Source: an uncultured Pedosphaera sp.
GTDB lineage: Bacteria; Verrucomicrobiota; Verrucomicrobiia; Limisphaerales; Pedosphaeraceae
Assembly: GCA_903918755.1 (NCBI GenBank)
Contig: CAIXFN010000081.1
Location: forward strand, 62,001-126,000
DNA: 64,000 bases
Reading direction: 5' to 3'
Shown piece by piece: positions 1-64,000 of this stretch. Each line of letters begins with the position of its first letter. The first letter of the stretch is position 1. The translations under genes were made by a program, and so were the position numbers. The notes under the pieces are model-generated. The model was not told the DNA's origin, did no database searches, and saw only the letters and a list, made by a program, of their open reading frames with translations.

Positions 1-2589
1 TCTTTGCTCGCCCATACGTATGCGCTGCAAGCGCGCGGGAAGCTCGAGGCCGCCCGGGAAACAGCGCGGCAGGCGACCCGACTGGCGCCCGACTTCGGCG
101 CCGCCCATGCACGATTGGCGGAATTGGAATTCGCCTTTGGCGCACACCACCTGGCCCGCGCGGAGTTGGTGCTTGCGCTGCACCACTCGCCACGACTGGC
201 CGCAGCCCACGCGCTGGAAGGATTTGTGCGGTTGGAGGAGGGGGACACGATGGCGGCGCTCAGCGCATTTGACCGCGCGCGCGGGTTGGATGCCGGACTC
301 GGCTCGGCATGGCTGGGGCGCGGGCTATGTCTGTTGCGGGAGCGCCAGTATGATAAGGCCCGCGCGTCATTCCAGGCCGCCGCCGCCCTGGAACCGCAGC
401 GAGGTTTGTTCCGGAGCTACCTGGGCAAGACTGCCAGTGAAGCGGGAGCTGCCCAAGCCGCGGAAAAGGAATATCGCCTGGCGAAACAACTCGATCCGAA
501 CGATCCAACCGCATGGCTTTACTCCGCGTTGGAGCTTTGGCAGGAGAATAAACTGAACGCCGCCATTCGTGACCTGGAAACATCGGCCGACAAAAACGAC
601 AACCGGGCGGCGTTCCGTTCGCGCGAACTGTTGGACGGGGACCGTTCGGTGCGCAGCGCCAACCTCGCGGCGATTTATGAAGAGGCCGGACTGTTGGAAG
701 CGAGCCGCCATTTGGCTGCCCACGCGGTGAATGAGAGCTACGCCAATTTCTCGGGCCACCTTTTCCTTGCTAACAGCTATCAAGTCCAGGAGGACACGCA
801 CCGTTTTGATCTGCGGCTGGAGACCGCGCGGCAGAGTGAATTGCTGGTGGCGAATTTGCTCGCGCCGCCCGGTGCGGGTAATCTTTCGCAGGTATTGTCG
901 GAATCAGAACGTCTGCGGTTTTTTGACCAAAGGCCCTTCGGCGCCAGCACACTCTCGCGCTACGGCACCCGCGGAGACTGGAATGAAACGGCCACGGCGT
1001 TCGGCTCACTGAACGGTTTCAGCTATGCGTTCGACGCGGTTTACGGGACCAGCAACGGCCAGCGCGTCAACAACGATTCGGAAAAGCGGAACTTCGCGTT
1101 GACGCTCAAGCAACGCATCACGCCAGACGACGAAGCTTACTTTCAAATCGGCAGTTTTCGCGCCGACGCCGGGGACGTGGCTAACCGGTACGATCCAACC
1201 AATCCCAATCCGGGTTTCCGGGTCCAGGAAAAGCAGGAACCGGATGTTTATGCCGGCTGGCATCATCAATGGTCGCCGGGGAGTCATACGCTTTTGCTGT
1301 TTTCCCGGCTGACGGATCAGTTTTCCTCCCAAAACCAGGATCAGAGCATTCTGTTTTTGCAGACCGGCCTGTTCAGCGACACCATCCAGGCGGTGCAACA
1401 GGGCACCGTGCCGCCGTTCCCGGCGGGCCAGGGACCAGTCCAGTCAACTTTGGACAGCCGCTATACCCTTTACTCGGCGGAATTACAGCAGATCTGGCAA
1501 GTGTCCCAATTCTCCATAATCGCCGGGGCACGCGGCCAGATCGGAGACGTGCAGACGCATTCGGTGCTGGGCGATTTCTTTTCGGGCTCGCCGAACCGCG
1601 TGACCGATCAAAGCGTGGCCGGGTCGTTGCGGCGAATGGACGCTTACAGCTATGGTTCGTGGCAAGTGGCGGCACCCTTGCAATTGATTGGCGGAGCCAA
1701 CTACAGCGCCCTGGAGTTTCCCCGCAACCTCGACCTTCCTCCCCTGGTCGAGGGACAGACCTCGCGGCATCTGCTTTCGCCCAAAGCGGGATTCCTGTTC
1801 ACGCCCTGGCAGCGCGGGTTGTTGCGGGGTAGCTACACCAAATCCCTGGGCGGGCTCTATTTCGACAACAGCGTCCGACTGGAGCCAACCCAAGTCGGGG
1901 GCTTCAATCAGGCGTATCGCAGCCTGCTGCCGGAGAGCGTGGCAGGACTGGTGCCGGGATCGGCATTTGAAACCATCAGCGTGGGATTTGATCAATCGCT
2001 GGCGACCGGAACTTTCTTTGGCGTTGAAGCCGAGCAACTGTCGTCGTCGGGCGAGCGGGAAACCGGGGCGTTCCAGTTCTTCACCCAATTGTTGGGTCCG
2101 TCCACCGCCAGCAGTACACGCCAGAACCTGGATTTTCGCGAACGTAATCTCTCGTTTTATGGCGCTCAATTGCTGGGAGAATATTTCTCCCTGGGCGGAC
2201 GCTACCGCCTCAGCGAGGCGGAGCTCAATGAATCATTTCCCGATATTCCGCCCGCGGCGGCCGGGTTGAATCAGCTGGCGCAGAACCCGCGCGCGGTGCT
2301 GCATGAAGTGTCGCTCTCACTCAACTTCCATCATCCCTGCGGCGTTTTCGGCCAATTGGAAACGGGGTGGTATAACCAGAGCAATTTTGGTGAATCTCCG
2401 GCCTTGGGTGCGTCCGACTTTTGGCAGCATAACGCCATGCTGGGTTATCGCTTTGCCCGTCGGCGAGCGGAGTTACGGGTCAGCGTGCTGAACCTCACGG
2501 ACACCGATTACCGGCTGAATCCCCTGAATCTCCACGCGGAATTGCCCCGGGCGCGCACTTTTGTAGCGTCGTTACGGATCAATTTCTAA
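1..2589 (+). CDS. TPR-repeat protein with C-terminal outer-membrane beta-barrel (5' truncated)
   Basis: The frame is open to the window edge, so the N-terminus is missing. The first ~270 visible residues are helical tetratricopeptide-like repeats (alanine/leucine-rich, with the pattern ALSAFDRARGLD, then KARASFQAAAALEP). From about residue 300 to 861 the protein changes to alternating aromatic and polar strands (for example FALTLKQRITPDDEAYFQIG) and ends RTFVASLRINF, a terminal aromatic strand as in outer-membrane barrels; the last strands (SVLNLTDTDYRLNPL) resemble those of TonB-dependent receptors. No TonB box or plug is visible in this part. Inference: the periplasmic TPR half recruits a partner or substrate to an outer-membrane pore. 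It converges on the PQQ-protein gene, 20 bp away. The family is not recognised with certainty. Confidence 0.75.
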   Translation, partial: SLLAHTYALQARGKLEAARETARQATRLAPDFGAAHARLAELEFAFGAHHLARAELVLALHHSPRLAAAHALEGFVRLEEGDTMAALSAFDRARGLDAGLGSAWLGRGLCLLRERQYDKARASFQAAAALEPQRGLFRSYLGKTASEAGAAQAAEKEYRLAKQLDPNDPTAWLYSALELWQENKLNAAIRDLETSADKNDNRAAFRSRELLDGDRSVRSANLAAIYEEAGLLEASRHLAAHAVNESYANFSGHLFLANSYQVQEDTHRFDLRLETARQSELLVANLLAPPGAGNLSQVLSESERLRFFDQRPFGASTLSRYGTRGDWNETATAFGSLNGFSYAFDAVYGTSNGQRVNNDSEKRNFALTLKQRITPDDEAYFQIGSFRADAGDVANRYDPTNPNPGFRVQEKQEPDVYAGWHHQWSPGSHTLLLFSRLTDQFSSQNQDQSILFLQTGLFSDTIQAVQQGTVPPFPAGQGPVQSTLDSRYTLYSAELQQIWQVSQFSIIAGARGQIGDVQTHSVLGDFFSGSPNRVTDQSVAGSLRRMDAYSYGSWQVAAPLQLIGGANYSALEFPRNLDLPPLVEGQTSRHLLSPKAGFLFTPWQRGLLRGSYTKSLGGLYFDNSVRLEPTQVGGFNQAYRSLLPESVAGLVPGSAFETISVGFDQSLATGTFFGVEAEQLSSSGERETGAFQFFTQLLGPSTASSTRQNLDFRERNLSFYGAQLLGEYFSLGGRYRLSEAELNESFPDIPPAAAGLNQLAQNPRAVLHEVSLSLNFHHPCGVFGQLETGWYNQSNFGESPALGASDFWQHNAMLGYRFARRRAELRVSVLNLTDTDYRLNPLNLHAELPRARTFVASLRINF

Positions 2590-2609
2590 TGGCGGACGGC
2601 CGCAGGATT

Positions 2610-3965
2610 TCAACGCCCCGCTTTGGCCGCGAGGCAGTATAAAAAGTGTTCGCCGCGCAGGTAGAGTTCGCCGTCTGCCAGGGCGGCGGAGGCGCTGAAA
2701 GAGTCATCGAGATGGTTCACGGCCAGGGTGGCATTTTCCCGGTCATGGCGCAGGACCACGGTATTGCCGTCGCGGCCGGTGACATAGATGCGCCCGGCGG
2801 CGCCCACGGGGGAAGCAAAGATAAAATCGTGAATCCCCTCCAGGCGTAGTGGCTCGCCTTTGGGTAGGCCGGTCAAGGGATCCAGGCGGGAAAGGACATT
2901 TTGGTTGTGGCGGAGGACGTAGAGCGTGTCGTCATACATCAGCGGCGAGGAAACATAAGGCGTGAGCCGATTGAGTTTCCACATCACGTGATCGGTGCCC
3001 GTGAGGTCGCCTTTGGCGCCGTGGAGACGAATGGCGAGCATGGCTTGCGAGTAGTAACTGTTGCCGGCAATGATCAGACCTTGATAGTAAACGGGCGAGG
3101 AAACGACGTTGTCGGTAAGTCCCGCACATTCCCAAAGCAGGGTCCCGGTGGCCAGATCATAACCGCGCACCCGTTTGGTCGCACTGACGACCACCTGGGG
3201 CTTGCCTTCAAAATCAACCACGAGCGGGGTGGACCAATCGGTCTTTTCATCGCGCGCCATCTTCCAAAGTTGGGCACCTGTAACCTTGTCAAAGGCATAG
3301 ATGAACGAGCCGCCCTCCTCCTGGTCCCAGCAAACAATCAGCGTGTTGCCGTAAAGGGCCGGCGAACTGCCCTCGCCATGCGCGTGGAGGGTGTGCATTT
3401 TCCCCAGATCCTTCTGCCATAGCACTTCGCCCTTCAAGTTCAGACAATACAGCCCGCGGGAGCCGAAAAAGACGTAAACCCGCTCACCATCGGTGACCGG
3501 GGAATTGGACGCCAGGCTCCCGGTCTGATGGCCGCCTTCGTGCGGCCATTCCTCGCGCAATACTTTAGACCACAGCACCTGGCCATCGAGCCGCTTATAC
3601 GCCGAGGCGATAAATTGGTGACGATGCGTCACCGGCACGCTGTCGTGAACCCCGGGGGCGCTGTCAAAGACCGGCTTTTGCGCCTCACCCACCGGCGTTG
3701 CCGAAAGAATATAAACCACGTCCCCGGAAACAATCGGGGAAGAATGTCCCTGGCCCGGTAGGGCGATCTTCCAGCGGACATTGTTCGTCTCGCTCCAGTT
3801 GACCGGCGGATTCGCGCGGGGGGCGACGCCACTGGCCAAAGGACCGCGCCACTGTGCCCAACCGGCGGGCGGCTCAGCGCAAGTGCCGGGACTCCCTTGA
3901 CCGGCCAGCGCGGACGAGATCGCAAACCAGGTAAAAACCAAGGCCAGACGGAAGGGCGATTTCAT
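2610..3965 (-). CDS. Secreted PQQ-like beta-propeller repeat protein
   Basis: A 451-residue protein that begins with a clear signal peptide (MKSPFRLALVFTWFAISSALA). The body consists of PQQ-type blades with repeated motifs of the kind DGQVLWSKVL, KGEVLWQKDLG, TGAQLWKMAR and TGTLLWECAG, plus the entry motif WAQWRGPLASGVAP typical of verrucomicrobial and planctomycete outer-wall PQQ proteins. No catalytic residues of quinoprotein dehydrogenases stand out, so a binding or scaffolding role in the periplasm is more likely than an enzyme. It is the last gene of a leftward block (PSD1, DUF1501, VOC, this gene) with gaps of 31-51 bp, so co-transcription is likely. Confidence 0.88.
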   Translation of the reverse strand: MKSPFRLALVFTWFAISSALAGQGSPGTCAEPPAGWAQWRGPLASGVAPRANPPVNWSETNNVRWKIALPGQGHSSPIVSGDVVYILSATPVGEAQKPVFDSAPGVHDSVPVTHRHQFIASAYKRLDGQVLWSKVLREEWPHEGGHQTGSLASNSPVTDGERVYVFFGSRGLYCLNLKGEVLWQKDLGKMHTLHAHGEGSSPALYGNTLIVCWDQEEGGSFIYAFDKVTGAQLWKMARDEKTDWSTPLVVDFEGKPQVVVSATKRVRGYDLATGTLLWECAGLTDNVVSSPVYYQGLIIAGNSYYSQAMLAIRLHGAKGDLTGTDHVMWKLNRLTPYVSSPLMYDDTLYVLRHNQNVLSRLDPLTGLPKGEPLRLEGIHDFIFASPVGAAGRIYVTGRDGNTVVLRHDRENATLAVNHLDDSFSASAALADGELYLRGEHFLYCLAAKAGR

Positions 3966-4016
3966 AATGGGGATTGGAAAAGTTCGATGACGCGATGGTA
4001 ACCGACCTCGAAGAAT

Positions 4017-4391
4017 TTAGGATATAAGGCCGGGCACAAAAAGCTCTATCAAATGGCCATCCGGATCGCCCACAAAAATTTGGGTAGCGCCATCCGGGCG
4101 GGGCTGCGGGCCGCGAATGATCGCCCCTAAGGAACGCAGGTGGGTGTGCCACGCGGCGATATCGTCCACCCGCAACGCAAAATGATCGCCGCGCTCCCGG
4201 ATCACCCCCTGATCCGGACGCTCGCCAATGATGTGCAGTTCCTGCGTTTTGCCCAAGCGGAACCAGGCCCCGGGGAAATTAAAGGCCGGACGCGGAATCT
4301 CCTCCAACTGCAGGACCGTGCGATAAAAATGACAACTCCGCGACACATCGGTAACGAACACCGCGACATGGTTTAGTTCAAGCGTTTTCAA
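4017..4391 (-). CDS. VOC family (glyoxalase/dioxygenase fold) protein
   Basis: A 124-residue protein with a single vicinal-oxygen-chelate domain built from two beta-alpha-beta-beta-beta units. The N-terminal metal ligand candidate is His8 (LNHVAVFVTDV). A second His lies in DHFALRVDDI, and the C-terminal Glu is in DPDGHLIELF, as in the glyoxalase and extradiol-type families. The FYRTVLQL and VGDPDGHLIEL motifs are classic for the fold. The substrate cannot be predicted: members include glyoxalase I, fosfomycin-resistance enzymes and dioxygenases. It lies in the leftward block between the DUF1501 and PQQ genes, so a catabolic role with those exported proteins is possible but is inference. Confidence 0.85.
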   Translation of the reverse strand: MKTLELNHVAVFVTDVSRSCHFYRTVLQLEEIPRPAFNFPGAWFRLGKTQELHIIGERPDQGVIRERGDHFALRVDDIAAWHTHLRSLGAIIRGPQPRPDGATQIFVGDPDGHLIELFVPGLIS

Positions 4392-4422
4392 TCAGAATGA
4401 AGTTTGGAGGGGGTCCTCCCCT

Positions 4423-5823
4423 CTAGGCAACGATTTCCTGCATCACTTCCCCGGACACATCCGTGAGCCGGAAATCCCGCCCAGCGTGCCGGTAGGTCAG
4501 GCGTTTGTGATCGAACCCCAGCAAATGCAGCATGGTCGCGTGGAGGTCATGAACGCTGGCGCGGTCTTTGACGGCCTTGAAGCCAAACTCATCCGTCGCG
4601 CCATACACGGTGCCGCCCTTCACCCCGCCACCGGCGAGCCAGACGCTGAAGCCGTAATGGTTGTGGTCGCGGCCCAGTTTGGATTTGCCGCTGTCGCTCA
4701 GCTCCACCGTCGGGGTCCGGCCAAACTCGCCGCCCCACAGGATGAGGGTGTCTTCGAACATCCCCCGCTGCTTGAGGTCGGCGATCAGCGCGGCAATTGG
4801 GCCGTCGATGTCGCCGGAGTGTTTCCGGATATTACCCTCGATATTGTCATGATGATCCCACGGCTGGCCGGCCCCGTGCCAGAGCTGGACGAAGCGCACG
4901 CCGCGCTCGAGCAACCGTCGCGCAATCAGCGTTTGCCGACCGTGCACATGGTCGCCATAGAGGGCGCGGATATTGGCAGGCTCCCGGCTGATGTCGAAAG
5001 CATCAGTCGCCTCCAACTGCATGCGGAAGGCGAGTTCAAAAGATTGAATCCGGGCCTCGAGCCGCGGATCGCCCTCGCGCGCGCGCCCGTGGGTGGTGTT
5101 CAACTCGCGCAGCAGGTCGAGCTGCCGGCGTTGCATAACGGTGGTGGCGTGCGGACTGCGGATGTTCTCAATGAGCTTCTCCACCTCCCGGAACTGCGGG
5201 TCTACGAACGTGCCTTGGAACGCACCGGGCAGAAAGCCAGCCTGCCAGTTTTCGGAGTCCTTGATTGGCATCCCCCCGGGACACATCGCCACAAATCCGG
5301 GCAGATTCTCATTTTCCGTGCCCAGTCCATAGAGCGTCCAGGCCCCGAAGCTCGGCCGCGCCTGGACGCTGTCCCCGCAATTCATCAGCATGAGCGACGG
5401 CTCGTGATTGGGCACCTGCGCGTACATCGAGCGCACCACGGCCAGATCGTCCGCGTGGGCGGCGGTCTTGGCGAATAATTCGCTGATCTCCAACCCGCTT
5501 TGGCCATACTTGGAGAACTTGAACGGGGAGGGAAAAGCGGCGCCCGTCTTGCGCTCGGTGCGGAAATATTCCCCGGGCAACGGCTGGCCGGCGTGCTTTG
5601 CCAGCAAGGGCTTGGGGTCGAAGGTATCCACATGGGACGGACCGCCGTTGAGGAAGAAATGGATAACCCGCTTGGCCTTCGGGGCGAAGTGCGGCGCGTG
5701 CGGCGCCAGGGGAGAGCCCGGTGGGGTTTGGGCCAATGCCCCCAGCGAGAGCGCGCCGAGACCCATGCCGGCGCGCGCGAGGAAATCGCGGCGGCTGAGG
5801 CGGGGTCGGGCGAATGGGTTCAT
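4423..5823 (-). CDS. DUF1501 domain-containing protein, Tat-exported
   Basis: A 466-residue protein with a twin-arginine leader at residues 8-31 (LSRRDFLARAGMGLGALSLG). Family hallmarks are FFLNGGPSHVDTFDPK near residue 60, the EFGRTP motif and GRDHNHYGFSVWLAGGG near the C-terminus, which match the sulfatase-like DUF1501 fold so common in Planctomycetes and Verrucomicrobiota. The enzyme activity of the family is not established. It sits 48 bp downstream of the PSD1 cytochrome-like gene, the standard pairing for this family; the two are presumed to work together in the periplasm. The start was chosen because the Tat motif follows directly. Confidence 0.93.
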   Translation of the reverse strand: MNPFARPRLSRRDFLARAGMGLGALSLGALAQTPPGSPLAPHAPHFAPKAKRVIHFFLNGGPSHVDTFDPKPLLAKHAGQPLPGEYFRTERKTGAAFPSPFKFSKYGQSGLEISELFAKTAAHADDLAVVRSMYAQVPNHEPSLMLMNCGDSVQARPSFGAWTLYGLGTENENLPGFVAMCPGGMPIKDSENWQAGFLPGAFQGTFVDPQFREVEKLIENIRSPHATTVMQRRQLDLLRELNTTHGRAREGDPRLEARIQSFELAFRMQLEATDAFDISREPANIRALYGDHVHGRQTLIARRLLERGVRFVQLWHGAGQPWDHHDNIEGNIRKHSGDIDGPIAALIADLKQRGMFEDTLILWGGEFGRTPTVELSDSGKSKLGRDHNHYGFSVWLAGGGVKGGTVYGATDEFGFKAVKDRASVHDLHATMLHLLGFDHKRLTYRHAGRDFRLTDVSGEVMQEIVA

Positions 5824-5871
5824 GGCTCAATTCCGCTTTGGTCAATTCAGAGTGTCAACAGGATGCCTTGT

Positions 5872-8814
5872 TCAATCCACGAAAGCAAACTCGTTGGCCA
5901 AAATTAGTACCTGCGCGTATTGCTCCCAGGGATCCAGGTAGGCCGGGGCGGACCGGGGACCGTCGAACTGCTCGCGGGCGTCCCACGTGGTGTCACCGCT
6001 CCGGAGCACGGGCGACCACAGAAACTGATTGCTGTCCAAAGTGCCGCCAATATCCACGATGAAGTCAATCGTCTCACCGGCCTTCACCGCCAGCTTCGTG
6101 ACGGACAACGCCTTTTTTGATTTATGAACTTTGGCCGCCGCCAACTCTCCCGCCAGGCTGGACACGATGAACCCGCGAACGCCGTCGCCCTGCTCCGGCA
6201 CGTGTTTCAGTGTGCCGGAGATCTCCACCATCAGGTCACGCTGGGCGACCCAGCGTCGGATGCACGCCTGGGCGCGAGTGTTTCCCGGATGCCCGCCCTC
6301 CGCGGTAAGTTGCGCCCAACCCGTTTCGCCCCCCGGCCAGGCGGCGGCCCCCTGCCAGGCGGTGCCGGTGAAATGCGGCAGCGGCGTGAACGATTTCAGC
6401 CGCTTCGTGGTTTCGTCGTATTCGCCCGTGCCATACTGCCAGGGGGTTTCGCGAACGGGCGGCGGCACCGGCGCAGGGTCGGCCGAGGCTGCGTTAATGA
6501 AGCGCAGGGCAGCGGCGATTTCGCCGGGAACTGCCGCTCGCTGGTAAAGCCGCTGGTAGAGTTGCTGAATCCGGTCCTCGGCGGATCCGGCGGCCGTGCC
6601 TTTCACCAGGGCTCGCGCCCGATCGGCGGCAAACGTTCCGTTCAAGAAGAACAACGCCTGCTGCGGCACGGTCGTCTCGTGACGCACGGCGACGTGAATG
6701 TCGGGATTGGCGAAATCAAACGTGCGGAACGTGCCCGGCAGGAACTGCCGATCGATCAGCGCATATAAGGTCCGGCGGTGGTTGTCCGCTTCCAGCAACT
6801 CGCGCGGCTTTCCGCCCATGGTGAAATCCAAATCGCCGCTGGCGGCGAGCATGGCGTCGCGCAACTCCTCGAACTCCAGCCGGTGATTCGGGAAATGAGC
6901 CAGCAACCGGTTATCCGCGTCACGCCCCGGGACAACATCCGGATTGCTGCCGGCCTGTTGATACACCGCGCTCGACAAGATCAAACGGTGCATCTCCTTC
7001 AGGCTCCAGCCGCTCGCGATGAACCGGCCCGCCAGCCAGTCCAGCAGTTCCGGGTGGCTCGGCGGATCGGCGCGCAGCCCGAAATCGCTGGGCGTTTTCA
7101 CCAACCCCGCGCCGAAGTGATGCTGCCAGAGGCGATTGACCATCACGCGCGCGGTGAGCGGATTGCCGGGGTTGGCGATGGCCCGCGCGAGCTCCAGGCG
7201 ACCGCTGCCCTGCTGAAACGCCTCCCGTTGCGGACCGGAAAGGATGGCGGGAATCCGCCGCGGCACTTCCTCGCCGGGCTGCGAGGGGCTGCCCCGCTTG
7301 AAGACGCGCGGGTTGGGGTCCGACTCGCGATCCGCCAGAATGAGGGCCGCGGGTGTGCCCAGAGCGATAAGCCGGCGATCGACATCGCCCTGGAACTTCC
7401 AGATCTCGTCGCAGACCGACGTAGGGAAGTAAAACTCGGTATTCACCATGCCGGTGTCCGGGACCACCGTCGGCGAGTTGGGATCCTGCAGGAACGCCCG
7501 CAGGGCGGCGGCGGGCGAGTTGGTTTGCTGCTCCGCCGCGGCAAAAATCCGGCCATACCGCTCCGCGGCTTCCCGCATGGTCTTCGGCGCGTTGGTAAAC
7601 GCTGCGGCAACCAGCGGATTCAGGTTCGTCTCCGTCAGCGCGCGGGCCAGTGCTGGAGGAGCTTCCCGGTCGAAGTCAGTCAATGCCGCGAGCGTGTTCC
7701 ACGGCCCGAAGATCGGGTGGGGCGTCGCCTGGGTCTGACGCAGAAAATCGCGCCAGCTCCGCACGGAAAAAGGAATCAGATCATCCGCGGTCAGCACCTG
7801 ATCGAAACCCTCCTCGGGGTAGTTCTTCAACTCCAGTTGGGCCGCCAGGTAATCGCCGAGCCGCGCCCGCAGTCGGGCATTCGCCTCCCCGCGCCGCTCC
7901 GCCATCTTTTCGGCGAGCTTGCGCCGTTTGTCCGCCAACTCCTTGTCATCGGGGTGCGCCAGTGGGATCAACCGTTCCTCGCTGCCATGAAAGACCCCGT
8001 AAAGGGAGTAGTAATCCTGGGTCGGGATCGGGTCATACTTGTGGTCGTGGCACCGGGCGCACGCCACGGTGAGCGCCATCGTTCCGCGGGTCACCACATC
8101 GATGCGGTCGTCAATGATGTCGTGGGTGACGCCGATAAACCGGCGCCCACCCGTGATGAATCCCATCGCCGCGAGGTCCGGCGAATCCGCCGGCACCAAC
8201 TGGTCGGCGGCGAGTTGCAGCAGCAGGAAACGGTCGTAGGGCAGGTCCTCGTTGAAGGCGCGAATCACCCAGTCGCGATAGGCCGGGGCATGCACAAAGC
8301 GTCGCTCCTCGCGGGCATAGACATACCCCTTCGTGTCCGAGTAGCGCGCGACATCCAGCCAGTGACGGCCCCAGCGTTCGCCATAACGCGGACTAGCCAG
8401 CAGGCGGTCAATGAGTCGCGCGATGGCGGCTTCGCGGTTCCGACTGGCGGCTTGCATAAACTCCTCCACTTCCTGGGCGGAGGGCGGCAGCCCGGTGAGA
8501 TCGAAACTCATCCTCCGGATCAACGTGCGCGGATCGGCCGGGGAGGCGGGAGTGAGTCCGGCAGCCTCCAGCTTCGCGAGAATGAACCGGTCGATATCGG
8601 TCCTGATCCAGCCGCTGTTGGTCACGGCGGGAGGCGCAGCCGGGCGGGGCGGCTGAAAAGCCCAGTGCTCGCGTGCATTCGCCGGCGGCACGGTTGCCGC
8701 GTGGGTGAAGCTGGCGCTGAGCGCGAGGAGGATGGCACCGAGCAACAACACCAGCCGTTTCCCAGCCGCCTGGGTGCTGGTCAAGAAATTGTCGCCGTTG
8801 AGAGTCGTGGTCAT
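5872..8814 (-). CDS. PSD1-type protein with DUF1549 and DUF1553 domains
   Basis: The open frame extends to 8856, but the ATG at 8814 (MTTTLNGDNF) gives a normal leader with a hydrophobic stretch LVLLLGAILLALSASF, so 980 residues are proposed. DUF1549 spans about residues 55-290 (RTDIDRFILAKLEAAG, SFDLTGLPPS). It carries a CxxCH haem-type motif at Cys252 (CARCHDHKYDPI). DUF1553 covers about 490-760 (NPLTARVMVNRLWQHHFG, SSAVYQQ). The N-terminal cytochrome domain (PSCyt1) present in many relatives is absent. Residues of about 800-930 form an extra beta-rich module that resembles one inside the large protein at 41 kb. It heads the leftward block with DUF1501, VOC and PQQ proteins. The role is unknown; an exported redox or polymer-degrading complex is the usual inference. 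Confidence 0.9.
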   Translation of the reverse strand: MTTTLNGDNFLTSTQAAGKRLVLLLGAILLALSASFTHAATVPPANAREHWAFQPPRPAAPPAVTNSGWIRTDIDRFILAKLEAAGLTPASPADPRTLIRRMSFDLTGLPPSAQEVEEFMQAASRNREAAIARLIDRLLASPRYGERWGRHWLDVARYSDTKGYVYAREERRFVHAPAYRDWVIRAFNEDLPYDRFLLLQLAADQLVPADSPDLAAMGFITGGRRFIGVTHDIIDDRIDVVTRGTMALTVACARCHDHKYDPIPTQDYYSLYGVFHGSEERLIPLAHPDDKELADKRRKLAEKMAERRGEANARLRARLGDYLAAQLELKNYPEEGFDQVLTADDLIPFSVRSWRDFLRQTQATPHPIFGPWNTLAALTDFDREAPPALARALTETNLNPLVAAAFTNAPKTMREAAERYGRIFAAAEQQTNSPAAALRAFLQDPNSPTVVPDTGMVNTEFYFPTSVCDEIWKFQGDVDRRLIALGTPAALILADRESDPNPRVFKRGSPSQPGEEVPRRIPAILSGPQREAFQQGSGRLELARAIANPGNPLTARVMVNRLWQHHFGAGLVKTPSDFGLRADPPSHPELLDWLAGRFIASGWSLKEMHRLILSSAVYQQAGSNPDVVPGRDADNRLLAHFPNHRLEFEELRDAMLAASGDLDFTMGGKPRELLEADNHRRTLYALIDRQFLPGTFRTFDFANPDIHVAVRHETTVPQQALFFLNGTFAADRARALVKGTAAGSAEDRIQQLYQRLYQRAAVPGEIAAALRFINAASADPAPVPPPVRETPWQYGTGEYDETTKRLKSFTPLPHFTGTAWQGAAAWPGGETGWAQLTAEGGHPGNTRAQACIRRWVAQRDLMVEISGTLKHVPEQGDGVRGFIVSSLAGELAAAKVHKSKKALSVTKLAVKAGETIDFIVDIGGTLDSNQFLWSPVLRSGDTTWDAREQFDGPRSAPAYLDPWEQYAQVLILANEFAFVD

Positions 8815-8947
8815 GCGCCAGTCCGTGCCGTTGGTAAACGCAATCTGGGGCACCAATCATGAACTGGCAAGCCCGGAATCCAACGGCGCCGGGAGGCTGG
8901 TTTTCTGGTGGCATGATCAGTCACGCAATCAGTGCCCCGGCTAAAGT

Positions 8948-9526
8948 TCAGAGCTTCACGTAGTGCGTCCAGGCGATATGGGTTTCGGGCTCATTCTCCG
9001 CCCGGCTGATGACCAAAGTTGTTGCTGCCTTATCCGTGTTGACGCAGATGATGTGGAGAGTGAGCGGGCGACCCTGGGAATCCTCGTGAACAGTGATGGA
9101 TTGGCCGGGGTCAGCTGCCGGTTTGGTGCCGACTTTGGAGCTCCGGACATTAACGATGGAAGGCAACTTGGCCTCATAATAGGCAATGACTTTGGTTAGC
9201 GGGTCCTTGGTCGTCAAAACCACCTTGTATTGAACCGATTGAAGCGTCCGATCACCGAGGGCATTGGTCGTGGCGGCATCCCGCATCGTGGCCCCGTGCA
9301 TTTGGGAATCCGGGTACTGCCAGCGGGCGATCATGGTCAGGAGCGTTGGGGAGTCCTCGGCATGGACTAATGGCCCGGAAGCCAGCAGCCCGAGGCAGGC
9401 GAGCAAAATGAAGGGGAACTTGGAAAACCGCCGCGGCCGCGAGTGGCGGTAGACGCCGAGCCGGGCCGCGCCAAGGTCGCGCCAGTGGGAAACGGTGGGT
9501 GTTTGGGAGTGGGCACAAGAGTTCAT
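8948..9526 (-). CDS. Small exported protein of unknown function
   Basis: A 192-residue protein. A hydrophobic segment at about residues 38-54 (FILLACLGLLASGPLV) followed by HAEDSP looks like a signal peptide whose start may lie downstream of the first ATG. The mature part has a Lys/Thr-rich stretch (VVLTTKDPLTKVIAYYEAKLP) and then VHEDSQGRPLTLHIICVN, a pattern of short beta strands and a helix seen in small periplasmic proteins of this phylum. No family was recognised. It lies 133 bp upstream of the PSD1 gene on the same strand and may or may not be in its operon. Confidence 0.7.
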   Translation of the reverse strand: MNSCAHSQTPTVSHWRDLGAARLGVYRHSRPRRFSKFPFILLACLGLLASGPLVHAEDSPTLLTMIARWQYPDSQMHGATMRDAATTNALGDRTLQSVQYKVVLTTKDPLTKVIAYYEAKLPSIVNVRSSKVGTKPAADPGQSITVHEDSQGRPLTLHIICVNTDKAATTLVISRAENEPETHIAWTHYVKL

Positions 9527-9659
9527 ACCCAGAACGACACTTGAAGGCCGCGTTTCTTAGGAACTTTCGCGGAGGGAACCGCGGGTTGTCTGCACCCTCG
9601 GCCCCGTTCCTGAACCAGCGGCATCGGATCGAATGTTCGACCGAAGCCAGTCCAAAGCA

Positions 9660-10361
9660 TCACCAAGGCCGCTGCAGATCGGGCCGTGCTTTGCGCAACT
9701 TCGCCGGCGCTGCCCGCTGGACCGGCACTTCGCCGGAGGCATCCGCCACCGGTTCGCCGCCGGTCTGAATGGCCTTGATGGTGGCTTCGATCACCCCCAG
9801 CAACTCCTCCCGCCCCCGCCCCTTGGTCGCAGAACAGGTGAACGTCGCCGGAGGCTGCTCAAACCAGGGCGCGATGCGCTCCATGAACGCCGCGGTGTTG
9901 GTCCGCACCACGGTGGCCGAAAACTTGTCGGTTTTCGTAAACACGATCACGAACGGCACCGAGTGGCTGACCATCCATTCCAAAAATTCCAGATCGATGG
10001 CCTGGGGGGTCAACCCCGAATCGATGAGCATGAAAACCAGACTGAGATTCTCGCGCTGCTCAATGTAATCCGTCACCGCCTCGTTGAAGCGGGCACTGTC
10101 CTTGCGCGCCACCTGGGCGAAACCGTAACCGGGCAAATCCACCAACCGCCAGGTCTTGTTCACATTGAAAAAGTTGAGGAGTTTGGTGAATCCCGGCACG
10201 GGAGAAACCCGGGCCAGATCCTCCTTGCCCGCCAGCATATTCAGCAGGGAGGATTTGCCGACATTGGAGCGGCCAATGAAGGCGAACTCGGGCAGCGACA
10301 CGTCCGGACAGGAATCGAGATCCGCCGCGCTCCGGTCAAAAATGATGGATGAAATATTCAC
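9660..10361 (-). CDS. engB: Ribosome biogenesis GTP-binding protein EngB (YihA/YsxC)
   Basis: A 233-residue TRAFAC GTPase. G1 is GRSNVGKS at residues 30-37; the conserved G2 threonine is in VPGFTKLLNFF; G3 is DLPGYG at 75-80; G4 is TKTD at 142-145; G5 is FTCSATKGRG. The order and the SNVGKSSLLN and DLPGYGFA wording are diagnostic of EngB, which acts in 50S subunit assembly in the cytoplasm. The C-terminus has an extra ~30-residue basic tail (AKLRKARPDLQRPW) beyond the usual ~200 residues. It is followed at 133 bp by the small exported protein and preceded by the ABC permease gene on the same strand. Confidence 0.95.
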   Translation of the reverse strand: MNISSIIFDRSAADLDSCPDVSLPEFAFIGRSNVGKSSLLNMLAGKEDLARVSPVPGFTKLLNFFNVNKTWRLVDLPGYGFAQVARKDSARFNEAVTDYIEQRENLSLVFMLIDSGLTPQAIDLEFLEWMVSHSVPFVIVFTKTDKFSATVVRTNTAAFMERIAPWFEQPPATFTCSATKGRGREELLGVIEATIKAIQTGGEPVADASGEVPVQRAAPAKLRKARPDLQRPW

Positions 10362-10459
10362 AATGCTAAGCCAACATCCAACTATCGCAGCAAAATGGCC
10401 GGGCTGACAGACCTAATTTTCGGCCGTGGAAGATCTGCTGGATTCGCTGGACGCCGCGG

Positions 10460-12121
10460 TCAACCGGGGTCATGGCGCCCACCCTGACGTCCAGCCACTT
10501 CGAGGAATTTACGGGAACGGAGATTGTGGAGCAGCGCGAACCAGCCGGCCGTGGCGACGGCAGCTTGGACAATCGCAACGAGGAGGAGACTGGCCGACGG
10601 GGACCAGTCCATGGTACGCCCCACTGCGATGGCCCCCAGAACCGGGACCAGGAAGGCGAATGTCCAGGTCACCAGCCAGAGGACGAGCAAATGCGTTCCC
10701 CGGAGGGATAGCCAGAGACCGAAAATCATCACGGCCAGGAGAGTAATGGGGCTGGGGAAGGTCAACAGGCTGATTTCATCGGCCGGGGATCGGAAATTCA
10801 ACTGCCGCGCGGCGAACCACCCGAGGGCCAGCACCGCCAGGGCCGGGAAGTAGTGGCAGCCGATGCCCCATAACCGGCCCTGGATTAATTGAACTGCGGA
10901 AAGCGGCGTGACCAGGAGAATCTCCAGCGCCCCCTCGCGTCGTTCCCGACGAAAGCTGTTGGCGGCACTGAACGCCACGCCCAATAATAGGGCGGGGAAA
11001 ACCAATATCTGCCAGCGGAAATCCCCCAGCAGGACGATGAACTCCGCCCCCAGCAGGACGCACAACCATCCCCACTTGGTCAGGCGCGCCGTCCAGGAAT
11101 ATTCCTGAAGCCAGGCCACCGGATTGCGGTCCAGAGCGGAGCCCCGGTCCCAACGAAAGGCGGCGCGCCAAAACTCGGAAGCGGCAAAAGTGGAAACCCA
11201 GCGGGGAGGCGCCCCGGCACTGCCGCCGCCATCGGCCGACCAATTCACCCGCAAGCGGCGGATCGCCGCCTGGCTCACGAGGAGGAAGAGCGCCAGCGGC
11301 AGGGCCAGGCTAATTCCCCAAGTGATCAGCGGGATGTTTCCCAGGTTCCCCAAGGCGGATACGCCCGCCCCCGCCAGCGCCGGATGGCCCAGCAAACCGC
11401 CCAACAACGCACCCAAGGCCAACGCGAAGCCGGCGATGGCAATGAGCAGCATCAAAACCACCGCCTGGCCCAAAAAGAGGCCCAGCGCCAGACCCAATGA
11501 AGTGACCATGACCTGGATGGTCGTCCCACCCAATACGGAGGCGTAGAGTCCGGCGGCGGTCCCGAGCAGCACCGCGCTCAGATCTTCCTGACCGGCCGAC
11601 AGGACCTGGAGCAAGCTCACCCCACCAAGCATAAAAGGCAACACCAGCACCGGAAGGGCTGCCAGCAGCAGGGTACCAGACCGGAGAATGTGCAGTGAAG
11701 CTTTGCCAAAGAGAACATCCGCCACCGTCAGCGGAGTCAGGAAAAGCAGTCCCAGCGTGCCCTCCCGCCGTTCCTGGCTCACGCAATCGGCCGTCATCAG
11801 CGGCACAATGATCCAGAGGGCACACCGAAAAACGATCTGCAGAAAGTCGAAGAGATACCGACCCATCTGGCTCTCCGGCAGGTTCGCATTGCTAATAAAG
11901 AGCCCGAACATGAGGACCATGAGCCCAGCCGCCAAAACCCGTAACCAATGATTCACCGGCCGGCGCGCGGCCTGGCGCAATTCGCGCACCACCAGCGTGC
12001 TCGTCCGGGACAAGGACGCTGCCTCAACCAGCCAGGCACCCGACCGGAGGCGGGAGCGCGGATGGCGGTCAAACCGCGGCGTCCCGCGATGTGGGGTAAA
12101 GCCGGTGGGCAGGGACGTCAT
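10460..12121 (-). CDS. Two-fold ABC-2 type permease protein
   Basis: A 553-residue integral membrane protein with about 10-12 hydrophobic helices. It holds two copies of the ABC-2 permease signature loop: SQERREGTLGLLFLTPLTVA at about residue 113 and RRERREGALEILLVTPLSAV at about 390. The protein therefore looks like two fused permease halves. No ABC ATPase gene lies next to it in the window, so its motor must be encoded elsewhere or it has been orphaned. The N-terminus has ~35 cytoplasmic residues. Known relatives export drugs, polysaccharides or lantibiotics, or belong to gliding-type GldF systems; the substrate is not predictable here. Confidence 0.82.
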   Translation of the reverse strand: MTSLPTGFTPHRGTPRFDRHPRSRLRSGAWLVEAASLSRTSTLVVRELRQAARRPVNHWLRVLAAGLMVLMFGLFISNANLPESQMGRYLFDFLQIVFRCALWIIVPLMTADCVSQERREGTLGLLFLTPLTVADVLFGKASLHILRSGTLLLAALPVLVLPFMLGGVSLLQVLSAGQEDLSAVLLGTAAGLYASVLGGTTIQVMVTSLGLALGLFLGQAVVLMLLIAIAGFALALGALLGGLLGHPALAGAGVSALGNLGNIPLITWGISLALPLALFLLVSQAAIRRLRVNWSADGGGSAGAPPRWVSTFAASEFWRAAFRWDRGSALDRNPVAWLQEYSWTARLTKWGWLCVLLGAEFIVLLGDFRWQILVFPALLLGVAFSAANSFRRERREGALEILLVTPLSAVQLIQGRLWGIGCHYFPALAVLALGWFAARQLNFRSPADEISLLTFPSPITLLAVMIFGLWLSLRGTHLLVLWLVTWTFAFLVPVLGAIAVGRTMDWSPSASLLLVAIVQAAVATAGWFALLHNLRSRKFLEVAGRQGGRHDPG

Positions 12122-12290
12122 GGCATGGTTGGTTTGCGTTCACTTTCACCCTACCTGCGGACGGTGTCAAACCTGGAGGCGGGTCGCTTTAGCGACGGCA
12201 CATGGCACATCTGGCTGGAAGGCAACAAATTTCACCTAAATGTAACCTTGAACACCCCCGGGAAGGCCCAAAAATAGCCCGGCGGGATGA

Positions 12291-12319
12291 TTGACATTTG
12301 GGCTATTATTGGGTATATT
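12291..12319 (+). promoter_or_regulatory. Sigma-70 promoter of the NAGPA-CotH-pseudopilin operon
   Basis: A full-consensus -35 TTGACA (12291-12296), a spacer of exactly 17 bases and a -10 TATATT (12314-12319) stand out in a locally AT-rich stretch. The expected start is near 12326, giving a leader of about 85 bases to the ATG at 12410. It points rightwards, away from the ABC permease gene. This is the best promoter match found in the window. Confidence 0.8.
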
Positions 12320-12409
12320 AGGGCATTAGCTCTAGAAGTTCTTTTGTTGTACCGCCGGTGAGTTTGGTCTTGGTTTTTGATTCGCTGGGGCGGGTCGGAA
12401 TGGGTCGGA

Positions 12410-13555
12410 ATGCGTAACCACCGATTGGCTTGGTTTCTGTTGGGGTGCTGTTTGTTCGTGGGTCGGCCGGGAATGTCCCGCTGGTGCCAGGCAGGCGAGG
12501 CCCCCGGACAGGAGGTGGTTGGTTCGTACCATCACGAGGTCCTACCTGCTGGCCCTTGCTCCATTCATGTTTTCCAAACCGAATTTTCCCAGCCGGGGTG
12601 GCGGATTACCACGACTTTGGGAAAGGATGGCAATTTCGGGGTGGCCACCCTGACTGACCAGGTTAAGGGCCTGCCCCCCGCCATCGGCCGGCCAGTCGCG
12701 GCCATCAATGGGGATTTTTTTGACACCAGCGAAGACTACGGCGGCGGTCCCCGCGATTTGCAAATCTTTCAAGGCCAACTGGTTCGGAGCCCGGCGGGGC
12801 ATGCTTGTTTCTGGCTGGACACATTCGGCAAACCGCACCTGACCAACCTGGTTTCGCAGTGCCGGATTCTGCTGGCCAATGGCCAATCCATACCGTTCGA
12901 GCTAAACGTGGCCCGTCCGGCGGATGGTTGCGTGCTCTATACCCCGGTGCTGGGGGCAACAACCCGCACCAGCGGCGGCACCGAGCTCATACTCGCGGGA
13001 GGCAGCGATGATGCCTGCCAGCCGCTCCGGGCCGCTAGCCACCTCACGGCAAAGGTCCGCGAGGTAAAAACCGGGGGCAACAGCCCACTGCGTCCCGGAA
13101 CGATGGTGCTCTCGCTCGGCCCCAAATTGATGGCCCGCCTGCCCGCCATCGGCGCCGGCGCACAACTGGAAATTTTCACGGACACCGTTCCCAGCCTCGC
13201 GGGAGTGGAAACGGCCATCGGGGGCGGCCCCACTTTGGTGCGCGACGGCCAGGCGATGCACTGGAGCGGGATCAATGTCCGGACTCCGCGGGCGGCGATC
13301 GGCTGGAATCAAAAGCAATTTTTTCTGGTGGAGGTGGATGGGCGACAAAAGTCCTCCGCCGGGATGTCCTTTCCGGAATTCGCCAATTACCTGGTGAAAC
13401 TCGGCTGTGAAAACGCGCTCAACCTCGACGGCGGCGGCTCCTCCACCTTATGGGTGCAGGGGAAGGTGGTAAATAGCCCCAGCGAAGGCCGGGAACGCTC
13501 CAGCGCGAACGCCGTGGTGATCGTGCAACAACCCCGGGGGACACCGGAAAAATGA
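12410..13555 (+). CDS. Exported phosphodiester glycosidase family (NAGPA domain) protein
   Basis: The ATG at 12410 was chosen over an upstream TTG at 12377 because it begins directly at the leader MRNHRLAWFLLGCCLFVG. The protein has 381 residues. The domain fold of the human uncovering enzyme NAGPA is shown by AAINGDFFD, AIGGGPTLVRDGQ, RTPRAAIGW and the catalytic-region motif LNLDGGGSSTLW near the C-terminus. Family members cleave sugar-1-phosphate diesters (GlcNAc-1-P caps in lysosomes, teichoic-type polymers in some bacteria). The stop overlaps the CotH gene start by ATGA, so translation is coupled. It is the first gene after the 12291 promoter. Confidence 0.88.
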   Translation: MRNHRLAWFLLGCCLFVGRPGMSRWCQAGEAPGQEVVGSYHHEVLPAGPCSIHVFQTEFSQPGWRITTTLGKDGNFGVATLTDQVKGLPPAIGRPVAAINGDFFDTSEDYGGGPRDLQIFQGQLVRSPAGHACFWLDTFGKPHLTNLVSQCRILLANGQSIPFELNVARPADGCVLYTPVLGATTRTSGGTELILAGGSDDACQPLRAASHLTAKVREVKTGGNSPLRPGTMVLSLGPKLMARLPAIGAGAQLEIFTDTVPSLAGVETAIGGGPTLVRDGQAMHWSGINVRTPRAAIGWNQKQFFLVEVDGRQKSSAGMSFPEFANYLVKLGCENALNLDGGGSSTLWVQGKVVNSPSEGRERSSANAVVIVQQPRGTPEK

Positions 13556-15234
13556 CCCCCTCCCCCGCCAACTGCCGCCAGCTCACCGGTTCCCGCCGCT
13601 TCCGGTGGGGAGTTGTCGGAGCATGCTCGCTGGTCGTGCTGGTCGGCGGGAGTTTGACCCTTCGCGCGGAACCACCCGCGCCCGCCCAAGGGGCGCGCCT
13701 CGTGCGACCGTTGGCGGGAGGAGATTTATTTACGAACGGAACCGTCCGGCAGGTGCGGGTGGAGTTAGGCCCGGAAGCGCTGGCTGCATTGCGGAAGGAT
13801 CCGCGCGGGTATGTGTCGGCACAAATTCGCGACGGTGACACCACCTATGCGGGAGTGGAGATTCATCTTAAAGGCTCGACGGGCAGCTTTCGTCCACTGG
13901 ATGACAAGCCCGGGTTGACCCTGAAATTCGATCCGGCGCAACCCGGCGGCACTTTTCATGGGTTGCCCAAAATCCACCTGAATAATTCGGTGGAAGATCC
14001 GAGTTACATGAACGAACACCTGGGGGCGGAGCTATTCCGCGCCGCCGGTATACCGGCCCCGCGCGTGGCCTACGCCAACGTCACCATGAATGGACGGCCG
14101 CTGGGCCTCTATGTTCTGAAGGAGGGTTTCACCGAGGATTTTCTGGCCGGATATTACCACGATACCAGTGGGAACCTTTATGAGCCGCAAGATGGGCATG
14201 ATGTGGATGAGCCCATGAAACGGCACTCCGGACGCGGATCCAAGAAAGACCAATCCGACTTGCAAGCGCTGGCAGCGGCCACCCGCGAGCCCGACCTCGA
14301 AAAGCGTTGGGAAGGTCTCGGGGCGGTCCTGGATCGGGACGAGTTTTTGACCTTCGCCATCATGGAAGTCATGGTGTGCCACCGGGATGGCTACAGCCTG
14401 GCGCGGAACAATTTCCGGGTTTACCACGACCGGGACTCGGACAAGATCGTGTTCCTGCCGCACGGCATGGATCAATTATTCGGCCGGGCCGACCTGCCCT
14501 GGCAACCCCGCTGGGCGGGACAGGTGGCCGAAGCCCTGCTGAACACACCCGCCGGGCGCAAGCGTTATCGCGAACAATTCCAGGAGCTCTTCGCAAAGAC
14601 CTACGACGCCAAAACGCTCGCGCACCAGATCGACGGCTGGTTGCGGGAACTGCGGCCCGCGCTGGCGGCAGGAGACTTTGCCTCCGTGGAGCGGGAAGCG
14701 ACGGTCGTGAAGCAGCGGGTGGCTGACCGGCAGTCGTTTCTTGCGGCGCAGATTCATCTGCCCGAGCCGGCGTTTTTGGAATTCACCGGAGGCACCGCGC
14801 ACCTGACGGGCTGGCAGGCAGGTGAAGCCCCCGCCGGTGGCGGGTTGCGGGAAGGCAAGTCGCCGGACGGATTAAGGACCCTGACCATCCAAGCCGGACC
14901 AGTGACATCGACCGGTTGGCGCACCAGCGCCCTGCTTCGTCGGGGCCACTATCGCTTCAGCGGGCAGGTTATGGTAACGGGTGTGAAGCCGCTCCCCTTT
15001 GGCAAACATCAGGGGGCGTCGCTTCGCGTTTCCGGCCGGACCGGGCAATCCCGGGAGACTTTGGGCGATTCCCCCTGGCAGGAAGTCGACACCGAATTTG
15101 CGGTCGCCGCCGAGCAGGAAACCGTGGAATTGGTGTGCGAACTCCGGGCCAGCGCCGGACAGGCCTGCTGGGCTATTGACTCGCTTGGTCTCCGCCAAAT
15201 TCCTTTGACCGCCCGCATCAATCCCAATCCCTAA
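13552..15234 (+). CDS. Exported CotH-type kinase family protein
   Basis: A 560-residue protein with an N-terminal membrane/signal segment ([19 protein letters not shown]). The CotH fold is recognised from [20 protein letters not shown] (ATP-binding region), [24 protein letters not shown], the catalytic-loop region [17 protein letters not shown] and the metal-binding [11 protein letters not shown]. In Bacillus and Fusarium-type relatives CotH phosphorylates secreted or coat proteins. The usual D-x-D of the metal loop reads HGMDQ here, so one acidic residue differs from the common form and activity is uncertain. A ~150-residue beta-sandwich tail (about 400-560) may bind carbohydrate. It overlaps the upstream NAGPA gene by 4 bp and leads into the pseudopilin 5 bp later. 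Confidence 0.85.
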
Positions 15235-15239
15235 TTTAT

Positions 15240-15911
15240 ATGAAAGATAAAACCCACCAAAAAGTCGCCGCGTTCACCCTCATTGAACTGCTGGTCGTGA
15301 TTGCCATCATCGCCATTCTGGCGGCCCTTTTGCTGCCGGCCCTGGCCGCCGCCAAGGCCCGCGGCCAGCGCATCTCGTGCCTCAATAACCTGAAGCAGAC
15401 GAGCCTGGGCCTGCGCATCTGGGCGAACGACCAGGGCGACCACTATCCCTGGAGCATGGGGGCGACCAATAATGGCAGCGCGGAATCCGCGGATTGGACC
15501 GACCACCTGCGCTTTGCCTCCAACGAGTTGGCCACACCGAAAATTCTTTTTTGCCCCAGCGATCTGAAGACCAAAAGCGTGGGGGGCAGTTGGGCCGAGT
15601 TACAGGCCGACCAAAATGTGAGCTATTTCATCGGGACCCAGGCCGTGCTGGGCCGCTCCCAATCGACCCTGCTCGGGGATTACAATGTCACTGGCGGCGG
15701 CGGCGGGCTGGATTTGTCCTGGAGCATCTTCCTGGGCAGCTCGATTGACGCCACGTATGACAACACCCTGCATCAATTCCAAGGCAATATCGCCCTGGGG
15801 GATGGCAGTGTGCGCCAGGTGAAAACCGGTGATTTACGCAACCAGATCAGCGCCGAAATCGCCACCGGCACCACCAACGTGGTGTTCTCGAAGCCGCGCG
15901 GCATTTTCTAA
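15240..15911 (+). CDS. Type II pseudopilin-like protein (prepilin N-terminal methylation domain)
   Basis: A 223-residue protein. Residues 12-35 show the prepilin cleavage and methylation sequence [16 protein letters not shown] with Glu at +5, followed by the [18 protein letters not shown] helix that is a hallmark of the expanded Verrucomicrobia/Planctomycetes family. The C-terminal globular part has a [20 protein letters not shown] stretch and the conserved [13 protein letters not shown] element near residue 195. It would be processed by a prepilin peptidase encoded elsewhere and sit as a periplasmic fibre subunit. It begins 5 bp after the CotH gene, within the same transcript. Confidence 0.92.
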
Positions 15912-15935
15912 GCCGGACCTGGCGTTGTTCTTATC

Positions 15936-16592
15936 ATGGTGCCGAATTCCAAAGCCACGCGTTTGGTGTCCCTCGGAGTTATCCTGGCGGCGGCGGGAGC
16001 CATCTACCTGCTCAACCACGAGACCCCGCCTTCGTTCGAGGCGCATCCCCACATCGCCACCGGAGCGGTGATGGCGGAACTGGCCCTCGGCCTGCTCCCC
16101 AGCGGTGGCCGCCTCGTCGTGATCAAACGCGATACCAAAACCTTTGAAAATCCCGCCTCGGTGGCGCAGTTCACCGCGTTCCAGCAGGCGGTGAGCCACG
16201 CAGGGGTAACCATTGCGGCGGTGCAGGAAATCCACGTGGATCCCCTCCGACCCGTGGCGGTCGCACCCGGGGATTTTTTTGACATGCTGCGCAAGGCACC
16301 GGAAGGTACTGTGATCGTTTCCTTCATGGGGCCACCAACCCTTTCCGACGAACAACGCGCCAAATTGGGCCCGCCGCGGGCCAAGGTGGTGGCTTTCTGC
16401 GCGGCCAGTTCGCCCGCGCCCGCGGAACTGCGGGCGATCTTTGACCAGCAATTGCTCGCGGCGGCGGTCATTTCCCGGCACGACGCGCCGGCGCCGGGCA
16501 CCGGGCCCAAGAGCAACCAGGATTGGTTCCAGCGATCCTTTTTGACGATAACCCCGGCCAATCTCAACAGCCTGACCGCCACCACTCCGTGA
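15936..16592 (+). CDS. Membrane-anchored protein of unknown function
   Basis: A 218-residue protein with one N-terminal hydrophobic anchor (LVSLGVILAAAGAIYLL). The rest is soluble and has alternating beta/alpha pattern with ALGLLPSGGRLVVIKRDT, FDMLRKAPEGTVIVSFMGPP and AKVVAFCAASSPAP, resembling a periplasmic Rossmann-like or substrate-binding-type fold; no family is recognised. The start is the only ATG before the anchor, 24 bp after the pseudopilin stop. Its stop overlaps the next gene's GTG (GTGA), so both lie in one operon with the pseudopilins and NAGPA proteins. Confidence 0.7.
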   Translation: MVPNSKATRLVSLGVILAAAGAIYLLNHETPPSFEAHPHIATGAVMAELALGLLPSGGRLVVIKRDTKTFENPASVAQFTAFQQAVSHAGVTIAAVQEIHVDPLRPVAVAPGDFFDMLRKAPEGTVIVSFMGPPTLSDEQRAKLGPPRAKVVAFCAASSPAPAELRAIFDQQLLAAAVISRHDAPAPGTGPKSNQDWFQRSFLTITPANLNSLTATTP

Positions 16593-17314
16593 AGCCCGCT
16601 TGCCCATACGAGCAGTGCCCGGTGACCAACCGGCCCCCGACCCGACCCCGCAGCCGGGCAGCGTTCACGCAGGCCGATCTGCTGGCGTTGGTGGCGGGAA
16701 TTCTTGTGCTGACGGCACTGGTTCAGGGTCCGCTGGCCCGTTCGCGCCGGGCGGCGCATCAGGCCCGGTGTGAAGCAAACCTGAAGGAAATCAACCGCGC
16801 GGTGAATAGTTTCGCGGAGGAAAATGGCAAAGCCCTGCCCGGCCCCATCCCCGAGCAAACCGGGGAATTGCAATGGTGGTACAAGGAGCAGGTGAAACAC
16901 TTTCTGGGGCTCACCGGCGCGTCCTCCACCAACGACCTGGTTTTCGCCTGTCCGGACGACCGCGGGTACTCGGACCCCCGTCCGTTTCACCTGACCGACC
17001 GCTTTGATTACGGCAGCTATGTTTACAATGGCGTCTTGCTGCCGGGCCTGCCCGGGATTGCGGGCCTGCCCACCAGCGCCATCAAGCGACCCGCCCGGAC
17101 CCTGCTGGTTATGGAATGGACCGCCCATGCCCCGCTTTCCTGGCACCGCAGCCGCACGGGACAGCGCAATGCCCCTTTTTACCGCGACGCCGAGAGCGTC
17201 ACGGGATTCGTGGATGGCCACGTGACCCTCACCAAAATTTATTACGACGGCTACAACGCCGCCTACACCCAGGATCCCATTGCCGGTTATGATTATCAAT
17301 ACAGCCCCAACTGA
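16589..17314 (+). CDS. Degenerate pseudopilin-like protein
   Basis: About 241 residues from the GTG at 16589, which overlaps the upstream stop by four bases; the open frame extends to 16523 but the overlap supports the GTG. The N-terminus carries AAFTQADLLALVAGILVLTALV, a hydrophobic helix preceded by Phe-Thr as in prepilins, but the conserved L-I-E-L-L is replaced by Q-A-D-L-L. Asp in place of Glu at position +5 could still serve. The following RRAAHQARCEANLKEINRAV and the C-terminal GFVDGHVTLTK match the pseudopilin family of the gene at 15240. Function is inferred as a minor fibre subunit. Confidence 0.7.
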   Translation: MKPACPYEQCPVTNRPPTRPRSRAAFTQADLLALVAGILVLTALVQGPLARSRRAAHQARCEANLKEINRAVNSFAEENGKALPGPIPEQTGELQWWYKEQVKHFLGLTGASSTNDLVFACPDDRGYSDPRPFHLTDRFDYGSYVYNGVLLPGLPGIAGLPTSAIKRPARTLLVMEWTAHAPLSWHRSRTGQRNAPFYRDAESVTGFVDGHVTLTKIYYDGYNAAYTQDPIAGYDYQYSPN

Positions 17315-19310
17315 ACGCTTTCCCCTGCCCCGGACCATCCGGCCGCAGCTTCGCCCCCTCCGCCACTGCATCGCGCTGGCGCTCCTGGTCCTCGGTTGCG
17401 CAACCTCAACGGTCCGGGCAGGCACGCAAGTGGGGCCCTGGGTGCCCATTTTCAAAGGCGTGGACCGGACCTCGGGAACCAACACCCCCGGCAGCGGCGG
17501 TTTTACAAATTTGCAGGTGATTCGCGCCATCCGTGTGGACCTGACCGATCCGGACATCCATTTCTTCACCACCCCGCGCGCCACGAATTACCAGGCGGAC
17601 GTTGCGGAAACTGGGGGAATGAAGCCAAACCAATTCGCGACCAACTACAATTTAAATGTGGTGATTAACGCGAACTTCTTCGCTCCCAACAACGATTATA
17701 ATTTCCCGCAAGGCACCCCGATGGACTTGAGCGGCCTCTTAATCTGCACCGGCCAGGTCGTTTCGGCCCAGGAGCAAAACCTGCAGTCCGACGGCACCTA
17801 TGGCTCCGCCGCCACCTTCCTGTTCACCTCCAATAATGCGGCGCGATTTATCCCCACGAACTGGCCGGCGACCTCCACGGTGGGCACTTACACGGCGGTG
17901 AGCGGGGATTACCCGTTGCTGATCAGCAACACCATCGTCGCCTATGTTTACACCAATGCCTATTACCAGGGTGGCGGGCCCAATTATCCGGTGCACCAAC
18001 TCAATCCACGCACGGCGTACGGCCTTTCGGCCGACCGCCATTATCTTTATCTCATGACGTTGGATGGCCGCCAGTCGGGCTATAGCGACGGCTCCTACGA
18101 TTGGGAGACCGCGCGCTGGATGCAGCTTCTGGGTGCGGCCGACGCCGCCAACATGGACGGAGGTGGCTCGACCACCCTGATCCAGATGAGTTCCACGGGA
18201 GTGCCGGTGATGCTGAACAACTCCTCTTCGGTGGCGGCCTATGGCTATCAGCGCACCATCGGCAGCGTGTTCGGCCTCACCGCGAAACCGCTTCCCGGCT
18301 TCATCAACAACATCACCGTGAACCCCGATGACACGGCCGCCAGCCTGACGTGGACCACCACCAGCCCAGCCGACGGCCTGGTGCAGTACGGCCTGACCAC
18401 CAATTTGGGCTCATCCACACCGCTCTTCAGTCCGCTGGTCACGAACCATTCCGTGCTGCTGACCAACCTGCTGCCGGGCAACATCTACTATTACAAAATC
18501 CTCTCGACCGCCGCCGGGACGCAGTACGCCTCCTCGAATTATTATTTCCTCACGACCAATTATTTCACCAGCCACCAGGCGTTTGATGTCACCAATTCCT
18601 GGACCTGGACCGATGCCAACCTGGACGGGATCAATTGGACGGCCAAATCTTACAATGATACGGGGTGGCTGGGTTCGGGCCCCGGTTTGCTCTGGGTCTA
18701 TTCCAAAGGAACCCCCAACTCGCTCGTACAACCCCGCAACACGCAGCTCGCATTTAATCCGGCAACCGTCTACCCGTACTACACCTATTACTTCCGCACT
18801 CATTTTAACATTCCGGTGAGTCCTTCCTCCGTCAGCTTGACGCTATCCAATTACGTGGATGATGGCGCGGTCTTTTATCTGAATGGAGCCGAACTCTACC
18901 GTTTGCGCATGCCCGCCGCCCCGGCAGTGATCGTGAATTCCACCCTCGCCCCCACGTATCCCTGCTCCGGCGATGCCACCTGCCCGGATGTCTTTTCGGT
19001 GATCGGGGTCACGAACCTGCTGGCCGGCGACAATGTCCTGGCAGCAGAAGTTCACAATTATAATGTGGCCAGTCCGGACATCACCTTCGGCTCGGCCCTG
19101 ACGTATAACATTGCTTTCAGCGTCCGCCCCACGCTCAACCTTGCCACGGCCGGCGGCACGGCTACCCTGAGTTGGACGCGCGGAGGCTTTCTGCTCCAGC
19201 AAGCCAGCACCCCAAATGGCCCGTGGTCAGCCGTCCCGGGTCCGGTGGTGAGTAGTCCGTACGTGCTGACCAATTTTCCCGGAACCCTCTTTTACCGGCT
19301 CGGCCGCTGA
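17289..19310 (+). CDS. Exported phosphodiester glycosidase (NAGPA) with fibronectin-like and galactose-binding-like C-terminal domains
   Basis: A 673-residue protein from the ATG at 17289, which overlaps the previous gene by 26 bp. The leader is HCIALALLVLGCATSTVRAG; the Cys in LGC may be a lipobox-like site. The NAGPA domain fills about residues 45-340, with VVINANFFAPNND, LTLDGRQSGYSDGSYDWETA and the key motif NMDGGGSTTLIQ. Next comes a fibronectin-type module (YYYKILSTAAGTQYASSNYY), then a galactose-binding-like sandwich with YYFRTHFNI and DDGAVFYLNGAELYRL. The C-terminal SWTRGGFLLQQAS motif is a common end module of verrucomicrobial secreted proteins. It is the last gene before the terminator at 19339 and is a close paralogue of the gene at 19685. 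Confidence 0.9.
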   Translation: MIINTAPTERFPLPRTIRPQLRPLRHCIALALLVLGCATSTVRAGTQVGPWVPIFKGVDRTSGTNTPGSGGFTNLQVIRAIRVDLTDPDIHFFTTPRATNYQADVAETGGMKPNQFATNYNLNVVINANFFAPNNDYNFPQGTPMDLSGLLICTGQVVSAQEQNLQSDGTYGSAATFLFTSNNAARFIPTNWPATSTVGTYTAVSGDYPLLISNTIVAYVYTNAYYQGGGPNYPVHQLNPRTAYGLSADRHYLYLMTLDGRQSGYSDGSYDWETARWMQLLGAADAANMDGGGSTTLIQMSSTGVPVMLNNSSSVAAYGYQRTIGSVFGLTAKPLPGFINNITVNPDDTAASLTWTTTSPADGLVQYGLTTNLGSSTPLFSPLVTNHSVLLTNLLPGNIYYYKILSTAAGTQYASSNYYFLTTNYFTSHQAFDVTNSWTWTDANLDGINWTAKSYNDTGWLGSGPGLLWVYSKGTPNSLVQPRNTQLAFNPATVYPYYTYYFRTHFNIPVSPSSVSLTLSNYVDDGAVFYLNGAELYRLRMPAAPAVIVNSTLAPTYPCSGDATCPDVFSVIGVTNLLAGDNVLAAEVHNYNVASPDITFGSALTYNIAFSVRPTLNLATAGGTATLSWTRGGFLLQQASTPNGPWSAVPGPVVSSPYVLTNFPGTLFYRLGR

Positions 19311-19338
19311 CCGCGCGCCCAAATCCAGCCGCCGCCCT

Positions 19339-19382
19339 CCCCATTTCTGGCCACAACGGCCGGAAATGGGGGACTGCTTTTT
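19339..19382 (+). terminator. Rho-independent terminator of the NAGPA-CotH operon
   Basis: A 14-bp stem (19339-19352 with 19358-19371; one T-G wobble) closes a 5-base ACAAC loop. It is followed by ACTG-C and five T residues at 19378-19382. It lies 29 bp after the stop at 19310 and before the next NAGPA gene, so it should end the operon. Confidence 0.85.
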
Positions 19383-19684
19383 GTGATCATAGTTCCAAAA
19401 TTCTGCTTGCTTCCGTCCATTATCCCGCCTTCAATACGTTATTAATCATTTATGGATGGCCGGTTGATTGGTGATCCCGGAATAGACAGTTCGGCCATTC
19501 GCATGCCTGCCCGATCCTTCCTGCAGGCGTCTCCATGGCCCTGATCGCGAAAATTCGCGGCCACGACTGTTGCCCCTGGCGCTCCCAATCCTGCTGAACC
19601 GCCCCCGTTGGGGGCCGGCTCGATGTTGTAACAACCGCAATACAGTCGACCCGCGCCGGAAACGTCGGCCGGGAAATTTGTGCC
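19383..19684 (+). other. Intergenic leader region between tandem NAGPA genes
   Basis: About 300 bases hold no convincing gene. The first 65 bases are AT-rich (TTGTGATCATAG, TTATTAATCATTTATGG) and could contain the promoter of the gene at 19685: TTGCTT near 19408 with TCAATA about 18 bases later is a weak candidate. The remaining ~230 bases are GC-rich, with no recognisable RNA motif. The leader would be long, about 240 bases, if transcription starts there. Confidence 0.4.
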
Positions 19685-21619
19685 ATGTGGGAAAAAATTT
19701 CGCGCTCCGGGCTCCGGGCCTGGGCTTGCATTCTGGCGGGCTGCCTCGCCACCGGTCCATCCGCCACCGCCGGAACCGTTTTGGGTCCGTGGATTCCCAT
19801 TTTTCAGGGAATCGACCGGGCCACGGGAACCAACACCCCCGGTGGGGGCGGCTTCCCGGATCTCAGTGTGGCCCAGGTCGTCCGGGTTGATCTGACGGAC
19901 CCCGATGTCAAAACGTTTGCCACCCCGCCCTGTCCGGATTTCGTTCCGGACTTTCAGGAAACCCCCGGCATGAACGTGAGCACCTTCGTGGCCACCTCCG
20001 GGGTACAGGTCGGGATCAACGCGAACTTCTTCAACTTGTTCGACCAGTTCGCCCCCGCCGGCACGCCGATGCAAACCTATGGTTTGCACATCAGTGAGGG
20101 CCGGGTGGTCGCCGCCCAGGAAGATGGCACATTCTCCGCCAGCCTCCTCTTTTCCGCCAACAATCATCCCACCCTGATCCCCACGAATTGGCCGCCGCAA
20201 CCAACCGACGGTGCGGTGACCGCCGTCACGGGCTCCTATCCCCTGCTGCTCAACGGCGAGAATCTGGGTTACGCGTATTACGGGGATCCCGCGCACCTGC
20301 ACCAAATCAATCCGCGTAGCGCCCTCGGCCTCTCCGCGGACCACCGTTACCTTTACCTGCTCACCATCGACGGTCGTCAACCCGGATACAGTGATGGAGC
20401 ATACGACTGGGAGACCGCGGCGTGGCTCAAAGTGGTCGGAGCCTGGGACGCCATCAATCTTGACGGGGGCGGCTCAACCACCCTGGTAATGCAGACCCCG
20501 GATGGTGTTCCGGTGGAATTAAACCGGCCCAGCTCGGTTTATACTTACGGGGTCGAACGGACCGTTGCCAGCCACTTCGGGATCTACGCCAGGCCGCTCC
20601 CGATCATCCACCAGGTGGTCGCCAATCCGGACGACACCGCCGCAACGATTACCTGGTCCACCGACCGATCCGCCTCCACCCAGGTGCAATTCGGACTCAC
20701 CACCAATCTCGGCACCAGTTCCGCCCTGGTAACCACCGCCACTCGCGCGCACGCGGTCTTGCTCCCCCATTTGACGCCGGGCACCGGTTATTACTTCCGG
20801 GTGCTCTCTACGGTGGGCGGGGCATCTTTCTCGTCCGGCCTGGGTTATTTCGTGACCACCAACTATTCCGCTCCGATCCGGGTCTTTGAAATTACAAACC
20901 AATGGACCTGCACGGCCGCCAATGAGGATACCGGCACCTGGCAGGCACCGGGTTACGATGATTCCGCCTGGAATCAAGCCGGGGGCGGGCTCGGGGTTTC
21001 AACCGGGAACCAGACTTCCACCGGTAACGCAGGAGCGCAACCCAAGATTGCGCGATTGGGGAACAATCCCAACGGCAGCCAACCTTTTGCAACCTATTAT
21101 TTCCGAACTCATTTCCAGTTCAATGCGGCGACCGGGGGAACCCTCGTGTTGTCCAATCTGGTAAACGATGGGGCCGTGTTTTATCTGAACGGCAGCGAGA
21201 TCTCCCGCTTGCGGATGCCGGCCGCCCCGGCAACCATCACCAACGGCACGCCCGCCCTCGCGGAGGGGGAAGCCATGGACCTGCACCCGGATGTCCTGAC
21301 TTTCACGGGCAGCGCCTTGACCAATCTGCTGGTGGGGGACAATGTGCTCGCGGTGGAGGTCCACAGCCACCATCCCAGCCACCCCGCCATCCGGTTCGGA
21401 GCGGCGCTGGTTTACCAGCCCCCCGCCGACCCGGGTCCGGTCTTGCAAATCTCCGCGCATGGCTTAATGAACATCATCAGTTGGACCCGGGGCGGCTACA
21501 CCCTTGAAGAGGCGATCAAACCGTACGGACCGTGGCGCCCGGTTTCCGGTCCGGTAGTGAGCAGCCCGTTCGTCACTCCCCGCAGCACGACCACCCATTT
21601 TTACCGGCTGATCAAATAA
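19685..21619 (+). CDS. Exported phosphodiester glycosidase (NAGPA), tandem paralogue
   Basis: A 644-residue protein, clearly a paralogue of the preceding NAGPA gene: both share GPWIPIFQGIDRATGTNTP, LTIDGRQPGYSDGAYDWETA, NLDGGGSTTLVMQ, the YYFRTHFQF sandwich, DGAVFYLNGSEISRLRMPA and the final SWTRGGYTLEEA element. The leader is LRAWACILAGCLATG. It starts after its own ~370-base gap and a terminator, so it is probably expressed separately. The metal/catalytic motif DGGGSTT is intact in both copies, so both could be active on different substrates. It converges on the small gene at 21625 with a 5-base gap. Confidence 0.9.
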   Translation: MWEKISRSGLRAWACILAGCLATGPSATAGTVLGPWIPIFQGIDRATGTNTPGGGGFPDLSVAQVVRVDLTDPDVKTFATPPCPDFVPDFQETPGMNVSTFVATSGVQVGINANFFNLFDQFAPAGTPMQTYGLHISEGRVVAAQEDGTFSASLLFSANNHPTLIPTNWPPQPTDGAVTAVTGSYPLLLNGENLGYAYYGDPAHLHQINPRSALGLSADHRYLYLLTIDGRQPGYSDGAYDWETAAWLKVVGAWDAINLDGGGSTTLVMQTPDGVPVELNRPSSVYTYGVERTVASHFGIYARPLPIIHQVVANPDDTAATITWSTDRSASTQVQFGLTTNLGTSSALVTTATRAHAVLLPHLTPGTGYYFRVLSTVGGASFSSGLGYFVTTNYSAPIRVFEITNQWTCTAANEDTGTWQAPGYDDSAWNQAGGGLGVSTGNQTSTGNAGAQPKIARLGNNPNGSQPFATYYFRTHFQFNAATGGTLVLSNLVNDGAVFYLNGSEISRLRMPAAPATITNGTPALAEGEAMDLHPDVLTFTGSALTNLLVGDNVLAVEVHSHHPSHPAIRFGAALVYQPPADPGPVLQISAHGLMNIISWTRGGYTLEEAIKPYGPWRPVSGPVVSSPFVTPRSTTTHFYRLIK

Positions 21620-21624
21620 ACTAA

Positions 21625-22152
21625 CTATTTGGCGGGGGGATCCAGCGCTTCCAGCCCCAGACGAACGGCCACGGGAAGCTTCGCGGCGAAGCGGCGGATT
21701 TTTTTCCTCACCCCCGGGACCGGCTCATACTGGTATTCGCCGGACGGGTAAGCCACGATCGTTACGTAATCGTAGAGTTTGACGGCGGGCCGTTTGGGAT
21801 AATCCGTGAGCAGGACGGTACCGACGCCGGCCGTCCCCGGAGTTCGGCCTTCCACCGCCGCCTCGTCGCGACTCACGGCCACACTGGCGCGCACGACCCA
21901 GGAGCGGTTGAAGGGCGGCAGCGTGAGGCTGGTATAGCCGCTTTCCACCACCAACCCGTCCCGCGTCACCTGAACCACCCGTCCGCAAATGGTCCGTCGC
22001 CCTTCGATACAGGCGTTGCGCACCTGTTCGCCGCGCTCCACCAGGCGGGCGGACTGATTGGTCGTGGCCGGAGCCGGGGCATTGGTTTGGGCACGGAGCG
22101 GCTGCAGGGCCAAAGCACCCCAAAGGACACCGGCAATCAGGCAGGATTTCAT
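21625..22152 (-). CDS. Small exported protein of unknown function
   Basis: A 175-residue protein with a signal peptide (CLIAGVLWGALALQPLRAQ). It carries a possible OB- or SH3-like strand set: ICGRVVQVTRDGLVVESGY is followed by SWVVRASVAVSRDEAAVE and VKLYDYVTIVAYPSGEYQY. The RVVQVTRDGLVVESG pattern recurs in small verrucomicrobial proteins but no named family was recognised. Its ATG overlaps the stop of the giant upstream gene by four bases, so the two are translationally coupled and probably share a function at the cell surface or in the periplasm. Confidence 0.75.
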   Translation of the reverse strand: MKSCLIAGVLWGALALQPLRAQTNAPAPATTNQSARLVERGEQVRNACIEGRRTICGRVVQVTRDGLVVESGYTSLTLPPFNRSWVVRASVAVSRDEAAVEGRTPGTAGVGTVLLTDYPKRPAVKLYDYVTIVAYPSGEYQYEPVPGVRKKIRRFAAKLPVAVRLGLEALDPPAK

Positions 22153-25100
22153 GGGAGGAAAAATGCGCGGTAGAATTGGAAGGGTCGGTTCGTGGCGCCC
22201 GGATCAGTAAAGGTAAACGGGCTGGCGACGGGCGTGTTGGTCCCGAAAGAGACCCAGTGGACAAGGTCGGTACTGGATTGGAAGACGTAGCTTTTGCCCG
22301 TGAGGCCGGAAAGCTGGAAGGAGAAAACCCCATTGACCAGACTGGCCCCGTTGGTGAAGACCGCCCCCGGCAGGATCGTAAATACGCCGCTGGCCGAAAC
22401 GCTGTTGTTAAAGCCGATCTCGAAGGCCCGGGCATTCAGACTGGCGGTCGAGGTGAGCGTGACCGGCCCTAAGTAAAGCGGCGAATTGGTGGTCGGCGGC
22501 GTGCCGTCCAGGGTGAAGTAAATCACCGCATTGGTATCCGGCGGTTGCAGGGAAACCTTGACGGAACCGAAAAACACGCCGCCGGTGGGGCTGAGCATTG
22601 GTGGGGCCAGCGCCGGAGTGCCGGGCAGGCTATTGATCCAGGCGGCCAGAACGGCCATGGCATTCGTGTCCACCAGATTACGTGCCAGTGGCGGCATCTG
22701 GTAGGCTGGCCGGACGACATCCGAACGCTGATAAAGTTGGGAGCGCCAGATGTCCTTCGGCACGACGATGTTGGCGTGGATGATGTTCTGGTTGGTCAGC
22801 GGCGTGTCATAGCGCGCGTCAAAACCAGGCCCCGTGCCGCCCGGGCGGTGACACTGCGCGCAATTGGCATCCAGGTAGGAACGGGAGCGATTTTCGAGGG
22901 TCGCAGTGGTGTCGGAAACCGCCACCATGGCGGGCAGCGCAGCGATCCCCGCTTCGTCCACGGCGGGATTGAACAAGCCCAGGCGGTTGAGCGCGCGCAA
23001 CTGGTTGTCCGTCTGGCCGGTGGCGGGGTAGGCCTGGCGGCTGTTCAACTGGCGGGTCTTGACGCCCAGCACGTAGTTGGCGGCGGGTGTATGGCACTGC
23101 AAACAGTCCGTGGGACTGGGGTAATACCAGGTTTGGGTGCGGATGCCGGTGGCATTGGTGATCAGGATGCTTTCGTTGAGACTCGCGGTCAGCAAATCGG
23201 CCTCGCTGTTATCCGGCCGCCATTTGTAGGTAACTCCGTAAACCGCGCCGCTGGCATCACTCACCAGCAGCCGCGTTTCCAGGCGGCGCGGCGGTGCGGC
23301 CGGATTCGTTTCATCGGTGGTCAACTCGAAATGCTTCACAAAAATGGTGCCGGTCGGGAAAGTCCATTCGCCCGTGACGGCAAAACCGATTTGCTGGTCC
23401 GGGGTGGTCAACCCGCCCCGGTACGGCACCGCGAGCCAGCGGGTCTTGGTGGCGCCATCCGACCACAACGGCGTGATGGGCGTGTACGGGATCAGCGCGG
23501 CTACGGGAACCAGCGCGGGGGTGTTGGTGAACACGCCGGTTTGCGAAAGCGTGGCGGGGAGCGCGCCGCTGAACAGTCCGGGCATATTAAAGAAGGCGGG
23601 CGTCACCACCCGGTTGCTTAATCCATACGGCTGACCGCTCCCCGCCTGCACGGTGAGGTTGACGGGAGCGGAGGTACCGGCGAGCCCGGCGGCGTCCCAA
23701 GCCACCGCGCGCAGGGCGTAAGTTCCCGCGGCCAGACCCGTGGTGGTGATCACATACGGGCCGTTGGTGAAGCTTCCGAGCAAGGTCGCATTAGCGTAAA
23801 ACGCCACGTTGGTGAGCGGATTGTATTGCGCGGCGGCATTCGCCGCCAGGGTCACACTGGCGCTCGCGGTATAGCTGGCACCATTCGTGGGCGCAGTGAG
23901 CACCACGACCGGGGGCGGGTTGGAATAAGGATACAACTGCGTCTGTGGGATGATCGCGGCCGGCGTGGAGGGACTCGACCAGGCCAACTGCGCCACCGCG
24001 CCGCCGCCACCTTGAAAATAGTCCATCTCGATATTGTAGAGTTGCTGGGCCCGGAGCGGAATGGACCCGGTATAAGTGGTGGGGGCCTGGTTCACCCAGG
24101 CGTTCACCAATGGCTGGCCATTCAACCACAGCCGGACGCCATCATCCGCCGTAACGGAAAAAGTGTAGGTCTCATTATATTGGGGCTGCACGGAGCCAAT
24201 CCAACGGGTGGAGAAGACCGTCTGCCCCACGCTGGGATCCGGCCCCACGGTGTTCCAATTGAAATTGATGGTGGGATCGACCCGGACAAGTGTGGGGGTC
24301 CCATTCAAAGTGGCGGTCTGGTTGGCGAAATAGGATCCCTGCAAACCCGTGCCACTGCCCAGGGAGGAGACATTCACGAACGATGCGCTGGTCACTCCGC
24401 TATTCACCGCGCCGGATTTCACGGCCAGCACCTGGACCAGAGTGTTGTTCGTCAGTACGAAGGCATTCGTGTAAAGCCGCGAACTGGTGGTCGGCGGGGT
24501 GCCATCCAGCGTGTAGTAAAACGCCACTCCGGGCGTGGGGTCGGCAAAGCTCACGGTCACCTGGTTGGTAAAATTCCCTCCATTGGGCGAAATCACCGGC
24601 AATCCCACCCAGGTGGCCACCCCGAACACAGCGAGTTGGAACTCCGCGCCCACATACACTTTGCCGTTCGCCACCGTGGGCACTGTCATCTTGACGGCCG
24701 CCCCGGGATTATCACGGGCCAGGATCTGGCTGGAGTTGTAGTATTCCTGCGCCACATTATAGGCGTTGTACGCGTGCAATACCGCGGGACCGCCGCTGCC
24801 GTAGGCATCGGCCTGGATGGCCCAGACGATGGCGCTGTTCGTGCCGTTCGCCGAAACCACCGGGGTGGCGCCGGGAAAACCATAACCGGCGGAAGCCTGC
24901 GAAAGCGGGGCGGTGCCCAGCGCACCGCCGCTGATGCTGAACGCTTTGAGAACATCGCCGGAGCCGATGTAATAGATCATGCGGTTGAAATAAGCCGCCG
25001 AACTCCACGTGCCCCCCACGGCCCCCGGCACTTCCTGCACGATCTGGCTGTCGTTGGCCGCGTTAAACTTGCCCAGATTCTCGCGATCCAGGAGGTAGAT

Positions 25101-28100
25101 CTTGCCCTCCTTGCCACAGCCCACGATCAAATGCGGATGCGCGGGGCTGCCCACCAAGTCCGGCAACAGCAACGGCCCCCCCGAACCCAGGTCCGCGTCC
25201 GCAGCCGAGAGCGCCGCCTGGTTGTAAGGGGCAAAGTAGTCGGCCACGGCCAGACCGTTCGTCGTGGAAAGCCGGACGAAACTGTCGCCATACTCCGTGC
25301 CCCCCGCGTTATTGGCATTGAAGGAGCCATTGCCCACCATGAAATAAAGATTGGTGTTGGCATCGACCGACAAACCATTGCCCCCCATCCAGATGCCGCC
25401 CTCGGCCGCATTCGCCCCGAAAACCGCGCTGGTGGCATTGGGCGTGGTATTGAAGACGTACTTGGCGGTCGGTTGCAGCGTGGTGGCGTTCCAACCGATG
25501 ACCCAGCCGTGATAGGGATCGGTGTCCGCGTAACTGGAGTAGGCGGCGTAAACCATTCCCCCCGCCAGCGTGAGGGCCGGTCGTTGAAAATGTTGTTTGG
25601 CGCTGAAGGTCACCACACCCCCAACACTGTCCACCCCGGCGCCGGGAACGCTGGCCGCCACCAGAACGGGACTGCCCGGGCGTTCGGCGCCCGTCGTGAT
25701 GTCGAGGGCATGGATGCGGTGGTTGTAAGCCGTGCCGTCATGCGTGAACACATCCAGGTAAATGGTGCCGGCGATGGGATCGATCACCGGGGTACTGGTG
25801 ATGCCCATTTCCGGAGTCAGATCGTGATAGGGACCGTAGCGATTGCCAAAATCGTTGTTGGGCATCACCGCGGACACGCCCAGATTCGTGCGCCAGAGCA
25901 ATCCGCCATTGGCGCCGTTATTGCTGTCCGCGTCAAAGGCGTAAACGGTGTCGTGCTCCGTGGCCACGTAAACCACGTTATGCACCCCCTGCCCCGGAAC
26001 GGTGACATTGGTCATGACCAGCGGTTCGGCGTAAATGTGGCCGTCCACGGCATAGGAAAACAGGCGGCCAAAGTTGTTCGTGTTGACGTTGAGCGGCGTG
26101 AGGATGAGTTCGTTGGTGTTGGCGCCCTGACGGGTGTTGTCGTTGTGATACGTCCACACCGCGACCAACCCGGCATTCGTCAGCGTTGTGAAACTCGCAC
26201 TGGGCGATGCGAAGGCCAGTCCCGCGTCGTTCGTGGCGGTGGCGGTGTAGTAATACTTGGTGTTCGGCGTGAGGCCGGTGACCGTGACCATGAACGCCCC
26301 CGTCTGCGGTCCGAGATAAACGCTGTTGGACCACACGACCGGGTTGTTGCTCCCATCCACCGGGCCATAGTAAATGCTGACGGCCGGCGTCTGTCCCCCC
26401 GTGGTGAGCACCGCGCCGCGCAGGGCCGCCGCCAAACCCACGATATTCGTCGCGGGAAAATTGGTAAGCGTGGCGGTCACGGGCGGCGGTGGCGTGGTGA
26501 AACTCTGCACGGGAGTGGCCCAAACGGTCCCGCCGTTATTGCTCGCGGCGGCCGCGAAATAATAGGTGGTGTTCGCCGCCAACCCCGTGACGGGCGCGGA
26601 GTACTGTCCGGCCTGCAATCCGAGGGCGATGTTGTTGGACCATCCCGCCGCGCTGGTGCCGCCGTTCGCGGGACCATAATAAAGCGTGATTGACGGAGTT
26701 TGACCGCCCGTGGAAAGAACCTGGCCATTCAAGACCGCATGACTCGCGGCAACGGCTGTGGCTGGCAGATTTGTGAGTTGCACCGGAGAAACTGAACGCA
26801 GGATGAGCGCGTTCAGATTGCCCAAGCCACCGTTGGGCAAAACTTCGATGATGGTCTGGTTGGTCGCCAGGGCGGTAAAGGTGCCGGTCACCGACACGTT
26901 CGCGCCCAGGGTAAATGTCTGGGAAACATCGGTGACCAGGCCGGGATCCTGAAAATATGCCGTCCGGGCGGCGCCGGCGGCGCGGTCATCCAGCGCGAAG
27001 AGCTGCACGGAATACCGGATGCCGGGGGTGAGTCCTTTCAAGGTGATGGACTTGGGCCCCCCGTCGCGGCTGGCCTGGGCCAGCACGGCGTCGAAATTGG
27101 GATTGCCGGTTGTGGCCCCGACATTATCGGCGGGATAGCAATTGTTGGTCAATCCAACGCCCGTGGCGCCCGCCACCGACCCGTCCGCCTTGAAATCAAT
27201 CCGGGTGCCGTTGGTGAGCGTGACGACCGCTTCCGTGCCGCCGAAAACTTCCGCGCCCAGGAGAATGCCCGGCTGATTCAAGGTGGCATCCGCCGTGGTG
27301 ATGGGCACCGGGGCCGACCAGGTGAGCAACCCCCCGGCACCGACGGAATACAGTTGGAGGATCTGGGCGGCGCTCAGCGCATAGTTGAAGACGGCCACTT
27401 CATCGATCACGCCGTTGAAATTGCGCCCGGCGCCGCCGGCGGAGTCCCCGGCGATCCAGGTGGTGCCGCCGTTAAAAGCTTCCGCGGTGTGCGCCATCGT
27501 GTTGACCGCGGAACTGAACCCGCCGGCATTATCCATGTAAAGCGTCGCACTGCCGGGTGTGATGACCAGGGCCACCAGCGACCACTGGTTGGTGGGCAGG
27601 AACAAACCGGAAACAAATCCCCAGGTATTGCCGCTGTTCTGGTTCCAAGTGTAGGCCAGTTCATTGGCGGCCCCGCCCAATCCCAAACCGGCGGCGTCAT
27701 TGCCGTTGCGATTCATGAAAAGCCCCGCCCAATCCGCCTGATCGCCCACTGGAAAAACCCAGGCCGTGATCGTGACCGTGTTCGTGTTCAGGTTGATGGG
27801 CGGAACAGTGATCACCGAGTTGGCCACGGCATTCAATGTTTGCGCGGCGGTGTTGGTGCTTTCAAACCCCGGAAAAGCCGGCGGTTGGGGTCCACCCACG
27901 CCATTGAAACCGTTCCGGGTGCCGGCGCCATAGGTGCCATTGAATCCCCCCGCATAATCGCGGGCCACCGCGGTGCCGGGCGCGGGATTCCCAAGGTCGT
28001 TTAGCCGCCACAAGGCGACCGGGGCGAGACTTCCGACGGTGTTTTCGTAGGCCGCCGCGGCTTGATTGACCACGAGGGTGGCGCTGTTGGTCGCCGCGCC

Positions 28101-29318
28101 GTAGGCATTGGAAACCACCAGTGAGTAGGTCCCCGCGCTGGCCGCTGTGAGATTGGAAATCGACAGCGATAGGGTATGGGTGCCGGAAAAATTCCCCCCG
28201 TCGTTCAAGTTGGCGCCGTTTTGCCGCCACTGCTTGAGCGTGGCGGGCGAGCCCGAAATCGCGGCCGTGAAAGTGACCTGGCCGTGGACATATTGGGTTT
28301 GGGACGGGGAAAAGGCCGTGAAGAACGGCGCCGTGCCGGGCAGCACGGTCAAATGGTTCGTGGGACTTTTGGTGAGGCCGTAAGCGTTGGTGACCACCAC
28401 GCTGTAATCGGCGGAGCTGGCCGTCGTCAAATTTGCGAGGCTGAAGGTGGAACTCGTGGCGCCGGGATAATCAAACCCGTTCATCTGCCATTGGTACGCG
28501 AGCGGTGCCACCCCCGACGCCACCGCGGTGAACACCACACTGCCGCCGGTGTACACCGTGTTGCTGGGAGTGGCGGTGGGTTGACCAACAATCGGGGCGG
28601 AGGAAAGCGGGGGGCTGAAGCCGACCGCGAAGGACGCGTCAAACGCATGACTCCCCCCGAACGTAATCGCCCCACCGGTCGGGGGGAACAAGCCGATCTC
28701 CCCGCCGGAATACCCCGGACTGCTGGCCACGCCCAGGGCATCCCAGCCGCCACCACCCAACTGGCCAAACGACCAGGCGTAGGTGGTGTTGGGGGCCAGA
28801 TTCACCGAGAGACCGCTCCATCGAAGCCAATCACCTTCCCCGTAGGCTTGGGGAGCGTTGGTGTACGTCGCCAGCACCGTGGCCGTCCCTGTCGCCACCG
28901 AATAGATATGCAAGACGTAACTGAGCGCTGTGCCCGGCGCGCCACCCCCGCTGTCCAACCCGGCACTCTTCAGCGTCAGCGAGGTCAACTGGTAGCCGCC
29001 CGGGGCACCCAAGGTCGTGAAAGTCTGGCCCGGTTCACCGGCTCCGTGGCCGGTTTGATTGTCGGTATAAAAATTGAGGGCATCGGGAAAGGTTTGGTTG
29101 CCGGTCGTGCTCAGTTGCACGATGTCATTAGCCCCCGCCGCGGGCGCGGTGGCTCCTACATCGGCGAGCGTCGCCAGCGTTTGGGCACGAGCGCCCGTCG
29201 CCCATCCCAGCGCAAAAAGCACGACCGCCCAACGGGAGAGCTTCCGGGCTGGTTTCTGTCCGGCGGTCAGGCGGGTGTCCCGGCAAAACCGGAAAGGCAG
29301 CAAAGAGCGGTACAACAT
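22149..29318 (-). CDS. Giant secreted mosaic protein: Ig-like, LamG, PQQ-propeller, PA14, CHB_HEX and dihaem cytochrome-like domains
   Basis: A 2389-residue protein with a leader ending in WAVVLFALGWATGARAQ. In order (rough positions): a beta-sandwich (50-235), two Ig-like domains (240-420; YQWQMNGF, LKQWRQNG), a LamG-like domain (430-650), two near-identical FN3-like repeats (865-1055; TLYYGPANGG and SIYYGPVDGS), a PQQ-like propeller (1060-1560; VYVATEHDTVYAFDAD), a CHB_HEX module (FYYTLDGTPPTTSS), a PA14 domain (1660-1790; DDGVRLWLNGQPLVNAW), another Ig-like domain, then a dihaem-cytochrome-like block with CxxCH at Cys2072 (CLQCHTPAANYVLG) and Cys2153 (CAQCHRPGG), a second CHB_HEX and a C-terminal SSTDLVHW module. 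Likely an extracellular, possibly electron-transferring adhesin or glycan-binding protein; the function is not established. Confidence 0.88.
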   Translation of the reverse strand: MLYRSLLPFRFCRDTRLTAGQKPARKLSRWAVVLFALGWATGARAQTLATLADVGATAPAAGANDIVQLSTTGNQTFPDALNFYTDNQTGHGAGEPGQTFTTLGAPGGYQLTSLTLKSAGLDSGGGAPGTALSYVLHIYSVATGTATVLATYTNAPQAYGEGDWLRWSGLSVNLAPNTTYAWSFGQLGGGGWDALGVASSPGYSGGEIGLFPPTGGAITFGGSHAFDASFAVGFSPPLSSAPIVGQPTATPSNTVYTGGSVVFTAVASGVAPLAYQWQMNGFDYPGATSSTFSLANLTTASSADYSVVVTNAYGLTKSPTNHLTVLPGTAPFFTAFSPSQTQYVHGQVTFTAAISGSPATLKQWRQNGANLNDGGNFSGTHTLSLSISNLTAASAGTYSLVVSNAYGAATNSATLVVNQAAAAYENTVGSLAPVALWRLNDLGNPAPGTAVARDYAGGFNGTYGAGTRNGFNGVGGPQPPAFPGFESTNTAAQTLNAVANSVITVPPINLNTNTVTITAWVFPVGDQADWAGLFMNRNGNDAAGLGLGGAANELAYTWNQNSGNTWGFVSGLFLPTNQWSLVALVITPGSATLYMDNAGGFSSAVNTMAHTAEAFNGGTTWIAGDSAGGAGRNFNGVIDEVAVFNYALSAAQILQLYSVGAGGLLTWSAPVPITTADATLNQPGILLGAEVFGGTEAVVTLTNGTRIDFKADGSVAGATGVGLTNNCYPADNVGATTGNPNFDAVLAQASRDGGPKSITLKGLTPGIRYSVQLFALDDRAAGAARTAYFQDPGLVTDVSQTFTLGANVSVTGTFTALATNQTIIEVLPNGGLGNLNALILRSVSPVQLTNLPATAVAASHAVLNGQVLSTGGQTPSITLYYGPANGGTSAAGWSNNIALGLQAGQYSAPVTGLAANTTYYFAAAASNNGGTVWATPVQSFTTPPPPVTATLTNFPATNIVGLAAALRGAVLTTGGQTPAVSIYYGPVDGSNNPVVWSNSVYLGPQTGAFMVTVTGLTPNTKYYYTATATNDAGLAFASPSASFTTLTNAGLVAVWTYHNDNTRQGANTNELILTPLNVNTNNFGRLFSYAVDGHIYAEPLVMTNVTVPGQGVHNVVYVATEHDTVYAFDADSNNGANGGLLWRTNLGVSAVMPNNDFGNRYGPYHDLTPEMGITSTPVIDPIAGTIYLDVFTHDGTAYNHRIHALDITTGAERPGSPVLVAASVPGAGVDSVGGVVTFSAKQHFQRPALTLAGGMVYAAYSSYADTDPYHGWVIGWNATTLQPTAKYVFNTTPNATSAVFGANAAEGGIWMGGNGLSVDANTNLYFMVGNGSFNANNAGGTEYGDSFVRLSTTNGLAVADYFAPYNQAALSAADADLGSGGPLLLPDLVGSPAHPHLIVGCGKEGKIYLLDRENLGKFNAANDSQIVQEVPGAVGGTWSSAAYFNRMIYYIGSGDVLKAFSISGGALGTAPLSQASAGYGFPGATPVVSANGTNSAIVWAIQADAYGSGGPAVLHAYNAYNVAQEYYNSSQILARDNPGAAVKMTVPTVANGKVYVGAEFQLAVFGVATWVGLPVISPNGGNFTNQVTVSFADPTPGVAFYYTLDGTPPTTSSRLYTNAFVLTNNTLVQVLAVKSGAVNSGVTSASFVNVSSLGSGTGLQGSYFANQTATLNGTPTLVRVDPTINFNWNTVGPDPSVGQTVFSTRWIGSVQPQYNETYTFSVTADDGVRLWLNGQPLVNAWVNQAPTTYTGSIPLRAQQLYNIEMDYFQGGGGAVAQLAWSSPSTPAAIIPQTQLYPYSNPPPVVVLTAPTNGASYTASASVTLAANAAAQYNPLTNVAFYANATLLGSFTNGPYVITTTGLAAGTYALRAVAWDAAGLAGTSAPVNLTVQAGSGQPYGLSNRVVTPAFFNMPGLFSGALPATLSQTGVFTNTPALVPVAALIPYTPITPLWSDGATKTRWLAVPYRGGLTTPDQQIGFAVTGEWTFPTGTIFVKHFELTTDETNPAAPPRRLETRLLVSDASGAVYGVTYKWRPDNSEADLLTASLNESILITNATGIRTQTWYYPSPTDCLQCHTPAANYVLGVKTRQLNSRQAYPATGQTDNQLRALNRLGLFNPAVDEAGIAALPAMVAVSDTTATLENRSRSYLDANCAQCHRPGGTGPGFDARYDTPLTNQNIIHANIVVPKDIWRSQLYQRSDVVRPAYQMPPLARNLVDTNAMAVLAAWINSLPGTPALAPPMLSPTGGVFFGSVKVSLQPPDTNAVIYFTLDGTPPTTNSPLYLGPVTLTSTASLNARAFEIGFNNSVSASGVFTILPGAVFTNGASLVNGVFSFQLSGLTGKSYVFQSSTDLVHWVSFGTNTPVASPFTFTDPGATNRPFQFYRAFFLP

Positions 29319-29728
29319 AGTGAAAAGGAATCAGTTGGGAAAACCCGCCACCCGAAGGTCGGAAGGGCCGGGCATACCAGCACCCAGGCCCGGCTGGAAA
29401 CCAAGCCACCACGCGGCCTATCTTTGGCAATCGACATCAGGGCAGTGAGCCGACTATAGCACAACCCAGGCCAGCACGCCACCGGAATGCCGTGACATTT
29501 CGGCGACATCCATCCCCCCCGGCAAACCGTCCGGAGGGAGAGCCTTTGCCAACTTCGGAATTGCCCCCGCAAAGGGAAAGCGCCAAACTACCCGGGTGAG
29601 ATGGCGGCGCGGATTGCCCTTTACAGACCGCCGGATGGCGGGCAAGGTTCAGCGCGATTTTGTGGCGCCCCATCGGAGGGGATCAGTTGGCCTGGCAGCC
29701 GGCTCCGCTCGAAAACATTGTACATTTT
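29319..29728. other. Divergent intergenic region between the giant protein gene and pfp
   Basis: Some 410 bases separate the divergently transcribed genes. The minus strand has a TATAGT -10-like hexamer at 29453-29458, and between it and the giant gene several short stems can be drawn (for example CCGGGC with GCCCGG). No known riboswitch class fits. The last 50 bases before pfp are AT-rich. Nothing else is recognised. Confidence 0.4.
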
Positions 29729-31000
29729 ATGTCAGAATTAGTTGGAAATCTATTAGTGGCACAGTCCGGCGGCCCCACCGCCGTTATTAACGCCAGCATC
29801 GCCGGCGTCATCCAGGAAGCCGGCCGGCACGAGTGCATCGAGGAGATTTATGGCGGGCTCAACGGCATTCTGGGAATGCTCAATGAGGAACTGATCGACA
29901 TCAACGAGGAGAAGTCCCGCACGATCGAAGGCCTCAAGCACACGCCCGCCGCCGCTCTGGGCACCTGCCGTTACAAACTCGATTTCAAGAAGAAGCCCGA
30001 GAAGGCCGCGGCGGACATGGACCGGCTCTTCGCCGTTTTCCAGGCCCACAACATCCGCTTTTTCTTCTATGCCGGTGGCAATGACTCGCAGGACACCGCC
30101 CACAAGATTCATGAGCAGGCGATCGCCCGCGGCTATGATATGCGCGTGATCGGCGTCCCCAAGACGATCGACAACGACCTCCCGCATACGGACCACTGCC
30201 CCGGCTACGGCTCGGTGATCAAATACAATTGCGCCACGGTCATGGAAGTCGCCGCGGACGTCACCAGCATGGCGACGGACGATGGCTTCTGCTGCCTGAT
30301 CGAAGTCATGGGCCGTTCCGCTGGCTGGATCGCCGCCGGCACCGCGCTCGCGCGCCGCACCGTCGGTGATGCCCCGCACTTGATTCTGCTGCCGGAAATC
30401 CCCCTCAACGAGGAAGCCTTCCTGGCCCGGGTCAAGGAAACGGTCGCCCAATACAAGTTCTGCATCGTCGTTGTCGGTGAAGGCGTCAAGAACGCCGCCG
30501 GCGAGGAAATCGGTGCCGATAAATCCCGCCTCGATTCCTTTGGTCACCCGGTGCTCTCCGGGGCCGCCGAATACCTGTCCGGCCTGGTCCAGCATCGCCT
30601 GAACACCAAGACCCGCAGCATCAAGCTCGGTTATGCCCAACGCGCCGCGGAACACTTCGCCAGCCTGACCGACTCCCAGGAAGCGGTCGCCACCGGCGAA
30701 GCCGCCGTGCGCGCCGCCGTCTCCGGCCAGAGTGGTTACATGGTCAAAATCGTCCGCACCAGCACCACCCCCTACAAGTGGACCACCGGTCTGCAACCGC
30801 TGGGCGACATCGCCAACGTGGAGCATCTCCTGCCCCGCGACTGGATCAGCGAAGACGGTTTCATGCCGAACGAGAAGTTCGTGGAATACGCCCGGCCCCT
30901 GATCGAAGGCGAAGTCAAAGTCCCCACGGAAGGCGGCTTGCCGAAATTCGTCGTGCTCGAAAAAGTCCGCGTGGACAAGGTCCTGCCTCCCCGCGCCTGA
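29729..31000 (+). CDS. pfp: Pyrophosphate-dependent 6-phosphofructokinase
   Basis: A 423-residue protein from the ATG at 29729; the open frame extends 69 bp upstream, but MSELVGNLLVAQSGGPTAVI begins the family directly. Key motifs: GGPTAVIN (14-21), GGNDS (116-120), PKTIDND (144-150) and MGRSAGW (194-200). A Lys in PKTIDND and GGND rather than the GGDG of ATP-PFK mark the PPi-dependent class. It converts fructose-6-phosphate to fructose-1,6-bisphosphate with PPi in glycolysis, reversibly. The terminator follows at 31026. The last ~25 bases of the gene and the terminator are repeated ~1.97 kb downstream. Confidence 0.95.
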   Translation: MSELVGNLLVAQSGGPTAVINASIAGVIQEAGRHECIEEIYGGLNGILGMLNEELIDINEEKSRTIEGLKHTPAAALGTCRYKLDFKKKPEKAAADMDRLFAVFQAHNIRFFFYAGGNDSQDTAHKIHEQAIARGYDMRVIGVPKTIDNDLPHTDHCPGYGSVIKYNCATVMEVAADVTSMATDDGFCCLIEVMGRSAGWIAAGTALARRTVGDAPHLILLPEIPLNEEAFLARVKETVAQYKFCIVVVGEGVKNAAGEEIGADKSRLDSFGHPVLSGAAEYLSGLVQHRLNTKTRSIKLGYAQRAAEHFASLTDSQEAVATGEAAVRAAVSGQSGYMVKIVRTSTTPYKWTTGLQPLGDIANVEHLLPRDWISEDGFMPNEKFVEYARPLIEGEVKVPTEGGLPKFVVLEKVRVDKVLPPRA

Positions 31001-31070
31001 TTCGCACCCCAATTGTTTAATCGCCAGCCGCGGCGGATCGCCGGATCCGCCGCGGCTTTTTGTTTTCCTT
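30976..31070 (+). repeat. Direct repeat copy 1: end of pfp plus terminator
   Basis: The segment covers the last ~25 bases of pfp (encoding KVLPPRA and stop), a ~20-base spacer and the terminator hairpin with its T-run. It matches 32942-33030 with a few substitutions and short gaps. The pair brackets the AAA/DUF3226 cassette. Confidence 0.8.
31026..31061 (+). terminator. Rho-independent terminator of pfp
   Basis: A perfect 14-bp stem (31026-31039 with 31044-31057), a 4-base GCCG loop and a run of five T residues (31057-31061). It begins 26 bp after the pfp stop. Confidence 0.9.
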
Positions 31071-31120
31071 GCATGATTTGTCCGCCCGCCCCGGTCGACT
31101 TGTTAAAGCGGGCTGGAGAC

Positions 31121-31148
31121 TTGCGTAAGTATCCGGACCTGCCATAGT
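31121..31148 (+). promoter_or_regulatory. Possible promoter of the AAA/DUF3226 cassette
   Basis: TTGCGT at 31121-31126, a 16-base spacer and CATAGT at 31143-31148 give a moderate sigma-70 match 20 bp upstream of the AAA gene ATG. It would give a very short leader. Both the spacing and hexamers are imperfect. The cassette needs its own promoter because the pfp terminator lies just upstream. Confidence 0.3.
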
Positions 31149-31167
31149 TCCCTCAGAGTTTCTCATC

Positions 31168-32274
31168 ATGCTCCGAAACATTAATATCGAAGGATATCGG
31201 GGATTTGACCGCCTGGCCATCGAAGGCCTCAAACGCGTCAATTTGTTTGTTGGTCGGAACAATAGTGGAAAGTCCTCAGTCCTCGAAGCAGCGCAAATCA
31301 TCGCCTCCGAAGGCGCGATTGGCGGGATATTGAGCAGTTTGAAGCGGCGGGGCGAGATCATTCCAGGCAATCAGGCGGAAGGACGCACCGACGAGATCGA
31401 CCTGCCGCATCTCTTCCACGGCCATAAAATCAAACTGGGCTCGGCCTTCAAACTGGAAGGATTCAATGACCGACCGGTTTCCATCACCTGCGAAATATCC
31501 ACCACGTCGTCCAATGAGGCTCGGTTCCCGCTGCTTCCGGGGTTGGACGAAAACGAGGAAGATTCCGCGGTTGGTCTCAACATCATCGTGGATGGCGCGA
31601 TTAAAACGAGGCTGCCACTTTCCGCGTTCGGAACCTTACCGGTGGATTGGACCCGGCGACGCCCGGGGAACGGTACCGGATTATTGGGGGGTGACACCGT
31701 TTCAAATCGACCCGTCCGGGTAGTGCCCGCCGAAGGTTTGGCTCCGCAAAGCATGAGTTTGCTCTGGGACGGAGTAGCCCTCACCCCAGAAGAACCGAAA
31801 TTGATTGAGGCGTTGCAGATTATTGAACCGGGCATTGAACGCATTGCCTTCCTCGCGCGGGAAACGGCCCGCCCCTCCGCGGGGATAGTCGTAAAACTGA
31901 AAGATTCGGACACCCGTGTTCCTTTGGGCAGCCTGGGTGACGGCGTGAAGCGCCTGCTTTTTCTTTCTCTTTCCGCAATCCACGCCGCGTGCGGCTACCT
32001 GATAATCGACGAACTCGATACCGGACTGCACTACTCGGTCATAGACGGCATGTGGCGGATGCTCATCACCACCGCACAGCGACTGGATATCCAGATATTC
32101 GCCACGACTCACAGCCAGGACTGCGTCACCGCTCTCGGCCGACTGCACGAAGACTACCCTGAATTAGCCAGGGAAGTGGCGGTGCATCGCCTGGAAAAGG
32201 GGTTGGCGCATTCGGTTTGCTATGAACCCGGTGAAATTTCCACTGCCGCGCTCCAGGAAATCGAGATTCGATGA
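31168..32274 (+). CDS. AAA family ATPase (OLD/RecF-like, AAA_15/21 type), cassette component A
   Basis: A 368-residue SMC/ABC-like ATPase. Walker A is GRNNSGKS (29-36) after the leading INIEGYRGF strand typical of OLD and AriA families. The ABC-type signature region is GSLGDGVKRLLFL at about 254-266. Walker B is YLIIDELDTGLH (277-288), and the H-loop-like TTHSQD is at 313-318. There is no coiled-coil arm of note and no C-terminal TOPRIM domain, unlike full OLD nucleases and GajA; the TOPRIM partner is encoded by the next gene. No helicase partner is present. The stop overlaps the next start by ATGA, so they are coupled. By eye the gene is less GC-rich than its neighbours. Confidence 0.9.
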   Translation: MLRNINIEGYRGFDRLAIEGLKRVNLFVGRNNSGKSSVLEAAQIIASEGAIGGILSSLKRRGEIIPGNQAEGRTDEIDLPHLFHGHKIKLGSAFKLEGFNDRPVSITCEISTTSSNEARFPLLPGLDENEEDSAVGLNIIVDGAIKTRLPLSAFGTLPVDWTRRRPGNGTGLLGGDTVSNRPVRVVPAEGLAPQSMSLLWDGVALTPEEPKLIEALQIIEPGIERIAFLARETARPSAGIVVKLKDSDTRVPLGSLGDGVKRLLFLSLSAIHAACGYLIIDELDTGLHYSVIDGMWRMLITTAQRLDIQIFATTHSQDCVTALGRLHEDYPELAREVAVHRLEKGLAHSVCYEPGEISTAALQEIEIR

Positions 32275-32933
32275 TGCCACCACGGGTCTCGGAAAAATCG
32301 CCCTATCGCCTGTTGGTGGAAGGAAAGGATGATCAGCATACGGTGATTCATTTGCTGCGCCGGCACGGCCTGGATTACGACGCTCCAACACCAAATCTCC
32401 CGTATATCCATGCCGCCGGAGGCTGCACCCCGTTGCTGGAATCCCTCACGGTAGCGGCCAAAAGTTACGAACGTCTAGGCATTTTGGTGGACGCCGATCA
32501 GGACCCCCAAAACCGATGGGATGAAATCCGACGCCGCTTGGAAATGGTGGGCGTTCGTTTGCCGGAATTCGCCACCAATGGGGGTACGTGCGTCACTGGA
32601 GTTAATCGCCCAGATTCCCGGATCGGCATTTGGCTGATGCCGGACAATTTGCAGGCAGGCACGTTGGAAACTTTCCTTTCCAGGTTGGTGCCACCCGGGG
32701 ATTCCTGTTGGCTGTTCGCTGCAACTTGTACAGAGGAGGCGGGGAAAATGGGGGCCAAATTCCCGAAAAAGTATTTTTCCAAGGCTCAATTGCACACTTG
32801 GCTGGCCTGGCAGGCAGAGCCCGGAATGCCATTTGGTACCGCCCTCACCGCGGCATGCTTCGCCAGCGACACGCCCAAGGCACTGGATTTCGTGAACTGG
32901 TTCAAACGATTGTTCCTCGCGAATTCCTTTTGA
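32271..32933 (+). CDS. DUF3226 (TOPRIM-like) protein, cassette component B
   Basis: A 220-residue protein. The N-terminal strand LLVEGKDDQHTVIHLL (15-30) with Glu17 and the acidic strand GILVDADQDPQNRW (70-83, Asp74 and Asp76) match the TOPRIM metal-binding arrangement. The IWLMPDNLQAGTLETFL motif, about residues 120-136, is typical of DUF3226. TOPRIM domains act in nucleases, primases and topoisomerases; in PARIS (AriB) and OLD systems they are effectors, so a nuclease effector is a reasonable inference for this gene. It is coupled to the AAA gene. The C-terminal helix with FPKKYFSKAQLHTWLAWQ also fits the family. Confidence 0.87.
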   Translation: MMPPRVSEKSPYRLLVEGKDDQHTVIHLLRRHGLDYDAPTPNLPYIHAAGGCTPLLESLTVAAKSYERLGILVDADQDPQNRWDEIRRRLEMVGVRLPEFATNGGTCVTGVNRPDSRIGIWLMPDNLQAGTLETFLSRLVPPGDSCWLFAATCTEEAGKMGAKFPKKYFSKAQLHTWLAWQAEPGMPFGTALTAACFASDTPKALDFVNWFKRLFLANSF

Positions 32934-32941
32934 TGGCCGCC

Positions 32942-33030
32942 CAAGGTCCTGTCCCCCGCGCCTGATTCGCGACTCGTTTACTCTTCAGCCGCGGCGGATC
33001 GCCTGATCCGCCGTGGCTTTTTGCTTCCCT
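32942..33030 (+). repeat. Direct repeat copy 2: degenerate pfp tail plus terminator
   Basis: Starts at the same CAAGGTCCTG as copy 1, keeps CCCCGCGCCTGATTCGC and the terminator, but has lost one base in the coding part and 4 in the spacer, so it no longer reads as pfp codons. Lies 9 bp after the DUF3226 stop. Confidence 0.8.
32987..33022 (+). terminator. Rho-independent terminator of the AAA/DUF3226 cassette (copy of the pfp terminator)
   Basis: A 14-bp stem (32987-33000 with 33005-33018; one G-T wobble) with a GCCT loop and five T residues. Nearly identical to the pfp terminator. It also lies at the 3' end of the convergent pirin gene. Confidence 0.88.
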
Positions 33031-33041
33031 ACGGCAAGTGC

Positions 33042-33737
33042 TCAGTTCAGGTCAAACAGCAGCACTTGCGCCGGCTTGACGGCCTGGAGTTCCAGCACCG
33101 TGGCGCCATCCACGGCGGCGGCATCGCCACCACTGAGGGTTTCCCCATTGAGCATCACTTCCCCCTCGGCCACATGCAGCCAGGCGTGCCGGCCGGCGGC
33201 CAACGGACGGGTCACCCGATCGCCCGCACCCAGCTTCGCCAGCCAGAGGTCCGCGTCTTGGTGAATCGCGATCGATCCGTCCCGACCCGCCTTGCTGGCG
33301 ACCAGATGGAAGACGCCTGGAGCGCTGGCCGCCATGGCCTTTTCGGCGTAGCGCGGCGGGACGCCTTTGGCGTCCGGCATGATCCAGATTTGCAACAGGT
33401 GAACGGCTTCGTCCTGGGAAGGATTAAACTCGCTGTGCAGCACCCCCGTGCCCGCGGCCATGTATTGGACATCGCCGGCCGCGATGATGCGCCCGTTGCC
33501 CATCGAATCCTCGTGCTTGAGGGAGCCGCTCAAAATGTAGGTGATGATCTCCATGTCCCGGTGCGGATGTTTCCCGAAACCCATGCCGGGCATCACCAGG
33601 TCGTCGTTGATCACCCGCAGGCTCCGGTAACCCATCCAGCGCGGGTCGTGGTAATCTGCGAAGCTGAAGGTATGGTAGGTGTCGAGCCACCCGTGTGCCG
33701 CGTGGCCCCGTTCATTGGATCTTCTTACTTTCATCAT
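33042..33737 (-). CDS. Pirin family protein (cupin, YhhW-like)
   Basis: About 231 residues from the ATG at 33737 (MMKVRRSNERGHA), which is preceded by a purine-rich GGTGGGGG; the open frame runs to 33842 but pirins start at this point. Metal-ligand motifs are GKHPHRDMEIITYILSG (His-x-His) followed by HSEF (His) as in the bicupin quercetinase-like pirins. The HGWLDTYHTFSFADYHDP opening is diagnostic. The E. coli relative YhhW degrades quercetin in vitro; the physiological role in bacteria is often unclear. It converges on the cassette terminator. Confidence 0.93.
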   Translation of the reverse strand: MMKVRRSNERGHAAHGWLDTYHTFSFADYHDPRWMGYRSLRVINDDLVMPGMGFGKHPHRDMEIITYILSGSLKHEDSMGNGRIIAAGDVQYMAAGTGVLHSEFNPSQDEAVHLLQIWIMPDAKGVPPRYAEKAMAASAPGVFHLVASKAGRDGSIAIHQDADLWLAKLGAGDRVTRPLAAGRHAWLHVAEGEVMLNGETLSGGDAAAVDGATVLELQAVKPAQVLLFDLN

Positions 33738-34118
33738 GCCCCCACCCTGCCACAGATTTGCCCGGAAGGTGAAAGACCATGTTTCTTGCCTCAGCATAAC
33801 CCGCAGGTATGCTCCCGAGCGCGTCCATGGCCTGCGTGGCAAGCCCCCGATGGAAGCTCAAGCCGCCCGTCCCCCAGCCCGGAACCGCTCATCGTCGGGG
33901 CGGCCTGGCCGGTGGACAAACTGATGCCCACTGCCAGCCGATTACTGGATTGCGCGCTGGAAGTCGCCCGGGCGCCAGCCGGACGTTCGCCGGCAATTTG
34001 ACCATTCGGGGGGAACCTGCCATATTGTTACACGTTCCGTTTTGCAGGCCGCTTGGCTGGGTGTGCTGAATACGGAAAGGGGGACCACCAGAAAGTCGAA
34101 CGCCCAGCCGGCAAACTT
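33738..34118. other. Intergenic region upstream of the pirin and SUMF1 genes
   Basis: About 380 bases without a gene. The minus-strand part next to pirin has no clear promoter; the plus-strand half carries the promoter at 33998. No known RNA family or repeat was recognised. Confidence 0.5.
33998..34026 (+). promoter_or_regulatory. Sigma-70-type promoter of the SUMF1-domain gene
   Basis: TTGACC at 33998-34003, a 17-base spacer and CATATT at 34021-34026. The predicted start is near 34033, about 86 bases before the ATG at 34119. Confidence 0.6.
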
Positions 34119-35606
34119 ATGAACCGAACACTTCGGCTGCTGCTGGCATTCACCATACTAATGGGCGCCGGACTCCAACCCCTCAAGGCCCGGGCGCAAA
34201 GCACGGCCTTCGCTTACCAAGGTCGGCTGAACGTGACGGGAGTACCGGCCAGCGGCAATTATGATTTTCGCTTCCGCCTGGCCGCCGATGCCCTCGCGGT
34301 CAGCTATGTCGCCAGCGATTTCGTCACGAATGGGGTCTCGGTCGTCAACGGGCTCTTCGCCACCACCATTGATTTTGGTTCCGGGGCCTTCAATGCGGCC
34401 AATCGCTGGTTGGAAATCGGGGTGCGCACGAATGGGACGCTCCCCTACACCACGCTGGCCCCGCTCCAAAGCATTACCCCTTATCCTTATGCCTTGTATG
34501 CCGCGAATGCGGGCACGGCCGCGAGCATTTCCGGAACTCTCCCCCCCACCGGTCTGGCGGGACCTTACGCCGGACCGCTCTTCCTGACCAACGGGGCCAA
34601 CCAACTCGCGGGCAACGGCGCCAATCTCACGGCGCTCAATGCCAGCAACCTGACCAGCGGCATTGTTCCGTTGGGCCGGTTGAGCGGCATCAGCAGCAAC
34701 CAGCTCGATCCGGGCACCTGGCGATTTCTGATGACCCTCGCCATCACTTCCGCCAGCTCCAACGCCACCACCGGCATCAGCGGGATGACCCTGATCCCCA
34801 CGAGCTCGTTTACCATGGGCGACGGCATCGATAACGAGAGCGACGCGACGCCCTTCGTCACCTCGGTTTCCGCTTTTTACATCGACACCAACCTTGTCAC
34901 CCTGAGCCAATGGCAATTGATTTATGCCTTCGCCACCGGGACCACGCAGGGCTACAGCTTTGTGAACAGCGGTTTGGGTAAGGCGCTCACCCATCCCGTT
35001 CAATCGGTGGATTGGTATGACGCCGTGAAATGGTGCAACGCGCGTTCCCAACTCGCGGGGAAGACCCCGGTCTATTATACGGATGCCGCGTTCACGCAGG
35101 TCTACAAAACCGGCGAAACCAACCCGTACGTGAAGTGGAACGCCCGGGGATACCGGTTGCCGACCGAGGCGGAATGGGAATTGGCGGCGCGTGGCGGCCT
35201 GGCCGGCCAACGCTTCCCCTGGGGCAACACGATCAGCGGCAGCCAGGCCAATTATTTGGGCGCCACCGGCAGCAATCCCTATGACTTGGGTCCCACGGGT
35301 TATAACCCCGCCTTCGTGGTGGGCGGAGAGCCTTTCACCAGCGTGGTCGGCACCTTCGCAGCCAATGGTTATGGGATTTATGACATGGCCGGCAACGTGT
35401 GGCAGTGGTGCTGGGATTGGTACGGCACACCGTACGCCGGGAACCTCGACCCCCGCGGTCCGGCCAATGGCACCACCCGCATCCGGCGGGGCGGCAGTTG
35501 GGGCAACTACGCGGTCAGTTGCCGGCTGGTCACGCGTGGTAACGGGGCCCCTTCGCTCAACAGCAACAATTCCGGGTTTCGCTGCGTCCTGCCCCCGGGG
35601 CCATGA
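34119..35606 (+). CDS. Exported SUMF1 / formylglycine-generating-enzyme family protein
   Basis: The ATG at 34119 (MNRTLRLLLAFTILMGAGL) gives a clean signal peptide, so 495 residues are proposed in place of the longer frame from 34053. The N-terminal third contains the YQGRLNVTGVPASGNYDFRF domain found in many verrucomicrobial secreted proteins, and then a tail-fibre-like NLTSGIVPLGRLSG stretch. The C-terminal half is the FGE-sulfatase domain: VQSVDWYDAVKWCNARSQ, RLPTEAEWELAARGG, DMAGNVWQWCWDWYG, RIRRGGSWGN and SGFRCV. The pair of Cys of true formylglycine-generating enzymes is not obvious, so a carbohydrate- or protein-binding role is as likely as catalysis. No sulfatase gene lies beside it. 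Confidence 0.85.
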   Translation: MNRTLRLLLAFTILMGAGLQPLKARAQSTAFAYQGRLNVTGVPASGNYDFRFRLAADALAVSYVASDFVTNGVSVVNGLFATTIDFGSGAFNAANRWLEIGVRTNGTLPYTTLAPLQSITPYPYALYAANAGTAASISGTLPPTGLAGPYAGPLFLTNGANQLAGNGANLTALNASNLTSGIVPLGRLSGISSNQLDPGTWRFLMTLAITSASSNATTGISGMTLIPTSSFTMGDGIDNESDATPFVTSVSAFYIDTNLVTLSQWQLIYAFATGTTQGYSFVNSGLGKALTHPVQSVDWYDAVKWCNARSQLAGKTPVYYTDAAFTQVYKTGETNPYVKWNARGYRLPTEAEWELAARGGLAGQRFPWGNTISGSQANYLGATGSNPYDLGPTGYNPAFVVGGEPFTSVVGTFAANGYGIYDMAGNVWQWCWDWYGTPYAGNLDPRGPANGTTRIRRGGSWGNYAVSCRLVTRGNGAPSLNSNNSGFRCVLPPGP

Positions 35607-35693
35607 CGAGGCCAAGTGCTGGCGGGCGGCCACCCTCCCCTCCGAGCCCCGCGAACCGCCAAAACTATTCCATTTGAAAAACGCAAGCGTTGC

Positions 35694-35722
35694 TTGACTC
35701 AAATTCGCGCCGTGCGTACTCT
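35694..35722 (+). promoter_or_regulatory. Candidate promoter of tig
   Basis: TTGACT at 35694-35699, a 17-base spacer, then TACTCT at 35717-35722. A start near 35730 would leave a ~70-base leader to the GTG at 35801. The -10 is a weak match, so the call is moderate. Confidence 0.5.
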
Positions 35723-35800
35723 CCCCGACTCGCTTGCTGGCGAGGCACGTCCATCGTTGGGCGCGCCCGGAGTACCGGTCAATAATCGAAAGGCTCTTTT

Positions 35801-37129
35801 GTGAATGTGACAGTTGAAAGTTTGGCCCCGTGCAAAAAATTGGTGCGCGTGGAAGTGGCAGCCCAGGAAGTCGATCAGGCGTTTGACGACATGATCAAGG
35901 ACTTCCAGCGCCAGGTTTCCTTTCCCGGGTTCCGTCCCGGCAAGGCGCCGCGCGACATGGTGGCCAAGCGGCACGAAAAAGAAATCCAGGAAGAAGTCCG
36001 CAAGAAGCTCATTCCCAAGGCCTACCAGGAAGCGGTCGAAACCCATAAACTCGACGTTATCGGCAAGCCGGATCTCGAAGAGGTCCAATTCGGCCGCGGC
36101 CAGGCCATGCAACTGGCCATCAAGATTGAAACCGCGCCTGAGTTCACCCTGCCGGAATACAAGGGCCTGGCCGCGAAACGCGAAACCTCCGAAGTGACCG
36201 ACGCCGATGTCGAAAAAGCCATCGAGATGCTGCGCGGCCGTGAAACCAAATTTGAAACCGTCGCCCGCGAACTCGCCACCGGCGACGTCGCCGTGGTGAA
36301 CTACACCGGCACCGTGGACGGCCAGCCGATCACCAATCTCGCCCCCACCGCCAAGGGTTTGACCGAGCAAAAGGGCTTCTGGATCCAGACGGAGGGCAAT
36401 AGTTTCATCCCCGGCTTTGCGGAGCAATTGCTCGGCGCCAAGGCGGGCGACCAGCGCACCGTGACCGTGGATTTCCCGGCCGACTTCGTCACCCCTCAAC
36501 TCGCCAACCTCAAAGGGGTTTACGAAGTGGAATTGGTGGAAGTCAAAGCCAAGCTCATCCCCGCGCTGGACGACGAATTCGCCAAGCGCTTTGAAACCGA
36601 GAACCTCGAAAAACTGCGCGAAGGCGTCCGCCGGGATCTCGAGAACGAATTGCAGCACAAGAAGCACCGCAGCGTGCGCAACCAGTTGGTGAGCGAATTG
36701 CTCAGCCGGGTGGACTTCGAATTGCCGGAATTCTCGGTCGCCACCGAAACCCGCAACGTGGTTTATAATATCGTCAACGAAAACCAGAAGCGCGGTGTGG
36801 GCAAGGAAGTGATCGAGGAACAGAAGGATGCGATCTATTCCGTGGCCAACACCAGCGCCAAGACCCGCGTGAAAGCCAACTTCATGCTCCGGAAAATCGC
36901 CGAAGTCGAAGGCATCAAGGTTTCGCAGGACGAAGTCAAGAACCGCGTGTTCCAGCTGGCCTCCATGTATGAAATCCCGGTGGACAAATTCGTCCAGGAC
37001 TTGCAGAAGCGCGATGGCATCGTGGAAATCTACGACCAACTCTCTTATGAGAAGGTGCTGGACCTCCTCGAAACCAACGCCGCGATCCAGGACGTGCCCC
37101 CCGGCAGCCTCGAACCGGAAGCCCAATAA
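35801..37129 (+). CDS. tig: Trigger factor (ribosome-associated chaperone and peptidyl-prolyl isomerase)
   Basis: A 442-residue protein starting at a GTG with AAAGG seven bases upstream. The ribosome-binding signature FPGFRPGKAP is at residues 41-50. The FKBP-type PPIase domain lies at about 150-245 (GDVAVVNYTGTVDG, SFIPGFAEQLLGAKAGDQR) and the helical C-terminal arms follow (DEFAKRFETENLEKLREGVR). It binds ribosomal protein L23 and nascent chains. clpP and clpX, which often follow tig, are not present here; the repeat-rich region begins instead. The terminator is at 37187. Confidence 0.96.
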   Translation: MNVTVESLAPCKKLVRVEVAAQEVDQAFDDMIKDFQRQVSFPGFRPGKAPRDMVAKRHEKEIQEEVRKKLIPKAYQEAVETHKLDVIGKPDLEEVQFGRGQAMQLAIKIETAPEFTLPEYKGLAAKRETSEVTDADVEKAIEMLRGRETKFETVARELATGDVAVVNYTGTVDGQPITNLAPTAKGLTEQKGFWIQTEGNSFIPGFAEQLLGAKAGDQRTVTVDFPADFVTPQLANLKGVYEVELVEVKAKLIPALDDEFAKRFETENLEKLREGVRRDLENELQHKKHRSVRNQLVSELLSRVDFELPEFSVATETRNVVYNIVNENQKRGVGKEVIEEQKDAIYSVANTSAKTRVKANFMLRKIAEVEGIKVSQDEVKNRVFQLASMYEIPVDKFVQDLQKRDGIVEIYDQLSYEKVLDLLETNAAIQDVPPGSLEPEAQ

Positions 37130-37186
37130 CAGTAACGCATTCCGATAACCGCGCGCCCCCCTGCTGGAGGTCGCCGGTAATATCCC

Positions 37187-37233
37187 CCACCCCGATTCGC
37201 CGGCCCCGGCCGCGAATCGGGGTGGTTTGTTTT
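37187..37233 (+). terminator. Rho-independent terminator of tig
   Basis: A perfect 14-bp stem (37187-37200 with 37212-37225) around an 11-base loop, then TTTGTTTT. It lies about 57 bp after the tig stop. Confidence 0.9.
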
Positions 37234-37374
37234 ATGGGCCGGTTGCGCGGGTACACTTCAAGTTCCGCGAAGGTGGCGACGAAGGCGTTCATCCTGGAGG
37301 GACGCCAGCAATTTAGCCGGGGGTTGCGCAAATCGACACCCCCGGAACCAAGGAAAAACATCCACCCGACCCCG

Positions 37375-37410
37375 GCCTGCCCTGCGTAGCTGCCGCAGCG
37401 AAGACGGGAC
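37375..37410 (+). repeat. REP-like palindromic repeat A
   Basis: Contains GCCTGCCCTGCGTAGCTGC followed by GCAGCGAAGACGGGAC. Shares GCCTGCCCTGC.TAGCT with the copy at 37482. Confidence 0.55.
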
Positions 37411-37481
37411 GGGGTCGCAGCCGACTGGTTTCGACCGTTTGCGCCAGTTCGTCGGCGAATCCACCCGCCTCCCCGCCCCGG

Positions 37482-37518
37482 GCCTGCCCTGCATAGCTTC
37501 TGAGCGACGCAGGGAGGC
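37482..37518 (+). repeat. REP-like palindromic repeat B
   Basis: Arms GCCT+CCCTGC pair with GCAGGG+AGGC with one bulged G, around a ~16-base loop that contains ATAGCTTCTGAGCGAC. Resembles REP sequences that are mobilised by RAYT transposases; no such gene is in the window. Confidence 0.6.
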
Positions 37519-37589
37519 GGCCGCGGAATCTCCGGGTTTACGATCCGAGGCCACCTCAGCGGCTCGCTTGCAACACCAAATCGGGTTTT

Positions 37590-37710
37590 CGATCCGGGAG
37601 GGACGCACTTGTAGCGCTTGGAGATGTTTTTGGGGATGGTTCCTGGGGCGGCGCGAGGGACGCTTTGCTCCAGGCTGAGGAAGGGTGGGCCTTCAGCCCA
37701 CGGGGAGAGG
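37590..37710 (+). repeat. Dispersed ~120-bp element, copy 1
   Basis: Reads GGACGCACTT, AGCGCTTGG, GGTTCCTGGGGCG, GACGCTTTGCTCCAGGCTGAGG and then an arm pair GTGGGC/GCCCAC around CTTCA. It is homologous to 40237-40360 and 40819-40940 and is the most diverged of the three. Confidence 0.75.
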
Positions 37711-38023
37711 GAGCAGGGTAGTTCGCGGATGCGGCGGTTGGTTTTCGCTTTGTCAGGCGCAAACTTGACACACTGTTCCGACAGGCGGAGAGTGGCGACA
37801 TAGGCCTGAACAATGCTGGAAATATCCGGGCGGAGCGCTGGCAGGACACATTTCAGGACAACGAAGATGTCCCAATGTGGGTGGGTAACTTGGTGATGCC
37901 GCAGCAAAAGCGTGCGATCGGGTGCAGGGGAGAGCAAAATGCCGACGGCGCGAAAGGTAAGGCGTAATAGCATATGAAACAACACGTAGCGATCAACCGC
38001 CGTCCGGGTAAAATTCCCTGGCG

Positions 38024-40123
38024 ATGAACCACGCATCTTTAGCGCAGAATATTCTGGCCGGGACGGTGATGGTCACGGTGGTCACCAGCCACGTTACCGC
38101 CGGCCCCCCGGTGCTGCTGAACGATACCCTGCCCGCCTCCGGGTCGGATGTGGTGGGCGGCCAGATAACTTTCGCTGCGGTTTTTGACGGCAGCCGCCCA
38201 CTCACTTATCAGTGGCAGTTTCAAGACCCCAGTGGCAACCCGCCGGTGGATATTCCGAACGCGACCAACACTACGCTGACCATTTCCAGTTTGCACCTGG
38301 CCGACGCGGGCAACTATTTCGTCACCGCGTCCAATGCGTGGGGAACCCTGCCGAGTACCTCGGCCTTTTTTGCGGTGAACCCATTGCCGGCAGCGACCAA
38401 CAACATCGTCGTCACCTACGCCAACCAAACCGGCCTGGGTGGTTCCACCGCGTTTACACCCAATTGGCTGATTGCGAGCAACAGTTTGATCGCGGGAGCG
38501 GCGCCCAGCAGCGTTGGTCCCGGCGACTTCAGCCGGAGCGCCGCGGGCGTACCCGCGGTGCTGACGGATGGCACGTTCGGCCAACTGGTTCAGGACGGGA
38601 ATGGCGCTCCCAACCTGGTGACTTGCGGCACCGTCGCGGGCGGCGCGGGCACTTCCGTGATTTACACCATGCCGCCTTCCAACGTACCGGGCAACGGCGT
38701 CGGCTATGATATCACCAGTATCGTGAGCTATGGCGGTTGGGTTGATTCCGGCCGCGATCAGCAACGCTACACGGTTTATTATGCCACCGTCGCCAGCCCG
38801 ACAAATTTCCTCCGGCTGGCCGAGGTCAATTTCAACCCGCCGAACCCCTTGCCCGCCCAGTCCGCCACCCGCGCGTCCATTCTCCCAGCCGTCGGCACCA
38901 TCCTGGCCAAAAATGTCGCCGCCATCAAATTTGACTTCGACGTCCTGGATCCCTCCGTGGAAAATGGTTATGCGGGCTATGCGGAACTGGGCGTATTCGG
39001 GGTTCTTTCCATCCGTCCGCCGACCATCAATACCGTGCCGGCGACATGCTCGGATGTGGTCGGCAGCCAGGTTGCCTTCCGGGCGAATTTTGGCTCTGAC
39101 CCAGCCATCTCCTACCAATGGATGAAGGACACCGGCGCAGGCGGAATTCCCATCCTGGGAGCAACCAACGCCACCCTGATCCTCAGCAACCTGCAACTTT
39201 CCGACACCGCCGCGCCGGGTTACAGTCTGCAAGCCTCCAATGCTTCCGGAGTCTTATCCAGCACCGCGAGCCCATTCATAGTCAATCCCCTGCCGACACC
39301 CAATGCCAACGGCATCCTGGTGGCTCCGGCCAACCAGACTGGCATTGGCGCAAACTTCACTCCGACCTGGACCCTGGCCGCCGGCAGCCTGATCGCCGGA
39401 CTCCTGCCCAGCGGCGTCGGCCCCGGTATTTTCAATCTGGAGGGGTGCGGCGGTCTCCCGGTTTTGACGGATGGGAAATTTGGCGCGATTGGCGGTGGCA
39501 TAAACACCGCCCTGGCCAGTTGCGGTCCGAACGCGGGCCGATCCATCACCTACACATTGAATGGTCCAGCCAGTGGCTTCGATATCACCAACATCATCAC
39601 TTACGGCGGTTGGAGTGATGGGGGTCGCGACCAGCAGGCCTATACTGTGTCGTATTCCACCGGGGCTGACCCCACGATTTTCCACACGATCGCGCTGGCC
39701 AATTACAATCCTGCCCTGCCCGGTACAAGCGGTCCTTCCGCCGATCGCCTGACGCTTTTCTCCAGCACGGCCGCACCCATTGCCACCGGGGCGGCGACGG
39801 TGCGTTTCGATTTCACGAATCCGCTGGGCGAGAATGGCTATTCTGGCTATGCGGAGATTGCGATATTCGGCTACCCAATCCCAGCGGCGCCTCAGCCAAT
39901 GATAAACTCGCCGCACCTGATGGGCGGTCATCTGATCCTGACCGGCAGCGGAGGGACGGCGGCCGGGAGTTACAGTGTGCTGACCAGCACCAACGTTGCG
40001 ACGCCATTGAGCGGATGGATTACCAACGCCACGGGGTTCTTTGATGGTCATGGGGTGTTCTCGAACAGCCTGTCGTTTTCCGCTTTGGAGTCGGGTAGGT
40101 ATTTTCTGATCAAAACACCGTAG
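38024..40123 (+). CDS. Secreted protein with duplicated Ig-like plus discoidin-like modules
   Basis: A 699-residue protein with a short leader (ILAGTVMVTVVTSHVTAG). Two tandem modules are visible: each has an Ig-like domain (LTYQWQFQDPSG, SSLHLADAGNYFVTASNAWG; second ISYQWMKDTGAG, LILSNLQLSDTAAPG) and then a ~230-residue F5/8-type-like sandwich (ITSIVSYGGWVDSGRDQQRYTVYY and ITNIITYGGWSDGGRDQQAYTVSY, both ending in ENGY.GYAE...FG). The C-terminus has the VLTSTNVATPLSGW end module of verrucomicrobial secreted proteins. A carbohydrate-binding surface protein is likely; no catalytic domain is seen. It sits between copies of the dispersed repeat. Confidence 0.85.
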   Translation: MNHASLAQNILAGTVMVTVVTSHVTAGPPVLLNDTLPASGSDVVGGQITFAAVFDGSRPLTYQWQFQDPSGNPPVDIPNATNTTLTISSLHLADAGNYFVTASNAWGTLPSTSAFFAVNPLPAATNNIVVTYANQTGLGGSTAFTPNWLIASNSLIAGAAPSSVGPGDFSRSAAGVPAVLTDGTFGQLVQDGNGAPNLVTCGTVAGGAGTSVIYTMPPSNVPGNGVGYDITSIVSYGGWVDSGRDQQRYTVYYATVASPTNFLRLAEVNFNPPNPLPAQSATRASILPAVGTILAKNVAAIKFDFDVLDPSVENGYAGYAELGVFGVLSIRPPTINTVPATCSDVVGSQVAFRANFGSDPAISYQWMKDTGAGGIPILGATNATLILSNLQLSDTAAPGYSLQASNASGVLSSTASPFIVNPLPTPNANGILVAPANQTGIGANFTPTWTLAAGSLIAGLLPSGVGPGIFNLEGCGGLPVLTDGKFGAIGGGINTALASCGPNAGRSITYTLNGPASGFDITNIITYGGWSDGGRDQQAYTVSYSTGADPTIFHTIALANYNPALPGTSGPSADRLTLFSSTAAPIATGAATVRFDFTNPLGENGYSGYAEIAIFGYPIPAAPQPMINSPHLMGGHLILTGSGGTAAGSYSVLTSTNVATPLSGWITNATGFFDGHGVFSNSLSFSALESGRYFLIKTP

Positions 40124-40236
40124 GTGTGGGCGGGCCGGGATTGGGAATTGGCGAAGGAAATTCGGGAATGGTGGAGGGGGGGCGAAACGATTGAGGGCCA
40201 ACTTCGCCGTTTCTTGACCCCAGGGAATCGAGATCT

Positions 40237-40360
40237 CGATCCAGATGTTACGCACTTTCAGCGCTTGGGGATATTTTTGGGGCACGGTTCCTGGGGCGTC
40301 ACGTCGGACGCTTTGCCCCAGGCTGAGGAATCGCGGGCCTTCAGCCCGCGGGGATAGGGA
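40237..40360 (+). repeat. Dispersed ~120-bp element, copy 2
   Basis: Reads CGCACTTTCAGCGCTTGGGG, GGTTCCTGGGGCGTCACGTC, GGACGCTTTGCCCCAGGCTG, AGGAATCGCGGGCCTTCAGC and CCGCGGGGA. The inverted arms CGCGGGC/GCCCGCG flank CTTCA. Closest relative of copy 3. Confidence 0.8.
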
Positions 40361-40395
40361 ATTGGTGCGTGCGGGTCTGTTTGGTCGTTCGCATC

Positions 40396-40713
40396 TCACT
40401 TGAACAAGGCACGCACGGCGGTTGTGACTGATTCAGGAGCGGGCAACTGGTAACCGAAAAAGTACTTGGAGCTGATTGCGACGACTTGACCCTCGATCTT
40501 GGAAACTGTCCCAACCCAGGCGCCAGGGGGAAGGTCCCCTACCCTGCGTTTGACGAATTCCACGTGGGGAAGTCCCATATCCCAAGTGTATTCGATGACC
40601 TGTCCGTCTTTGACGATGATCAGAAGGGTCTGTCCGTCGGTCATTTTTATTGGCTCTGGTTCACGCATAAATTGCCCAAGGGTGCTTGGGTAAAACATAC
40701 CTGCCGGATTCAC
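40396..40713 (-). CDS. Small protein of unknown function
   Basis: A 105-residue protein with coherent composition: KMTDGQTLLIIVKDGQVIEY, then EFVKRRVGDLPPGAWVGTV and VAISSKYFFGYQLPAPES. A beta-barrel or SH3-like fold is plausible; there is no signal peptide. It lies between repeat copies 2 and 3, on the opposite strand to its neighbours, and looks like an isolated cargo gene. No homologue was recognised. Confidence 0.6.
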   Translation of the reverse strand: MNPAGMFYPSTLGQFMREPEPIKMTDGQTLLIIVKDGQVIEYTWDMGLPHVEFVKRRVGDLPPGAWVGTVSKIEGQVVAISSKYFFGYQLPAPESVTTAVRALFK

Positions 40714-40818
40714 GGGGGCAAGGGCAAGTGGGCGGGGCCGTTTTATTGCATTTTTGCGGAGTGTGCACGGGCTTGGGTTGGAGGTCGGATTTTATTCCGG
40801 AAACCAGGCGATTGGGTT

Positions 40819-40940
40819 CTCGATCTGGGTGGGTCGCACATTCAGTGCTTGGGGATATTTACGGGCTCGATTCCTAGGGCGCCACGGAGGACGCTTTGCC
40901 CCAGGCTGAGGAATCGCGGGCCTTCAGCCCGCGGGAATGG
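40819..40940 (+). repeat. Dispersed ~120-bp element, copy 3
   Basis: Shares the core of copy 2: GCACATTCAGTGCTTGGGG, GACGCTTTGCCCCAGGCTG, AGGAATCGCGGGCCTTCAGC, CCGCGGGAA. It ends at the ATG at 40937 that opens the next long frame. Confidence 0.8.
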
Positions 40941-41026
40941 GCACGTCAAGGAAGGAGGGGACTCCAAACCTTGCTCGACCCAAATTCCGGCTTGGCGGAG
41001 GCGCGCGAACGGTTCAATACTACATT

Positions 41027-44000
41027 GTGCTACCGCGACGATTCAAGGTCCTGGGTGCCGGGCAAATTCTGCCGGGCTGGGTGCTCGCAACCTGCCTTGT
41101 CCTTGCCGCGGGGCACGGGGCCGCGGGAGAGGATGCGGCAACCACCAACGGTCCCGGAAGCCGGGCCTTTACGGAGACGGTCAAGCCGCTGGTGACCACT
41201 TATTGCCTCAAGTGCCACTCGGCGGAAAAGCACAAGGGCGATCTCGATCTGGAGCAATTCACCTTGCCCGCCCAAGTGTTCAAACAATCGAAGCCGTGGC
41301 TGCAGGCGCTGGAGCAGGTCACGAATGGCGAGATGCCGCCCGAGGGCAAACCGCAACCCACCCCGGAGGAACGGCAAAAGCTGGTCGAAGGCGTCAACAC
41401 CCTGCTGGATGAAGTGGCCCGGGCGCGGGCGGGTGATCCGGGGCCGGTGGTGTTGCGCCGGTTGAACAACGCCGAATACACGTTTACGGTCCGCGATTTG
41501 ACGGGCCTGGATTCGCTGGATCCGGTCCGCGAGTTTCCCGCCGATTCCGCTTCCGGCGAGGGCTTCATGAACGTGGGCAACTCGCTGGTGATGTCCCCTT
41601 CCCTGGTGACAAAGTACCTGGATGCGGCCAAGGAGATCGCCCGCCATGCCGTGTTGCTGCCGGACGGGATCGGGTTTTCGCCCAGCACTTCGCAACGGGA
41701 TTGGACGGAGGAGAAGCTGGCGGCGATCCGGGCATTCTACGCGCAATTCAGCGAGAACGGCGGGGGCTCGGCGGTGAATTTGCAGGGGATCAAGTTTGAC
41801 ACGAAGGACGGCGGCGTCCTGGCCCTGGAGAAATACTTGACCGCAACCCTCGCAGAGCGGGAAGGGCTGGAAGCAGGCCGGACTACCATCACCGCCGTCG
41901 CCGCCCAGCGCGGGTTGAACGCAAAATATTTGGGACGGCTCTGGACTATGCTCCACGACGACCATCCCTCCCTGCTGCTGGACCAGGTGCGGGCGGAATG
42001 GCGGAAATCGCCTCCCACCGGAGGCGCGGCGCTGGCGGGTTTCATCGCCCAATGGCAACAGGCGCTGTGGCGCTTCACCACCGTTGGGCACATCGGCAAA
42101 CGCGATGGTCCCAAAGCCTGGCAGGTGCCGGTGACCCCGCTGGCCGAGGCGCGGGAAGTGCGCTTCAAATTGCCGGCGGCCGCCAGTGGCCAGGACGTGA
42201 CGCTCTACCTGGCGACTTCCGACGCGGGGGATGGCAATGAGCATGATTTCGCGGTTTGGGAAAATCCCCGGCTTGTGCGCGCGGGCCGTCCGGACCTGAC
42301 CTTGCGCGATGTGCGGGCCACGGTGAATGCCGTGCTCGCCAAGCGCGAGCAGGTCGCCGCCACCACGGGCGCCTGCCTGGCGGCGGCGGATGAATTCAGC
42401 CGCACACCGGGGAGCAATGAAGTGGCCCGACTCGCCGCGCAGCACCAAGTGGATGAAGCGGTGCTGGCGGCGTGGCTGCATTACCTGGGTCTGGGCGCGG
42501 GCGAGGTGCGCCTAGCGGGTCATATGACCCAGAAAATGGAAAGCGCCCAGAATTACGATTTCATCCAGGGCTGGACCGGGGCGGATGCGCTGAGTGTCAT
42601 TGCCAACTCCTCGGACCAGCACGTCCGGATTCCCGGCAACATGAAGCCGCACGGGGTCGCGGTGCATCCCTCGCCGAAATTGCAGGTGGTGGTGGGCTGG
42701 CGCAGTCCGGTCAGCGGCGCGCTGAGTGTCAGCGGCCGGATTCAGCACGCGCATCCGGAGTGCGGCAATGGCGTGACGTGGGAGCTGGAAGTGCGCCGGG
42801 GCAGCCAGCGCCAGCGCCTGGCCTCCGGAACCGCCCAAGGCGCGCCGGAAATCAAAGTGGGTCCATTTACGAATGTGGTCGTTCACGCCGGCGATGTGGT
42901 GGACATCGCCATCGGTCCGCGGGACGGCAATCATTCGTGCGATCTCACCGCGGTGGACCTGACCCTGAACGACGGGACGCGGGAATGGGACCTGGCGAAA
43001 GAAGTTTCGCCGAACCTTCTCGCGGGCAATCCCCATGCCGACAGTCAGGGGAATCCCGGGGTGTGGCATTTTTTCAGCGAGCCGGACCAGGGTGGTGGGG
43101 CGGAACCCGTCATCCCAGCGGGGTCCCTGCTCGCCCGCTGGCAGGCTGCGACCGATCCGGAGGAGCGGAGCGCCCGGGCGAACGAACTGCAACTGCGGCT
43201 GACCGGCGGCAGCCCCCAGCCCGCCGCGGATTCGCCCGACGGGCGGCTGGACCGGCAGATCACCGCGCTGAACGGACCGCTATTGGGATCCCTGCGCCCC
43301 GGCACACCCACTACGGCGGACACCACGGGAGATTGGGGTGTCGCGCCTGAAAAGTTTGGCCGACATCCTGCGGGCCAATCCCTGGCTCCCACCACCCTCT
43401 GCGTGCAAGCGCCTTCGGTCATTGCCGTCCGGCTGCCGGCGGAATTCGCGGCGGGTGCCGAATTTGTGGCCACCGCCACCCTGGACACAACGAGCGGCGC
43501 CGAAGGCAGCGTGCAAATGCAGGCATTGAATGCCCAGCCGGCGTCGCTGGGTTTGACGGCCGGGGCGGCCAAAACGCAGGGAGCCAAGGGCACGTGGTCG
43601 GACGGCGAACTGCCGGTACTGACGGACTCTCCCATCCTGGTGCGGGATGGCAGCGCGGCGCGCCGTCGGATCGAGGCGGCGTTGGATGATTTCCGGCAGT
43701 TGTTTCCCGCCGCACTGTGTTACACCAAAATCGTTCCGGTTGATGAAGTGGTGACGCTCACGCTTTACTACCGGGAGGATGACTGGCTGAAACGGCTGAT
43801 GCTCGATGACGCGCAGGCCGCCCAACTCGACCGGTTGTGGGCGGAGTTGCATTTTGTCAGTCAGGACGCGTTGAAGCTGGTGGATGGGTTTGAACAACTC
43901 TGGCAGTTCGCTACCCAGGATGCCGATCCGAGCGCGTTCGAACCGCTGCGCGAACCGATCAAACGCAAGGCGGAGGAATTTCGGAAATTGTTGAAGGAAA

Positions 44001-45262
44001 GTGAGCCCGCACAACTGGACGGGGTCTTGAAGTTTGCGGAGGGCGCCTATCGTCGGCCGTTGACGGACGCGGAAAAGGCGGGGTTGCGCAGCACGTATCA
44101 AAAAATCCGCGACCAGGAGATCGCGCATGACGCGGCCATCCGGCTCACTCTCGCCCGGGTGCTGGTCGCGCCGGCTTTCCTCTATCGCGCCGAGGAACCC
44201 ACCCCGGGAGTCGCCGCGGGACAGGTCACCGACTGGGAACTGGCCACCCGCCTGAGTTATTTCCTGTGGTCCTCTGCCCCCGACACGGAGCTGCGGGCAG
44301 CCGCGGCCGCGGGGCAACTACGGCAACCGGCCGGATTGCAGGCCCAGACCCGGCGGATGCTTCGGGATCCGCGGGTGCGCCGCCTGGCGACGGAATTCGC
44401 CTGCGCGTGGTTGCACATTCATGATTTTGACACGCTCGATGAAAAGAGTGAGCGCCATTTCCCTACCTTCACCGGCGTGCGCGGGGCGTTGTATGAGGAG
44501 CCCATCCGCTTTTTCACCGACCTGTTCCAGCACGATGGCTCGATCCTGGCCATCTTCGACGCGGACTACACTTTCCTCAACGGTCCTTTGGCGGAGTATT
44601 ATGGCATTCCCGGGGTGACGGGGCCCGAGTGGCGGCGCGTCGAGGGCGTCAAAAAGTATGACCGGGGCGGCATCCTGGGCATGGGGGCGACGCTGGCCAA
44701 ACAATCCGGCGCCTCACGGACCAGCCCCATCCTGCGGGGCAACTGGGTCTCCGAAGTCCTCCTGGGTGACCGCCTGCCCCGTCCGCCGAAGGATGTGCCG
44801 CGACTGCCCGAGGATGAGGCGGCGGAGACGCTCACGATCCGGCAACTCGTGGAAAAGCACAGCCAGGACCCGCGCTGCGCGGGCTGCCACAAGCGCATTG
44901 ATGGCTACGGTTTCGCCCTGGAAGGCTTTGACGCCATCGGCCGCGCGCGGACGAACGATCTCGGGGGGCGAAAAATTGAAACCCGGGCGAAGGTTTATGA
45001 CGGCACCACGGTGGCGGATGCCCGCGAATTGCGAAGTTATCTGCTCACCCAAAAGCGGTCCAAAGTGGTGGGCCAGTTTAACCGCAAATTGCTGGGGTAT
45101 GCCCTGGGCCGCGCGGTGCAATTGTCCGACCGACCGCTTCTCGCTGAGCTGGAACGCCAACTGGCGGCGCACGATTTCCACTGCGACACCGTGGTGGAAG
45201 CGATTGTCAACAGTCCCCAATTCCGGGAAATTCGCGGCCGGGACGCAACTGTGGAAGATTAA
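41027..45262 (+). CDS. Large cytochrome-type protein: PSCyt1, DUF1587, DUF1592, DUF1588, DUF1585 domains
   Basis: The frame opens at an ATG at 40937, inside a dispersed repeat; the GTG at 41027 puts the leader (RRFKVLGAGQILPGWVLATC) at the N-terminus and gives 1411 residues, so it is preferred. Domains in order: PSCyt1 with CxxCH at Cys60 (CLKCHSAEKHKG); DUF1587 (LRRLNNAEYTFTVRDLTG); a ~500-residue central insert including two beta-sandwiches; DUF1595/1592 (TRLSYFLWSSAPDTELRAA); DUF1588 (ILGMGATLAKQSGASRTSPI); DUF1585 with a second CxxCH at Cys1284 (CAGCHKRIDGYGFALEGFDA). The family is a hallmark of Planctomycetes and Verrucomicrobiota and is exported; it partners the DUF1552 protein 35 bp downstream. 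A role in polymer or lipid degradation is inferred, not proven. Confidence 0.88.
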   Translation: MLPRRFKVLGAGQILPGWVLATCLVLAAGHGAAGEDAATTNGPGSRAFTETVKPLVTTYCLKCHSAEKHKGDLDLEQFTLPAQVFKQSKPWLQALEQVTNGEMPPEGKPQPTPEERQKLVEGVNTLLDEVARARAGDPGPVVLRRLNNAEYTFTVRDLTGLDSLDPVREFPADSASGEGFMNVGNSLVMSPSLVTKYLDAAKEIARHAVLLPDGIGFSPSTSQRDWTEEKLAAIRAFYAQFSENGGGSAVNLQGIKFDTKDGGVLALEKYLTATLAEREGLEAGRTTITAVAAQRGLNAKYLGRLWTMLHDDHPSLLLDQVRAEWRKSPPTGGAALAGFIAQWQQALWRFTTVGHIGKRDGPKAWQVPVTPLAEAREVRFKLPAAASGQDVTLYLATSDAGDGNEHDFAVWENPRLVRAGRPDLTLRDVRATVNAVLAKREQVAATTGACLAAADEFSRTPGSNEVARLAAQHQVDEAVLAAWLHYLGLGAGEVRLAGHMTQKMESAQNYDFIQGWTGADALSVIANSSDQHVRIPGNMKPHGVAVHPSPKLQVVVGWRSPVSGALSVSGRIQHAHPECGNGVTWELEVRRGSQRQRLASGTAQGAPEIKVGPFTNVVVHAGDVVDIAIGPRDGNHSCDLTAVDLTLNDGTREWDLAKEVSPNLLAGNPHADSQGNPGVWHFFSEPDQGGGAEPVIPAGSLLARWQAATDPEERSARANELQLRLTGGSPQPAADSPDGRLDRQITALNGPLLGSLRPGTPTTADTTGDWGVAPEKFGRHPAGQSLAPTTLCVQAPSVIAVRLPAEFAAGAEFVATATLDTTSGAEGSVQMQALNAQPASLGLTAGAAKTQGAKGTWSDGELPVLTDSPILVRDGSAARRRIEAALDDFRQLFPAALCYTKIVPVDEVVTLTLYYREDDWLKRLMLDDAQAAQLDRLWAELHFVSQDALKLVDGFEQLWQFATQDADPSAFEPLREPIKRKAEEFRKLLKESEPAQLDGVLKFAEGAYRRPLTDAEKAGLRSTYQKIRDQEIAHDAAIRLTLARVLVAPAFLYRAEEPTPGVAAGQVTDWELATRLSYFLWSSAPDTELRAAAAAGQLRQPAGLQAQTRRMLRDPRVRRLATEFACAWLHIHDFDTLDEKSERHFPTFTGVRGALYEEPIRFFTDLFQHDGSILAIFDADYTFLNGPLAEYYGIPGVTGPEWRRVEGVKKYDRGGILGMGATLAKQSGASRTSPILRGNWVSEVLLGDRLPRPPKDVPRLPEDEAAETLTIRQLVEKHSQDPRCAGCHKRIDGYGFALEGFDAIGRARTNDLGGRKIETRAKVYDGTTVADARELRSYLLTQKRSKVVGQFNRKLLGYALGRAVQLSDRPLLAELERQLAAHDFHCDTVVEAIVNSPQFREIRGRDATVED

Positions 45263-45297
45263 GTAAAAGCCTAGCAACGCAAACCAAACGAACACCA

Positions 45298-46605
45298 ATG
45301 AGTACGCACCAATTTTCCCGCCGCACCTTCTTGCGCGGCCTCGGCGTCACCATGGCGCTCCCCTGGATGGAATCGTACAACGTCTGGGGCGACACGCCCC
45401 CAACGGGCACCCGGCCCGCGAGTGAAGCGCCCGTGCGCCTGGCGGTGTTGTTTTCAGGGAATGGCTTTCATTCGAAGGAGTGGTGGGCCAAAGGTGAGGG
45501 CAAGACCATGGAGTTGGGCAAGGTGCTCGCCCCGTTGACGGACTTCCGGGAACGAATGCTGCTCATTCGTGGGCTGTACAACGAGGAAGCCCAAAAGGGC
45601 AACATTCACAGTTCCCAGACCGGCAACCTGCTCTCCGGTGCGCCCCTGGCCTCTGGCGGGGAGATCCGTTCGGGAACCAGTATCGACCAATTGCTGGCGC
45701 AGCGTTACGGCCACTCCACCAAAGTCCCGAGCCTGGTGCTCGGCTGTGAGAAATCGAATCCCTCGGTGCACAAGAATTATTCGATGCTCTACAGCTCGCA
45801 TATTTCGTGGAGTTCGCCCACCACGCCGACGCCGCTGGAAATCTATCCCGCGCTGGCGTTTGACCGGCTCTTCAAGGACGACGTGAGCAAGGGCGATCAG
45901 AGCGTGCTGGATGCGGTGCTCACGGACGCCAAGGATTTGCGCCGGCACATCAGCGGGAATGACCAGCACAAGCTCGACGAGTACCTGGAGTCCGTGCGCG
46001 ACGTGGAACAGCGCATCGAACGGGCCGGTCAGAAGGGGGAATTGCAGGGTTGGCGCCCCACGCTGGAGAAGCCCAACATGGCGCGCCCGGCGGACGGGAT
46101 TCCCCAGGACATCGCGGAACACATGCGCCTCATGGCGGACATCCTGGTGCTGGGCTTTCAGACGGACACCACGCGCATCACCACGCTCAAACTGAACAAC
46201 GACCATAGCTCGCTGCGCTTCCCCAATCTGGGCGTGGATTACATGATTCATCACCTCCTCTCCCACAGCGATTCCGCCGACTGGCTGAAAGTGAACCAGT
46301 TCTTCGTGGAACAGGTGGCCTATATCGCGCGCAAACTCGAGGCGATCCAGGAAGGCCCCCGCACGCTGCTGGACAACACGATGCTGCTTTACTGCTCCTC
46401 CATGCTGAACGGCAATCACGACGCCAGCCAGCTCCCGGTTATCCTGCTGGGGGGCGCGGGCGGCCGGATCGCCGGCGGTCGAGTTTTGGACTACAAAGAG
46501 AAACCGGACCGGCAGATGTGCCGTCTCTACTTGTCGATGATGGACAAAATGGCGGTGCGCCTGCCGAAATTCGGCGACGCCAGCCAGCCGCTGGACGAGG
46601 TGTGA
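45298..46605 (+). CDS. DUF1552 domain-containing protein, Tat-exported
   Basis: A 435-residue protein with a twin-arginine leader (FSRRTFLRGLGVTMALPW) at residues 6-23. The DUF1552 markers are LAVLFSGNGFHSKEWWAKG, SQTGNLLSGAPL, YLESVRDVEQRIERA and STMLLYCSSMLNGNHD-like text near residue 360 (NTMLLYCSSMLNGNHDASQL). The fold is related to alkaline phosphatases, but no substrate is known. It begins 35 bp after the DUF1592-type gene, the fixed partner in this phylum, so an operon is likely. Start chosen at the ATG that opens the Tat motif. Confidence 0.92.
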   Translation: MSTHQFSRRTFLRGLGVTMALPWMESYNVWGDTPPTGTRPASEAPVRLAVLFSGNGFHSKEWWAKGEGKTMELGKVLAPLTDFRERMLLIRGLYNEEAQKGNIHSSQTGNLLSGAPLASGGEIRSGTSIDQLLAQRYGHSTKVPSLVLGCEKSNPSVHKNYSMLYSSHISWSSPTTPTPLEIYPALAFDRLFKDDVSKGDQSVLDAVLTDAKDLRRHISGNDQHKLDEYLESVRDVEQRIERAGQKGELQGWRPTLEKPNMARPADGIPQDIAEHMRLMADILVLGFQTDTTRITTLKLNNDHSSLRFPNLGVDYMIHHLLSHSDSADWLKVNQFFVEQVAYIARKLEAIQEGPRTLLDNTMLLYCSSMLNGNHDASQLPVILLGGAGGRIAGGRVLDYKEKPDRQMCRLYLSMMDKMAVRLPKFGDASQPLDEV

Positions 46606-46617
46606 CGGCCGGTCGGC

Positions 46618-47682
46618 TCAGGGCTTGATCGCGACCTTCAGCACGCCATCGGCGCGACTGCCGAAGAGTTCGTAACCCTGCTGGATGTCAGCCAGGGAAA
46701 ACCGGTGGGTGATGAGCGGAGTGGGATCGAACCGTCCACCGGCCACGAGACTGAGGAGGCGGCGCATCCGCTCCTTGCCGCCGGGACACAGCGTGGTGAC
46801 GATGCGATGATCCCCCAGGCCGGCCGCGAAGGCATCGCCCGGCAATTGCAGTTTTCCGGAGTAAACCCCCAGACTGGAGAGCGTGCCGCCCGGCCGCAGG
46901 CAGCGGAGCGAATTCTCGAAGGTCAACGGCGTCCCGAGGGCTTCGATGGCCACGTCCGCCCCGCCACCGGTCAATCGTCGGACCTCCGCCACCACGTCCA
47001 CGGCGCGATAGTCGAGCGCCACATCCGCCCCCATCCGGCGCGCCATCGCGAGCCGGTGATCATCCCCGTCCACGCCTATGACGAGCGCCGCGCCTTGCAA
47101 CCGCGCCCCGGCCGTGGCGCACAGCCCGATGGGCCCCTGGGCGAATACGACAACGGCGTCGCCAATGCGGACGGGCGCGGCTTCCGCTCCCCCGATGCCG
47201 GTGGAGGCAATATCCGCCAGGAGGACCGCCTGTTCATCAGTCAGCCCATCCGGGATCTTCGCCAGATTGGCCTGGGCGGACGGCACGAGCAGATATTCCG
47301 CCTGCGCGCCGTTGATGGTATTGCCAAATCGCCAGCCACCGATGGCCTCGTAGCCATCGCCATGACCGCATTGGGAAAGATGGCCGGAAAGGCAGGCGCG
47401 GCATTGACCGCAGGGGGTGATGGCCCCCACCAGCACGCGGTCACCGACGGCATACCCGGTCACACCCAACCCTAGTTCCACAATCACCCCGACCGGCTCA
47501 TGGCCAATGACCAACCCCTTGCGCACGGGATACTCGCCGCGGACAATGTGCAGATCCGTACCGCAAATGGTGGTGAGCGTGACTCGGATGACCGCCTCCC
47601 CCACCCCGGCATGCGGGCGCGGAACTTCTTCCACCGCAATATCCCCCACTCCCCGAAAAACAGTGGCCCGCATCATTTCCAT
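46618..47682 (-). CDS. Zinc-dependent alcohol dehydrogenase family protein
   Basis: About 354 residues from the ATG at 47682 (MEMMRATVFRG), which has AAAGGAA upstream; the open frame continues to 47922 but the family starts here. Catalytic-zinc ligands lie in TICGTDLHI and VIGHEPVG; the structural-zinc lobe is CGQCRACLSGHLSQC. The nucleotide-binding fold has FAQGPIGLCATAGARLQGA. The GHEPVG and GDGYEAIGGWRFGNTING wording resembles the medium-chain family near threonine and alcohol dehydrogenases. It is NAD(P)-linked and cytosolic; the substrate is unknown. It converges on the DUF1552 gene with 12 bp between stops. Confidence 0.92.
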   Translation of the reverse strand: MEMMRATVFRGVGDIAVEEVPRPHAGVGEAVIRVTLTTICGTDLHIVRGEYPVRKGLVIGHEPVGVIVELGLGVTGYAVGDRVLVGAITPCGQCRACLSGHLSQCGHGDGYEAIGGWRFGNTINGAQAEYLLVPSAQANLAKIPDGLTDEQAVLLADIASTGIGGAEAAPVRIGDAVVVFAQGPIGLCATAGARLQGAALVIGVDGDDHRLAMARRMGADVALDYRAVDVVAEVRRLTGGGADVAIEALGTPLTFENSLRCLRPGGTLSSLGVYSGKLQLPGDAFAAGLGDHRIVTTLCPGGKERMRRLLSLVAGGRFDPTPLITHRFSLADIQQGYELFGSRADGVLKVAIKP

Positions 47683-47813
47683 ACTCACGGTTCCTTTCGG
47701 CAGGCCATGGTCCGCTGCGCCTGCCAAAGTAAACATGCACCAGAAATCCATAGGTGATTCCCGGAACTTGGCAAAGACTGACCCTGATTTGGCGGGAAAT
47801 ACAACGGGCGGGA

Positions 47814-50504
47814 TTATTGCGAAAGGACGCGGAAAAAACCCTGACCCACGGAACCGAGCGGGACCGAGAAAGTGATTTCCCCGTTGGGGGTGGTGGCGAG
47901 CGGAAAACTGGCGGTTGACCAATCCACCAGGTTGTCACTGGTCTGGACCACGAAATTGGGAAGGTCCAAATCGGTAAGCGCCACGCCATCCGCGGGGCTG
48001 AAGGCAAACTGGAGGTCGGAGCCGGACGGAGGCAAAATTAGGCGCAACGATTGCGGCACGACGACACGGACCGGGATATCCAAACTGACAGAGGCGAGCG
48101 AGTTGGTCACCACCACGGAGTAGCTCCCGGCGTCAGCGCGTTGGGCCGAAACGAGCGACAGCGTGTCATTGGTGGCACCCGGAAGCAGAACTCCATCCTT
48201 GAACCATTGGTAGGCAAAGGGCGCGAGACCCACAGCGGTAACCACCAATTGGGCGTCGCCGCCGGCCGGAAGCGTGAGGCGGGAAAAATTGGCCTCGGCC
48301 TGGAGCACGGTCCCGACCCACCCGCCGGAATTGATGATAACACTTCCCGCCCCGATGATGGCGGCACCGCCGCCACCCGTCACCACGGCGCCCCCGGTCT
48401 GGATGGTGATCGCACTGTTGCCTCCCTGGCTACCGTTGGCGGAGAACTGGGTAACGGCACCGGAACCGAGATAAATGTTCTGCGCGGCGAGGACCGTGAT
48501 ATTGCCCGGCACTTCGGGCGAGCCCGGGAGGGTCGTGGCCAGCAGTCCGTTTCCGGGAACGAGAAAGGAGGCGGTCTGCACCGGATTGCCAAAGTACTCC
48601 GTCACGAACGTGGCGCCGGACCCCGGTTGACTGATATCCACGTTGCCGTTGAAGGATTGCACCCGGATATTGCCCCCGTCGAAAGTGGCCACCCGCGAGC
48701 CATTGATGCGGATGTCGCCGAGGGCGAGCAAAGAGACATCAGCCTTCGCTGAGGAATAGATGCCCGTGGGGGCATTCCCGGGGTTCTGCCAACCGGGCAG
48801 GCCGGCATTGATCGCTCCTTGCGCGACCACATTGATCGCTCCGCCAGCGAGGGAGCAGATCGTGTTCGAAACCAGGAGCAGATTGCCGCGGAGCGCTAGT
48901 TTGAGATCGGCGCCGCGGCCAAAGGATGCCAGGGCGGGGTTGTTGCCGGGACCGACCGATCGGAGACTGGAGAAAGCGCCCAAGCTAAGATTGCCCGCGG
49001 AAACATTGAGGGCACCAGGGCCGTTGATGACTCCATCCTGGGCCGCAGCGGCGGCCGGGCTTACAATGTCTCCGTTCACGTTCAGGATGCTGACGTCGGT
49101 GGGCGCCAGGTTTTGGAGGGAGAAGCCGGGCAAGATGAAATTGCCACCGATGACAATATGGGCCGGTTTGGGGGAACCCAGAAACACGCCATTCAGGTCG
49201 CCTGATAGATTGCATAGAACGGGCTGCGAATCGACCAAGTGCAGTGGTACTGGCGCGTGGTCACTGAGTCCGAAACTTCCGGGCCCCTGATACTGGCGGC
49301 TGGCACTGTCCGACAGCACCACCTGAACGAGGCCACCGGAGGATCGGGTGCTGAAGAGCGAACCGCCGTTGGTGGTGGCGATATCCAATTGCCCGGTCGC
49401 CGCCGGAAACAGCAACAGGTCATCCGCGATACCGATCCCGCCGGCGCCAGCCCGGATCGTGAGCGCATCCGGAAAGATCGACGGGATCACCTGCTCCGCC
49501 CCACCGGAATTCCGGGGCCGGTTGGCACAGGTGAATTGGACTGCGTTTCCGGCCGACAGACTTAAGGACGCCGCGGGGGAATAGTCAAAATAATGATGAA
49601 AAGGCGCGCTGGAGGATCCCAGCGCATTAAAAATGCCATTGGGATTACGCACTTCCTGCAACACGATGTCGTGCCCGGCTTCGACGGTCCAACTGCCGGC
49701 CACCAGACTCAGGGCCAGTTGCGCCGTTGGGAGACCGGCATTTAGTCCCGCGGTTATCGTCCCCACTCCGTTCCGGAGGACATAATGTCCGGTGACATTG
49801 CCGCCCGCGATCAAGCTCACGTTCCCGGGAGCGGCACCAAACGCGCCGCTGCCCCCGTCCGTACTCACTCCGCCCGTGGGCAGGAAGCTGGCAATATCCT
49901 GCCCGGCGGTGATGGTGACATCACCCCCGGCGGCCGAACTGATGCCACCCAACCCGGAATCCACGGTGTACGGGTTTTGCGGGTTGGCGAGAAAAACAAA
50001 CCCATCGGCCCGGGTGCCCGTCAAAACACCGCCGGTGAGGGCGGTAACCTGAAGATTTCCTCCGCCGGTGGTGTGGATGAAACCAGTGCCGACCGTTACG
50101 CCATTGCCGGCGACAATCCCGATGCTTCCATTGATGGTCGCCAGCGTGGCCGAACCTTGCAGGCTGACATTACCGGTCCCGGGAACGGCGTTTCCAGGCG
50201 AGGCGGGATTGGCCCCGGCCACGAAGCTCACGGTCCAACCCGTGCCGGCGGAGATGCCCGCGTGATCCGCGATCAGGATATTGTTGCCAGCCTGCACCAA
50301 CAACTGGCCGGAGGGAGTCCCGGGCGGCAGGGCGGGAAGGGTCAGGTTGCCGCCAGAGAAAATCACATCACCCGGAACTTGCAGGAGAATGGTGGACTGT
50401 CCCGCATAACTGGCAAAGGAAGTGACCGTGAGATTCTGGCCCGGGGCAGAAAAAATGGCGCTACCTGACAAGAGGACCACCAGGGCGAAGACGCGACGCT
50501 GCAT
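47814..50504 (-). CDS. Secreted filamentous-haemagglutinin-like beta-helix protein with C-terminal Ig-like domain
   Basis: An 896-residue protein with a leader (FALVVLLSGSAIFSAPGQ). Most of it is low-complexity Gly/Ala/Ser/Thr/Asn-rich repeats of the kind GGNLQVTALTGGVLTG, GGDVTITAGQDIAS, GNVSLIAGGNVTG and LPAGGDAQLVVTAVG, as in filamentous-haemagglutinin-like parallel beta-helices. An Ig-like domain follows at about 745-820 (APFAYQWFKDGVLLPGATND, AQRADAGSYSVVVTNS), then a C-terminal NFVVQTSDNLVDWSTASFPL end module. No TpsB-type secretion motif, autotransporter barrel or PEP-CTERM tail is seen, so the export route is unclear. Confidence 0.85.
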   Translation of the reverse strand: MQRRVFALVVLLSGSAIFSAPGQNLTVTSFASYAGQSTILLQVPGDVIFSGGNLTLPALPPGTPSGQLLVQAGNNILIADHAGISAGTGWTVSFVAGANPASPGNAVPGTGNVSLQGSATLATINGSIGIVAGNGVTVGTGFIHTTGGGNLQVTALTGGVLTGTRADGFVFLANPQNPYTVDSGLGGISSAAGGDVTITAGQDIASFLPTGGVSTDGGSGAFGAAPGNVSLIAGGNVTGHYVLRNGVGTITAGLNAGLPTAQLALSLVAGSWTVEAGHDIVLQEVRNPNGIFNALGSSSAPFHHYFDYSPAASLSLSAGNAVQFTCANRPRNSGGAEQVIPSIFPDALTIRAGAGGIGIADDLLLFPAATGQLDIATTNGGSLFSTRSSGGLVQVVLSDSASRQYQGPGSFGLSDHAPVPLHLVDSQPVLCNLSGDLNGVFLGSPKPAHIVIGGNFILPGFSLQNLAPTDVSILNVNGDIVSPAAAAAQDGVINGPGALNVSAGNLSLGAFSSLRSVGPGNNPALASFGRGADLKLALRGNLLLVSNTICSLAGGAINVVAQGAINAGLPGWQNPGNAPTGIYSSAKADVSLLALGDIRINGSRVATFDGGNIRVQSFNGNVDISQPGSGATFVTEYFGNPVQTASFLVPGNGLLATTLPGSPEVPGNITVLAAQNIYLGSGAVTQFSANGSQGGNSAITIQTGGAVVTGGGGAAIIGAGSVIINSGGWVGTVLQAEANFSRLTLPAGGDAQLVVTAVGLAPFAYQWFKDGVLLPGATNDTLSLVSAQRADAGSYSVVVTNSLASVSLDIPVRVVVPQSLRLILPPSGSDLQFAFSPADGVALTDLDLPNFVVQTSDNLVDWSTASFPLATTPNGEITFSVPLGSVGQGFFRVLSQ

Positions 50505-50644
50505 ATTGCCAATAGACCACAGGCCGGCGGACAGGTAAAGCCTGCCAGGTGAATTCGCGGTTACTTCGGCCGGCGATCAGCACCCGGCAAGGGAAAGGGG
50601 AGTTGATTTGTTTTTCCGAAGAAAATCAACGAAGGTGGCCGGAT

Positions 50645-51064
50645 ATGAACTGGATTGGATGGGCTTTACTCTCTGCCTTGTTTGCGGGCATCACCGCCGT
50701 GCTGGCCAAGATCGGGGTGGCCGGGGTGGACTCGAATCTGGCCACCGCCATCCGCACGACGGTGGTGCTCGTCGTGAGTTGGGGCATTGCCGCCATCGCG
50801 CTAAAACCGGGCTCCTTAAGCGAAATTTCCCGGCGCACCTGGGTGTTCCTGCTGCTCTCGGGCCTGGCCACCACCGCCTCCTGGCTTTGCTATTTTCGCG
50901 CCCTGCAAATGGGCCCCGCCTCGCGCGTTGCCCCGGTGGACAAACTGAGCGTGGTGTTCGCGATTGCGTTCGCGGGGATTTTTCTCCACGAAAAACTGGG
51001 CTGGCACCAATTCGTGGGGGCGGGTCTGATCGTGGCGGGGGCCATCCTCCTCACGCGCGGTTGA
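50645..51064 (+). CDS. EamA-family small membrane transporter
   Basis: A 139-residue protein from the ATG at 50645, with AAGGTGG upstream. It has about five transmembrane helices (WALLSALFAGITAVLAKIG, TTVVLVVSWGIAAIALKPG, WVFLLLSGLATTASWLCYF, LSVVFAIAFAGIFLHEKLG and VGAGLIVAGAILLTRG), i.e. one EamA repeat instead of the two of full DMT transporters. Such half-size proteins act as dimers. An inverted repeat, GTTGATTT (50602-50609) with AAATCAAC (50623-50630), lies just before the ribosome binding site and could be an operator. Substrate unknown. Confidence 0.9.
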   Translation: MNWIGWALLSALFAGITAVLAKIGVAGVDSNLATAIRTTVVLVVSWGIAAIALKPGSLSEISRRTWVFLLLSGLATTASWLCYFRALQMGPASRVAPVDKLSVVFAIAFAGIFLHEKLGWHQFVGAGLIVAGAILLTRG

Positions 51065-51091
51065 GCATCGCGAGCGCGGCCACGCCCGGGA

Positions 51092-51445
51092 TCAAACCGG
51101 GCCGGGGCCGAGGGCGGCGTCACCGCGCTCCCCGGTTTTGATGCGCAGCGCATCCTCAATCGGCAAGACCAGGATTTTGCCATCACCGCGACGACCGGTG
51201 TGGGCGGCTTCGTAAAGCGCGCGCACCACGGTTTCCGCTTCCTCATCGTGGCAGGCGATTTCCAGCCGGAGTTTGCGGGTCATCTCCAGGCCCATGAACT
51301 CGCGGTGTTCGGGATGGGCGTGATCATGCTCCTGCCCGAAGCCGCGGGCCTCCATGACCGTCAGGCCATGGATGTGATGCTCCACGAGGGCGTTGCGCAC
51401 CCGTTCGAAATGCTCCGGCGAAATATAGGCAAGGACCAACTTCAT
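51092..51445 (-). CDS. P-II-like regulator linked to heavy-metal RND efflux
   Basis: A 117-residue GlnB-superfamily protein from the ATG at 51445. The C-terminal signature TGRRGDGKILVLPIEDALRIKTGERG is nearly canonical for P-II. The T-loop is different: it carries GFGQEHDHAHPEHREF, with four His and several acidic residues, in place of the uridylylation tyrosine region, so it is a candidate metal-binding loop. It is the last gene of the TolC-adaptor-pump operon, seven bases after the pump gene. P-II-NG proteins are known from comparative genomics to accompany RND metal pumps; the present gene fits that group. Sensing or gating of the pump by metal is an inference. Confidence 0.88.
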   Translation of the reverse strand: MKLVLAYISPEHFERVRNALVEHHIHGLTVMEARGFGQEHDHAHPEHREFMGLEMTRKLRLEIACHDEEAETVVRALYEAAHTGRRGDGKILVLPIEDALRIKTGERGDAALGPGPV

Positions 51446-51451
51446 AACCAA

Positions 51452-54400
51452 TTAATACTCCTGCGGCTCCGCCTCGAATAGCGGGTAAAGGATGGGGAGG
51501 ATAAACAGCGTGAGCAAGGTGGCCGTGATCAAACCGCCAATGATCACCACCGCGAACGGGCGGGCGGTTTCGGCGCCCACGGCATGGGACAGCGCGGCCG
51601 GCAACAAGCCGAGGGCGGCCATCGCGGCCGTCATGACCACCGGGCGAACGCGGGATACCGCGCCCTCTTGAATGGCCGCGGCAAGCGAGCGCCCGCTGTG
51701 GCGCAACTCCCGGATCCGTTCCACCAGCAAGACCCCGTTCTGAACGGACACGCCAAAAAGGGCAATGAACCCCACCAACGCGGAGACGGAAAGACTCAAG
51801 CCGGCGAGAGGGAGCGCGAGGATGCCGCCGACCGCGGCAAACGGCACGTTAAGGAGGATGAGGAACCCAAGCTTGCCCGAGTCAAAAGCCGTGAAGAGCA
51901 GAAAGAAAATCGCGGCGAGCGTGATCGGCACAATCAACGCGAGCCGCTTCACGGCGCGTTGCTGGTTCTCAAACGAGCCGGTCCATTCCAGCCGGTAGCC
52001 GGGCGGGCGCGGCACCTTATCCACTTTGGCCTGCGCCTCCGCGACCAGGGAGCCCAGATCGCGGCCGCGCACCGAAAGTTTGACGGCGATCCGGCGGGCG
52101 TTTTCCTCGCGAAAAATCCGCGCAAACCCCTTCTGCACCTCCACCTTGGTCAAATCGCCCAGGGTCAGGCGCTCGCCACTCGCGCCGAACACGGGAATGT
52201 TGCGGATGGCATCGAGATCAGACACCGTCTTGGGGGCCAATTTCACCACGAGATCAAAGCTCTTCTCCCCTTCCAACACCCGGGTGGCCACGGCGCCGCC
52301 CAGCGCGGTTTCGACCACCGACTGAACATCCGAGACCGACAAGCCGAACCGGCCAATGGCCGCCCGGTCGATGGTGATCTGCACCTGGGGCTGGCCCAGC
52401 AACTCATCGGTGCCCACATCGGCCGCGCCCGGCACCTTCTTGATGACATCGGCGATCTGGTTGGCCAGGGATTGGAGCTGGTTGGGATCCTCGCCGAAAA
52501 TCTTGATGCTCAACTCGCTTTTGATGCCGGACACCGCCTCGTTGACATTGTCCTCGATCACCTGGCTGAACTGGAATTGCACTCCGAGAATCGCGGCCAG
52601 CTTGCGGTTCATGGCGTCGGCCAGCCCCTCGCGCGTGGTGGCGGTCGTCCACTGGTCCCGCGGCTTCAATTCCACCGCGCATTCCACCACATCAAAGCCA
52701 TTCACGTCCGTGCCATCATCGGGGCGGCCCAGTTGGCTGACGACCGTGGTCACTTCCGGGAAGGAACCCAGGATGCCGCGCACCCGGGTGACGAGCGCCG
52801 CGGCGTCACTTGGGGAAATGGTTTGGGGCAGGAAGCCGCGCACCCACAGGGAGCCTTCGTCCAGCTTCGGCAGGAATTCCGAGCCGCTGAAAAACAACGC
52901 GACCCCGGCGACGACCAAGGAAAGCACTGCGGTGGTCACCACCAAAGTGCGGGCCCGGATGGCCCAGGCCAGGGCGGGGCGATACAGGGCGAGGAGTCCG
53001 CGGACGAGCCAGGATTCGTGTTCGGCCACTTTTCCCTTCACCGCAAAACTCGCGAGCATGGGCACCACGGTGAGGGCCAGCAGCGTCCCCACCACCAGGG
53101 CAAACGTGAGCGTAAGCGCCATGGGCCGGAAGATTTTGCCTTCGACCCGCTGCAAGGTGTAGAGCGGGATGAACGCGGTGAGCAGGATCGCCTTGGAAAA
53201 CAGGATCGGCCGTCCCAATTGCGAGACCGCCTCCACAATGGTGTTGTGCAGCGGCACCTTCTTGCCCTTGCGCTCCTCCAGCAACCGCAACAGGTTTTCC
53301 ACGATCACCACGGCGGAATCCACGATGATGCCGAAATCGATTGCGCCCATGGAAATCAAATTCGCGGGAATCCCGCGCAAATCCAGCAGCAGGAACGCCC
53401 CGAGCAGCGAGAAGGGCACCACGAGGGCCACGACCAGCGCGGAACGGTAGTTGCCCAGGCCAAGAAAAAGGATCAACACCAGGAGGACCAGGCCAATGCC
53501 TTCCAGCATGTTTTTGCGCACAGTATGCAGGGTGCGGTCGATCAGGTTGGTCCGGTCATAGTGCGGCACAATTTTGATGCCCTGGGGCAGGCCGCCCCGG
53601 TTCATTTCCCGCACCTTCTCGCGAACGCGCTCGAGCACCGCCAGGGCATTCTCGCCCTTGCGCAGCAAAATGATCCCCTGCACGACGTCCGGGTCATCCA
53701 CCCCCGTCCCAAATTTGCCCACCTGGCCCAACCGCAATTGGTTGCCAATCGCCACCGTGCCCAGGTCGCCGATCCGGATGGGAGTGCCATTCCGGGTATC
53801 CACCGCAATGGCGGCGATGTCTGCCGTATCCCGGAGAAAACCCAGGCCCCGCACCACATACATCTCCGGACCATGCTCGATGAAGGAACCGCCGGCATTC
53901 CGATTCCCGTTGGCAAGGGCGTCAAAAACCTGCTTGAGCGACAAGCCATAGGACTTGAGTTTGATGGGATCGATGAGCACTTGGTATTGTTTGGTCGGCC
54001 CGCCAAAGCCCACCACATCCACGACCCCGGGCACGGTGCGGAATTGCTTCTCCACGACCCAATCCTCCACGGCTTTCAACTCCACGGCGGAGTACCCTTT
54101 GGGCGCCTGCAGGGTGTAGCGATAAATCTCTCCAACGGGAGTGGCATCCGGAGAAAGGCTGGCCTGGGCACCGGCGGGGAGATTCACCGCGGCCAGGTGC
54201 TGGAACGCCTGGTTGCGGACATAATCCCCCTGCGCATCATCCTCGAAAACGATGGTCACCACCGACAAACCAAACAGCGAGATCGAGCGCAAGGAAGCCC
54301 GCTTGGGAATGCCGTTCATTTCATTCTCCACCGGGATGGTGATCAGGCGTTCCACTTCCTCGGCCGCGTGCCCCGGAAAAAGCGTGATGATCTGCACCTG

Positions 54401-54535
54401 GACGTTCGTGACGTCCGGGTAAGCCTCCACCGGCAGGCGTTGAAAGGCGGAGATGCCGGCGAAAACGAACAGCGCCAGCAAGGCCAATACGATCGCCCGG
54501 TGACGGAGCGCGTAGCTGGTGAGTTGACCAATCAT
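51452..54535 (-). CDS. Heavy-metal efflux RND pump (HME family, CzcA/CusA-like)
   Basis: A 1027-residue inner-membrane pump with about 12 helices in the classic 1+5 / 1+5 arrangement. HME-family motif in helix 4: DFGIIVDSAVVIVEN, of the DFG type used by divalent-cation pumps rather than the AIG type of Cu/Ag pumps such as CusA. Other hallmarks are TNVQVQIITLFPGHAAEEVE, GNRNAGGSFIEHGPE and the periplasmic porter region FGEDPNQLQSLANQI. The DS of the motif in place of DG is unusual. The gene overlaps the adaptor gene by four bases and is followed seven bases later by the P-II-like gene. Confidence 0.94.
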   Translation of the reverse strand: MIGQLTSYALRHRAIVLALLALFVFAGISAFQRLPVEAYPDVTNVQVQIITLFPGHAAEEVERLITIPVENEMNGIPKRASLRSISLFGLSVVTIVFEDDAQGDYVRNQAFQHLAAVNLPAGAQASLSPDATPVGEIYRYTLQAPKGYSAVELKAVEDWVVEKQFRTVPGVVDVVGFGGPTKQYQVLIDPIKLKSYGLSLKQVFDALANGNRNAGGSFIEHGPEMYVVRGLGFLRDTADIAAIAVDTRNGTPIRIGDLGTVAIGNQLRLGQVGKFGTGVDDPDVVQGIILLRKGENALAVLERVREKVREMNRGGLPQGIKIVPHYDRTNLIDRTLHTVRKNMLEGIGLVLLVLILFLGLGNYRSALVVALVVPFSLLGAFLLLDLRGIPANLISMGAIDFGIIVDSAVVIVENLLRLLEERKGKKVPLHNTIVEAVSQLGRPILFSKAILLTAFIPLYTLQRVEGKIFRPMALTLTFALVVGTLLALTVVPMLASFAVKGKVAEHESWLVRGLLALYRPALAWAIRARTLVVTTAVLSLVVAGVALFFSGSEFLPKLDEGSLWVRGFLPQTISPSDAAALVTRVRGILGSFPEVTTVVSQLGRPDDGTDVNGFDVVECAVELKPRDQWTTATTREGLADAMNRKLAAILGVQFQFSQVIEDNVNEAVSGIKSELSIKIFGEDPNQLQSLANQIADVIKKVPGAADVGTDELLGQPQVQITIDRAAIGRFGLSVSDVQSVVETALGGAVATRVLEGEKSFDLVVKLAPKTVSDLDAIRNIPVFGASGERLTLGDLTKVEVQKGFARIFREENARRIAVKLSVRGRDLGSLVAEAQAKVDKVPRPPGYRLEWTGSFENQQRAVKRLALIVPITLAAIFFLLFTAFDSGKLGFLILLNVPFAAVGGILALPLAGLSLSVSALVGFIALFGVSVQNGVLLVERIRELRHSGRSLAAAIQEGAVSRVRPVVMTAAMAALGLLPAALSHAVGAETARPFAVVIIGGLITATLLTLFILPILYPLFEAEPQEY

Positions 54536-55770
54536 GACTTGGTGTCCGTCGCCTCGAGCACGGCCTCCAACAACAGGGAACCTTCGACCACCACCTTGTC
54601 GCCCGACTTCACCCCTTCGGTGATCAACGTCCGGCCATTGCTTTCCGTCCCGGTCTTTACGGCTTTCCGCGCATAATGTCCGGGGGTTTGTTCCACGAAG
54701 AGATATTGATGATTATCCTTGGTGAAAATCGCTTTGGCAGAGATTTCGACCAACGCCCCGGCCTGGTCGGCCAGTTCGGTCACGGCTTCCGCGCTGACAT
54801 ACATCTCCGCCTTTAGCAACTTGTCGGGATTGTCCACCACGCCCCGCACTTTCACCGTGCGCGTGGCGGGATCGAGCGAATCGCCGATGTTTTCCAAGCG
54901 CCCGGTGAACACTTTGTCCGGATAGGCGCGGGCAAAAACGCGCAGGGTGGCACCGGGCTTCAGATTCACGACGTCGGATTCCGAAACATCCAGTTGCACC
55001 CAGAGCTTCGTGGGATCGCTGACCACAAACAACGGCGCAAAAAACTGGGTGGCGTTCGCGAGCATCATGTCCGAACGCACCTCCTGGCCGGGGTTGAGGT
55101 TTTTCTCCACCACCACCCCCGCGAGGGGCGAGCGCAGCAGGTAGAGTTCATTCGTGCCATGGTCACTGCCACCATAGAGGGCGAGGCGGGCGCGGGAACG
55201 GTCCCGCTCGGACGTGGCGGTGATGAAGGCAGCCTCGGCGGATTCCACATCCTTCTGGGGCGCCGCCCCGTGCGCGGCCAGATCCTGACTGCGCGCCAGG
55301 GAACGCTCCGCCAGCCGAAGATTCGCTTCCGCCGTGCGGGCATCAGCCAGCGCCTGGCCAAAATCCGGGGAATCAATTTTGGCCAGCGGCGCACCGACGG
55401 TCACCGTCTGCCCCAGACCGGCCAGAATGTTGGCCACCCTGCCGGCCACCGGCGTATAGATGCGCACCGTTGCTTCATCGTTCCAGAAGAGCCGGCCGGT
55501 CAGGCGGGTCACCGTCGCCTTGCGTAACGCCGCCGATTCCACCGCGAGGGACGATTTTTGCGGCGCTCCCTCCGCCAGGATGACGCTTTCACCCTCCACT
55601 TTGGGGGCCGCGAGTTCCGGCGCCTCTTTGACGGGCGGTTTGCAGCCGAGCAGGAGCGCCAGAACAAGGCCCCCAAAAACCGCTGGGAACAGGCGTCCCG
55701 GAAGGCCACCCGGGCGGGCGGGCCGCCCGGCAACGAGAAGATTGAGGTTCATAGGATCGGGTAGTTTCAT
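54532..55770 (-). CDS. RND efflux periplasmic adaptor (membrane fusion) lipoprotein
   Basis: A 412-residue lipoprotein: hydrophobic segment FGGLVLALLLGC with a lipobox Cys at residue 43, then the mature domain. The lipoyl/hairpin halves are RVANILAGLGQTVTVGAPLAKIDSP and LLRSPLAGVVVEKNLNPGQEV; helical hairpin EANLRLAERSLARSQDLAAHG in between; beta-barrel and membrane-proximal domains follow (FVVSDPTKLWVQLDVSES, GRLENIGDSLDPATRTVKV). It couples the RND pump to the outer-membrane channel. The gene overlaps the pump start by four bases (ATGA) and lies 25 bases after the channel stop. Confidence 0.93.
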   Translation of the reverse strand: MKLPDPMNLNLLVAGRPARPGGLPGRLFPAVFGGLVLALLLGCKPPVKEAPELAAPKVEGESVILAEGAPQKSSLAVESAALRKATVTRLTGRLFWNDEATVRIYTPVAGRVANILAGLGQTVTVGAPLAKIDSPDFGQALADARTAEANLRLAERSLARSQDLAAHGAAPQKDVESAEAAFITATSERDRSRARLALYGGSDHGTNELYLLRSPLAGVVVEKNLNPGQEVRSDMMLANATQFFAPLFVVSDPTKLWVQLDVSESDVVNLKPGATLRVFARAYPDKVFTGRLENIGDSLDPATRTVKVRGVVDNPDKLLKAEMYVSAEAVTELADQAGALVEISAKAIFTKDNHQYLFVEQTPGHYARKAVKTGTESNGRTLITEGVKSGDKVVVEGSLLLEAVLEATDTKS

Positions 55771-55795
55771 GTTGCGGGGTTGCCCCCCTTCGGCG

Positions 55796-57121
55796 TCATT
55801 TCAGCGCGGCCAATTCGCCGGCGGTCAGCCGGTTTTGGGCCGCCATGAGATCGGCGGCGGCGGCGGCGGTATCGGCCTGCGCCTGGGCCGTGGCCAGCCG
55901 CACACTGTTGTCATCCCGTTCGGCGGTCAGCAAAGCCACCAACGAAGCGCCGCCTTTTCCGTAGGCATAAGCCACCGATTCGCGAACTTGCGCGGCCCGG
56001 GGGCGGATTTGTTCCTGGTAGCGGCGCAGCCGGGCGGCCGCTTCCTGATAGGCGAGTTCGGCGAGCGCCATATCCGCCTGGGCCTGCGCCCGGGCCTTCC
56101 GGGCGGCCAGGGCGGCCTGATCGCGGCTGGCTTCCGCGGCCCGGATGTTGCCCCCGTTTCGGTTCCAGAGCGGCAGCGGGAAGGAGACACCGATTCCGGC
56201 CGTATCCGTCGGTGGCCCCCCTCCGGGAGGATTGTGCTCCACCTGGAGTGACACCGTGGGATCCGGGATCCGCAAAGCCCGCTGCAAGGCGAGCTCGGAC
56301 TGGGCTCGCTTCAAATCGGCCTCGGCGGCCAAAACATCCGGACGTTCGGCGCCGGCCGCAGCGGCGCTGGCGGGAACCGGGGCGGGCGCGGCGGCGAGGT
56401 CGGTCAAGGTTTCGACGGGGTTCCAGTGGCCTTCCGGTTTGGGCTCTCCCAGGAGCAGTTCCACCTGGATCCGGGCCTGCGCGGCCGTCGCTTCCGCGGA
56501 GCGGGCCTGCAAATCAAATTCCGCGGCGTTGTTCTGGATCTGTTTGAGATCGGCCGCCGAGATATCACCGGCATGAAAACGGGCTTCCGCAATGTCAGAC
56601 TCCCGTTGGAGGGAACGGGCGGATTCCGTAAGCACCCGGGCATTTTCCTCCGCCAGCAAGACCGCCAGGTAGGCTTTGGTCACTCCCTGGTCGAGGGTGC
56701 GGCGGGCGTCGAAAAAGCGGGCACGGGCGCCGTTTAGGCCGGCCTGGGCGGAAGCTTGCCGGCGGGACCGCTTGCCCCCGATTTCCAAAAGTTGGCTGAC
56801 GGCCGCGATCGAATCGTAACTCCGGTTCCAAAGACTGTTGCCGAGGGGAGTGCTGTTCTCCCGGTTGCCCAAGCGGGCGGTGGAAAGCGCCAGCGTAGGG
56901 TTGGGAAACTCTTTGGCCACGAGTAATTGGGCGGTCGCCGAATCCACCCCACTGCGGGCGGCGAGCAGATCCCAGTTGCGCTCGAAAGCGCGCTGGCGGG
57001 CCGCCGGCAAGCCCAGCGCCGGCCAGTTGGTGGCGCCGGAGTTACCGGACTGCGCCCCGGCTGGCAGGGCCAGGAGCCCGGCCAACCCGATGGAAATCAC
57101 GCCTTGGAACAACGCACGCAT
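55796..57121 (-). CDS. TolC-family outer-membrane efflux channel
   Basis: About 441 residues from the ATG at 57121; the open frame continues to 57160 but the leader (MRALFQGVISIGLAGLLALP) fits this start. The TolC-type alpha-barrel has long, Ala/Gln/Arg-rich helices: ARSGVDSATAQLLVAKEFPNP, TARLGNRENSTPL, LNGARARFFDARRTLDQG in the first half and RPDVLAAEADLKRAQSELAL, AALAARKARAQAQADMALAE in the second. Structural duplication of the family is visible. First gene of the metal efflux operon. Confidence 0.93.
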   Translation of the reverse strand: MRALFQGVISIGLAGLLALPAGAQSGNSGATNWPALGLPAARQRAFERNWDLLAARSGVDSATAQLLVAKEFPNPTLALSTARLGNRENSTPLGNSLWNRSYDSIAAVSQLLEIGGKRSRRQASAQAGLNGARARFFDARRTLDQGVTKAYLAVLLAEENARVLTESARSLQRESDIAEARFHAGDISAADLKQIQNNAAEFDLQARSAEATAAQARIQVELLLGEPKPEGHWNPVETLTDLAAAPAPVPASAAAAGAERPDVLAAEADLKRAQSELALQRALRIPDPTVSLQVEHNPPGGGPPTDTAGIGVSFPLPLWNRNGGNIRAAEASRDQAALAARKARAQAQADMALAELAYQEAAARLRRYQEQIRPRAAQVRESVAYAYGKGGASLVALLTAERDDNSVRLATAQAQADTAAAAADLMAAQNRLTAGELAALK

Positions 57122-57483
57122 GGCCAATTCAACCCCGGAACTCCAATCAATGCCGACCATTCAACCAAAGGCGATAGCGCTCCGCCAAGGAAGGGGGTGC
57201 CGGGCAACACCGGACTGGCTCGAGCAGAAGAAACGGCCAGTGCGGTGAGGGAGTCTCCCGGCACCCAGATTCCTGGGTTGGCAAAAGGTCAATCAGACGG
57301 GCGGATGGCGGCGGCATAATCCAGCGATGTCCCGGCAACCCGGACAACCACCCCGCTGACCAACGATCAACCAATTGTTTTGCCATGCTGCTATTTCCCG
57401 GTCGCATTCGATCCTCCCGGTCACGCCCTTTTTGCGGCGCCCAACTGGGATTCAAATGTCGCTCGGACAAGTCCCCATAGCGA

Positions 57484-57495
57484 TTGGCATGCCAA
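57484..57495. promoter_or_regulatory. Perfect 12-bp palindrome, candidate operator
   Basis: TTGGCATGCCAA reads the same on both strands. It lies in the divergent region and just upstream of the candidate kinase promoter, a plausible regulator binding site. No regulator is known for it. Confidence 0.35.
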
Positions 57496-57503
57496 ACTCA
57501 GAT

Positions 57504-57533
57504 TTGGACCTTTAACGTTGATAATCAGATACT
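57504..57533 (+). promoter_or_regulatory. Candidate promoter of the sensor kinase gene
   Basis: TTGGAC at 57504-57509, an 18-base spacer and GATACT at 57528-57533. The start would be near 57540, about 75 bases before the ATG at 57616. Confidence 0.4.
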
Positions 57534-57615
57534 TACGCGTTAACCGACCCAACCCAAGACACTTCCGGCTGGCAATTTGCTTTCCCGAACAGGCAACTTA
57601 GTTTCCACTACTGCC

Positions 57616-58989
57616 ATGAACGGAATCAGGTTGCGCCTCCTCGGCTTCGCGCTCGCCATTGCCTTTGTCGCGGGCATGATTGTCTGGGCCACCCGGGCGA
57701 GTCTGGAAAAGGTCGCCCAATTGAAGGACAAATTGACGAGCGTCCAGATTGAAAGTTTTCAAACGGCGGACGCGTTTCAAGCCCGGCTTGGCAAACTCGA
57801 CAACGCTTTGCTCCGCTATCAGGAAGAGCGCACGGAGGCGGATCGATTGCAATTCCTGCGCGGCTGGACGAACCTCAACGTCTGGATCGACAAGCAAAAG
57901 CCCGCCCTGATCACAGCGGAGGAAAAATCGGTCCTGGACAAAATCGATGCGGCTTACGATGACTATTTTGCCGCGGCCACAAATCTCCTGGCCCGGATCG
58001 ACCGGGAATCTCCCGGAGAACGGGGCAGCCTCGCCGGGTTTGCATCCGTGGAGACCGAGTCCGGCCGGCTGCTCCAACTCGCCAACCAGTTGGTCACGGC
58101 GGATCAGCAATCCCTGGGACGGTTTTTGCAGGACTCCCAAAAATCGCTGCGGTTTCTGCGGAGCCTGATTTTCGGTTCGCTCTTCCTGTTGCTCTTCCTC
58201 GGCGTTTGGCTGGCCACCGTGGTTTACCGGGACATGATCAACCCCCTGCGGATGAAACTGGTGGCGTCCCATGCCATCATCGAGCGGCAGGAAAAACTGG
58301 CCTCGCTCGGCGTCCTCGCGGCGGGCGTGGCGCATGAAATCCGGAACCCGCTCACCGCGATCAAGGCCCGCCTGTTTACGCAGCAAAAATCGCTGCGCTC
58401 TGGTTCCCCGGAGCAGGACGACGCGCTGGTCATCGGCACGGAGATCAACCGGCTGGAACGAATCGTCAAAGATTTTCTGGAGTTCGCCCGCCCGGCGGAT
58501 CCGCGGCTCGTGGAAATGTCCGCGGCGGACCCGCTCTGGGAAGCCCGCGTGCTGCTGGAGCCGCAATTGCAACGGGCGGGCATCCAACTCCGGGTGGAAC
58601 CCGGCCCGCCCGCGCTGATCCGTGCGGACGCCGGCCAGATCAAACAGGTGCTCATCAACCTGATCCAGAATGCCGCCGAGAGCATCGGCGAGAACGGTCT
58701 GATCACCCTGCGCTCGCGCACGGAGATGGGACGCCTCGGCGGGCAATCCCAGCCGGTCGTCATCCTGGAAATCGCGGACAACGGCCACGGCATCACCCCC
58801 GAGGTCCAGAAACGGTTATTCGACCCGTTTTTCAGCACCAAGGAAAGCGGCACCGGGCTGGGCCTTTCCATCGCCGCGCGCATTCTCGACAAGCACGGCG
58901 GCGCGCTGGAATTTCAGACCCAGGTGAACCGCGGCACGACGTTTGGCATCGTGCTGCCCCTGGTCAATCCCGCCACGGAAGCCGTCTGA
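57616..58989 (+). CDS. Sensor histidine kinase
   Basis: A 457-residue protein from the ATG at 57616. Two transmembrane segments, LRLLGFALAIAFVAGMIVWA (6-25) and LIFGSLFLLLFLGVWLATVV (about 182-202), bracket a ~155-residue periplasmic helical sensor (CHASE3-like; TADAFQARLGKLDNALLRYQ). The H-box is HEIRNPLTAIKARL with phospho-acceptor His240. The N-box is QVLINLIQNAAESIGENG, G1 is EIADNGHGI and G2 is TKESGTGLGLSIAARI. All catalytic elements are intact. No response regulator is in the window, so it is an orphan; its place next to the metal-efflux operon suggests but does not prove a link. Confidence 0.93.
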   Translation: MNGIRLRLLGFALAIAFVAGMIVWATRASLEKVAQLKDKLTSVQIESFQTADAFQARLGKLDNALLRYQEERTEADRLQFLRGWTNLNVWIDKQKPALITAEEKSVLDKIDAAYDDYFAAATNLLARIDRESPGERGSLAGFASVETESGRLLQLANQLVTADQQSLGRFLQDSQKSLRFLRSLIFGSLFLLLFLGVWLATVVYRDMINPLRMKLVASHAIIERQEKLASLGVLAAGVAHEIRNPLTAIKARLFTQQKSLRSGSPEQDDALVIGTEINRLERIVKDFLEFARPADPRLVEMSAADPLWEARVLLEPQLQRAGIQLRVEPGPPALIRADAGQIKQVLINLIQNAAESIGENGLITLRSRTEMGRLGGQSQPVVILEIADNGHGITPEVQKRLFDPFFSTKESGTGLGLSIAARILDKHGGALEFQTQVNRGTTFGIVLPLVNPATEAV

Positions 58990-59013
58990 TCCGTCGTTCC
59001 ACCCCCATTCCGC

Positions 59014-60855
59014 TCAGGCGTAAACGATCATGTGGATGTCCTCCGGCAGGCTCTGGGAAATTTGGCGGATCACATTGCCGCGCAACAGGCTGACCAGGCC
59101 TTTCCGCTCCGGACTCCCCAGAATCAGCTGGCTCGCCCCCATGGTGGCCGTGATGTCCACAATGGTATCCGCCACGGAATCGCTGACCGCATAGCACGGG
59201 AACACGGGGTGCCCGGCGGCCTGGGCACGAGCCTGGGTAAAGACCGCGCTCGCCTCGCCGTCGTCCTGCCACTTACGTTGGTAATCTTCAGAGCTCAGCA
59301 CCGGCAGGGTGCGCACAAAGAGCAGATAGAGGGGCCGGCGGGTTTCCCGGGCCTGTTCGAGGGCAAAGTCCAGCGTCTTCCCCAGTCCCCGCACCGCGCA
59401 AAGAATGGGGGCGCCATCCACATGCTCCATCGGGGGATGCGGCACGGTGACCTCGGCGGCGGCCGGGGCGGGTCCGGCGGCGGCCAACTTGGCCGCGGCG
59501 GCGGCGGCGGCGGCCTTCTTGCGCTGCGCCTGTTCGGCCGCCAAGCCGCGCAGGATCAGCCCGATGGTGAGCACCGTGACGGTGAACACGCGGGCATTGC
59601 TTTTCGTCCAGAACAGCGAAAGCTCGATGGCCAGCATGATCAAGAATGTGGTAAACATGAGCAATCGCTCCCAGGTGAGGAGGCCCAGCTTCCGGTCCGT
59701 GGAACTGGCGCCCAGGTTGGTCGCGATCGCGCCCACCACCCCCACGGCGTAGAGATCCGCCAGTCCCGCCATATCCTTCACCGCCAGCACCAGGATCAGG
59801 GGAATCGCCGTGGCCACCAAAATGCCCAGGTTGGGCACCCCATGCTTGTTGAGCTTTTGGAAGCCGGACGGCAGCTCGCCATCCCGCGACATCAGGTAGG
59901 ATATCGCAATGAGATCCACGATGGCCGTGTTGACGGCGGAAAGGAGCAGGAACCCGAAGACCAGGCTCACCGCCCAGCCGGCGATCCAGCCCGCGGTCGT
60001 GCCCAGCGCGCCGCCCACAAACACCTGCCCCATGTAACGCAGCATGTAGTCCCGGACCCCGGGATTACCCGGGGCATCCACATCATCCTTGTTGATCGCC
60101 AGGCCGGGCAGCGCATGCATCGCCAGGCCCAAGAGCGCGGTAAACAGGCAAACCTCGATCATGACCCACAACAGCGCCGGAGTGGAAGTCTTGGTCACCA
60201 TGGGTTTCGCCTCGGAGCTGCCCGGATTGAGCTTCATCACCCCGGTGGAATTGGCAATCGCCTCGACGCCGGAAAGCGCCAGCACCACCCCCACGAAGCC
60301 CGTCCAGTTCTTCCAGAACCCGCCGGTCAACGGCTGCAAGTTGTGCACCGCCGCGCCCAGGTGCGGCACGCAAAAAGCGCCCAGCAACAGCACCACCAGG
60401 GCGGCCGGGACCGAAATCCAGAAGGCCAATCCGCCCGAGTGCTTTGGGCCAAAAATGTTGATCGCCCCGATCAAACCGATGGCCGCCGCGGCATACCATT
60501 CCGGGTGCGGGATCCCGACGTATTGGAAGGCGGATAACGCGCTCAAGGCCGCCGTCACGATGTAGTCGGCGATCAGCAGAAACGCCCCGACAATGGAGAC
60601 GATCTCCGAGCGGTGCCGCACACTGGCATATACCCCGCCGCCGTCGGGATAGTGCTTGCAAATGGCCATGTAGTTTACGCCGACAAGAGCCGTCAGAACG
60701 CACATGGCGGCAATCAGCCAGAAAGAGCTGTAGCCCGCCACGGCAAAGGCCAACCCGATGACGTAAGCCTTACTGGTGCCCCAGTCGCCGTAAAGCAAGG
60801 CGGCGGCCCGCGGCGTGTCCACGTTGCGTGGACGCTTGGTGTTGCTCGCAATCAT
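59014..60855 (-). CDS. kimA: KimA-like potassium importer (APC superfamily with C-terminal USP domain)
   Basis: A 613-residue protein with about 12 transmembrane helices over residues 25-435. The early HYPDGGGVYASVRHRSEIVS motif and LLIADYIVTAALSALSA helix match the KUP/KimA group. After an Ala/Lys-rich linker (about 440-460; KKAAAAAAAAKLAAAG) is a universal-stress-protein-like domain (485-613) with GASQLILGSPERKGLVSLLR. B. subtilis KimA has the same transporter plus cytosolic USP-like domain and is under a c-di-AMP riboswitch. The riboswitch at 60952 makes this a potassium importer shut off by c-di-AMP. It converges on the kinase gene, 24 bases away. Confidence 0.85.
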   Translation of the reverse strand: MIASNTKRPRNVDTPRAAALLYGDWGTSKAYVIGLAFAVAGYSSFWLIAAMCVLTALVGVNYMAICKHYPDGGGVYASVRHRSEIVSIVGAFLLIADYIVTAALSALSAFQYVGIPHPEWYAAAAIGLIGAINIFGPKHSGGLAFWISVPAALVVLLLGAFCVPHLGAAVHNLQPLTGGFWKNWTGFVGVVLALSGVEAIANSTGVMKLNPGSSEAKPMVTKTSTPALLWVMIEVCLFTALLGLAMHALPGLAINKDDVDAPGNPGVRDYMLRYMGQVFVGGALGTTAGWIAGWAVSLVFGFLLLSAVNTAIVDLIAISYLMSRDGELPSGFQKLNKHGVPNLGILVATAIPLILVLAVKDMAGLADLYAVGVVGAIATNLGASSTDRKLGLLTWERLLMFTTFLIMLAIELSLFWTKSNARVFTVTVLTIGLILRGLAAEQAQRKKAAAAAAAAKLAAAGPAPAAAEVTVPHPPMEHVDGAPILCAVRGLGKTLDFALEQARETRRPLYLLFVRTLPVLSSEDYQRKWQDDGEASAVFTQARAQAAGHPVFPCYAVSDSVADTIVDITATMGASQLILGSPERKGLVSLLRGNVIRQISQSLPEDIHMIVYA

Positions 60856-60951
60856 ATATTATGGATGGTTTGCTCCGGGGTACAATCCCGCTACCGGAAT
60901 GAGTCCGTTACTGACTTGGGGGGAGGAGCGTTCTCGAGAGAACTCCTTGCC

Positions 60952-61091
60952 CTTAATGTTGACGCTGGCGAGGTTAGCTGTCGGGCTGGAACCAATAAGT
61001 ATTCCCGGCGCAGCCGCGCCGTTAGCCCCGAATCCGTTGAGCGGATAGGATGGGTTCCCCGCTGGCCTGACGATCAGATCAGGCCATTAAG
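60952..61091 (-). promoter_or_regulatory. c-di-AMP riboswitch (ydaO/yuaA class)
   Basis: On the minus strand the RNA opens with CTTAATG (61091-61085) and closes with the complementary CATTAAG (60958-60952), a 7-bp P1 stem. The conserved 3' consensus AGCCCGACAGCTAACCTCG is at 60987-60969, followed by CCAGCGTC. Upstream are GGGGAACCCA (61060-61051) and GGGGCTAAC (61029-61021), in the order of the ydaO consensus. The expression platform is a hairpin (60925-60946). It precedes the KimA-like gene by ~97 bases. Confidence 0.9.
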
Positions 61092-61110
61092 CAGACAAAG
61101 AACTAAGCGC

Positions 61111-61139
61111 TTTATCGTCGAAACCCGTCGGCAAGTCAA
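61111..61139 (-). promoter_or_regulatory. Promoter of the riboswitch-kimA transcript
   Basis: On the minus strand TTGACT (61139-61134), a 17-base spacer and GATAAA (61116-61111). It starts transcription near 61104, just before the P1 strand of the riboswitch at 61091, as expected for a riboswitch leader. Confidence 0.75.
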
Positions 61140-61230
61140 GTCCCGTAAATCCCGCGCGGCGAACCGGTCATTTTGCCCTTTCTCCGTTTTCCCCATTTGC
61201 GAAACGGGCCGCCCCCCTTATCGTAGCGGC

Positions 61231-63783
61231 GTGACAAGCATCGCGGATCAACTGGCGGACCACCCAAGGCTCAATCTGGTCACCGTCCCGGACCTTTGGC
61301 AACAGCAGGCGGTGGCCGCGCTGCGGGCGGGCCGGGATGTGGTGGTGCAGGCGCCCACCGGCGCCGGCAAGACGCTGATTTTCGAATTGTGGTCCAAAAG
61401 TGGTAAAAACCGCGGCCAGGCGATTTACACGGTTCCGACGCGCGCGCTCGCGAATGACAAACTGGCGGAATGGCGCGCCCGCGGCTGGGATGTGGGCATC
61501 GCCACCGGCGACCTGGCGGACAACCTGGGCGCTCCCATCCTCGTGGCCACGCTGGAAACGCAAAAGAACCGGCTTGTGCAGGGGTTCGGTCCCGCCCTGC
61601 TCGTGGTGGACGAATACCAGATGATCGGGGACGCGGACCGCGGTTTGAATTACGAGCTCGCGCTCGCCCTGGCCCCACCGCAAACCCAGTTTTTGCTGCT
61701 CAGCGGGAGTGTCGCCAACCCCCAGGATGTGGTCAAATGGCTGCAACGACTGGGCCGCGACGCCGTCCTGATCCGGCACGAACACCGGCCCGTGCCGCTG
61801 GAGGAAGTCCACGCCAATCACCTCAGTTTTCACGTGCCTGCGGAAATCCGGGGCTACTGGCCGCGCCTGGCCGCGAAGGTGCTCGCGGAGGATCTGGGGC
61901 CGGTGCTCATCTTCGCGCCCCGCCGGCAGGCGGCGGAGGCAATGGCGGTGGAACTCGCGCGCAATTTGCCCATCCCCAATCCCCTCCAACTCAGCCCCGA
62001 ACAAAAGCAGTTGGTCGGCGAACACCTGGCCAAATTGCTCAAGAGCCGGATCGCGTTCCATCATAGCGGACTAAGTTATGGGGCTCGTGCGGGCGTCATC
62101 GAGCCGTTGGCCAAGGCGGGGCAACTCCGCATTGTCGTCGCCACCATGGGACTGGCCGCCGGCATCAATTTCTCCCTGCGCAGTGTGGCCCTGGCCGGCG
62201 CCTCCTACCGGCGGGACCAGGTGGAACAACCGCTCAAATCGGACGAGATTTTGCAAATGTTCGGCCGGGCCGGCCGGCGCGGATTGGACGAAACCGGTTA
62301 CGTGCTGATCACGGCAAATGAGTTGCGTTTGCTCGACGCGCATGCCGGCCACCTGGCGCGCAGCGCCGCGGTGGATTGGAGCGCGCTCCTGGGGCTGATG
62401 ACCCTGGCGGCCCAAAACCACCGCGATCCGTTCCGGGAGGCCGTGCGCGTCCAGGAGCGCCTTTTCACCACCAAGCCCATCGTGCTCGGCGTCGAGGAAT
62501 CCCTGAAGCATCCCGAGGTCCCCTGCGGTTTGAAAACCGATGCCGAGCGCGCGCGGCATGTCCGGCAGTTCGACCGGGAATTCCTGAACAGCCGCGACGA
62601 ATGGGAACGGTTCACCACCCAGACGGAAAAGCCGTTGCGCGAGATCTTCATTCGCCCGCCGTTGGCGGCCGACGCCCCACCAGCGACCGCGGAGCCGGCC
62701 GCGCTGCCGCCCAGCACGCAAGTGCCCCTGCGTCCGCTACTGACGGAAACGGCCGCGCTGGAAAAGATCGGGACTGGCACATTAGTCGCAGTCGGCACGA
62801 CCGGGGAACCGGGAACCGCACCGGCCGCGCCGGTTTACGGACGGAGCTTCGCCGTGGCGGACCGCCTGGTGGACGACCGGGTGTTGATCGCCAAATGGAT
62901 CCGCCGGATGACGGATTGGCACGGGCGCCAGGCCCCGCTGGCCGTCTGGCGCGCCGAAATCGCACCCCTGGTGGCGGCGGGGTTGACCAAATTGCGCACG
63001 CCGCTGGTGCGGTTCGTCGAGGAACCCGGGCGAATCCTGGCGGAGGTCAGCCTGGCGGAATTGCCGATGCGGGTCCCGCTTGACCGGCATGGCGTGCCGC
63101 TTTGGAAACCACCCACCCGGGAGGTATTGCAACGCGATTGCGCCCGCTGTGAACTGGTCACCACCTGCCGGCAACTCCCCACGAGCACCGGCACCGCCTT
63201 GCTCTGGCGGCGCCTCGGCCTGGTGGATGCCGCGGGCGTGCCCACCCGTCGGGGGCAGATTGTCAGCTTTTTCTCGCAAGGGGACGGGCTCGCCATCGCG
63301 GCTGCGCTGGAGGATGCCCGCTACCCGTTGACGGAACTCGTCTATGACCTGGCCAACCTGGATGCGGGTTTCCGTTTTTGCGGTGACGAAAACCGCTGGG
63401 CGGGGCGGCTGGCAATCGCCTGCCACCAGCTCTTTGGCCTGCAATCCATCCCGGGTTATCTGGAAAATGGCACCCCACCCAAATACGGTTCCGGGGCGGA
63501 ACAAGTGGTGACTTCGGTCCACCAGAATCCGCTGAACAAACATCAATGGGTCACCGACCTGGTGGGCACCGGGGACATTGATCGCATCATTATCGAGTGG
63601 CGCAGCCTCCTCCGACAAATCGCCCATGCCCCGGAACTGGAATGGACGCGTTGGCAGGAATTACAAAAACTGGCCAGGGGGATGCTGAACGAAACCGAAT
63701 CCCCGACCCTGACCAATCTGCCGCCGCTGGAATATCACCAGACCAAACGGGTGGATCACCGCCTGCAACTGCGCCGCCACTAA
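61231..63783 (+). CDS. DEYQ-box superfamily 2 helicase (Ski2-like)
   Basis: An 850-residue protein starting at a GTG at 61231 (VTSIADQLADH); the longer open frame from 60613 overlaps kimA and its riboswitch antisense and is rejected. Motif I is APTGAGKT (41-48), motif II is DEYQ at 127-130 (LLVVDEYQMIGDADRG), motif III LLSGS, motif VI QMFGRAGRRGLDETG (342-356). The linker with ATMGLAAGINFSLRSVALAG is typical of Ski2-like enzymes. A C-terminal ~450-residue extension has CARCELVTTC with Cys637, Cys640 and Cys646, possibly metal-binding. A rare DEYQ variant replaces the usual DExH. Role in RNA or DNA metabolism is unknown. No operon partner is seen on the same strand. Confidence 0.85.
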   Translation: MTSIADQLADHPRLNLVTVPDLWQQQAVAALRAGRDVVVQAPTGAGKTLIFELWSKSGKNRGQAIYTVPTRALANDKLAEWRARGWDVGIATGDLADNLGAPILVATLETQKNRLVQGFGPALLVVDEYQMIGDADRGLNYELALALAPPQTQFLLLSGSVANPQDVVKWLQRLGRDAVLIRHEHRPVPLEEVHANHLSFHVPAEIRGYWPRLAAKVLAEDLGPVLIFAPRRQAAEAMAVELARNLPIPNPLQLSPEQKQLVGEHLAKLLKSRIAFHHSGLSYGARAGVIEPLAKAGQLRIVVATMGLAAGINFSLRSVALAGASYRRDQVEQPLKSDEILQMFGRAGRRGLDETGYVLITANELRLLDAHAGHLARSAAVDWSALLGLMTLAAQNHRDPFREAVRVQERLFTTKPIVLGVEESLKHPEVPCGLKTDAERARHVRQFDREFLNSRDEWERFTTQTEKPLREIFIRPPLAADAPPATAEPAALPPSTQVPLRPLLTETAALEKIGTGTLVAVGTTGEPGTAPAAPVYGRSFAVADRLVDDRVLIAKWIRRMTDWHGRQAPLAVWRAEIAPLVAAGLTKLRTPLVRFVEEPGRILAEVSLAELPMRVPLDRHGVPLWKPPTREVLQRDCARCELVTTCRQLPTSTGTALLWRRLGLVDAAGVPTRRGQIVSFFSQGDGLAIAAALEDARYPLTELVYDLANLDAGFRFCGDENRWAGRLAIACHQLFGLQSIPGYLENGTPPKYGSGAEQVVTSVHQNPLNKHQWVTDLVGTGDIDRIIIEWRSLLRQIAHAPELEWTRWQELQKLARGMLNETESPTLTNLPPLEYHQTKRVDHRLQLRRH

Positions 63784-63817
63784 AAAAAACCGGCGGCCGG
63801 AATAATCCAGCCGCCGG
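63782..63817 (-). terminator. Rho-independent terminator of efp
   Basis: On the minus strand an 8-bp stem (GCCGCCGG-type arms, 63810-63817 and 63790-63797) with a 12-base loop, followed by eight T residues (63789-63782). It directly abuts the helicase stop at 63781-63783 from the other direction. Confidence 0.85.
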
Positions 63818-63836
63818 GCGTAAATTCAGGCAGGCG

Positions 63837-64000
63837 TCAGGCGCGCTCCATGTATTTGCCGGTGCGCGTGTCGATCTTCAGCTTCTCGCCGGTCTTGATG
63901 AACAGCGGGGCCTGGACGGTAATGCCGGTTTCCATGATGACGGCCTTTTGGACGTTGTTGGCCGAATCCCCGCGGACGCCTTCGGGCGCATCCGATACTT
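63837..64000 (-). CDS. efp: Elongation factor P, C-terminal part (5' end beyond the window)
   Basis: Too short for a full gene call but clear: the reverse strand reads [19 protein letters not shown], then [20 protein letters not shown], then [11 protein letters not shown] and stop. This is the third OB-domain of EF-P (canonical wording PPGVRGDTA, ETG..VQVPLFI..G, VDTRTGEYVERA), which frees ribosomes stalled on polyproline. The gene starts to the right of the window and has its terminator at 63782. Confidence 0.93.

What the first reader, a model, noticed from the sequence alone, without database searches (positions are those of the whole stretch)
60952..61139. c-di-AMP riboswitch with its promoter in front of a KimA-like importer
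The AGCCCGACAGCTAACCTCG box and paired P1 ends match the ydaO class, and the promoter starts transcription about 13 bases before P1. It implies c-di-AMP signalling and potassium-import control in this lineage. The hairpin that follows lacks a clear U-tract, so control may be translational or use an atypical terminator.
Basis: partly seen in the sequence, partly recalled or inferred. Interest (0 to 1): 0.6.

Follow-up and report, generated by a model that had tools for sequence, protein, structure and literature searches.

The report
c-di-AMP riboswitch before potassium-importer gene
A bacterium of the Verrucomicrobiota carries what by sequence and structure is an RNA switch for the signal molecule c-di-AMP in front of a gene for a probable potassium importer; the switch belongs to a known class, but related bacteria seem to use the same class for some unexpected membrane-scaffold and outer-membrane genes.

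Summary
Rfam's c-di-AMP (ydaO/yuaA) model matches window 61103-60947 (-) over its full length at 51.1 bits (cut-off 38, E 6e-9), 91 bases before a 613-aa transporter gene. The genome has a CdaA-type cyclase and one more such riboswitch. In 22 leaders 15 of 39 consensus pairs show two-sided changes, and TTGAC sits at a fixed distance in 19 of 22. "KimA-like" is right for fold and potassium-site residues, but the protein is a separate KUP/KimA-related branch with a Usp-type tail, not a KimA orthologue. No U-tract terminator lies in the window. I propose an OFF switch in which outer helix P0 competes with hairpin H1 and frees a strand that can mask the start region; that step is inferred, and termination remains a serious rival. 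The class was already predicted in Verrucomicrobia (PMC6488665, passage), so novelty is modest. Less expected: in class Verrucomicrobiae, 26 of 97 examined c-di-AMP riboswitches precede SPFH/Band-7 genes, and three genomes show a riboswitch-porin-importer order.

The parts
61134..61139 (-). promoter -35 element TTGACT
   Evidence: sequence; TTGAC at the same distance in 19 of 22 leaders
61111..61116 (-). promoter -10 element GATAAA (4 of 6), 17-base spacer
   Evidence: sequence; sequence degenerate in relatives; generic scan negative
61094..61102 (-). 5' strand of outer helix P0 (UUCUUUGUC), just after the inferred +1 at A61104
   Evidence: AGTTCTTTG exact in 20 of 22 leaders; RNAalifold pairs 61099-61093 with 60952-60946; extension to 61102 from duplex and constrained folding
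60947..61103 (-). c-di-AMP riboswitch aptamer (RF00379); P1 = 61093-61090 with 60966-60963
   Evidence: cmscan 51.1 bits, E 6.3e-9, model 1-134
60943..60952 (-). post-P1 purine strand GGGCAAGGAG: 3' strand of P0, overlaps the 5' strand of hairpin H1
60925..60946 (-). hairpin H1 (GGAGUUC...GAACGCUCC) without U-tract
   Evidence: RNA folding; no terminator-like site in the window leader
60872..60876 (-). GGAGC, possible alternative partner of GCUCC 60929-60925, ending 16 bases before the start codon
   Evidence: the fold with P0 enforced includes this pairing; function is inference
59014..60855 (-). KUP/KimA-related transporter with C-terminal Usp domain, 613 aa, ATG at 60855

Best explanation
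A c-di-AMP riboswitch of the ydaO class (shown by sequence and structure) lies in the 5' leader of a gene for a K+ importer related to KUP and KimA (fold by prediction, substrate inferred). Transcription starts at about A61104 (inferred from promoter position), so the RNA begins with the 5' strand of an outer helix P0. With little c-di-AMP, the purine strand after P1 (GGGCAAGGAG) folds into hairpin H1 and the start-codon region stays open. With much c-di-AMP (two molecules per aptamer in known members), P1 and P0 are locked, H1 cannot form, and its 3' strand (GCUCC) pairs downstream (GGAGC) and masks the region before the start codon. The importer is thus switched off when potassium and c-di-AMP are high. 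The OFF direction follows from known members; masking of the start region, rather than termination, is inferred.
For: Rfam hit over the whole model. The same aptamer lies 68-100 bases before the orthologous gene in 11 of 15 named orthologue loci, and 1.5 kb before it in a twelfth, L041, with a porin gene between. Covariation: 15 of 39 consensus pairs with two-sided changes in 22 leaders; the seven P0 pairs (columns 6-14 with 170-176) are kept in 19 to 22 of 22 sequences each. CdaA equivalog. Foldseek top hit is KimA with c-di-AMP, E 2.1e-15; profile hit KimA 4.6e-10, next best 0.025. KimA's K+ ligands Asp36, Tyr43, Thr230, Tyr377 and the transport residues Asp117 and Glu233 correspond to D24, Y31, S195, Y369, D97 and E198, each invariant in the 26 aligned sequences; at 195 the invariant residue is Ser where KimA has Thr. 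With the aptamer core enforced, the H1 state is 6.4 kcal/mol below the P0 state, and the P0 state contains GCUCC:GGAGC, so ligand energy could tip the balance. No U-tract terminator in the window leader.
Against: Without constraints the leader folds differently (-93.5 kcal/mol) and not clearly better than shuffles. P0 beats shuffles at p<0.05 in only 7 of 22 leaders (mean p 0.23) and fails in L047, L054 and L040 (p 0.96, 0.94, 0.61). H1 and the alternative pairing are kept in 89% and 87% of cells in 11 Chthoniobacterales-type leaders but show 1 and 0 two-sided changes; shuffles reach the observed values in 47 of 500 and 500 of 500 (percentage paired), so covariation does not support the alternative pairing. 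Terminator-like hairpins occur in 9 of 22 leaders against 1.5 expected, so termination is not excluded for the group. The window has no Shine-Dalgarno at normal spacing to be masked (best at -25 to -17). KimA's c-di-AMP-contacting Arg337 aligns with Ser330. Of 30 close homologue loci, 17 have no riboswitch match directly or through a porin operon. Binding, direction and transport were not measured.
Confidence: 0.65

Rival explanations
1. Same aptamer and gene, but control is by transcription termination: H1 or a later hairpin acts as an atypical (weak U-tract) or Rho-dependent terminator when c-di-AMP is bound.
For: The c-di-AMP riboswitches described in the two papers I looked into terminate transcription (PMC6488665, passages; PMC9337991, passages). 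Terminator-like hairpins in 9 of 22 leaders against 1.5 in mononucleotide shuffles. A second hairpin of the Chthoniobacterales-type leaders has two-sided changes in 4 of 10 pairs and a covariation score that 0 of 500 shuffles reach, and is followed by TTT or TTTT in most of those rows.
Against: The window leader itself has no hairpin followed by a T-run on the minus strand. In L033, L036 and L042 the T-run is 3-4 bases long and lies 11-12 bases before the start codon.
Confidence: 0.33
2. The downstream gene is an amino-acid or other APC permease, not a potassium importer, and the riboswitch tunes an osmolyte or counter-ion transporter.
For: Pfam sees only a sub-threshold AA_permease match besides Usp; single-sequence phmmer finds no PDB relative at E 0.01; the amino-acid transporter BasC follows KimA in the Foldseek list with a higher target TM-score, 0.78 against 0.61.
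Against: KimA is first by Foldseek and the only profile hit below E 0.02. The KUP-type motif YGDxGTSxxY and the K+-site residues are invariant in 26 aligned sequences. The genome has KdpA but no match for TrkH, K_trans (Kup) or TrkA_C, which leaves room for another K+ importer.
Confidence: 0.2

Closest known systems
c-di-AMP (ydaO/yuaA) riboswitch, Rfam RF00379
   Same: full-length covariance-model match, conserved core boxes, covarying helices, upstream of a K+-transport-type gene, CdaA in the genome
   Different: the leader seems to add an outer helix P0 formed by the 5' end of the transcript (Rfam's consensus shows no pairs there); no intrinsic terminator with U-tract in the window
KimA of Bacillus subtilis (PDB 6s3k, 8b70, 8b71), itself behind a c-di-AMP riboswitch (PMC6488665, passage)
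   Same: fold, K+-site residues, C-terminal cytosolic domain, riboswitch in front of the gene
   Different: about 16% identity; Pfam Usp domain where KimA's domain is described as PPAT-like; YGD motif in TM1 that KimA lacks (PMC6994465, passage); Arg337 not kept
Kup of E. coli (PF02705 family)
   Same: TM1 motif YGDxGTSxxY, aligned by BLASTP to a Verrucomicrobial Kup, L008
   Different: no PF02705 match in the protein or the genome
Verrucomicrobial c-di-AMP riboswitches among those before ktr/trk/kdp/kup predicted earlier (PMC6488665, passage)
   Same: phylum, class of RNA and type of gene
   Different: that passage does not name this KUP/KimA branch, SPFH genes or porin operons

Membership tests
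c-di-AMP riboswitch (RF00379) | covariance-model score above the curated threshold | tested here: met
   51.1 bits against 38, full model
c-di-AMP riboswitch (RF00379) | helices supported by covariation in relatives | tested here: met
   15 of 39 pairs with two-sided changes in 22 sequences; the sequences were chosen with the same Rfam model
c-di-AMP riboswitch (RF00379) | cis position before K+/osmolyte/cell-wall genes | tested here: met
   91 bases before a KUP/KimA-related gene; 68-100 bases in 11 of 15 orthologue loci
c-di-AMP riboswitch (RF00379) | organism makes c-di-AMP | tested here: met
   gene for a CdaA equivalog present; synthesis itself not measured
c-di-AMP riboswitch (RF00379) | binds c-di-AMP and lowers expression | not testable with these tools
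   needs in-line probing and reporters
KimA | sequence relationship to KimA | tested here: inconclusive
   profile of 26 sequences E 4.6e-10, single sequence no hit at 0.01
KimA | fold | tested here: met
   Foldseek ranks 1-3, E 2.1e-15 to 7.7e-12, TM 0.50-0.61, rmsd 14-15, on a model of mean pLDDT 75.7
KimA | K+-coordinating residues Asp36, Tyr43, Thr230, Tyr377 | tested here: met
   D24, Y31, S195 (Ser for Thr), Y369; the TM1 mapping rests on the Kup alignment, as HMMER's own alignment puts W25 on Tyr43
KimA | c-di-AMP-contacting Arg337 (not essential for inhibition) | tested here: not met
   aligned residue Ser330
Kup (PF02705) | K_trans model match | tested here: not met
   no PF02705 match in the protein or anywhere in the genome

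The most novel reading that the evidence does not exclude
In Verrucomicrobiae, c-di-AMP riboswitches form a wider envelope regulon than the known K+/osmolyte one: besides K+ importers (Kup, KimA-type, Kdp, Trk and the KUP/KimA-Usp branch of the window) they directly control SPFH/Band-7 membrane scaffold proteins of three groups and, in some genomes, an outer-membrane BBP2 porin in one operon with the importer. The messenger would then adjust membrane scaffolding and outer-membrane permeability together with potassium uptake.
Probability: 0.5. Interest if true: 0.6.

Novelty: new member of a known kind. Interest (0 to 1): 0.36.

Why it matters
It suggests that the c-di-AMP/potassium circuit known from Firmicutes is present with a distinct importer branch in the Verrucomicrobiota. 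The recurrent link to SPFH scaffold genes offers a testable function for bacterial flotillin-like proteins: a part in potassium or osmotic control through c-di-AMP.

Tried and rejected
Chance resemblance was rejected (E 6e-9, conservation in relatives and covariation). "No cyclase" was rejected. Orthology to KimA was rejected in favour of a separate branch (no tree was built). An intrinsic terminator in the window was not found. A boxA-like reading of the 5' AGTTCTTTG (a motif recalled by me, from no call) was considered and not tested; pairing in P0 would explain its conservation as well. A c-di-AMP site on the Usp tail was not tested. PgpH-type phosphodiesterase (PF07697) was not found in the genome; GdpP was not tested. 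Of the 15 named orthologue loci, L035 and L037 show no aptamer match; in L043 the leader breaks off inside the aptamer and joins the middle of the gene, so it was dropped from the leader alignments.

Survey rows: one search listed 100 places in 384 genomes of the class. 97 were examined: 87 of the 88 loci (L006 lies outside the class) plus 10 importer-type places (the window and L045, L047, L048, L050-L052, L054, L056, L061). Not examined: one at a contig end (G482:C130) and two below the cut-off (G606:C202, G425:C105). One examined place, L148 (counted as SPFH), is itself just below the cut-off. One search left 11 loci unassigned. Of these, L081, L114, L125 and L129 pass Pfam's Band_7 cut-off; L130 and L136 are shortened ORFs without a Pfam match that resemble L129 by eye; L147 is Kup by Pfam (one search had taken the wrong strand for it); L141 and L144 (eroded SPFH, by eye), L145 (APC remnant, by eye) and L085 (contig end) stay unassigned.

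Full report
The feature. On the minus strand the window reads promoter (-35 TTGACT 61139-61134, 17 bases, -10 GATAAA 61116-61111), inferred start at A61104, riboswitch aptamer 61103-60947, hairpin H1 60946-60925, and ATG at 60855 of a 613-aa gene ending at 59014. cmscan with Rfam gives RF00379 at 51.1 bits, full model, E 6.3e-9, the only match at gathering level in 64 kb. The divergent gene on the plus strand is a DEAD/DEAH helicase.

Conservation. A genome-contig scan with the protein gave 15 loci, titled as MAGs of Pedosphaera, Limisphaerales, Spartobacteria, Chthoniobacterales or Verrucomicrobia; the window's own lineage is inferred from these. Twelve of 15 carry the riboswitch: 11 sit 68-100 bases before the gene and L041 1.5 kb before it; L035, L037 and L043 have no Rfam match. 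In 384 genomes of the class, 108 encode a relative at E 1e-100. Of the 30 closest loci (L044-L073), 11 have the riboswitch directly upstream (the window's own and 10; none), two more (L059, L062) have it before a porin gene that precedes the importer, and 17 have neither. In 22 aligned leaders the RNAalifold consensus has 39 pairs, 15 with at least one two-sided change. TTGAC lies 33-36 bases before AGTTCTTTG in 19 of 22; L040, L047 and L061 are the exceptions.

The circuit in this genome. G000 (7.19 Mb, 96.9% complete) has two RF00379 matches and one DAC domain, in a CdaA equivalog by NCBIfam (227.1 bits, cut-off 188.8) with a CdaA_N match; the next gene has a YbbR match below the cut-off. 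I read the flanking ORFs as folP and glmM (names recalled, not tested). TrkH, K_trans, TrkA_C and 7TMR-HDED were not found; KdpA was. A 45%-identical paralogue (C14) has no riboswitch match. The second riboswitch precedes a 610-aa SPFH/Band-7 gene.

The transporter. Pfam gives Usp (40 bits) at the C-terminus and a sub-threshold AA_permease; NCBIfam gives nothing. An AlphaFold2 model on 26 sequences has mean pLDDT 75.7. Foldseek ranks three KimA structures first, and a profile finds KimA at 4.6e-10, next best 0.025. From passages of PMC10284832 and PMC6994465, KimA's K+ ligands are Asp36, Tyr43, Thr230 and Tyr377, and Asp36, Asp117 and Glu233 are equivalent to Kup residues essential for transport. 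They map to D24, Y31, S195, Y369, D97 and E198, each invariant in the 26 aligned sequences; position 195 is Ser where KimA has Thr. The TM1 part of this mapping uses Kup D23 = KimA D36 and the BLASTP alignment of the YGD motif with a Verrucomicrobial Kup; HMMER's own alignment starts at W25, placed on Tyr43, in another register. KimA's Arg337 falls on Ser330. A Verrucomicrobial KimA relative, L015, matches KimA at 1.2e-58 but the window protein only at E 0.003, the same value as Kup L008. So I take the importer for a third, Usp-tailed branch; no tree was built.

Mechanism. RNAalifold on the 22 leaders finds an outer helix, P0, between the transcript's 5' end and the purine strand after P1 (window 61099-61093 with 60952-60946); pairwise folding extends it to 61102. 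It shares bases with hairpin H1. With the aptamer core enforced, H1 is favoured by 6.4 kcal/mol without ligand, and the P0 state includes GCUCC 60929-60925 with GGAGC 60876-60872 before the ATG. The unconstrained minimum is another fold (-93.5 kcal/mol; z -1.63 for a slightly longer piece). In 11 Chthoniobacterales-type leaders the analogous pairing CGACUC with GAGUCG just before the start is kept in 87% of cells, against at most 33% when slid, but with no two-sided change, and all 500 shuffles reach that percentage. H1 there is kept in 89% with one two-sided change (47 of 500 shuffles as good). A second hairpin has two-sided changes in 4 of 10 pairs. P0 beats mononucleotide shuffles at p<0.05 in 7 of 22 leaders, mean p 0.23, with p 0.61-0.96 in three. 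In 20 leaders whose start codon was read, anti-Shine-Dalgarno pairing at normal spacing is weak: the window's best lies at -25 to -17, and L036 has -4.0 kcal/mol at -9. Nine of 22 have a terminator-like site against 1.5 expected; the window has none. I therefore favour start-region masking for the window, with termination as a serious rival.

The wider regulon. RF00379 occurs in 24 of 387 genomes sampled over the phylum and 85 of 384 of the class; both counts used stricter filters that lose weak matches. Of 100 places in the class, 97 were examined: Kup 23, APC/KimA-type 22, SPFH/Band-7 26, KUP/KimA-Usp branch 14 (2 of them behind a BBP2 porin), its sister branch 2, KdpA 4, TrkH 2, unassigned 4 (two look like eroded SPFH genes, one like an APC remnant, one is at a contig end). 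Assignment is by blastp to 11 reference proteins; nine of these references were named by Pfam, the other two are the window protein and its paralogue L074. For SPFH: 20 by blastp to two Pfam-confirmed references, 4 by Pfam directly, 2 shortened ORFs by eye. One of the 26 lies behind a riboswitch match just below the cut-off. Only one APC-type protein was compared with KimA. A third riboswitch-porin-importer locus, L041, comes from another collection.

Known or new. A passage of PMC6488665 states that c-di-AMP riboswitches before ktr, trk, kdp and kup transcripts had been predicted in phyla that include Verrucomicrobia. Two primary papers that I recall were not held. Searches pairing c-di-AMP, ydaO or riboswitch with flotillin, SPFH, Band 7, prohibitin or stomatin listed no paper whose title or abstract start links them (listings only, capped); this does not cover most subscription journals. 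The window element is therefore a new member of a known class; the SPFH and porin links are the less expected part.

Noticed in passing
L004:5935-7767 (-), riboswitch G000:C34:197968-198134 (-): The genome's other c-di-AMP riboswitch (63.3 bits) precedes a 610-aa SPFH/Band-7 protein; 26 of 97 examined riboswitches of the class precede such genes.
   Followed up: partly
L041:1306-2998; L062:3306-4718 with L018; L059 with L099: In three genomes a BBP2-type outer-membrane porin gene lies between the riboswitch and the importer gene (Pfam in two, blastp in the third).
   Followed up: partly
L141, L144: c-di-AMP riboswitch followed by what look like short remnants of an SPFH gene and then an endonuclease/exonuclease/phosphatase-like ORF (both by eye).
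   Followed up: no
L036:2336-2411 (-), L061:3728-3807 (-): Fluoride riboswitch (RF01734) close to the importer gene in two relatives.
   Followed up: no
L007: c-di-AMP riboswitch match of 86.3 bits 62 bases before a citrate synthase gene in a genome elsewhere in the phylum.
   Followed up: no
L043, about 2337-2600: Contig in which the aptamer breaks off at its conserved box and joins the middle of the importer gene: a deletion or an assembly error.
   Followed up: no
A3, columns 55-84 (Chthoniobacterales-type leaders): A second leader hairpin with a top nearly always CTCGTCGCGCGAG and a covarying base lies shortly before the start codon.
   Followed up: partly
window 61168-63783 (+): Divergent ORF for a DEAD/DEAH helicase (NCBIfam best Hel308-like, far below cut-offs) of about 870 aa starts right behind the riboswitch promoter.
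   Followed up: no
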